Source: Chloroflexota bacterium | GTDB lineage: Bacteria; Chloroflexota; Dehalococcoidia; Dehalococcoidales; UBA2162 | Direction: 5' to 3' | Assembly (NCBI GenBank): GCA_016199495.1 | Contig: JACQGQ010000088.1 | Coordinates: forward strand, 1 to 36,729 | DNA: 36,729 nucleotides | In this document: piece by piece, positions 1 to 36,729 of the stretch | How the letters are laid out: each line of letters begins with the position of its first letter | Numbering within the stretch: the stretch's first letter is position 1 | Made by a program: the position numbers and the translations under genes | Notes under the pieces: generated by a model | Told to the model about the DNA's origin: nothing | Seen by the model: the letters and a program-made list of their open reading frames with translations, nothing else | Database searches by the model: none

Positions 1-456
1 CCTGGAGATAAAGCCCCGGATTTTACCATCGAGGACTTAGAAGGCAAGCATCATCGTCTGTATGATTACCTCAATGGACAAAAGACAGTGCTGCTTTTCT
101 ACCGCGGGGAGTGGTGCCCCGTCTGCAACCTCCAGCTCCATTCCCTGCAGGAGAAGCTGGCTGAGTTTCAAAAAGAGAATGCCCAAATCCTAGCCGTGAG
201 TACTGACACACCGGAGAATAGCCAGAAGCTGATAGCCAAGCACAACCTGGGCTTCCCGGTACTGGCGGGGCTTAGCCGTGAAACCGTGGAGGCATATGAC
301 CTTTTCTTTAATGATGGAAAAGGCCATGCTGAGCCGGCTGTTTTTATACTGCGTCCTGACGGTGCCGTAGCCTACGCCAGTCTGCAAAGCGGGCCGTTGG
401 GCCGTCCCGGCAACGATGACCTGTTAAGGATAGTGAGACGAGTCCAGGCGGGGTAA
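1..456 (+). CDS. Peroxiredoxin / AhpC-TSA family redoxin, 5'-truncated by window edge
   Basis: Open frame from base 1 (PGDKAPDFTIEDLEGK...FYRGEWCPVCNLQL...FILRPDGAVAYASL); typical redoxin fold motifs. Confidence 0.9.
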   Translation, partial: PGDKAPDFTIEDLEGKHHRLYDYLNGQKTVLLFYRGEWCPVCNLQLHSLQEKLAEFQKENAQILAVSTDTPENSQKLIAKHNLGFPVLAGLSRETVEAYDLFFNDGKGHAEPAVFILRPDGAVAYASLQSGPLGRPGNDDLLRIVRRVQAG

Positions 457-488
457 GCCGGGCAAGGCGATGCGGTGATGGGGTGATA

Positions 489-547
489 AGAATCAGTATT
501 GCTCTGATTCTGGTTGAATTTAACCGCCTTTCTCATGGAAAGAAAGG
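489..547 (+). terminator. Two consecutive hairpins downstream of the peroxiredoxin, possible terminator region
   Basis: AGAATCAG(489-496)-tattgct-CTGATTCT(504-511), perfect 8 bp; CCTTTCT(527-533)-catggaa-AGAAAGG(541-547), 7 bp. Only a weak T tract follows. Confidence 0.4.
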
Positions 548-621
548 TCATTTTGGAATTGAGCCAGTCCAATGCCAAAATGTCATAATTCTGTAACATT
601 TCCCGTTACAGTTTTATGACT

Positions 622-650
622 TTGACAGACAGATACAAGTAAAGTATACT
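622..650 (+). promoter_or_regulatory. sigma70-type promoter for the DUF427/redoxin operon
   Basis: TTGACA (622-627), 17-nt spacer, TATACT (645-650), upstream of the ATG at 744. Confidence 0.7.
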
Positions 651-743
651 GCATGTCTATTTCACGATGAGGTCACAAAGGCATAATGAAGTTGGGGGCA
701 ATGATGACCGCCAAGGAGATACTATCGGGATAGAGGGGGAATT

Positions 744-1514
744 ATGAAAAGCTTCACCGCCAAAAATGGTGTGCCAATTGGCTTTGAGCCAAGCCCTAAA
801 TGGATTCGGGTGATGTTTGGCGGGGAATTTATCGCTGATAGCAAGCGAGCCCATCTCCTGCTTGCCGGCGGCCCTCCTTACTACTACTTTCCCAAGGAAG
901 ATGTGAAAATAGATTTTCTTGAACAGACAGCTCATACCGAGTATTCTCCACTCCTCGGTGAAGCTTCATTCTGGACCGTCAAGGTTGAGGACAGGGTCGC
1001 CGAGGATGCCGCCTGGAGCTATTTAGAACCCGTCTCAGAGACATTTGACCTGAGTGGCTACATATCATTCCAGTGGAACAAGATGGACGCCTGGTTTGAA
1101 GAAAGTGAAGAGGTCTATATCCACCCGCACGACCCATACAAGCGCATTGACATCCTGGAGAGCCGCCGGAGCATTCGTGTCGTGGTACTGGGCGAAACTG
1201 TCGCCGAAACTCACCATCCGATGCTCCTTTTTGAGACGGGACTACCCACCCGCTATTACTTTCCCAAGCTCGACGTGCGCCTGGAGTGGTTCGAGGCAAG
1301 CGATAAGATAACGGGTTGTGCCTACAAGGGTAAGGCACAATACTATTCGGTAAGAGTCGGCGATAGAGTTGCCCGGGACATAGCCTGGTACTATCCCTAC
1401 CCGATGACGGAGGCAGCCAAGATTGCCGGCAGGATAGCTTTTTTCAACGAGCATGTCGATGCCCTCTATGTCGATGGCGAAGAACAGGAGAAACCAAAGA
1501 CGCCGTGGTCTTAA
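744..1514 (+). CDS. Protein with two tandem DUF427 domains
   Basis: Two related halves, each with a 'YYFPK.DV...' and 'A..Y.VRVGDRVA.D.AW.Y..P' pattern typical of DUF427. Confidence 0.85.
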   Translation: MKSFTAKNGVPIGFEPSPKWIRVMFGGEFIADSKRAHLLLAGGPPYYYFPKEDVKIDFLEQTAHTEYSPLLGEASFWTVKVEDRVAEDAAWSYLEPVSETFDLSGYISFQWNKMDAWFEESEEVYIHPHDPYKRIDILESRRSIRVVVLGETVAETHHPMLLFETGLPTRYYFPKLDVRLEWFEASDKITGCAYKGKAQYYSVRVGDRVARDIAWYYPYPMTEAAKIAGRIAFFNEHVDALYVDGEEQEKPKTPWS

Positions 1515-1572
1515 TAGTTAATAATTAAATGCGGATGACAAACCACCTACGAAGAGAATAGGAGGTGAAGGC

Positions 1573-2133
1573 ATAAAAGCAAAAACACGGGCATTCTGCT
1601 TGGCAGTTGCCGCCCTGATTAGCGTTGTCTTCGTGAGTAGCTGCGCGCAACCAGCACCCCCGGCGCCGGCGCCGCTACCTGAAGAAGCAACAGTGGCGCC
1701 GGCCTGGATGGAGATAGAGCTTACCGATGTCGCTAGCGGCCAGAAATTCAGAATCAGCGACTTTAAAGGCAAGCCCATCTTGCTGGAAAGCTTTGCCGTC
1801 TGGTGCCCCACCTGCCTGGGGCAACAGAAGGAAATAAAGAAGCTGGCAGAAAATGAAGGCGAAGCCATCGTGCATATCTCACTGGATACTGACCCTAATG
1901 AGGACGCTGCCAGGATTAAAGAGCACATTGAAAGAAACGGCCTGGACTGGTACTTTGCCGTTTCACCCCGGGAGCTTACCAACGCCCTGATTGCTGAGTT
2001 TGGCTTGAGAGTGGTCAGCGCCCCTACCGCCCCGGTCGTCCTCATCTGTGCCGACCAATCCACCCGATTTCTGGGCAGGGGTATCAAGCTTGCTGATAAG
2101 CTGCTCTCGGAAATAGAGAAGGGTTGTGAGTAA
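1573..2133 (+). CDS. TlpA/thioredoxin-like redoxin lipoprotein
   Basis: FAVWCPTCLGQ active site; signal peptide with lipobox VSSC. The ORF track starts at an internal TTG (1600); the signal peptide extends to an ATA codon at 1573 just after AGGAGGTGA. Confidence 0.8.
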   Translation: MKAKTRAFCLAVAALISVVFVSSCAQPAPPAPAPLPEEATVAPAWMEIELTDVASGQKFRISDFKGKPILLESFAVWCPTCLGQQKEIKKLAENEGEAIVHISLDTDPNEDAARIKEHIERNGLDWYFAVSPRELTNALIAEFGLRVVSAPTAPVVLICADQSTRFLGRGIKLADKLLSEIEKGCE

Positions 2134-2852
2134 TGGTGCTATTGCTGGCCTTATGGGAAGCCTTCTTTCTGGGACTGGCAACCCCCCTGGGCGCCGTCTG
2201 CGTTTTACCGATTTACCCGGGCTTCCTCGTTTATCTCTCCACGCAGGTCAAGGGGTGGGAGGCAGGAAAGAAGACCATTTTCCTCTTTGGCAGCATCATT
2301 GTGACTGGCGTTATTCTATTTATGTTTTTACTGGGGCTGATATTCACCACCCTTTTCCAGGTCTCGCTTACTGGCATCGTCAATATCGTGTCCCCCATCG
2401 CCTTTACAATACTTTTTATTATCAGCCTCAGCCTCATCAGCACCAGCATTATCTCGTTTACTAGCGGGCGGTCTGTAGATATCTGGGGATTCCTACCCAA
2501 GGGTCATGCTCCGGTGATGAGTAATCCCTGGACGACGGCTTTCCTCTACGGCTTCTTCTTCGGCGCGATTGTGGCGCCCTGTAATCCGGGCTTTATCGCT
2601 ATTCTCTTTGCCCGGGCGGTAGCCACCGTAGATTTCGCCCAGAATGTACTGCGCTTCCTGCTTTTTGGTGTGGGGGTGGGGTTTCCTCTGCTGGTGCTGG
2701 CGGCTGTTTCCAGCGCCGCCACTAATGCCATCATCAATTTCCTCACCAGGTATGGCAAATGGGTCAACCTCATCGCTGGTTTGATTATGCTGGTGATTTC
2801 GCTCTACTATCTGATTCTTGTCTTCAGAGTGCACGAGAGATTATTGGGATAA
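2133..2852 (+). CDS. ccdA: CcdA/DsbD-type cytochrome c biogenesis transmembrane protein
   Basis: Six-helix hydrophobic protein with 'GAVCVLPIYPGFLVYLS' and 'GAIVAPCNPGFIAILFA' Cys motifs; overlaps the upstream stop (TAATG). Confidence 0.85.
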   Translation: MVLLLALWEAFFLGLATPLGAVCVLPIYPGFLVYLSTQVKGWEAGKKTIFLFGSIIVTGVILFMFLLGLIFTTLFQVSLTGIVNIVSPIAFTILFIISLSLISTSIISFTSGRSVDIWGFLPKGHAPVMSNPWTTAFLYGFFFGAIVAPCNPGFIAILFARAVATVDFAQNVLRFLLFGVGVGFPLLVLAAVSSAATNAIINFLTRYGKWVNLIAGLIMLVISLYYLILVFRVHERLLG

Positions 2853-2862
2853 GGAGGACGTA

Positions 2863-3882
2863 ATGAACAGGAAATTCCCTTGGCTTATCGTAAGTTTTGC
2901 TGTGGCGACATTCCTACTGACAGCCTGCCGGCCCAGCCCGGTTCCAAAAACTCCGGAAACTCCGGAGGCTCCAGGACCAGCGGCGGCACCAGCGCCGGCA
3001 GAGGAACACGAATATGAAATTAAAACGGACCCCTCGGGTGTCAAGTATATCGTGGAACGGAGCAAACTAGTCGGCGGTGGTCCCCCCAAGGATGGCATAC
3101 CATCAATAGACGAACCGAAATTTGTTTCCCTAGAGGAGGCCGACCAGTGGATAGCCGAAGATGAGCTGGTGCTAGCCATCGATTACAGGGGAGTGAAGAG
3201 AGTCTATCCGCTGCAAATACTGGTGTGGCATGAGATTGTCAACGAGGTTATCGCTGGGGACCCGCTATTGATAACCTACTGACCGCTCTGCGGCTCAGGC
3301 GTTGCCTTTGAGCGGGTGATAAACGGAGAAGCCGTGGAATTTGGTGTCTCCGGAAAACTATACAATTCAAACCTGGTTATGTATGATAGGAAAACCGATT
3401 CTTACTGGACTCAGCTTGATGGTTTAGCCATCATTGGTGAGATGGCGGGCACCAGGCTTAAGCCGGTAAATATTGACACCCTTGTCTGGCGAGACTGGAA
3501 GGCTGAGAATACGGATGCCGAAGTATTGAGCCAGGAAACCGGATTCTTTCGGCGCTATGGGGTAGACCCCTACGGCAGCTATTACGAAGATAGCCTCGTC
3601 TTCTTCCCGGTGGAAAGCAGGGACGACAGGGTGCACCCCAAGACAGTGGTCTTCGGTGTCGAATTAAACAAGAGCTACCAAGCCTATAAAGAGGACGACT
3701 TGAAGAAGCTAAGGGTAATCGAGGATACTGTCGGCGGCGTCAGTATCAGGCTGGAGAGAGACGATGCCGGCATCGTGACCGTCACCAACCTGGAGACAGG
3801 CGAGAAAATAGTCAAGGAAAGGGGCTTCTGGTTTGCCTGGTACGCTTTCCATCCGGATACCGGGTTGTATATACTTAAGTAA
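2863..3882 (+). CDS. DUF3179 domain lipoprotein, candidate selenoprotein with in-frame TGA (Sec) at codon 140 (3280-3282)
   Basis: ORFs 2818-3282 and 3316-3882 are in the same frame and separated only by TGA. Joined translation '...LLITY-U-PLCGSGVAFERVINGEAVEFGVSGKLYNSNLVMYDRKT' matches the DUF3179 core at the conserved TYCPLC position. Start ATG at 2863 after AAGGAGG; lipobox LTAC. Confidence 0.75.
3283..3315 (+). promoter_or_regulatory. Candidate bacterial SECIS element
   Basis: CCGCTC(3283-3288)/GAGCGG(3310-3315) 6-bp stem starting directly after the TGA, symmetric 3x3 internal loop (UGC/UUU), GGC(3292-3294)/GCC(3304-3306) inner stem, apical loop UCAGGCGUU with GG at +16/+17 from the UGA. 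Confidence 0.6.
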
Positions 3883-3916
3883 TCCGGCGCACTTTAAAAA
3901 TTAGAGGAGGTCAAAG

Positions 3917-4207
3917 ATGGCTAAAGCAACCTGGAACGGAACAACACTCGCCGAAAGCGATAAATACGAGGTGGTGGAGGGCAATATTTACTTCCCTCCC
4001 GATTCAGTCAAATGGGAATATTTTGACAGGGGAGACAGGGAATACACCTGTCCCTGGAAGGGCGAAGCCTGCTATCATGACATTACGGTAGAAGGCAAGA
4101 CAAATGAGAATGCCGCCTGGTCTTACCCTGAGCCGAAGCCGGCGGCAAAGAACATTAAGGGACATATTGCTTTTGAGCTTGGCAAAGGCATAAAAGTAGA
4201 GAAGTGA
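3917..4207 (+). CDS. Single-domain DUF427 protein
   Basis: MAKATWNGTTLAESDKYEVVEGNIYFPPDSV...CPWKGEACYHDITVEGK...AAWSYPEP; strong RBS GAGGAGG. Confidence 0.9.
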   Translation: MAKATWNGTTLAESDKYEVVEGNIYFPPDSVKWEYFDRGDREYTCPWKGEACYHDITVEGKTNENAAWSYPEPKPAAKNIKGHIAFELGKGIKVEK

Positions 4208-4301
4208 AGAAAGAGGAACAAGCAAAACCGAAAACGCGTTTAATAACCAGTGACACAGGTCCGGTTCCCGGGTACCTAGATTGCAAATTGGAGGTGTTAG
4301 A

Positions 4302-5651
4302 TTGGTAAGCAAATACGATTTGGTGGTCATAGGCTCAGGAAGCGCCGCAAACGTAGCGGCGTCGCAGTGCCGGGCAGCCGGGTGGACAGTCGCAGTCATC
4401 GATTTCCGCCCTTTCGGGGGCACCTGCGCCTTGAGGGGCTGTGACCCCAAAAAGGTCCTTATCGGCGCGGCTGATGCCGTGGATCAGGCGCGCCGCCTAT
4501 TCGGAAAGGGCGTCATGGCAGACGGCCTCGGTATAAAGTGGACTGATTTGATGGCATTCAAGCGCACTTTCACTGATGACATGCCCGCCATGATGGAGAG
4601 CAGCTTCACCGGGCGAGGCATTGATACGTTTCACGGGATGGCGCGGTTCACCGGGCGGAACACGATTGAGGTGGGTGATAAAGTGCTTGAAGGACGGTAC
4701 ATCCTCATTGCTTCCGGCGCAGAGCCGATGACCCTTGGCATTGATGGCGAGGAGTATCTCAAGACAAGCGAGCAGTTCCTTGAACTCGATCACCTGCCGG
4801 GCCGGATCGTCCTCGTGGGTGGTGGATTCATCGCTTTCGAGTTCGGACACCTCACCAGGCGCGCCGGTGTCGAAGTCACCATGCTGGAGCAAGCGCCTTA
4901 TGTCCTCGGCCCGTTCGACCAGGACCTGGTCGCGATGTTGCTTAAAAAATCACGGGAGATTGGCATTGACGTCAGGACGGGGACTGCTGTAACTGCCGTT
5001 GAGAAGACAGGCGAGAGCTTCATCGTTCGTGCTTCGTCTCAAGGAGAAGAACACCGTTTCGAAGCGGACATAGTGGTCCATGCCGCCGGGCGTGTGCCCG
5101 CGATTAAAGCTCTCGATCTGGACGTCGCCGGAGTGCAGCACGAGGCTGGCCGGCTTAAGCTAAGTGAATTCCTGCAGAGCGTCTCTAACTCCGCGGTGTA
5201 TGCCGCCGGTGATGCCGCCCACATGGGGCCGGCGTTGACACCGGTGGCGGGCCGCGATGGAGAAATTGCCGCCACCAACATGCTCGAAGGTAACCATGTC
5301 AGGACAGATTATACAGTCGTTCCCAGCGTGGTATTCTCGCTGCCGCCGCTTGCCTCGGTGGGCTTACGTGAGGATGAGGCAAGGAAAAAAGGACTGAACT
5401 TCCGTACCACCCATGACGACACTTCCGGTTGGTACACCAATCACCGGGTCAACGAAAACACGGCTGGGTTCAAGATCCTGGTAGAAACGGGTTCCGAGAA
5501 GATCATCGGCGCCCATCTTCTCGGTCCGCATGCTGAGGAGGTTATTAACCTTTTCGCTCTCGCCATGCGAGCAGGGATTCCAGCAAACGACCTCAAGAGG
5601 ACGGTATACGCCTACCCAACGGCGACCTCGGATATTGCCTATATGTTGTGA
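4302..5651 (+). CDS. FAD/NAD(P)-dependent pyridine nucleotide-disulfide oxidoreductase (glutathione/mercuric reductase-like)
   Basis: VVIGSGSAANVAA, GGTCALRGCDPKKVL redox motif, C-terminal dimerisation domain. TTG start at 4302 placed after GGAGG. Confidence 0.85.
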   Translation: MVSKYDLVVIGSGSAANVAASQCRAAGWTVAVIDFRPFGGTCALRGCDPKKVLIGAADAVDQARRLFGKGVMADGLGIKWTDLMAFKRTFTDDMPAMMESSFTGRGIDTFHGMARFTGRNTIEVGDKVLEGRYILIASGAEPMTLGIDGEEYLKTSEQFLELDHLPGRIVLVGGGFIAFEFGHLTRRAGVEVTMLEQAPYVLGPFDQDLVAMLLKKSREIGIDVRTGTAVTAVEKTGESFIVRASSQGEEHRFEADIVVHAAGRVPAIKALDLDVAGVQHEAGRLKLSEFLQSVSNSAVYAAGDAAHMGPALTPVAGRDGEIAATNMLEGNHVRTDYTVVPSVVFSLPPLASVGLREDEARKKGLNFRTTHDDTSGWYTNHRVNENTAGFKILVETGSEKIIGAHLLGPHAEEVINLFALAMRAGIPANDLKRTVYAYPTATSDIAYML

Positions 5652-5762
5652 TTTTACCTAAGTCGGGACCGATTACTTGTAGATGAACGTAGTTCAATAA
5701 TGAGCGCGGCAGCAACTCAGAGGGTATCCGCTAGGCCTGCCAGGCGGCGTTGTGAGAAGTAA

Positions 5763-5861
5763 ATGAGATTTGCCATGAAAGATAAGTCTAAATCGCTTTG
5801 GATTGATATCTCAGTTCCGCTAAAAGACGGGATGGTGCACTGGCTAGGAGGAATAAGATGA
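5763..5861 (+). pseudogene. 32-aa N-terminal remnant of a cyclase-family (kynurenine formamidase-like) protein
   Basis: MRFAMKDKSKSLWIDISVPLKDGMVHWLGGIR*: 'DISVPLKDGMVHW' resembles the start of the cyclase family (DIS.PL..GM..WPGD) but ends immediately; stop overlaps the transketolase start (ATGA). Confidence 0.5.
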
Positions 5862-6715
5862 AGAAAATCAAAGACACCAGAAAACTTAAGTTAATCGCCA
5901 ACAAGATAAGACAGGATATTATCAAATCTCTAACGGAAGCCGGGTCAGGACATTCGGCGGGGCCCCTGGGGATGGCTGATGTCTTGACCGCCTTATATTT
6001 CAATGTCATGGAGCATGACCCCAAGAATCCAGGGTGGGGGAAAAGAGACTACTTTGTCCTCTCGAACGGGCATATCTGTCCCGTACTCTACGCCACACTG
6101 GCCAACGCCGGATATTTTCCAGAGGCAGAACTGATGACCCTGAGGAAATTAGGCAGCCGACTGCAGGGTCATCCCCACCGGGCGGCTCTTCCCGGTCTGG
6201 AAACAACCTCCGGACCACTGGGTTCCGGTTTGTCTCAGGCAGCCGGGATGGCCTATGGCTTAAGGATGGACCAAAGACCAAACCGGGTCTTCTGTTTGAC
6301 CTCTGACGGAGAGCATAATGAAGGTAATATCTGGGAAGCGGTGCTGTTTATTGCCAAAAACAAACTCGACAATTTAACCGCCATTCTGGACAGGAACTAT
6401 ATTCAGATAGATGGCAATACCGAGGATGTCATGCCGCTCGACCCGGTTAAAGAGAAATACCTGGCATTTAACTGGAACGTCATTGAAATAGACGGAAATA
6501 ATATGGAGGAAATTCTTACCGCCTTGTCGCCAGCCAAAAGGCTTAGCGGCAAACCAGCCATGGTTATTGCCCGGAATGTTCCCGGAAAGGGGGTTTCATT
6601 TATGGAAAATAACTATGAATGGCATGGCAAACCGCCAACCCAGGAACAAGCCGAGATTGCCCTGGCTGAATTAGAATACTGGCGGGAAAAGATAGTAGCG
6701 GGAGAAGAGCAATGA
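5858..6715 (+). CDS. tktN: Transketolase N-terminal (TPP-binding) subunit
   Basis: GHSAGPLGMADVLTALYF, HPHRAALPGLETTSGPLGSGLSQAAGMA, SDGEHNEGNIWEA. Confidence 0.93.
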   Translation: MKKIKDTRKLKLIANKIRQDIIKSLTEAGSGHSAGPLGMADVLTALYFNVMEHDPKNPGWGKRDYFVLSNGHICPVLYATLANAGYFPEAELMTLRKLGSRLQGHPHRAALPGLETTSGPLGSGLSQAAGMAYGLRMDQRPNRVFCLTSDGEHNEGNIWEAVLFIAKNKLDNLTAILDRNYIQIDGNTEDVMPLDPVKEKYLAFNWNVIEIDGNNMEEILTALSPAKRLSGKPAMVIARNVPGKGVSFMENNYEWHGKPPTQEQAEIALAELEYWREKIVAGEEQ

Positions 6716-7704
6716 CAAATAAGAAGATGTACCTTATCGATGATTTGTATGGGGAAAATATCAAGCAGGCGCCAACCAGAGACGGTTATGGTAACGGCCT
6801 GGTGGCACTAGGGGAGGCCGATAGAAATGTCGTCGTTTTGTGCGCCGATTTGACCGATTCAACCAGAAGCAAATACTTCGCTGATAAATTCCCGGATAGA
6901 TTCATCGAGATTGGGGTTGCCGAGCAGAACATGGTGACGGTAGCCTCGGGATTAGCCGCCGTCGGCAAGATTCCTTTCGTCGCTTCCTACGCCACCTTTT
7001 GCCCGGGAAGATGCTGGGAGCAGATACGGACGACCATTTGCTACAACGACCGGAATGTAAAAATAGCCGGAGCTCACGCTGGTATTTCAGTGGGCCCGGA
7101 TGGCGCCACTCATCAAGCCCTGGAAGATATTGCTCTAATGAGAGCCTTGCCCAATATGGTAGTGGTCGTGCCCTGTGATGCCAACGAAGCCAAAAAAGCT
7201 ACTATCGCCGTGGGTAAAATCAAAAAGCCGGCTTATGTAAGGTTTACCCGGGAGAAAACGCCGCTGTTCACCACGGAAAAAACGCCGTTTCAATTAGGCA
7301 AAGCCGAGGTCTATCGAGATGGTAAAGATGTGACCATCATTGCTTGTGGCAGCCTGGTCTATCAGGCATTACTGGCGGCTAAAGAACTGGAAAAGGATGG
7401 AGTCGAGGCTACGGTTATCAACTGTCATACCATAAAACCACTCGATGGCAAAACCATAATGAAGGCGGTCAGGCAGACAGGCGCCGTGGTAACTGTTGAG
7501 GAGCACCAGATTACCGGCGGCCTGGGAGGCGCCGTGGCTGAGTATCTCTCCGAGAACTATCCTGTCCCCCTGAAACGAGTTGGAGTACAGGACAGGTTCG
7601 GGGAATCCGGGGCGCCAGACGAGCTATTGAAGAAATTCGGCCTAACTTATACTGATATAATGGAATCAGTGAAAAATGCCCTGAGGTTGAAAAATGAAAG
7701 GTAA
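6712..7704 (+). CDS. tktC: Transketolase C-terminal subunit
   Basis: RDGYGNGLVALGEADRNVVVLCADL, FIEIGVAEQNMVTVASGLA; overlaps the N subunit by 4 nt. Confidence 0.93.
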   Translation: MTNKKMYLIDDLYGENIKQAPTRDGYGNGLVALGEADRNVVVLCADLTDSTRSKYFADKFPDRFIEIGVAEQNMVTVASGLAAVGKIPFVASYATFCPGRCWEQIRTTICYNDRNVKIAGAHAGISVGPDGATHQALEDIALMRALPNMVVVVPCDANEAKKATIAVGKIKKPAYVRFTREKTPLFTTEKTPFQLGKAEVYRDGKDVTIIACGSLVYQALLAAKELEKDGVEATVINCHTIKPLDGKTIMKAVRQTGAVVTVEEHQITGGLGGAVAEYLSENYPVPLKRVGVQDRFGESGAPDELLKKFGLTYTDIMESVKNALRLKNER

Positions 7705-7849
7705 AATTAAAATAGAGTATAGTTATATTTGCCAAAGGTGCGGCTATAAAGCGGTGAAAATGGGCCGGCTGTCGCAATGCCCCTTATGCCAGACTTGTCC
7801 CAGATGCGGTAAGCCGATAAGAAATTGCACATGCCGAGAAGGCGAATGA
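7694..7849 (+). CDS. 51-aa Cys-rich double zinc-ribbon protein (not in the supplied ORF track)
   Basis: MKGKIKIEYSYICQRCGYKAVKMGRLSQCPLCQTCPRCGKPIRNCTCREGE*; several CxxC knuckles; overlaps tktC end and the next gene start (ATGA). Confidence 0.65.
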   Translation: MKGKIKIEYSYICQRCGYKAVKMGRLSQCPLCQTCPRCGKPIRNCTCREGE

Positions 7850-8871
7850 AACCAAAAGTATTTATTACCAGAAAGATACCCGAATCCGGCATCGCTCTTC
7901 TCAGGGAATACTGTCAGGTGAGAGTCTACCCCAGGGACCGGGTAGCCCCCAGGGAAGAACTGGTCAAAGGGGTGAAGTGGTGCCATGCCTTACTATGTTT
8001 GTTGACGGACAGCATCGACAGAGAGCTAATTTCAGCAGGTCCAACTCTGAGAGTCATCGCCAATTACGCGGTTGGCTTTGACAATATCGATATAAAAGCA
8101 GCCACGGAGAGAAACATTCCGGTAACGAATACCCCGGAAGTCCTGACAGATGCCGTCGCCGAACATACCTTTGCCTTGATGATGGCCATAGCCAGGAGAA
8201 TACCGGAATCAGACAGGTTTACCAGAGCGGGAAAGTACCAGGGCTGGGAGCCAATGCTGTTACTTGGAACAGAATTAAAAGGAAAGACCCTGGGTATCAT
8301 CGGGCCGGGCAGAATTGGTGCCGGTGTTGCCCAAAGAGCCGCCACCGGAATGGGCATGAACATCCTATACTTCGATGTCACAAGGAATCTCCAGTTTGAG
8401 AAAATGTACAACGCCAAATTCGCTAAAATAGATGATATTCTGACAAAAGCGGATTTCATTACTATTCACGTTCCATTGCTGCCGACAACACGGCACTTGA
8501 TTGGTGCCGAGCAACTCCAGATGATGAAGCCAACAGCCTATTTGATAAATACTTCAAGAGGTCCTGTTATTGATGAGAAAGCACTGGTTAAAACTCTAAA
8601 AAAAAGGGGCATTGCCGGAGCCGCCTTGGATGTTTATGAATTTGAACCAAAATTAAGCGCCGGCCTGAAAAGGCTGGATAATGTTGTCCTGACACCGCAT
8701 ACTGCTTCAGGAACATATGAAACACGAGCCGCTATGTCGGAGCTGGCGGCCAGGAATATTCTGGACGTATTAAGAGGCAAAACTCCACAAAATCTGGTGA
8801 ACAAAGAGGTTGAGGACTTTATTAGTAAAGAACCCCTGCTGGATTCATCGGGATTGGGAGCTGAGACATGA
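7846..8871 (+). CDS. D-isomer-specific 2-hydroxyacid dehydrogenase (glyoxylate/hydroxypyruvate reductase-like)
   Basis: GKTLGIIGPGRIGAGVAQRA NAD motif, HVPLLPTTRHLI, INTSRGPVIDEKAL. Start moved to ATG 7846 (ATGA coupling). Confidence 0.9.
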   Translation: MKPKVFITRKIPESGIALLREYCQVRVYPRDRVAPREELVKGVKWCHALLCLLTDSIDRELISAGPTLRVIANYAVGFDNIDIKAATERNIPVTNTPEVLTDAVAEHTFALMMAIARRIPESDRFTRAGKYQGWEPMLLLGTELKGKTLGIIGPGRIGAGVAQRAATGMGMNILYFDVTRNLQFEKMYNAKFAKIDDILTKADFITIHVPLLPTTRHLIGAEQLQMMKPTAYLINTSRGPVIDEKALVKTLKKRGIAGAALDVYEFEPKLSAGLKRLDNVVLTPHTASGTYETRAAMSELAARNILDVLRGKTPQNLVNKEVEDFISKEPLLDSSGLGAET

Positions 8872-9647
8872 TTAGAGCCTGTCTATTTGATTTGGATGGT
8901 ACCCTGGTTCAGACGGAGAAGCTGAAAGCTTTGGCTTACGCCATTGCTGTGCAACTCGTGCGGGGATATTTTGAACCGGAGCAGCGGGCAATCGAAGCTT
9001 ACCGGGAGAACATCGGGGTACCGCAGGATATCGCCTCGCAGTATATTATGGAGAAGCTGAACCTGGAAGAAGAGCTGCGTCCGCTGATGAAAGAGTACAA
9101 TGTTAGCGCCCCGGCACAGGTATTGAAGAAAATATGGACAGACATATACCCCACGATGGTAGCCAACCCGGCACTACTCAAACGTAATCAATGGCCTTAC
9201 ACCGTTGACGTTTTACGCCTGGTGAAGAAGACCTGTTTCATTGCGATAGTAACCGGGTCACCACGCAGTGCCGTCTTGCATGTCCTGCATGCCCTTGAAA
9301 TTGACAGCATGGTAGACCTGATAGTCTCTGGCGAAGATGTGACGCACGGCAAGCCGGACCCGGAATCTTATCTGCTTGCCGCCAGGAAACTCCAGGTATT
9401 ACCTGAGGAATGCCTGGTACTGGAGGATTCTGTCAACGGTGTCCGCGCCGCCGTGGCTGCCGGTATGAATGTTGTTGCCATCGCCACGCCCTTCACCAAT
9501 GCCAGTCTCCATTCCAGCGAAATAATAGAGGATGCCTGGATTGTCCATGAACCGGAAATGGTGGCCGAAATAGTGCGACAGCGCGTTGAGGAGCATAACC
9601 GAATTGCCCACCCGGGCAGCCGGCCTGAACAGAAAGGAGAGTCATGA
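8868..9647 (+). CDS. HAD-superfamily hydrolase (beta-phosphoglucomutase/phosphatase-like)
   Basis: ACLFDLDGTLVQTE, IVTGSPRSAV, GKPDPESYLLAARKL, VLEDSVNGVRAAVAAGM. Confidence 0.9.
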   Translation: MIRACLFDLDGTLVQTEKLKALAYAIAVQLVRGYFEPEQRAIEAYRENIGVPQDIASQYIMEKLNLEEELRPLMKEYNVSAPAQVLKKIWTDIYPTMVANPALLKRNQWPYTVDVLRLVKKTCFIAIVTGSPRSAVLHVLHALEIDSMVDLIVSGEDVTHGKPDPESYLLAARKLQVLPEECLVLEDSVNGVRAAVAAGMNVVAIATPFTNASLHSSEIIEDAWIVHEPEMVAEIVRQRVEEHNRIAHPGSRPEQKGES

Positions 9648-10099
9648 AACTACGTGTTGCGGTAGGCGCCGACCACGGTGGCTTTACCCTGAAGAACGAG
9701 TTGATTGCCCGCCTGAGTACCAGGTATGACATCTTAGACCTGGGGGCGCATCGGTTTGACTCCGATGATGATTATCCGGATTTTGCGGAGAAGGTCTCTC
9801 AAGCCGTCATCTCGGGGAAAGCCGGACGAGGCTTGCTGGTCTGTGGTAGCGGCGTCGGCGCCTGCATCGCGGCCAATAAAGTCCCCGGCATCCGCGCCGG
9901 CCTTTGTCACGATACCTATTCAGCCCGTCAGGGCGTTGAGCATGACGATATGAACGTGCTCTGCCTGGGGGCACGCATCGTGGGGGTGGAATTAGCACTG
10001 GAACTGGTGACCAATTTCCTCGAAGCCAATTTTACCCACGAGCAACCGTACCAGCGAAGGCTGGAGAAGATTATGGCGCTGGAGCGTAAGAAGTTATAG
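9644..10099 (+). CDS. rpiB: Ribose 5-phosphate isomerase B
   Basis: VAVGADHGGFTLKNEL, GLLVCGSGVGACIAANKVPGIRAGLCHD. Confidence 0.93.
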   Translation: MKLRVAVGADHGGFTLKNELIARLSTRYDILDLGAHRFDSDDDYPDFAEKVSQAVISGKAGRGLLVCGSGVGACIAANKVPGIRAGLCHDTYSARQGVEHDDMNVLCLGARIVGVELALELVTNFLEANFTHEQPYQRRLEKIMALERKKL

Positions 10100-10128
10100 G
10101 TTGCCGGAAGAAAGCAGGCAGGCTCAAG

Positions 10129-10260
10129 ACGCTTAATCTGGAGCCAATCTTTCAGACACTGGCGCCATCACCTGAGTAGGGCCATGGTCGCGTGGGGCTG
10201 AGCAGAGCCGGGCACTTTGTCAAGATGGTGCACAACAGCCGAGCCTATAGTGCGGCGTAA
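10129..10260 (+). pseudogene. gnd: Remnant of 6-phosphogluconate dehydrogenase (decarboxylating)
   Basis: One reading frame gives '...LNLEPIFQTLAPSPE*GHGRVGLSRAGHFVKMVHNSRAYSAA*'. 'LEPIFQTLAP' and 'AGHFVKMVHN' are signature 6PGDH segments; the frame carries an in-frame TAG (10177-10179). Confidence 0.7.
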
Positions 10261-10387
10261 TGCCCTGGAGATAGCCGTCGAAGAACTGTGCATCACCACC
10301 GCCGGCCTTGGTAACAAAGCCGGGACGATAGGCGCCGCGGCGCTTGCCCGTCATAGCCTGTTGGAAACCAGGGAAAAGGACGAATGA
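10247..10387 (+). pseudogene. C-terminal remnant of a ROK-family sugar kinase
   Basis: IVRRNALEIAVEELCITTAGLGNKAGTIGAAALARHSLLETREKDE*; 'LGNKAGTIGAAALA' resembles the ROK C-terminal signature. Stop overlaps the next ATG (ATGA at 10384). Confidence 0.5.
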
Positions 10388-10677
10388 TAGATTTAAGTTT
10401 CTGGTTTATGTTTCCTGTCGCTACGGTAATCGCCACCATCGCCATGATGGCCGGTATTGGCGGTTCGGTCATTCACGCTTATTTTCTCATTGCTGAAAGG
10501 AGCACCTCTGTTTTCGGCGACGTTGCTTCCATCCTGGTTTTCACAGTGCCCGGTGTTATCGTTGGCGCGCAAATCGGGGTGCTCCTGGCAAATAACACTA
10601 ATCCCCGTGTCATGGGTAAGTTCGTCGGGATACTGTTCTTGATATTGGCAATACTGACGCTCCTGCTTGTTATATAA
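10384..10677 (+). CDS. Short (97 aa) TSUP/TauE-SafE-like membrane protein, possibly an internally deleted derivative
   Basis: 'FPVATVIATIAMMAGIGGS' N-terminal-like motif and 'PGVIVGAQIGVLLANNTNPRVMGKFVGILFLILAILTLL' C-terminal-like TSUP motif in one short protein. Confidence 0.6.
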   Translation: MIDLSFWFMFPVATVIATIAMMAGIGGSVIHAYFLIAERSTSVFGDVASILVFTVPGVIVGAQIGVLLANNTNPRVMGKFVGILFLILAILTLLLVI

Positions 10678-10736
10678 TTACCTGAATTTGAGTAAAAGAG
10701 TTATCTGACGGCAAATACGTTGCAAAGGAGTTGAGT

Positions 10737-13700
10737 ATGAACAGAGACGGATGGGTAAAAGGACTCTGTGGCATATGCCCGGCGGGCTGCTGGGTGGAAG
10801 TTCTTCTTGACAAAGGTAGACTGGTGGACATCAGGCCGGACGGTGAGCATACCCTGGGGATGCTCTGCCGCCGAGGCAAACACTCGCCGGAGATAGTCTA
10901 TTCCGAGCACAGGTTGAGACATCCGCTGAGGCGGGTTGGGGCTAAGGGTTCATATCAATTCGAAAGGATTACCTGGGATGAAGCTTATGGCATCATCACC
11001 GAAAAGTTCAACCAGCTCAAGAAAGAATCGGGGCCGGAGACGGTCGCCATTTATACCGGACGGGGCGCTCAGGAACAGTCATTATGTGATATGTTCCAGC
11101 CCAAGGGAGTAACGGTATCTTCCGCCTCCAATGTCTTGTTCCCATTTGGCTCGCCCAATACCACCGGCGTGGGGGCGCTGTGTTATGTTTCTCTTCAAAT
11201 GATTGCCCCGCACGTAACGATGGGACGGATGCAGACCAACATGTTTACCGATATTGAAAATGCCGGAACAATTTTTGTCTGGGGAACCAATCCGGCGACT
11301 GACTCACCACCGGCGGATATGCGACGCCTCGAAGCCGCCGCCCGCCGTGGCGCCGAGATAATCGTCATCGACCCCCGGCGGAACGAAGCCGCGATTCGCA
11401 CCAATGCCCGCTGGGTGCCGGTCAGGCCGGGTACTGACGGCGCTCTGGCTCTGAGCATGATTGAGGTAATGATAGACGAAGACCTCTATGACGAGGACTT
11501 TGCCGAAAACTGGTGCCACGGTTTTGAAGAACTTAAAACTTACACGCAACACTTCTCTCCGGAAGTTACCGAGACCATTACCGGCGTGCCGGCGGAAACG
11601 ATTCGAGAGCTGGCGCACCGCATCGCCAGCGCCGTAGGGGCTTCTCTGCTGATGTATACCGGGCTGGAGTACTCCAATAGCGGCGTGCAATCAGCCCGAG
11701 CGATACTGACCCTGTTTGCTCTGGCCGGTCAACTGGATGTTCCCGGCGGCATCGGGCTTGATATGCTGGGCAGCCATTTTCAGATAAATCACTCTTCTAA
11801 CCTGAAAAACCCGGACCTGGAGCTGGCTATCGGACGGAAAGAATTTCCCATATACACCGGCTATCGCGAAGAGTCTCACGCTATCGCCCTGGTGGATTCG
11901 GTTCTTCACGGTCAGCCATATCCGGTGCGCAGTCTGCTTATTCACGGCAGTTCCATGCTCACTTCCTGGCCGCAAACATCAATCTGGCGCGAGACGCTTG
12001 CACGGCTGGATTTTCTGGTCTGCATTGACCGGCAGATGACCGCGGATGCTGCCTACGCTGACATCATGCTGCCGGCGACGACCATGTTCGAGAATTATTC
12101 TTACATGGTTTATGGGCCTATTTTCCGCTTGCGGGAGAGAATAATCGAGCCGGTGGGCGAAGCCCGCAACGATTACCTTATCATGGCTGAGCTTGCCAGG
12201 CACCTCGGCTATGGTCACCTGTTTCCCCAGACTGAAGAGGCGATGATTCGACTGGCTCTTGATGGTTCCGGCTACGCGCTTGGGGAAGTGAAGGCCGCCG
12301 GAGGCTGGGTCAGAATCCCGACAGCGATGATGGAATACAAGAAATGGCAAAAGGGCAGCCTGCGCCCGGATGGAAAACCGGGCTTTGACACCCCCAGCGG
12401 TAAGTTTGAGATATGGTCGACAACCTTCGAGGAATACGGCTACGAACCGCTACCCAAGTATATTGAGCCCACGGAGGGTCCACTGGGTGCTCCCAGAATG
12501 ACAGAAAAATTCCCGCTGGTATTCAACTCAGGCGCCCGACCTCAGACCGACTTCAGGTCACAGCACCATGGCATCGCCGGACTGGTGAAGGACAACCCGG
12601 AGCCGACCGTAGACATCAACATCCAGGATGCGGAGGAGAGAGGCATCGTCAGCGGTGACCTGGTACGGGTTAGCTCACCTAGAGGCAGCGTATCCTTCAG
12701 AGCCCGCGTCACGGCTGACATCATGAAGGGGGCGGTTGAATGTATGTTCGGCGGCGGCACCCCCGTTGGCCCCAAAGAGTGGCAGGAACGAAATGTTAAT
12801 GAGCTTACCGACCTTCATAACTACGATAGAATTTCCGGCTTCCCGGTCTACAAAGCTCTTCTCTGTGAAGTGGCAAAGGTGGCGGCTGGCACTGAGGAGA
12901 GGCGCGGCATTGTTGCCCAAGCGCCGGATTTTGGGTTCGAAACGACAACTGCGCTGAGCGGAGCCACAAGATCAGAACGTTTGATTTACCTCGATAATAA
13001 CGCCACCACCGAGGTAGCCGAGGCTGTGCGTGAGGCAATGATGCCCTATCTGGGTAGCGCTCATGGCAACCCGTCCAGCATTTATGAAGTAGGGCGAGAC
13101 GCCCGCGAAGCCGTTGAAACCGCCCGGCGGCAGGTGGCGAAACTAATTAACTCGTCTCCCCGCAGAATTATCTTCAGCGGCGGTGGTTCGGAAGCCGACA
13201 ACCTGGCATTGAAAGGCACAGCCTTTGCCAGACGCGGCAAGGGCAATCACATCATTACTACCACCATCGAGCATCCGGCTATTCTGAGCACCTGCCACTT
13301 CCTGGAAAAGATGGGTTATCAGGTGACTTACCTTAACGTTGACGAAAACGGCTGGCTGGCTCCGTCAGAACTTAAGGAAGCCATCAGGGATGACACTATT
13401 TTAGTCTCCATTATGATGGCTAATAACGAGGTGGGCACCATTCTGCCCATCAGAGAACTGGCTGCCATGGCTCACCAGAGAGGAATACTGTTTCATACTG
13501 ACGCTGTCCAGGCAGTGGGCAAGATAAGGGTAGATGTCGAGGAACTGGGAGTGGACATGCTCAGTCTGTCGGCACACAAGTTCCACGGGCCGAAGGGTAT
13601 CGGCGCTTTGTACATCAAGAAGGGGCTTGAGCTTGAACCGCTGGTGCACGGCGGCAAGCAGGAAAACGGACTGCGCGCCGGCACAGAAAATGTCCCGGCT

Positions 13701-14132
13701 ATTGTCGGTCTGGGCAAAGCGGCCGAACTAGCCAGCTACACTCTCCGTGACTCCGAACGGATGCTAGAGCTGAGAGATAGTCTTGAGCGAGGCATAAAAA
13801 GCCTCATCCCGGGGGCTATCTTGAACGGTCACCCGGAGGAGAGACTGTGGAATACACTCAATATGACTTTACCCGCTCTGCGCGGAGAATCGGTGGTCAT
13901 TGCTATGGACCAGCACGGAATTTCGCTTTCTTCGGGGTCGGCATGTAAGTCAGGCTCGCCGGAGCCGACGCATGTGCTCATGGCTATGGGACGGACGGAA
14001 GAGGCAGCCCATTGCTCGGTGCGTTTCTCGCTATCCCGTAACACTACCCAAGAAGAAATCAATGAGACCATCTCGGCTCTGGCTCAGGTACTGGAAGAAA
14101 AGAACACCGTCCGGCTTATGCCCTGCAAATAG
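10737..14132 (+). CDS. Molybdopterin/tungstopterin oxidoreductase fused to a NifS/IscS-type cysteine desulfurase; candidate metallopterin-dependent ergothioneine synthase
   Basis: N-terminal [4Fe-4S] CGICPAGC...CRRGKHSPE and Mo-bis-PGD domains, putative metal-ligand Cys in GALCYVS; C-terminal domain from about 12981 with LIYLDNNATTEVAEAV, PLP-Lys SAHKFHGPKGIGA and catalytic Cys SSGSACKSGSPEPTHVL. Adjacent to an egtD-like gene. Confidence 0.8.
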   Translation: MNRDGWVKGLCGICPAGCWVEVLLDKGRLVDIRPDGEHTLGMLCRRGKHSPEIVYSEHRLRHPLRRVGAKGSYQFERITWDEAYGIITEKFNQLKKESGPETVAIYTGRGAQEQSLCDMFQPKGVTVSSASNVLFPFGSPNTTGVGALCYVSLQMIAPHVTMGRMQTNMFTDIENAGTIFVWGTNPATDSPPADMRRLEAAARRGAEIIVIDPRRNEAAIRTNARWVPVRPGTDGALALSMIEVMIDEDLYDEDFAENWCHGFEELKTYTQHFSPEVTETITGVPAETIRELAHRIASAVGASLLMYTGLEYSNSGVQSARAILTLFALAGQLDVPGGIGLDMLGSHFQINHSSNLKNPDLELAIGRKEFPIYTGYREESHAIALVDSVLHGQPYPVRSLLIHGSSMLTSWPQTSIWRETLARLDFLVCIDRQMTADAAYADIMLPATTMFENYSYMVYGPIFRLRERIIEPVGEARNDYLIMAELARHLGYGHLFPQTEEAMIRLALDGSGYALGEVKAAGGWVRIPTAMMEYKKWQKGSLRPDGKPGFDTPSGKFEIWSTTFEEYGYEPLPKYIEPTEGPLGAPRMTEKFPLVFNSGARPQTDFRSQHHGIAGLVKDNPEPTVDINIQDAEERGIVSGDLVRVSSPRGSVSFRARVTADIMKGAVECMFGGGTPVGPKEWQERNVNELTDLHNYDRISGFPVYKALLCEVAKVAAGTEERRGIVAQAPDFGFETTTALSGATRSERLIYLDNNATTEVAEAVREAMMPYLGSAHGNPSSIYEVGRDAREAVETARRQVAKLINSSPRRIIFSGGGSEADNLALKGTAFARRGKGNHIITTTIEHPAILSTCHFLEKMGYQVTYLNVDENGWLAPSELKEAIRDDTILVSIMMANNEVGTILPIRELAAMAHQRGILFHTDAVQAVGKIRVDVEELGVDMLSLSAHKFHGPKGIGALYIKKGLELEPLVHGGKQENGLRAGTENVPAIVGLGKAAELASYTLRDSERMLELRDSLERGIKSLIPGAILNGHPEERLWNTLNMTLPALRGESVVIAMDQHGISLSSGSACKSGSPEPTHVLMAMGRTEEAAHCSVRFSLSRNTTQEEINETISALAQVLEEKNTVRLMPCK

Positions 14133-14170
14133 CCCGGAAACAAATATAGTGCAGAAAGGAGAGCTTTGAT

Positions 14171-15157
14171 ATGAGACCTCAGAAGATTATCAGGACGATG
14201 GTAAAAGATGCTTCGCCAGGTTTAGAACGCTTCCGTGCCGAGGTGATGCATGGTCTGCGGAAACCGCAAAAGGAACTGCCTTCTAAGTATTTCTACGATG
14301 ATAGGGGTTCTTATCTGTTCGAGCTTATCTGCACTCTCGATGAATACTACATCCCCCGCACGGAAACGGCAATAATGGCCGACTGCATCGAAGAGATAAC
14401 GGAGCTTATCGGACCAGGCGCTTTCCTCCTCGAATACGGTAGTGGCAGTTGCCAGAAAGTAAGACTTCTCCTGGATAATCTGGATAACCCGACGGCTTAT
14501 ACGCCAATAGATATCTCAGGGCAACAGTTGTTACAGGTTTCCCAAGAGTTAAGCGCCGACTATCCCCAACTGGAAGTGCTGCCTGTCTGCACTGATTACA
14601 CCGGTAATTTTGAGTTACCGGTTCCGGGAGGATACTGCGCCCGCACCGTGGTTTATTTCCCGGGTTCAACAATCAGTAACTTCGACCCTGTGCCAGCCAT
14701 ACAATTCCTGGAACATGTTGCCGGGGTGTGCGGGGAGGGCGGCGGCCTACTCATTGGCGTCGATTTGAAGAAGGACCCGGCTATCCTGCACCGGGCTTAT
14801 AATGATAGTAAGGGTGTCACCGCCGCCTTCAATCTTAATCTACTGGAACGGATAAACCGTGAGCTCGGCGCTGATTTTGAGCTTGATGCCTTTGAACACT
14901 ACGCCTTTTATAATCCTGGAGAAAGCCGGATTGAGATGCACCTGGTAAGCCTGAGAGAGCAGGAGGTACATCTGGGTGAAACTACCATACCATTCCATAT
15001 GGGTGAGAGCATCTGGACGGAAAGCTCTTATAAGTTCAGCCTCGATGATTTCGAGCAGATGGCGGCTAGGGCCGGTTTCAGGGTAAAGCAGGTCTGGACT
15101 GACCCTCAAAACTGGTTCAGTGTTCACTACCTGGAAAATTCTCTACTTGAAAGGTAG
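14171..15157 (+). CDS. egtD: L-histidine N-alpha-methyltransferase (EgtD-like, SAM-dependent)
   Basis: LPSKYFYDDRGSYLFELICTLDEYYIPRTETAIM, EYGSGSCQKVRLLLD, FPGSTISNF, and GESIWTESSYKFSLDDFEQMAARAGF. Confidence 0.9.
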   Translation: MRPQKIIRTMVKDASPGLERFRAEVMHGLRKPQKELPSKYFYDDRGSYLFELICTLDEYYIPRTETAIMADCIEEITELIGPGAFLLEYGSGSCQKVRLLLDNLDNPTAYTPIDISGQQLLQVSQELSADYPQLEVLPVCTDYTGNFELPVPGGYCARTVVYFPGSTISNFDPVPAIQFLEHVAGVCGEGGGLLIGVDLKKDPAILHRAYNDSKGVTAAFNLNLLERINRELGADFELDAFEHYAFYNPGESRIEMHLVSLREQEVHLGETTIPFHMGESIWTESSYKFSLDDFEQMAARAGFRVKQVWTDPQNWFSVHYLENSLLER

Positions 15158-15189
15158 CTTATGTCACTAAAGCCAATCCATTCAGGAGC

Positions 15190-15218
15190 TTGACAAAGAC
15201 AATTCTATCAGGTATTAT
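15190..15218 (+). promoter_or_regulatory. sigma70-type promoter of the arsR-merA-like operon
   Basis: TTGACA (15190-15195), 17-nt spacer, TATTAT (15213-15218). Confidence 0.7.
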
Positions 15219-15236
15219 ATTCTTATAACCGAATAT
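15217..15236 (+). promoter_or_regulatory. Candidate ArsR-family operator
   Basis: Inverted repeat ATATTC-N8-GAATAT overlapping the -10/transcription start region, immediately upstream of the ArsR gene. Confidence 0.55.
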
Positions 15237-15242
15237 GAGAGG

Positions 15243-15614
15243 ATGAGTATGAATAACATTTCAACAGAAAACGAGGCGAGAACTGCCACGAAATTGGCAC
15301 TCACCACCAAGTTTTTTCGCGCCCTGGGTGACCCCAGCCGACTTAAGATTCTGGATTCACTGCTTGATGGCGAGAAGAATGTCAGAGAGATGGTTGGCCT
15401 GGTGGGGTCGAGTCAAGGACGGGTCTCCAATCACCTGTCCTGCCTGAAACAATGCGGTTTCGTGAATACACGGCGGGAGGGTAAGTTTGTCTACTACAGC
15501 ATTGCTGACGGAGAAGTTCGCCGTCTGCTGGAGATTTCCCAGATGATGATAGCCCGTAATGCCGAGCAGATTTGGGCATGTACCCGGGTAAATACATTCA
15601 GTGAGGAGGATTAG
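15243..15614 (+). CDS. ArsR/SmtB-family metal-responsive transcriptional regulator
   Basis: FFRALGDPSRLKILDSLLDGEKNVREMVGLVGSSQGRVSNHLSCLKQCGFVNTRREGKFVYYSI wHTH. Confidence 0.92.
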   Translation: MSMNNISTENEARTATKLALTTKFFRALGDPSRLKILDSLLDGEKNVREMVGLVGSSQGRVSNHLSCLKQCGFVNTRREGKFVYYSIADGEVRRLLEISQMMIARNAEQIWACTRVNTFSEED

Positions 15615-15616
15615 AC

Positions 15617-17020
15617 ATGGCAAAGTATGACATCATCATGATTGGAGGCGGAGCGGGGGGCTTCGCTGCGGCCATCAAGGCTTCGGAGTTGGGGGCTAAG
15701 GCAGTCATTATTAACGGCGGACTGCCTATTGGTGGCACCTGCGTTAATGTCGGCTGCGTGCCTTCCAAGATTCTTCTGGAAGTGGGCAGCGAACTCTACA
15801 ACTCCCAGCATCCCCGCTTCAAAGCGGTCAGGAACGAGCCTTCATCCAACTTCGATTTCGAGACAGCTATTGGGGAAAAGGATGAGCTGGTAGCTTCCCT
15901 GCGGCAGAGTAACTATATACGTATCGCCGCTGAGCTTAAAATCCCGGTAATAGAAGGCAGGGCCAGGTTCATCTCACCGCAACAGATAGAAGTGGCTGGG
16001 CAGACTCTTGAAGCAGACAAATTCATCATTGCCACCGGCTCCCGCCCCCGTATTCTGCCCTTCAAGGGCGTGGACAAAGTCACCTACATCACCAACCGTG
16101 AGGCGTTAAGTCTGTCCCGGCTACCGGAATCGATGATAGTTATCGGCGCCGGCCCTATCGGCCTTGAGTTCGCCCAGATGTATGCCCGTTTCGGCACAAA
16201 GGTGACCGTGCTGGAGAAAGAGAAACAGATTCTGCCCCTGGCCGAGCCGGAGATTGCCAATGAGCTTCAGCGCTGCCTTGAAGAAGAAGGCATTGAGATT
16301 CATACCGGGGTGGATATCGAGGAGCTTGGCGAGGCAGGAAACCTGAAGATTGTAACTGCCAGGATAGGTAAAAAGCCGATAAGCGTCAGGGGTGAGCAGT
16401 TGCTACTGGCCACGGGAGTTGCGCCCAACAGTAACGATATGGGCCTCGAGCTAGCCGGGGTCAAGGTGAGTCAGCGCGGCTTCATCGAGGTAGACGAGAA
16501 TCTGCGTACTTCAGCGCCTCATATCTGGGCGGCGGGTGATGTGGTCGGTAAGACTTTCCTGGAAACGGTGGCGGCTAAGGAAGGCTATATCGCCGCCGGC
16601 AATGCCCTGGAGGGGACGAAAAAAGCCATCGACTACGATTCAGTACCCAAGGCCGTTTTCACTGACCCCCAGGTAGCCAGCGTGGGCATTACCGAAGAAG
16701 AGGAAATGCGCCGCCTCAACACCTGCGCCTGCCGTACCCTGGAGATAGCCCTGGTACCTAAAGCTATGGCCATCAAGGAGACACGGGGCTTAGTGAAGAT
16801 GGCGATTCATCCGGAGACACAGGTCATCCTCGGGGTGCACATGGTAGCGCCGATGGCGGCCGACCTCATCCACGAGGCGACCCTGGCGGTGAAGTATAAA
16901 CTAACCATCGATGATATCGTTGATACCGTGCATGTCTTCCCCACCATGAGCGAAGCTATCAAACGTGTAGCCCAATCTTTCAAGCGAGACATTGCCACGA
17001 TGAGTTGCTGCGTGGAATAG
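15617..17020 (+). CDS. merA: Mercuric reductase-like FAD-dependent oxidoreductase
   Basis: GGTCVNVGCVPSKILLEVG, and a C-terminal vicinal Cys pair (SFKRDIATMSCCVE) as in MerA. Confidence 0.85.
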   Translation: MAKYDIIMIGGGAGGFAAAIKASELGAKAVIINGGLPIGGTCVNVGCVPSKILLEVGSELYNSQHPRFKAVRNEPSSNFDFETAIGEKDELVASLRQSNYIRIAAELKIPVIEGRARFISPQQIEVAGQTLEADKFIIATGSRPRILPFKGVDKVTYITNREALSLSRLPESMIVIGAGPIGLEFAQMYARFGTKVTVLEKEKQILPLAEPEIANELQRCLEEEGIEIHTGVDIEELGEAGNLKIVTARIGKKPISVRGEQLLLATGVAPNSNDMGLELAGVKVSQRGFIEVDENLRTSAPHIWAAGDVVGKTFLETVAAKEGYIAAGNALEGTKKAIDYDSVPKAVFTDPQVASVGITEEEEMRRLNTCACRTLEIALVPKAMAIKETRGLVKMAIHPETQVILGVHMVAPMAADLIHEATLAVKYKLTIDDIVDTVHVFPTMSEAIKRVAQSFKRDIATMSCCVE

Positions 17021-17097
17021 CCGGTAATTAAGTGATATACTATTGCGGCAATAGAGTGGTTTGCTGCCGGTGTTGACCGTTAGGGGGGTGTCAGGTG

Positions 17098-17595
17098 ATG
17101 AAATTGTGGTACTGGCAATGGGGGTCTGTATTTCAACTTTTCCGCCTCCGTAGCTGGATTATTGCAGCCGCGGGAGCAGCCGTTACCCTTATCCTGATTG
17201 GTATTCCAACCGCTATTTTTGATAACCCATTTTTCACCCGGATGACGCCGGTTCGCCTACAGGACTATATTATCTGGGCGCTGACAGGACTCCTGGCGGG
17301 CCTTATTGCGGGCACTTTTACCCTGTCGGCGCAAGCTCACGGCAGTGGCAAAGCTGTATCCGGAGGATTTCTCTCTTTCCTGGCAGTCGGTTGCCCCATC
17401 TGCAACAAGCTGGTGCTCTTGCTGCTCGGTACCTCCGGGGCGCTTACCTTTTTCGCGCCAGCCCAGCTTTATATTGGTATCGCCTCCCTGGTGTTACTTG
17501 GCTGGGCGCTACATCGGCGCCTTCAAACCATCAACCGGAGCTGTTGCCCTGCTCCCCAACAAGTAGACGACCCAAAAGTCGGAGCAAACGGATAA
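17098..17595 (+). CDS. Small membrane protein with CPIC and CC motifs, putative metal (Hg?) transport component
   Basis: Several TM segments; 'AVGCPICNKLVLLLLGTSGALTFFAPAQLYIGIASLVLLGWALHRRL...SCCPAP'; directly follows merA-like gene. Confidence 0.55.
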   Translation: MKLWYWQWGSVFQLFRLRSWIIAAAGAAVTLILIGIPTAIFDNPFFTRMTPVRLQDYIIWALTGLLAGLIAGTFTLSAQAHGSGKAVSGGFLSFLAVGCPICNKLVLLLLGTSGALTFFAPAQLYIGIASLVLLGWALHRRLQTINRSCCPAPQQVDDPKVGANG

Positions 17596-17757
17596 CAACC
17601 TAAAGAAGTCTACATCAGGCCGAAATGATAATTAAATAACCCCCTATCGATTCCCGCCGTGTCCCCCTATTGGAGTGTAAGTTGCTTTTGTGAGAATCTT
17701 CGTAGGTTACAATAGAAAAGAGAAAATAGCTTGAAAACTTAGATAGGAGGTAAAAAC

Positions 17758-18300
17758 GTGAAGACAAAAGTAGTTGCTCTTTTGCTTGCGTTGGTATTAG
17801 CTTCGTTAATTGTTCTTAGCGCCTGTGCTCCCGGCATGCCTGAAGGAATGCCGCCGGCACCGGTGCGGTCAGATGACCTTGTCCCTCCCGTACGGGGCTT
17901 CTACAAAGGAGAGGTAATTCACTTCATTCACACCGAAGCATCAGACGTTCAGGTCGCCGATATGCTGACCATGATGATGGGGCCGAAGGTATTGCTTGTT
18001 CCCGGTCTGGCGCGGGTTCCTGAGCCTGTACTGGCAAACGTCTACGTCTTCACCAATGGCATCAAGGGTGACGGTCCGTTCGGCTCCCAGGCGGACGTTT
18101 TCGACTGGGCGCCCGGCGATGATGGCTACAGCCCGTTGCGTTCTGTCAGACTCACGAGCTGGAAAGAAGGTTCGGTCGCCAGAGAGCTACGCTCAGTCGA
18201 GGAGATAAACGAGGCCGCGTCAAAGAACGAGCTGACAATACAACCCCGCGGGGCCGTGGTAAACATGCCGGTGTTGACCTGGCCCGGCGGACAGAGGTAA
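17758..18300 (+). CDS. Hypothetical lipoprotein
   Basis: GTG start after AGGAGG; signal peptide with lipobox LSAC; conserved-looking secreted domain. Confidence 0.65.
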   Translation: MKTKVVALLLALVLASLIVLSACAPGMPEGMPPAPVRSDDLVPPVRGFYKGEVIHFIHTEASDVQVADMLTMMMGPKVLLVPGLARVPEPVLANVYVFTNGIKGDGPFGSQADVFDWAPGDDGYSPLRSVRLTSWKEGSVARELRSVEEINEAASKNELTIQPRGAVVNMPVLTWPGGQR

Positions 18301-18329
18301 CGGCCATGTGGCTGACAAGGGTGTGAAAC

Positions 18330-20777
18330 ATGAATACGATTACGCTTGCCGATAATCTAAAAAAGCTCCAGGTCAAAATCGGGGGCATGCAGTGCTCCTT
18401 CTGCGTGGAAACGCTCCGTCAGGCATTCCTCAAAATTGAAGGTGTAAAAGATGCCAGCATCAGTCTTGCCCACGAAGAAGCCTTAATTCAGTATGACCCG
18501 GCACGGGCCACTCCCCAGCAGATTAAAGATACCCTGGTGGCCATGGGCTATACCTGGCGCGACCCGGAAAAAGTGAGGAGCTTTGAGGAAGAAGAGGCTG
18601 AGCTCAGGGTAGCGCGCAACAAGTTCCTTATCGGTGCCACCGCTGCCGGCGTCGTGGTGATTTTCATGGTTTTAATGAGGCTCGGCTTCATGCAGCCCTG
18701 GTTCCGCTGGCCGATGCTTGCCTTAGCTCTGGGGACGATGTTCGGGCCGGCCCGGCACATCAAGAAGATGGCCTGGGCATCGCTTAAACGAGGTATCCTC
18801 AACCAGCACGTGCTGCTGGAGTTTGCCGCCTTCGCCGGACTTGCCGGGGGCTTTATCGGCTTTTTCAGACCTGAATTCCCAATTCCCGATTTCTTCGGCG
18901 TGGCTACGTTTGTCACCGCCTATCACCTGTTCTCCGGTTATCTATCTCTGGTGGCCCGGACGCGAAGCTCCCAAGCCATAAAGAGGCTACTGGCTCTCCA
19001 GCCAGCCACCGCACGGGTGCTCCGCAACGGCAAAGAGCAGGAATTGCCCATCAGCGAGGTGAAGACCGGCGACCTGGTGCGCCTCCGACCAGGGGAGTCC
19101 ATTCCGGTCGACGGAACAGTGGCAGAAGGGCATTCAACCGTTGACCAGAGCCTGGTCACCGGGGAACCGCTCCCGGTCGAGAAGTCAGCCGGCGATGAGG
19201 TGGTCGGCGGCTCAATTAACCAGGCGGGGATGATGCTTGTAAAGGTCAGCCGCGTCGGAGCGGAGAGCTTTCTTCAAAAAGTAGCCCAGCACATTCAGGA
19301 AGCCCGGGCACTAAAGCCGGGAATCCTGGTACTGGTTGACCGGGTACTCAAATACTTTGTCCCCGGCGTTCTTATCGCCGCCGGGCTGGCTTTTGTTATC
19401 TGGACACTCGGAGCCTGGGTCGTGACCGGGCAGCCTGATTTTAGTCGGGCCGTGTTTGCTGCCCTGGCCGCCCTGGTGATGGGCTACCCCTGTGCCCTGG
19501 GTATGGCCTCTCCCCTGGCAATGATACGGGGCGGGGGTATTGCCGCTGAGAAGGGAATCCTGATGCGCTCCGGCGAAGCCTTTCAGGTATTTAAGGATGT
19601 GCGCAAAGTGGTACTGGATAAGACCGGCACCATCACTGCCGGTAGACCAGCGGTTACCGATGTGGGAATAGTGGAGGAAATCGACCAGGATGAGTTTTTA
19701 CGGCTTGTCGCTACGGCTGAGGCTTCCTCAGAGCATCCTCTAGCTGAGGCAATCGTACAGTACGTTAATGCTATGGGTATTGAGACCACCACAGCCGAGG
19801 ACTTTCAAGCGCACGCCGGTAAAGGGGTGATTGCCACCATTGCCGGTAAGCGTGTGAGCATTGGCACGGCACACTTTCTTAAGGAAAGCGGCGTTGCTAC
19901 TTCAATCCTGGAGAAGAGCCAGGCCAAGCTTGAGGAACAAGGCAAGACGGTGGTGCTGGTAGCTGTGGATGGAAACCCCTGGGGAGTGATTGCCATTGGC
20001 GATGCCATCAAAGAGGATGCTCTGGAGGCAATCCAGCGCTTGAAGGAAACAGGACTGGAGCCGGTGATGGTCACCGGCGATAACTGGCGTACCGCCAGGG
20101 CGGTGGCAGACGAAGTGAGGATAGAGCAGGTGCTGGCAGAAGTTTTACCGAACAATAAGGCTGACGAGATACGCAAGCTCCAGAAGCAGGGATACCGCGT
20201 GGCTATGGTGGGGGATGGCATCAACGATGCTCCGGCCCTGATGCAGGCGGACGTCGGCATTGCTATCGGCGCTGGTACCGATATCGCCATTGAATCGGCG
20301 GATATAGTACTGATTGGTGAAAGCCTCGGCGGCGTGACTGAAGCCCGCAACATTGCCAAAAACAGCTACAACAAGACTGTGCAGAATGTGTCCCTGGCCT
20401 TTCTTTTTAACGGCATCGGTGTTCCGGCAGCAGTTACCGGTCTGGTTCATCCGGTCTGGGCGATGGTTGCCATGGCGGCCAGTGTAACCGTGGTGCTGCT
20501 CAATTCCTTTGGCGGTCGACTGGTTCGTCTGCCCCGATTCCAAAGAACGGAGGAAAGGCACGTGCTGACCATCGAAGTCCCCAGTATCCACTGCGAAGGC
20601 TGTGAAACCGTAATCAGGGACGCCCTGCAAAAATTGGGAACGGTTGAAAATGTTGAGGTAGATGGTGGTCAGAAGCGGGTCAGGGTGACCTACAGGAATG
20701 GTGGCCGGGCGTACGCGGAAATCCAGAACGCCATTATTCGTGCTGGACACAAAATAGCGAGCCATACCCATGAATAA
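18330..20777 (+). CDS. Heavy-metal P1B-type ATPase with N- and C-terminal HMA domains and an atypical YPC membrane motif
   Basis: [12 protein letters not shown] and [15 protein letters not shown] motifs; [32 protein letters not shown]; membrane motif [11 protein letters not shown]. Confidence 0.93.
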
Positions 20778-20881
20778 GTATGCGAATGGTGCCTAAATAG
20801 TGAAGCCTCCTCAGAATAACGCAACACCCCGCCAGACTCTCCTAACCTTATCGGTCCAATCACAGAGGTACAATCTATTCG

Positions 20882-20953
20882 CTAAGAAAAAGAGAGCCTC
20901 TCCTGTGCCCAAGAAGGGAAGTTTGGTGAGGCTTATGCTAGGCTCTTTCTTAG
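20882..20953. terminator. Large inverted repeat between convergent genes, possible bidirectional terminator
   Basis: CTAAGAAA(aaga)GAGCCT near 20882-20899 pairs with AGGCTCTTTCTTAG at 20940-20953 (14 bp with a 4-nt bulge), between the P-type ATPase (+) and DUF1501 (-). Confidence 0.45.
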
Positions 20954-20965
20954 AGGATGATCAGG

Positions 20966-22216
20966 CTACACCGGCATTCCGGCATTAAAGATAGGCAGTG
21001 TCTCGAATTGTTTTCCTAGAATGGCATCTGGTGGTGTTTTAAACCATCCCTCCAGCACCGTGGCGTAGACCGTGCGGAAATCAGTAGTAAAGCGCAGGTT
21101 ATTACTGGAGAGGGAACCCAGGTCTGGTCGCTGGCCATAGAAACCACCCTTTACAGGTGTGCCTAAGAAGAAGACTGGTACCGCCGTACCATGGTCAGTG
21201 CCATCACTGGCGTTACTCGTCACACGCCGACCAAATTCAGACCAGGTCATGATTAGTACATCGCCATCTTTACCGTGTGCTTTCAAATCTTGGTAAAAAG
21301 CATAAAGTGCCTCAGACAAAGTCCGGAGCAGCCTGGCGTGGTCCGGCTTCTGATTGGCGTGAGTATCCCAACCGCCGATAGTGACATGCCCCACTCTGAC
21401 ACCTAAATTACCAGTGATGGCTTCGGCTAGAATTCGTAGCCCTCCGGCTAAGGAACTGTCAGGGTAATCCACTCCGGGTTGATAGGCTTTATCTGCTTGC
21501 ATCAGCGCTGCTGAACTCTGGTGGGTTGCTCCAAGGGTATTGTGGAAGAGAGCCGCATAGGGGCTGTCTTGCGGCGCAGCATCATAAATCCCACTTAGTG
21601 CTTCGGTACGTCCTTGAGTGGCGTCGGGATAGCGTGAATCGCCCTGAAACTGGTACAAGGAAAGACTCTCAACAATGGTGACCGATACCTGTGGTGAGTA
21701 AAGTTCTAATGGCAGTGTTCGCCCTACGGCCAAGCCCGGAAAGACATCGCCCCGACTGCCATCCAATGTTTCCAGATAACGCCCCAGCCAACCTTGCCTG
21801 ACCTTGACTTCTGGGTCGGCAAATCGCCAGATATCCATCGACTGAAAGTGCGAGAGGCTTGGCAGCGAGTATCCGACGCCTTCAACAATCGCCAGATTCC
21901 CCTTATCCCACAGTGTTTTGAATTTGACCAGTTCGGGGTGGAAGCCTACCTCGTTGTTAAGAGGTAGGACTTCCTCCTGAGGAATGGCGATGTTAGGCCG
22001 CAGGTCATAGTAGTGTCCGTCGCTGTAAGGGATGATTGTGTTGAGCCCGTCATTCCCGCCAGCTTGCTGGACCACCACCAGGGTACGGTCGGCCGGTGTC
22101 GCCGCTAGGGCGGAAGAAGCAAAAAGAATCTCACGCCGCCAGGGGGCAGAAAGGAATGCCAGGGCTGGTAACAGAGAGATGCCACCTTTTAGTAATTGCC
22201 GACGTGTAATAACCAC
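20966..22216 (-). CDS. DUF1501 domain protein (Tat-exported)
   Basis: RRQLLKGG twin-arginine signal; VVQQAGGNDGLNTIIPYSDGHYYDLRP; GGWDTHANQ; MTWSEFGRRVTSNASDGTDHGTA. Confidence 0.92.
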   Translation of the reverse strand: MVITRRQLLKGGISLLPALAFLSAPWRREILFASSALAATPADRTLVVVQQAGGNDGLNTIIPYSDGHYYDLRPNIAIPQEEVLPLNNEVGFHPELVKFKTLWDKGNLAIVEGVGYSLPSLSHFQSMDIWRFADPEVKVRQGWLGRYLETLDGSRGDVFPGLAVGRTLPLELYSPQVSVTIVESLSLYQFQGDSRYPDATQGRTEALSGIYDAAPQDSPYAALFHNTLGATHQSSAALMQADKAYQPGVDYPDSSLAGGLRILAEAITGNLGVRVGHVTIGGWDTHANQKPDHARLLRTLSEALYAFYQDLKAHGKDGDVLIMTWSEFGRRVTSNASDGTDHGTAVPVFFLGTPVKGGFYGQRPDLGSLSSNNLRFTTDFRTVYATVLEGWFKTPPDAILGKQFETLPIFNAGMPV

Positions 22217-22230
22217 TTTCCGCTCCTAAT

Positions 22231-23928
22231 TTAAGCGAGCTGGTACTCCGGTGCTGCCAGTATCAGGTAGACCACGCTTCGCAGTTTTTCATCCACGCTA
22301 GGACTCTGGCTGCCCAATGGCTCACCAAGGATATTCAAACCCTGACCAAAAGCCACCAAAATATTGTGCTCTTGAACCGAGATGTTACTATCTAACAGAA
22401 GATGAACGAAATAGGTGACTACTTCATCAGCTGATGAGAGGCCAAGTCGTCGGACTGTTTCCACTGGAGTAAACTGGAAGCGACGGCTCCGGGCAGTGGA
22501 TACCCGGTTAGCAAAATTCAGACGCTGCAATAAGGTGTTGCTGTTAATCCATACCGCGCCACCGGGCCATCCAGATACATCAAAGGGATTAAAAAGGCTC
22601 TGCCCCATACGGTCAGCAAACGCCGGTAGTCCGCTACCATCAGTCTCGATTTCCAGGGTGTGCACCATTCCAGCAATCAGTTCCGCCGGGCTTTTGATTT
22701 TGGCGCGATAGGCTTTAGCCGAATAGAACTCCGGAGAGATTAAAATCTCGCGCATTACCTCTTTGATACTGTACTGGGTGTTACGGAAAGTACTGGCTAG
22801 CTTAGTTACCACTTCAGGCGCTGGGTCATCATAAGCGAAAAAGGTGAAGAGCTTGCGAGAGATAAACTCAGCGGTGGCCGGTTGCTCCATGATAATGTCA
22901 ATGATATCATTACCGTCGAAATTACCACTGCGTCCCAAGAATATCTTAGTACCAAAGTCGTGTTGTTCGGGAGTAAAGTTGAATACTTTCTGGCGTAGCC
23001 CCCAGCCGGTAAAAGCACGGGCCGACTGGCGCACATCGCCCTCGGTGTAGGGGCCGATACCCATACTGAACAACTCCATCAACTCACGGGCAAAGTTCTC
23101 ATTGGGCGCCGCTTTTTTATTGACCTGACTGTCTAACCAGATGAGCATGGCAGCGTCTTGAGCAATCGCTTTCAGCAATTGGTCATAAGGGCTGAGACAC
23201 AACTTTCTGAGGAGCTGGTTCTGAGCATACATATAAGGTCCCTTGCCGACTTTACTGAAACCACTGGTAAGCAAACCATGCCAGAAAAGCGTCATCTTCT
23301 CCTGGAGGGGACGCATGCTATAAATCATCTGAAGGAGCCACCATCGCTGGAGGTCAACAAGCTTTTCCAGGTCCAGATTCAGTCCATTCAAACGAGCTTC
23401 TAGGGCACTGTCGTCTACCTGCTCGTAGTTTAGTAAGTAGTCAACCGTAGCCGATACACCCATCGCCGTAAATCGGTCTAACTCCGTCTGGGTTGCCCCA
23501 AAGCCGGCTCTTCGTAGCAGGTGCCCAATCCGGGCGCGCTCCGTGGCCAAGCCAGTAGGAGGTGTTGCTGCTGGCATTGGCGCCGTTGTCGGTGTAGGGG
23601 AGAGATTTGCAGTTTCCGTTGCCGCTTCCGGTGGTGGGGGAACAGTCGGCGTTAGTTCTGGCGAGAGCGCAATAGGCATTGGTTCTGGCGAGGGCGCCAG
23701 CGGCTTAACGGCGGTACATGCTTCCAGCAACGTAACCAGAGCTCCGCCCGAAAGCGCCAGAGCCGCCGCCTGAATGAGGAATTTCCGCCTATCTAGAAGG
23801 TTCTTAGACAAGACAATCGATGGTAAGGCGGCATCATGGGCCACTTGCTGAGAAACCAGGACCTCCGCTAATGTTGTCGCCGAACCGCTTTCTGAAGCCC
23901 GCTGCGACTGAGGTTTCAATCCGCTCAC
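22231..23928 (-). CDS. DUF1800 domain protein (Tat/lipoprotein signal)
   Basis: RRKFLIQAAALALSGGALVTLLEAC; HLLRRAGFGATQTELDRF; FWHGLLTSGFSKV; NENFARELMELFSMGIGPYTEGDVRQSARAFTGW. Confidence 0.92.
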   Translation of the reverse strand: MSGLKPQSQRASESGSATTLAEVLVSQQVAHDAALPSIVLSKNLLDRRKFLIQAAALALSGGALVTLLEACTAVKPLAPSPEPMPIALSPELTPTVPPPPEAATETANLSPTPTTAPMPAATPPTGLATERARIGHLLRRAGFGATQTELDRFTAMGVSATVDYLLNYEQVDDSALEARLNGLNLDLEKLVDLQRWWLLQMIYSMRPLQEKMTLFWHGLLTSGFSKVGKGPYMYAQNQLLRKLCLSPYDQLLKAIAQDAAMLIWLDSQVNKKAAPNENFARELMELFSMGIGPYTEGDVRQSARAFTGWGLRQKVFNFTPEQHDFGTKIFLGRSGNFDGNDIIDIIMEQPATAEFISRKLFTFFAYDDPAPEVVTKLASTFRNTQYSIKEVMREILISPEFYSAKAYRAKIKSPAELIAGMVHTLEIETDGSGLPAFADRMGQSLFNPFDVSGWPGGAVWINSNTLLQRLNFANRVSTARSRRFQFTPVETVRRLGLSSADEVVTYFVHLLLDSNISVQEHNILVAFGQGLNILGEPLGSQSPSVDEKLRSVVYLILAAPEYQLA

Positions 23929-24075
23929 CCCAAAATTCCCTTTTGCTTATTATAACGCCATATTTAACTGAAAGATAGTCCGTCTTGAATAAAAACCAGG
24001 GTATCCGTAGGTACACATAGCACCCAGACGGGTTGAGAGGTAGTTGGGCACTATTAGAAACAAAAGTTGAAATAT

Positions 24076-25473
24076 TCAGGATGGGACCTCCAGTCCGTAC
24101 TTTTGCATTACGAAGCGGAGTCCGGTGGCGGGATAAAGCGTTACAGTGAGAATGTCACCGGTATCCTGGGTGAAGTCCTTGATTGATTCCCGAGTCCTGT
24201 CCAGTTCCGGCTCAAGTAAATCCGCCGGACGGCTAGTTATTATGGGCTTATTGTTCTTTGTGTAGTTGAGTACCGTTCTTTGCACGTCGGGGTCAATGGG
24301 AATTGGGGGACGCCCGTACAAGCCACGACAGTAATCTATTACCTGGGTTGGTATCAGTTTGTAGCGGCCGACAATCACGTTCTGGACAGCCTGAACGCCG
24401 ACTATCTGGCTGGTCGGGGTAACCAGGGGTGGATAGCCCAAATCCTTACGAACGCGTGGCACCTCTTCGTACACTTGACTAAGCTTGTCAAGAGCATTGG
24501 TCTGGCGAAGCTGGGTGACCAGATTGGAAATCATGCCGCCAGGAATCTGATGTACCAGTACATTAGTGTCGATGACCGATAGCCGGGTTTGATTCAAATA
24601 TTCACGGTACCTGGGGACGATAGACTCAAGATATTCCCCTATCTTAAGCATGTGGCCCAGGTCAAGCCCGGTGTCTCGGGCAGTTCCCTGCAGAGCAACT
24701 ATAATTGGCTCAATGGCCGGGTGTGATGACCGCAGGGCAAATGGGGCGAGGGCAGTGTCAATCATATCTACCCCCGCCTCAATGGCTTTGAGGCAGGTCA
24801 TGGAGGCCATACCGCTGGTATAATGGGTATGTAGCTGTAAAGGCACCTTGAGGAACTGCTTAAGGGCTTTCACCAAGGTATAGGCATCGTCGGGGGCAAG
24901 GAGCCCGGCCATGTCCTTGATACAGATACTATCGGCTCCCATAGCCTGCAGTATTTGTGCTTTTTTAATGTAGTAGTCAAGGTTATATACCGGTCCCCCC
25001 ATTTTACGTTCGGTGAGTGAGTAACAGATGGCTAGCTGGGCATGTCTGCCGGATTCCTTGATAGCCTTAAGGCAGGTTTCCAGATTACGCTCATCGTTCA
25101 AAGAATCGAAGACGCGGAAAATGTCGATACCAACCTCAGCCGCCTGGCCTACGAAGGCGTTTACCACATCATCGGCATAGTGGCGATAACCGACTAAGCT
25201 CTGGCCCCGGAGCAGCATTTGCAGCGGTGTGTCCGGCATCATTCTCTTGAGGATACGGGGCCTATCCCACGGGTCCTCATTCAAGAAACGAGTGGCGACA
25301 TCAAAAGTTGCTCCCCCCCAGACTTCCACAGAGTAAAAACCCGCCCGGTTCATTTCGGCGGCGATGTTGGCCATATCTTCGGTGCGCATACGGGTAGCGA
25401 AGAGCGACTGCTGACCGTCCCGTAAGGTAGTATCCGTGACTTTAAGGGGATTCTTTGCCGCCATACTGTTCAT
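24076..25473 (-). CDS. Pyruvate/oxaloacetate carboxyltransferase subunit without a biotinyl domain
   Basis: VTDTTLRDGQQSLFATRMRTEDM; VEVWGGATFDVATRFLNEDPWDR; KDMAGLLAP; no biotin MKM motif at the C-terminus. Confidence 0.9.
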   Translation of the reverse strand: MNSMAAKNPLKVTDTTLRDGQQSLFATRMRTEDMANIAAEMNRAGFYSVEVWGGATFDVATRFLNEDPWDRPRILKRMMPDTPLQMLLRGQSLVGYRHYADDVVNAFVGQAAEVGIDIFRVFDSLNDERNLETCLKAIKESGRHAQLAICYSLTERKMGGPVYNLDYYIKKAQILQAMGADSICIKDMAGLLAPDDAYTLVKALKQFLKVPLQLHTHYTSGMASMTCLKAIEAGVDMIDTALAPFALRSSHPAIEPIIVALQGTARDTGLDLGHMLKIGEYLESIVPRYREYLNQTRLSVIDTNVLVHQIPGGMISNLVTQLRQTNALDKLSQVYEEVPRVRKDLGYPPLVTPTSQIVGVQAVQNVIVGRYKLIPTQVIDYCRGLYGRPPIPIDPDVQRTVLNYTKNNKPIITSRPADLLEPELDRTRESIKDFTQDTGDILTVTLYPATGLRFVMQKYGLEVPS

Positions 25474-25698
25474 CTCGCCTTCATCGCTTTCCCTATTTTA
25501 CAGTGCTGATTATCTAATGGCGCAGACCTGGCTCTGGAATGTTGTGAACACCTTGCAGAAAGTCTAAAGACAGCCACTGGCTTCAGCTTTATGGAGGTTG
25601 CCAGCACAATACATCTTATTAAGTGACCTGATACGAGGCATCTCAGGGCATCAATGGGCGGGCACAACGAAGGCGAGCAGTCCGACCCGTAAATCGAA

Positions 25699-26280
25699 CT
25701 ACCTGGTGGCCGGCTGTATCCTGGTGAAGAGTTGTCTCAATTCCTTGACGGTCTCCTGGCGCCAACTGTCAGCCAATAGCTGACTGCGCTGGCGCCTCTC
25801 CTGGCGCAGTTCCTCTTCGCTCAGTTTTTTCTTGGCTAGCTCGGCGGCCAGCTCCTCCGTAAACCGAGTAGCCACCTTGGGGCGCTCAATCCAGTGACAC
25901 AGCGGATTGAGATTCTCATCAAAGAAGGCAAACACCGGGATAGACATAAACTTACCCTGATTTAGATAGAGGTTCATAATGTCGAGGTTCTTGTCTCGTG
26001 GAAAAACTCGCATATCCATGCCGCTCGCTTGAGCAATCGCCGCCATGACCGGCAGCCCCCGGTGGACGTCCGGACACCAGTCCTCAACGATGGCTACCAG
26101 CTTAACATGACCGAGACGCCGCACTGTATCTTTGAAAAACCGGGCATCGGTTGAGGCCAGTCGGAAGGCCGCCTCATGTTCGGCAAACCGCCGCCGTGTA
26201 TCACCTAGTTGGTTAAGGTAAGCTTCGCAGGTAAATCCCTGGGAGTAACGCTGCGCCGTAATCACAGTCGCTGTTGACAT
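25699..26280 (-). CDS. Thioredoxin-family protein
   Basis: VAIVEDWCPDVHRGLPVMAAIAQASGMDMRVFPRDKNLDIM; thioredoxin-like fold signature. Confidence 0.8.
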   Translation of the reverse strand: MSTATVITAQRYSQGFTCEAYLNQLGDTRRRFAEHEAAFRLASTDARFFKDTVRRLGHVKLVAIVEDWCPDVHRGLPVMAAIAQASGMDMRVFPRDKNLDIMNLYLNQGKFMSIPVFAFFDENLNPLCHWIERPKVATRFTEELAAELAKKKLSEEELRQERRQRSQLLADSWRQETVKELRQLFTRIQPATR

Positions 26281-26292
26281 GACCCACCTCCT

Positions 26293-26547
26293 TCATGACT
26301 TTTTGGCTACTATGAGGTTGCAAAAACAAGACCCCATCACGTCCACCAAGCCGTTGCGTACTGGCTTGCAGACACAGACCGTATCCGGGTGTCGCCGTTC
26401 GCGGCAGGGGCAATAGTAGTCGCCGACCGTCTCCTTCATGCGCACAATATCACGCAGGATTTTTTCCGCCTCCGGTGCCAGAGAATAGTCCCGCTCATCA
26501 CAGAAGGCAACAACCCGGTTACGGAGATTTTCCAGGTCACTATCCAT
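26293..26547 (-). CDS. Ferredoxin-thioredoxin reductase catalytic-subunit-like protein
   Basis: YYCPCRERRHPDTVCVCKPVRNGLVDVMGSCFC: spaced CPC/CxC/CxC Cys pattern of FTR beta subunits. Confidence 0.75.
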   Translation of the reverse strand: MDSDLENLRNRVVAFCDERDYSLAPEAEKILRDIVRMKETVGDYYCPCRERRHPDTVCVCKPVRNGLVDVMGSCFCNLIVAKKS

Positions 26548-26558
26548 GTTTACCTTGA

Positions 26559-26589
26559 ATTATAGCATTAATTAGCGATAGGAAGTCAA
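26559..26589 (-). promoter_or_regulatory. Extended -10 promoter for the FTR-like/thioredoxin operon
   Basis: On the minus strand: TTGACT, 19-nt spacer, TGcTATAAT about 11 nt before the ATG. Confidence 0.5.
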
Positions 26590-26694
26590 CAATATGACGG
26601 TCAATAACCCATAGTAACATTGCTGGCATTGGTCAAGGGCAGCCGGCGAGCCATGTGCCTGGGTTAGTCTTTCTAGTGACGCCAGTGTTTGTCG

Positions 26695-29600
26695 CTAATC
26701 GTTCAGGTACTCGGATGGAATCAGGTCACTCACTCTGGCGGTAGCCACGCCAATCACCGAATCGGCGGCCCCATAGTAGACCAATAGCTCGTCCTCAGCA
26801 CCAAGCATATCCTTCTCGTCTTCTCTGGGCACGGCGCCGCAGGTAAATACCACATTGGGCACCCAGTCCTTACCTGGTTCACCTTTTTCATATTTCTCCT
26901 GGGGTTCGAGGATGGCATTGGGAGAACGGTAGATGACAACCGTCGGGTCGACCAGGTCGAGCAAAAGCACACCCAGCCGATAGACTCGGAGATAATCAAC
27001 ACCATGAGTTATCAGCAACCAGCCATACCTGGTCTTTATCGGTGGCGCCCCACCGCCGATTTTCTTCCCATCCCACAGCATTCCGTAGGTTGAATCAGTC
27101 AGTATCTTGTGCTCCTTTCTCGGCCAGGGGCAACTTAGATGAGAAGAAAAGGTTATCCAGATGTGAGGGTCAACCCGGTGCAGCATGGCATACTTCCCAT
27201 CAAACTGTTCGGGAAATAGGGCGCCGTCTTTGTCAGGGAAGCCAGGGAAAACCATACCGTGCCTTCGCCAGGCTTGCCACTTAAACCCCAGAAAATCATT
27301 TACCGCGATAGAAGCCAGCCCGATTTGAGCCGCGATGCTACTATAGGCAGTATAAAGCATGAAGATGCGGCCACCAATCAGCGTCAGCCGGGCATCTTCA
27401 CATCCCTTTTCTTCATTGCTGCTTTTCGGTTCAAATATCGGCTGCTCCAATCTTTCGCTGATTTTGAATCCGTCCTCACTCACCGCCAGGCCGAGCCGGG
27501 AGATATTGTCCTTTCCCGTAGCTCGATACACCAGATAGACCTTCTTCCCGAGTCTGATGCTACCCGGGTTCAAAACATATTTTGATTCCCAGGCATGCTT
27601 TTTGATAGGCTTAAGTATGGGATTCCTGTCATAACGTATCAAAGCCCCCGCCGAAGGCTGCGGCGGCGGGGCCGGCTCCATTTGAATTATCGCATCAGCT
27701 TCTTTAGCCGTACCGAGCAGGATAGGGGCTAAGTCCTGCCACTCCTTGCCCTGCTCCATAAGCTCCACTATCTTCTCATCAACGGCTTCTTCTTTACCTC
27801 CAGACGCCTCGAAGTACTCTACCAGGAAGTCTTGCGAAGCCCAATCCCGCTCAACATGCAACGAAAGAGGTGTTGGCAGTCCAACTCCTCCCTTAGAGCT
27901 GTAGCTCGCCCAGCTCCAGGCAGAACAAGGGACAAATGTACCATCAGGTAGCGTCATCGCCAGGTGGTAAGAAGCAGCCACTTTTTGCAGGTCCGCCGCC
28001 AGGGCGAGACTGGTGGCATTATCCCCGACTGTCCCGACAATCTGCTGTACCAATTCCTTCACCCGCTGCACCAGGACACGTTGATGCCCGTTCTCAAAGA
28101 TATTGTGCGCCGAGAGAGGCTCTCTCCCCCAATGTCCCTCAAGAGAATTTACTACCTTGTCTCTTAGCTCTCTCTTCTCGTCAGCCCACCGCCGCCATAT
28201 CTTACCCAACCTTTCCATTTCAATAATCATCTTGGCAATAGTGGTGAAGTAACGCAGTTTCGGGAACTCGCCACCCATACCCTTGCGCAGATTGCTGACC
28301 ACAATCCGACCAGCCAGCTTACACAGACTACTGCATTCTCCCACTTCTAATAGAGACGGTAACTGCTCATAACTGACCACCATCGGCTGTAGGGTGGTGG
28401 ATTCGAAATCCTCCGGCTGAATGGTACGACGGAGTAGAGCCAATATCGCTTCTTCATAGTCTGGCCCTTCAGACCAGTTAGCCAGTGCTAACACCTCGTT
28501 TACTTCATATTCCCTGAGAAGAGCGGGCCAGCTAGGGTAGCCCAGCCGGGTGAGCAAGCCGGAAGGAATATTCTTAGATAGAATGCGATAAGCCATCCCT
28601 GGATTCAGGGCGAAAATATCCTCTCGCCGAAAGTAGCCAACTATAGTCTCAACTACCCGGCGTGTTCCCTCGACTGTCGAGAGGTCGCCCGGTAGTAAAA
28701 CACTATCCAGCTGGCTCTCCACCCTGCACATGAAATCATCAATCTGCTGCACGATTTGTGATGAATCGGCATCGCGAGCTACCCCCAGATTATTATAGAT
28801 GAAGTCATCAAACTCCGTCCTGTATCGGGCAAAGATGGTTTCATAAATAGCGTTGGCAGTAACGGGATAGCCTGCCGGGCTATTGACTTCCAAGGGCACT
28901 ACCAGATGTACGTTGGGAATGAATTCTCGGTAGGTTACCTTGGGCACTGGTGGCTTGAGCGCCTCTTCACTGCTTTCCCACTTGAGCAGAAGCTCCTGTT
29001 TTTGAAGGACGAATTCATCTACCAGCGCTTCGATTTGGCTCGCCGCTTCAAGGGCTACCAGTTCCTGAGCTTGCCGGCGGCGGAGTGATGCCAGCTTTTT
29101 CCACAGCGACTGTGTCTCAAAGGTAAACCCGGCCAGACGTCCCTCAAAAAGAGGGATAATGGCACTTATTAAATCACCCTTATCAAAGTCCCTGTTGAAG
29201 GCAAAGGCTAGCAAGAAATGATAGATTGTCCTCACCCACAAGCTGTCGGGCACTGAGAAATCCTCGATATTACTTCCAGCCAGTGCCCCCAGTTGCTGGT
29301 GGATATCGTCAGGCAGAATAGCGCTGTAAATCCTGTGAAATCGGTTAAAACCGCGCCGATACTTTGACAGCAACTGCCCGGCATTTATGTCCACCCACCT
29401 GGTTGGCTGCACCTGCCTGGCGCCGAAGTTAGGCAGGTAGTGCCGCAAAGGTATCTCCACTATTTCCTTCTGCGCCCACCACTCCCGGTCAGCCACAATA
29501 CGCTCAAATAGTGTTTCCGCAGTATGGCGTAACTTAAGCTCCATTTTCCCCGATGCCCCCGGAATCTTCAGCCCCAGATTACATTCACATATCTTGATAC

Positions 29601-30369
29601 CACTGGTAGCCGCTTTGGTTGCCAGCCAGACGTCAATACCATAGCTGCCAATCTCAGTGCTTTGCCGGGAAAAAGAGTTCTGCAAATAGGTACGCAGCAG
29701 GCGATGGGAAATCCCCCATTGCCCTCCCAAGGCATCATGAATCGGACAGTCATAGATGGCGGTAAGTAAGGGATAAACCAACTGGGTGGAAATAGGCGAT
29801 TCCAGATAGTGACGGTTGAAGTGAGAAACAACCAGGTCCATCCCCTCTCTCTTGATGGGCTCAAGCAGAAGATGAATCCAGTTTGGAGCTAGTCCCGCCA
29901 TCTCACCGTTGCGTTCCTCACTTTTAAGGTCAGCCTCAAGGATAGCCAAATCAGCCCCGACCATCCGGGCAATTTCCAGAGCGGCACGGATAGCCCAACC
30001 CTTGCCATTTAGCCTTGCATCATCAAGCAAAAAGGCGATGTGCCTTATTGTCTCGCTTTGTGGCATTCCCCTGAAGGCCTCAAGGCATTCGCTACCCACT
30101 GGCGAGCCAACCGCCGTAATGATTGCTTTCTGGCCCGGATAGAACTCCTCCAACCCTTCTCTCACCGTCTGCGCTACTGAGCAAATAGTATCAACTTCAT
30201 TGTAAAAGGGAATCCCCACGACAATGTCAGCCGAGCCTATCTCTACGGCTTGTGCTAAAGGTTCCTCCATCATCTGCCAGAAACGTCTCTCAGCTTCCTC
30301 CACAGGAATACGCTCAGCCCTCTCTCCGGCTTTTTCAACCTGTTCAGACTCAGTGGTTGTAGTCGTCAC
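26695..30369 (-). CDS. 1224-aa fusion: N-terminal GT-A glycosyltransferase (glucosyl/mannosylglycerate synthase-like), about 500-aa uncharacterised middle, C-terminal GH130 beta-mannoside phosphorylase-like domain
   Basis: N-term DIVVGIPFYNEVDTICSVAQTVREGL...DLAILEADLKSE; C-term IRYDRNPILKP...NPGSIRLGKKVYLVYRATG...GCEDARLTLIGGRIFMLYTAYS. Confidence 0.8.
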   Translation of the reverse strand: MTTTTTESEQVEKAGERAERIPVEEAERRFWQMMEEPLAQAVEIGSADIVVGIPFYNEVDTICSVAQTVREGLEEFYPGQKAIITAVGSPVGSECLEAFRGMPQSETIRHIAFLLDDARLNGKGWAIRAALEIARMVGADLAILEADLKSEERNGEMAGLAPNWIHLLLEPIKREGMDLVVSHFNRHYLESPISTQLVYPLLTAIYDCPIHDALGGQWGISHRLLRTYLQNSFSRQSTEIGSYGIDVWLATKAATSGIKICECNLGLKIPGASGKMELKLRHTAETLFERIVADREWWAQKEIVEIPLRHYLPNFGARQVQPTRWVDINAGQLLSKYRRGFNRFHRIYSAILPDDIHQQLGALAGSNIEDFSVPDSLWVRTIYHFLLAFAFNRDFDKGDLISAIIPLFEGRLAGFTFETQSLWKKLASLRRRQAQELVALEAASQIEALVDEFVLQKQELLLKWESSEEALKPPVPKVTYREFIPNVHLVVPLEVNSPAGYPVTANAIYETIFARYRTEFDDFIYNNLGVARDADSSQIVQQIDDFMCRVESQLDSVLLPGDLSTVEGTRRVVETIVGYFRREDIFALNPGMAYRILSKNIPSGLLTRLGYPSWPALLREYEVNEVLALANWSEGPDYEEAILALLRRTIQPEDFESTTLQPMVVSYEQLPSLLEVGECSSLCKLAGRIVVSNLRKGMGGEFPKLRYFTTIAKMIIEMERLGKIWRRWADEKRELRDKVVNSLEGHWGREPLSAHNIFENGHQRVLVQRVKELVQQIVGTVGDNATSLALAADLQKVAASYHLAMTLPDGTFVPCSAWSWASYSSKGGVGLPTPLSLHVERDWASQDFLVEYFEASGGKEEAVDEKIVELMEQGKEWQDLAPILLGTAKEADAIIQMEPAPPPQPSAGALIRYDRNPILKPIKKHAWESKYVLNPGSIRLGKKVYLVYRATGKDNISRLGLAVSEDGFKISERLEQPIFEPKSSNEEKGCEDARLTLIGGRIFMLYTAYSSIAAQIGLASIAVNDFLGFKWQAWRRHGMVFPGFPDKDGALFPEQFDGKYAMLHRVDPHIWITFSSHLSCPWPRKEHKILTDSTYGMLWDGKKIGGGAPPIKTRYGWLLITHGVDYLRVYRLGVLLLDLVDPTVVIYRSPNAILEPQEKYEKGEPGKDWVPNVVFTCGAVPREDEKDMLGAEDELLVYYGAADSVIGVATARVSDLIPSEYLND

Positions 30370-30504
30370 CAGTAACCCCTCCTTAACACCAGTAACCTCT
30401 TATCTGTTAGCGCTTCTATACTAGGATAGCACAAAGTGAGCCGCTGGTCTCGGTCTCCTCTGCTATTTTAGCATAGTATTCAGACGAGTGACCATACCGC
30501 CAGC

Positions 30505-30533
30505 TTGACAGCCCCGATTATCATCTCTAGAAT
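30505..30533 (+). promoter_or_regulatory. sigma70-type promoter
   Basis: TTGACA (30505-30510), 17-nt spacer, TAGAAT (30528-30533), upstream of the NagB-like gene. Confidence 0.6.
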
Positions 30534-30567
30534 GCCCTTGTAGCAGTGAAGAGAGATTAAGCAATTT

Positions 30568-31512
30568 ATGGGGAAAGGAGAGGAGATGAGACCGCTGAGC
30601 AAAATAGCCCCGGATTGGTGGGACTACACCACATTAGACCGAGAGCTTCTAGATGAGACGGAGCGGCTTACTCGTGATGACCTGCTCGGGTTAAGCCGTC
30701 CCGGTTTCGCTATCAGGTTCTATGATACCCTTGAGGAATTCTATCTGGCTGAGGCTCTGGAGTATGTTACCGCCTGGCAGCAGGCGACCGAGGATAATCC
30801 TGCCGGCGTCTGTGGTCCGATAGGGCCCACGGAGCAACTGCCACTGGTTGCCAGACTGGTCAACGAACTGGAAATCAACCTGAAATACAGCCATTTCTGG
30901 GGTATGGATGAGTGGGTGGTCGGTGGCAAGGAGGTGAATCTCGACTTCCCGTTAAGCCTGGCAAGGGCAGACATGGAGCTGTGCTTCAACCGAATTCGTG
31001 ATGACCTTAGTATGCCCCCGGAGAATAGACACTTCCCGAAAGTGCACTCAAGCGAGTATACTGATAGTTGGAACAGAGTCCGTTGCCTGGTCATGCAGGG
31101 TGGTCAGGGTGACGTCAAGCACTGGGCTTTCAACGACCCGCCGAAACGTGCCGGACGATATGTAGACAATCCCCCTTCACCGGAGGAATATCGTAAGCTC
31201 GGAACACGTATTGTCGACCTGCACCCGCTCACCATTGTCCAGGCTGCCCGTACATCGGGCAGTGGCATGGTACATAACATTCCAAATCAGGGTCTTAGCG
31301 TCGGCCCTAGGGAAACGTGGCAGGCAGAGAAAGTTTCCATCTGGCACCCCGGGGATGACGACAACCCCTTCGGGATGCGCCTGACCACGCTGATGATTTC
31401 GAAAAAAATCGTTGATACGGCTGTGCCGATGTCGCTGTTGGCTGACCACCCCAATGTTCAGTTCAATTTCTGGCGCGGCGGTATTGGCACCTGCCGATTA
31501 CAGATGCAGTGA
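30568..31512 (+). CDS. Glucosamine-6-phosphate deaminase/isomerase-like (NagB family) protein
   Basis: [50 protein letters not shown]. Confidence 0.7.
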
Positions 31513-31522
31513 TGATGCCGAA

Positions 31523-32419
31523 ATGACATATTCGCTGGCTGGCATTGGTGAACTTCTCTGGGACATCTTCCCCAGCGGCAAAGAACTGGGAGGGGCCCCG
31601 GCTAATTTCGCCTACCAGGCCACTGCCCTGGGTGGCGAGGGGCTGATAGTTTCCTGCGTGGGCTCTGATAATCCGGGCGACGAAATACTTGCGCGGCTTG
31701 AGGCTCTGTCTCTGAGCCGCCAGTATGTGGCTCGCGACCGGGCACATCCTACCGGCACTGTCTCTATTAAAGTCGGGGCAGCCGGTAACCCATCGTTCAC
31801 CATCCAGGAGAACGTTGCCTGGGACTTTATTCCGCAAAGTCAACCATTAATGGAGCTTGGCAAAAGTATCAATGCCGTTACCTTTGGCACCCTGGCCCAG
31901 CGCTCTGAGGTTTCTCGTGCCACTATCCGGGCGTTCATCAGAAAAATTCCCTCCAGTGTCCTTTGCATTTTTGATATCAATCTCCGCCAGGCGTTCTATT
32001 CAAGAGAGATTATCGAGTGGTCACTGGAGGCGTGTCACGTCCTCAAGCTCAATACAGAAGAGTTACCGGTGCTGGCTCGCTTGCTTTCAATGGAGGGTGA
32101 CGAACGACGGCTTCTCTCGGCTCTTTCTAGACGTTTCCATCTTAAACTCGTGGCTCTCACCATGGGGGCGGGGGGAAGCCTGCTCTATTCCCAGGAGCGG
32201 ATATATGCCCATGATGGCTACAAAACTGACGTGGTTGATACTGTCGGCAGCGGCGATGCTTTTACGGCTGCCCTGGCCCTGGGGATGCTGTCAGGTAGCG
32301 ACCTCGCCACAATCAACGATTATGCCAACCGTGTGGCGTCCTTTGTTTGCTCCAAGCGTGGCGCCACACCTCCGCTACCTGACGATTTAAAAATCACACG
32401 ATGGCTAAACAGCAGATGA
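31523..32419 (+). CDS. PfkB-family carbohydrate kinase (fructokinase-like)
   Basis: GIGELLWDIFPSGKELGGAPANFAYQATALG, and DVVDTVGSGDAFTAALALGML. ATG at 31523 preferred over the track start 31412. Confidence 0.92.
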   Translation: MTYSLAGIGELLWDIFPSGKELGGAPANFAYQATALGGEGLIVSCVGSDNPGDEILARLEALSLSRQYVARDRAHPTGTVSIKVGAAGNPSFTIQENVAWDFIPQSQPLMELGKSINAVTFGTLAQRSEVSRATIRAFIRKIPSSVLCIFDINLRQAFYSREIIEWSLEACHVLKLNTEELPVLARLLSMEGDERRLLSALSRRFHLKLVALTMGAGGSLLYSQERIYAHDGYKTDVVDTVGSGDAFTAALALGMLSGSDLATINDYANRVASFVCSKRGATPPLPDDLKITRWLNSR

Positions 32420-32445
32420 CAAAAGCTCGCCGGAAAGATTATAAT
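32416..32445 (+). promoter_or_regulatory. Possible promoter of the GT4 fusion gene
   Basis: ATGACA (32416-32421), 18-nt spacer, TATAAT (32440-32445). Confidence 0.4.
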
Positions 32446-32456
32446 AGAAGTATGCA

Positions 32457-34796
32457 TTGGAGATTACCGCAGCGAATAATAAACGCAGCGATGGACTCGC
32501 CATATACAAAATGAAATTGGATAAAACAAGACGGCCTCGCTCAGGGGCAACCGATAAGCTTACCGTTGTTTACGTTTCCACCTTCCCGCCCCGCGTGTGT
32601 GGTATTGCTACCTTTACCGAAGACCTTACCCACGCCATGGACGAGATGCTGGCGCCAATGCTTACTTCCAGAATTGTCGCCATGAGCCGCAGCGGTGTCC
32701 TCGGCTACCGCTATCCCCGGAAGGTTTTCTTGCAGATAAACCAGGATAACCAGGAAGAATATACTGAAACCGCCCTGAGGATAAACCGGATGGATGAAGT
32801 CCAGTTGGTCAACATCCAGCATGAATTCGGCATCTTTGGCGGCGGGCGCGGCGCCCACCTGATTCCCTTTGTGCAAGCCCTCAGAAAACCGCTGGTGATT
32901 ACCTTCCACACCGTCCTGCCTGACCCTGATGAAGAACTCTACAATGTGGTGAGGTCTCTGGCAGAAAGTGCCAGCGCCATCATCGTCATGACCGACCTGT
33001 CCAAGGGGATACTTGCCCAGCAATATGCTATCCCGCAGAAAAAGATTAAAGTGATTCCCCATGGGATACCTTCCCAGCCATACACTTCATCTCAGCAGGC
33101 TAAGAGGACGCTTGGCTATTCAGATAGGGTGGTTCTCTCGACCTTCGGCTTGATAAATAGAGATAAGGGGTTAGAATACGTCATCGAGGCTCTGCCACAG
33201 GTAATCAGGCAGTATCCCAATTTCGTCTACATTATCTTTGGTGCTACCCATCCTGAAGTTCTACGGAATGAGGGGGAAAGTTATCGTAATTTTCTCATTG
33301 AGAAGGTATACGGGCTGGGTCTCTATGACCATGTGAAACTATATAACAGGTATTTCCCTTTAAGTGAATTGCTTCATTTTCTAAAGGCAACTGACATCTA
33401 TATCTCATCGTCTCTTGAGCCGAAGCAGGCGGTTTCGGGAACACTCTCCTATGCCCTGGGTATGGGTAGGCCGGTTATTTCGACAGCCTTTGCCCAAGCC
33501 AGGGAAGTGGTGACAGGTGAAGTCGGCATTGTGGTTGATTTCAGGAATTCACAGGCATACGCCGATGCTATTCTCCGTCTTCTGGAAGATGAGAAGCTTA
33601 GACTGCAACTGGGGGAAAACGCCTATTTTCGTACTCGTAACATGACCTGGGCCAATGTCGCCCTTCAGTATGCCCGGGTTTTTTCGGAGTATGCTCCGGG
33701 CCTGGCCCATATCAGTGAGCAGAAGAGTCTCCCCAGGATAAAGCTGAACCATCTTATTCATCTCACAGATACCTTTGGTATTGTCCAGTTCGCCAATTTG
33801 ACCAGGCGTGATGTCTCGTCAGGTTATACCCTGGATGATAACGCTCGCGCCCTGGCGGTGACGGCATTGTACTGGGGGAAGCTGGGCTCTTCCGCAGAAG
33901 ACCCTTCCGTTACCAAACAAAAAAGAGAGCTATTGAGACTGGTTAATACCTATCTCGGCTTTATCAGTTTCGTGGCTCAATCTGACGGCCTTTTCCAAAA
34001 TTTTGTTAACAGTGATGGGACGCTCGACGATGTTAGCAACCAACGGGTCGACCTTGAGGAAGCCAACGCCCGTGCCATATATGCCCTCGCCCTGACAGCG
34101 ACAACCGCTTCGCTCCCCAAGACTATCAGGCAGAGGGCTTTTGACCTCCTGCAAAAGAGGCTGAGGAGTGGTATCTTCTTCAATTCCCCACGGGCAATTG
34201 CTCGCTGCATAAAAGCATTCTGTATCTTACTCGATGGGAAGGGGCACATAGAGGGGATTGATTTGAAAGGAACGCTAAGGAGCTACTGTGACCGCCTGGT
34301 TGAACTGTATCAAGCTGTCAGCCAGGCTGATTGGCAGTGGTTTGAGACTTATCTAACCTATTCCAATGGAGTTATGCCTGAAGCCTTGCTTCTGGGCTAC
34401 CGTGCCCTCAGGGATGAAAGGTACTTGACCGTAGGCAAGGCAACCCTTGACTTCCTGATTAAGCAGAGTTTCGTTAATGGTATTTACGTGCCTATAGGAC
34501 AGGACGGCTGGTATCATCAGAACGGCAAGCATCATCACTTTGACCAGCAGCCGGAAGAGGTTAACTCCATGGTCGACGCTCTCAGTACCGGTTACGCCGT
34601 GGCCGGGGATGAGGAATACTCTGGATTGATGTACCAGGCTTTCTACTGGTTTCTGGGAGACAACACTTTCAAACAGCTTGTTTACGACCGGACAACAGGG
34701 GGCTGTTATGACGGAGTTGGCAAAACGACAATTAACCTTAACCAGGGAGCGGAATCAACGGTTTCATATTTGCTGGCGCGCCTTGTCATCGGCTAG
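32457..34796 (+). CDS. GT4 glycosyltransferase fused to a C-terminal (alpha/alpha) barrel glycosidase/epimerase-like domain; start uncertain (TTG 32457 or ATG 32511)
   Basis: VYVSTFPPRVCGIATFTEDL; GLINRDKGLEYVIEALP; C-terminal region YTLDDNARALAVTALYWG...VMPEALLLGYRALRDERYLTVGKATLDFL... Confidence 0.85.
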   Translation: MEITAANNKRSDGLAIYKMKLDKTRRPRSGATDKLTVVYVSTFPPRVCGIATFTEDLTHAMDEMLAPMLTSRIVAMSRSGVLGYRYPRKVFLQINQDNQEEYTETALRINRMDEVQLVNIQHEFGIFGGGRGAHLIPFVQALRKPLVITFHTVLPDPDEELYNVVRSLAESASAIIVMTDLSKGILAQQYAIPQKKIKVIPHGIPSQPYTSSQQAKRTLGYSDRVVLSTFGLINRDKGLEYVIEALPQVIRQYPNFVYIIFGATHPEVLRNEGESYRNFLIEKVYGLGLYDHVKLYNRYFPLSELLHFLKATDIYISSSLEPKQAVSGTLSYALGMGRPVISTAFAQAREVVTGEVGIVVDFRNSQAYADAILRLLEDEKLRLQLGENAYFRTRNMTWANVALQYARVFSEYAPGLAHISEQKSLPRIKLNHLIHLTDTFGIVQFANLTRRDVSSGYTLDDNARALAVTALYWGKLGSSAEDPSVTKQKRELLRLVNTYLGFISFVAQSDGLFQNFVNSDGTLDDVSNQRVDLEEANARAIYALALTATTASLPKTIRQRAFDLLQKRLRSGIFFNSPRAIARCIKAFCILLDGKGHIEGIDLKGTLRSYCDRLVELYQAVSQADWQWFETYLTYSNGVMPEALLLGYRALRDERYLTVGKATLDFLIKQSFVNGIYVPIGQDGWYHQNGKHHHFDQQPEEVNSMVDALSTGYAVAGDEEYSGLMYQAFYWFLGDNTFKQLVYDRTTGGCYDGVGKTTINLNQGAESTVSYLLARLVIG

Positions 34797-34839
34797 AGCC
34801 GACGGCTAACCGGACACGCCGTAAAAACTGGTATTTAGT

Positions 34840-35496
34840 ATGGAGAGGAAACAACCGGTCACAGCGGCACTGGTAGTGGCTCACCCTGACGATGAGACGC
34901 TCTGGGCCGGTGGCACGGTACTGATGCACCCGGATTGGCAGTGGACGGTGGTTTCACTCTGTCGTGCCACTGACCGTGACCGGGCACCGAGGTTCCAGCA
35001 GGCCGTTCAGAAACTAGGCGGCAGGGGCAGGATGGGAGACCTTGATGACGGACCGGAGCAGTCACCCCTTTCCGGGACAGAGGTGCAGCAGGTACTCCGC
35101 TCACTTTTACCATCGGAGCACTTCAACCTCGTTCTAACCCACAGCCCTTACGGGGAATACACCCGGCACCGCCGCCATGAAGAAACGAGCCAGGCGGTTG
35201 CCAGCCTGTGGCTACAAGGGCTTATCGTGCCAGGTGAGGTCTGGATGTTTGCCTATGAAGACAGCGGCAAGGGCGGCCGGGATGACCTGCCCCAAATCAT
35301 TAAGACGGCTCATCTGGTGGTGCAGTTGCCGGAAGATATCCAGCGAGAGAAATACCGTACCATTACTGAAATATATGGCTTTACTCCTCAGAGCTATGAA
35401 GCCCGTATCGCTCTGAAGGAAGAAGCCTTCTGGTGCTTTCGTTCCGCTGCTGAATTTCAGCAATGGCTAGTTAATAATAAAAGGAGAGAGCGATGA
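34840..35496 (+). CDS. PIG-L/LmbE-family deacetylase
   Basis: ALVVAHPDDETLWAGGTVL and THSPYGEYTRHRRHEETSQAV metal-binding motifs. Confidence 0.92.
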   Translation: MERKQPVTAALVVAHPDDETLWAGGTVLMHPDWQWTVVSLCRATDRDRAPRFQQAVQKLGGRGRMGDLDDGPEQSPLSGTEVQQVLRSLLPSEHFNLVLTHSPYGEYTRHRRHEETSQAVASLWLQGLIVPGEVWMFAYEDSGKGGRDDLPQIIKTAHLVVQLPEDIQREKYRTITEIYGFTPQSYEARIALKEEAFWCFRSAAEFQQWLVNNKRRER

Positions 35497-36635
35497 AGGT
35501 ACTGGTTCTTTACGAGTACCCCCCTCCCCCCGGGGGGCTGGCTACTCAGGGAGATTTGCTTTATCGGGGACTCAAAGAAATAGGAGTGGATGCCTACCCG
35601 GTTAATCCCGAATCTGCCCAGGAAAAGGAGTGGTACTACCGCTGGCTTAAGCCTGATGTGGTTGTGGGGGTTGGTTACTGGGGGCATACACCAGACCTGG
35701 TGCTACATCCTCAGCGCTACGGCGTCCGAGCCGTGCCCTGGCTGGTGGCTGATGGTTACGTGGCTAATTATGAGGAAATTCTGGATGCCCTGCCTCTTAT
35801 TCTGACAACTTCCCAATGGGTGAAAGAGGTCTATATCCGCGATGGACTCAACGGTAAAAACATAGAGATTTTGCCGGTCGGCGTTGATACCGATGCCTTC
35901 ATACCTCGTGATAAGGATGACCTTAAGGTTAGCTGTGTTCGTGAAGCCCTCGGCGTTACCCCCGATGAAATAATGATTCTGACCGTAGGCGGGGATGCCG
36001 CCTCTAAAGGGGCGCAGGAAGTGATGCAGGCTCTAGCCATTATTGATGCCAAAGCGCCTCCCTGGAAATATGTCTGTAAGGTCTGGCCACAGCCCAGGAC
36101 AATACAGCAGAATCTGTTGGACTTTCAGTTAGCGACCTCTCTGGGGATTGAAAAGAAGGTCATCTACACCACCAATATCGTTTCCCGGAGTTTCATGCCT
36201 TATCTGATGAATGCCTGCGATATCTATGCGGCACCTTCCCGTCTGGAAGGGTTTGGCATGCCGCAGGTGGAAGCCGGCGCCTCAGGCAAGCCGGTGCTGG
36301 GCATCAATGCCATGGCTCTGAAAGAGACGCTGGTTCACGGTAAAACGGCGTTTCTCGCCGGTGTTGCCACGGAAGTGGTATTACGGGAGACCATTGTTGG
36401 CGAGGAATCTGGTTGGGAGACAGGACACCGGGTCGTCTTCAAAAATCCTCATACGGTTGATTACCGCGCCAGCGTTCATGATATTGCCAACTACCTGATG
36501 GACTTAATGGAGAACGCCAAACTCCGGCAGAAAATGGGAGAAGCCGGCCGAAAACGGGTAGTGGAGAACTACGATTACCGTGTCGTCGCTAAAGAGTTTG
36601 TGAAAATTACCTCGGAAAGGTTGGGGATTTCGTAG
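35493..36635 (+). CDS. GT4 glycosyltransferase
   Basis: VLVLYEYPPPPGGLATQGDLLYRGL; LPVGVDTDAFIPRD; APSRLEGFGMPQVEAGASGKPVLG; ATGA overlap with the PIG-L gene. Confidence 0.9.
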   Translation: MKVLVLYEYPPPPGGLATQGDLLYRGLKEIGVDAYPVNPESAQEKEWYYRWLKPDVVVGVGYWGHTPDLVLHPQRYGVRAVPWLVADGYVANYEEILDALPLILTTSQWVKEVYIRDGLNGKNIEILPVGVDTDAFIPRDKDDLKVSCVREALGVTPDEIMILTVGGDAASKGAQEVMQALAIIDAKAPPWKYVCKVWPQPRTIQQNLLDFQLATSLGIEKKVIYTTNIVSRSFMPYLMNACDIYAAPSRLEGFGMPQVEAGASGKPVLGINAMALKETLVHGKTAFLAGVATEVVLRETIVGEESGWETGHRVVFKNPHTVDYRASVHDIANYLMDLMENAKLRQKMGEAGRKRVVENYDYRVVAKEFVKITSERLGIS

Positions 36636-36636
36636 A

Positions 36637-36729
36637 ATGAACATGAAGCAGCAGGAGCGAATAGAGAAAGCTAAGAAAGCAGCTGAGGAAGTATTGTTAC
36701 ATAATGTGCGCGGTCCCTACCGGTCACTC
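36637..36729 (+). CDS. Start of a further gene, cut by window end (possible amylo-alpha-1,6-glucosidase/trehalase-like family)
   Basis: MNMKQQERIEKAKKAAEEVLLHNVRGPYRSL...; open to the edge, overlapping-cluster context. Family guess is weak. Confidence 0.45.
   Translation, partial: MNMKQQERIEKAKKAAEEVLLHNVRGPYRSL

Follow-up and report, generated by a model that had tools for sequence, protein, structure and literature searches.

A DUF3179 lipoprotein gene of a Chloroflexota bacterium is almost certainly a selenoprotein gene, with selenocysteine (Sec) inserted at residue 140 through an in-frame TGA. The gene lies next to TlpA-like and CcdA-like genes in the window, by which we mean the whole stretch of DNA analysed (36,729 nucleotides). 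Comparison with homologues makes it highly probable that Sec in this protein has an origin separate from that in other Chloroflexota clades.

Results

Gene structure

The gene begins with an ATG at 2863, preceded by a ribosome-binding-like AAGGAGG at 2851-2857, and ends with a TAA at 3880-3882. Its 340 codons include a single in-frame TGA and zero frameshifts, and the coordinates and frame given in an earlier note, which had described one gene with the TGA as its sole interruption, proved correct (Table 1). That note had also seen DUF3179 similarity running unbroken over the TGA. The Pfam model PF11376 (DUF3179) indeed matches residues 76 to 307, spanning residue 140, with E=2.3e-95 and a score of 319.8 bits against a gathering cut-off of 27, which places the protein in this family. 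The match covers profile positions 1-232 of 292, the second repeat being shortened. No NCBIfam model matched the protein, and an Rfam scan of the window gave no matches. At the N-terminus a lipobox-like LTAC with Cys22 was recognized by eye. The half downstream of the TGA is preserved, as had been claimed, being free of frameshifts and under purifying selection (NG86 dN 0.19-0.30, with dS saturated at about 3, against two Sec relatives).

A scan of the window listed TGA codons that connect frames with a minimum length of 80 aa each, and family searches covered two of the pairs, those with the TGA at 3280-3282 and at 26293. Among the pairs searched, the TGA at 3280-3282 was the only one with one protein family found across it. 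On the minus strand a ferredoxin:thioredoxin reductase-like gene is followed by an in-frame thioredoxin gene (25699-26550), and the TGA at 26293 looks like an ordinary stop between the two.

Table 1. Features of the DUF3179 region; positions refer to the window.
Feature	Position	Strand	Details
TlpA/ResA-like thioredoxin lipoprotein	1600..2133	+	DUF3179 operon
CcdA-like membrane protein	2133..2852	+	DUF3179 operon; name given on visual inspection and because it follows TlpA
Predicted DUF3179 selenoprotein gene	2863..3882	+	339 residues, Sec = residue 140; Pfam, lipobox by eye
His123	3229..3231	+	invariant (68/68 in alignment), 17 residues ahead of Sec140
In-frame TGA, read as selenocysteine	3280..3282	+	first position of (U)PLC; homologue alignment
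Cys143, partner Cys of UxxC	3289..3291	+	65/68 Cys, 3/68 Thr in alignment
SECIS-like hairpin GCTCAGGC-GTT-GCC(TT)TGAGC	3293..3313	+	-9.6 kcal/mol; loop GTT 3301-3303, 18 nt after TGA
DUF427 (PF04248) gene	3917..4207	+	directly downstream of DUF3179

The Sec column among homologues

In every TGA-bearing homologue inspected (the window and 36 other loci, from many families) the TGA stands in the same alignment column. A phylum scan covered 400 genomes, 81 of which contain DUF3179; the TGA loci inspected from it carry the motifs UPLC, UTLC, UPIC, UPAC, UPVC or UVVC, all in the window's column, and a class scan added 16 further loci with the TGA again at this place. In the structure alignment the column holds Cys in 67/67 Cys-type relatives (68/68 with the window read as Cys). 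The in-frame UGA is thus aligned with a Cys conserved in homologues, as expected of a bacterial selenoprotein. Given the invariant Cys on the one hand and the shared column of all inspected TGA codons on the other, the TGA is not there by chance. The earlier note had proposed just this alignment, together with a check of relatives for unrelated stops. Such stops are rare: among the matches listed from the two large scans, interrupted genes almost always had TGA as the stop, the exceptions being two TAG codons, both in genes with Cys at the Sec column.

Several homologues are unusual in their own right. An Anaerolineae contig (L140) carries two neighbouring DUF3179 genes in opposite orientation, one Cys-type and one Sec-type, at 4967 (+) and 3973 (-), and the second of them likewise has its TGA in the window's column. 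Two or three distinct Sec-DUF3179 genes per genome occur in the Chloroflexota genomes G342, G384, G125, G474 and G349 (L049-L060, L067), mostly with a strongly covarying SECIS. L082, a divergent homologue outside the structure alignment, carries Asp where the others have the conserved Cys (YDPIAGS) and probably serves a different function.

Selenocysteine machinery

The window's genome (1.38 Mb in 91 contigs, 80.8% complete, 0.18% contamination) contains all four genes that the earlier note, finding none of them in the window, had suggested looking for. They lie on other contigs. A tRNA-Sec was detected with 72.4 bits and called tRNA-SeC, anticodon tca, by ARAGORN. SelA (552 bits) and SelB (346 bits) adjoin each other on contig C75, with SelD nearby (G000:C75:3832-4755, L165). 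The selD gene itself has one in-frame TGA, in AGUASKLGPG, the known Sec site of SelD; this SelD is a selenoprotein candidate in its own right and offers an internal control for UGA recoding. With tRNA-Sec, SelA and SelB present and the SelD TGA at that site, the organism very likely does recode UGA. Across the TGA-bearing genomes selA was above the cut-off in 28 of 29, the exception being a genome of 69% completeness. The presence of selA was tried as a discriminator of Sec and Cys genomes and dropped: 70/80 DUF3179 genomes are positive, many without a TGA. Because Cys-only genomes commonly have selA, its occurrence in the TGA genomes is consistent with recoding, not discriminating.

These data bear on two ways in which the TGA might not encode Sec. 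A nonsense mutation, or a sequencing or assembly error, in a Cys-type gene would need a single TGC/TGT-to-TGA change, and the assembly is a draft of 91 contigs. Yet a pseudogene or error of this kind would be very hard to reconcile with a TGA in the identical column at 36 other loci, with TGA as nearly the only interrupting codon among the listed matches, with an intact and selected downstream half and with a complete Sec machinery, and we consider it highly improbable. Still less credible is a reassignment of UGA in the organism, for instance to Trp or Gly. A TGA in frame within an otherwise intact gene is what a changed code would also produce; however, the genome encodes SelA, SelB and a tRNA-Sec with anticodon tca, every Cys-type relative in the alignment has Cys at this column, and among the family-searched pairs no other window gene has a family across a TGA. 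Mutation, error and code change are rejected alike on the position-specific TGA relatives and the machinery. The earlier note's central claim, that this DUF3179 lipoprotein has Sec instead of the first Cys of CPLC, is strongly supported by the machinery of the genome, the same-column relatives, the SECIS and the purifying selection.

A SECIS-like hairpin downstream of the TGA

As RNA the hairpin reads GCUCAGGC-GUU-GCC(UU)UGAGC, with 8 bp and a 2-nt bulge. It is kept in the three Sec species of this lineage (the window, L091/L181 and L180), at -9.6 kcal/mol in each; in six Cys orthologues the corresponding region reaches -1.3 to -6.6 kcal/mol. A stretch of five codons shows no difference among the three Sec species (p=0.014 for enrichment of codon identity), and synonymous redraws gave z = -2.2 for the hairpin of the window clade. 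The codon in the loop specifies Ile in 7/7 Cys orthologues shown and Val (GTT) in the Sec species of the lineage, so that the change from Ile to Val supplies the G-U of the loop. The evidence for a SECIS in this clade is suggestive, resting on three sequences and a modest p=0.014. The minimum fold of the whole region additionally pairs an outer stem, CCGCUC/GAGCGG, which is missing in L091.

The other Chloroflexota Sec clades share a 7-bp hairpin at a fixed distance, with 20 nt separating the UGA from the loop (17 distinct sequences). In this hairpin 96.6% of the cells are paired, with both-side (compensatory) changes at 6/7 pairs; the same columns in Cys homologues have 43% paired cells. Covariation over the 17 sequences was 0.58 against 0.14 in shuffled alignments, and 0/500 shuffles reached 0.58.

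The constraints published for bacterial SECIS elements (PMC13188914) are a loop of 3-9 nt with a G in the first two places, an upper stem of 4-16 bp, a distance of 16-37 nt from the UGA and an MFE of -7.5 or lower. The window hairpin lies within them (loop GTT, 8 bp, 18 nt, -9.6 kcal/mol). Applied loosely, they are passed by 86/122 Cys genes too, and are therefore not discriminating by themselves; a constraint scan was discarded as proof for being too permissive.

Evolution and distribution

The relatives most similar to the window protein, at 58-68% identity, comprise Cys-type proteins of Bipolaricaulota, Woesearchaeota, Spirochaetota and Actinomycetota, together with two Sec forms, one from Chloroflexi co234_bin78 (L091, on the same contig as G513 of the class scan and as L181) and one from G505. 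In the tree the window, L091 and L180 are grouped within a Cys clade (support for the trio 87, unstarred), and a topology uniting all Sec rows in one clade was rejected (p-AU 1.5e-49). The simplest reading is a Cys-to-Sec gain in the window's subfamily, independent of the other Sec-DUF3179 clades of Chloroflexota; in counts of Cys/Sec changes on the tree, gain and loss are indistinguishable. In a set of 100 relatives, mostly of the same order, no copy of the gene came to light beyond that of the window; the other matches were a long Cys form, in G002, and a weak, broken one. Because of this distribution the gene was probably acquired horizontally.

Operon and predicted function

The TlpA-like and CcdA-like genes also adjoin DUF3179 in L085, L086, L087, L089, L090, L091, L180 and L181, and the neighbourhood spans Bipolaricaulota, Woesearchaeota, Spirochaetota, Actinomycetota and Chloroflexota. 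Pfam gave no match for the CcdA-like protein of the window. L101 combines a thioredoxin-like domain and DUF3179 in one protein, and so, by phmmer match and sequence, do L093 and L094. Neighbourhood and fusions together point to a redox partner for DUF3179. The DUF427 gene following DUF3179 is probably co-transcribed with it, and a DUF427 homologue follows DUF3179 in L086 too; a functional link between DUF427 and the operon is possible. A second DUF427 (PF04248) gene lies at 744-1514, and the pair flanks the TlpA-CcdA-DUF3179 operon.

Our working model is as follows. The UGA would be decoded as Sec by SelB and tRNA-Sec under the direction of the hairpin immediately downstream, giving a U-P-L-C motif where most relatives have C-P-L-C. 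The protein would be anchored in the membrane, presumably on its extracytoplasmic side, and would act there as a selenol/thiol oxidoreductase. The TlpA-like thioredoxin encoded in the same operon could recycle a selenenyl-sulfide between Sec140 and Cys143, and may itself be supplied by the CcdA-like protein with electrons that cross the membrane. The subfamily would derive from a Cys-type gene found in other phyla too, with Sec and a SECIS of its own gained within Chloroflexota. For the function proposed here, that of a selenol oxidoreductase lipoprotein supplied with electrons by CcdA/TlpA, we see about an even chance from the genomic context; the absence of the second Cys of UxxC in 3/68 relatives counts against a redox role.

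Elsewhere in the window, a 1133-aa ORF at 10731-14132 (+) fuses a molybdopterin oxidoreductase (PF00384, PF01568) to PF00266, a cysteine desulfurase-like class V aminotransferase. The fusion is unusual and possibly serves sulfur/selenium trafficking. It is followed by an EgtD-type histidine methyltransferase (PF10017, 7e-110) at 14171-15157.

Predicted fold

AlphaFold predicts a two-repeat protein (pLDDT 92), the second repeat lacking a CxxC as judged by eye. A fold search with the whole protein gave no significant match in the PDB, and a PDB sequence search gave no DUF3179 relative. The first domain (residues 78-206, pLDDT 96) likely has a Rieske-like fold: its 18 best PDB matches in Foldseek are all Rieske-fold, with probability up to 1.00 and E of at least 0.07, TM to target of up to 0.58 and an rmsd of 2.8. 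By eye, the spacing His123-x16-Sec140-x2-Cys143 equals the Rieske H-x16-C-x2-H, and in the predicted fold Sec lies close to the expected place of a Rieske cluster ligand. The window protein has VWH...UPLC in place of the Rieske cluster ligands CxH...CxxH and is for this reason not filed as Rieske.

The fold raises the alternative that the protein, although a selenoprotein, holds in its first domain a Rieske-type metal or cluster site with Sec140, Cys143 and His123 as ligands and no dithiol redox centre. The fold matches, the invariant His123 and the Rieske-like spacing would fit such a site. Against it stand the Foldseek E-values, a profile-profile comparison (hhalign) with Rieske sequences that gave no match, and the ligands themselves, the first Cys being absent and the last His replaced by Cys. 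Moreover, three relatives have CPLT, and the best matches (3c0d) are of the NirD type, a group not known to carry the Rieske cluster. With an incomplete ligand set and CPLT relatives, the metal site is a minority view and in our judgement unlikely. Somewhat less doubtful, but still tentative, is a broader proposal in which DUF3179 is a Rieske-fold family whose classical ligand set has been lost; Sec would, in this lineage, occupy the position of a Rieske cluster Cys, either as a selenolate-ligated metal site or in a selenol oxidoreductase fed by CcdA/TlpA.

Discussion

The earlier note had considered DUF3179 a possibly new selenoprotein family, and in this it was mistaken. Two reviews list DUF3179 as a UxxC/T selenoprotein family (PMC9312934, PMC13188914), the second of them with credit to Zhang and Gladyshev 2007, and 'DUF3179 domain-containing (seleno)protein' is already a product name at NCBI. 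The window gene is therefore a well-supported addition to the recognized DUF3179 selenoproteins and no new family. What seems to be new is the detail: the separate gain of Sec, the TlpA-CcdA-DUF3179 operon, the TlpA-DUF3179 fusions and the predicted Rieske-like fold. The open-licence literature searched held no report of the separate origin, the operon or the fold lead.

A little-studied selenoprotein family thereby receives a firmly supported member and a separate Cys-to-Sec conversion in Chloroflexota, and the operon and fusions make its function testable. The pairs of Sec and Cys orthologues (60-70% identity) are well suited for studying how a SECIS originates inside a coding sequence. Genes of this type are also likely to be split or truncated by gene callers.

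Compared with known systems, the window protein shares its Pfam family (PF11376) and the Sec in first position of UxxC with the known DUF3179 selenoproteins; it differs from them in belonging to a short-C-terminus, otherwise Cys-type subfamily with a TlpA-CcdA operon. In most other Chloroflexota Sec-DUF3179 clades the SECIS loop follows the UGA after 20 nt, in the window after 18 nt. With Rieske-fold proteins (NirD, Rieske ferredoxins, PF00355) the first domain likely has its predicted fold in common, whereas profile similarity to DUF3179 and the complete CxH...CxxH are absent. The Cys-type orthologues of Bipolaricaulota (L085), Woesearchaeota (L086, L088, L089), Spirochaetota (L087, L092) and Actinomycetota (L090) have 62-67% identity to the window protein. 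Most of them have the same TlpA-CcdA-DUF3179 neighbourhood, but they carry TGC/TGT at the Sec column and only a weak hairpin region.
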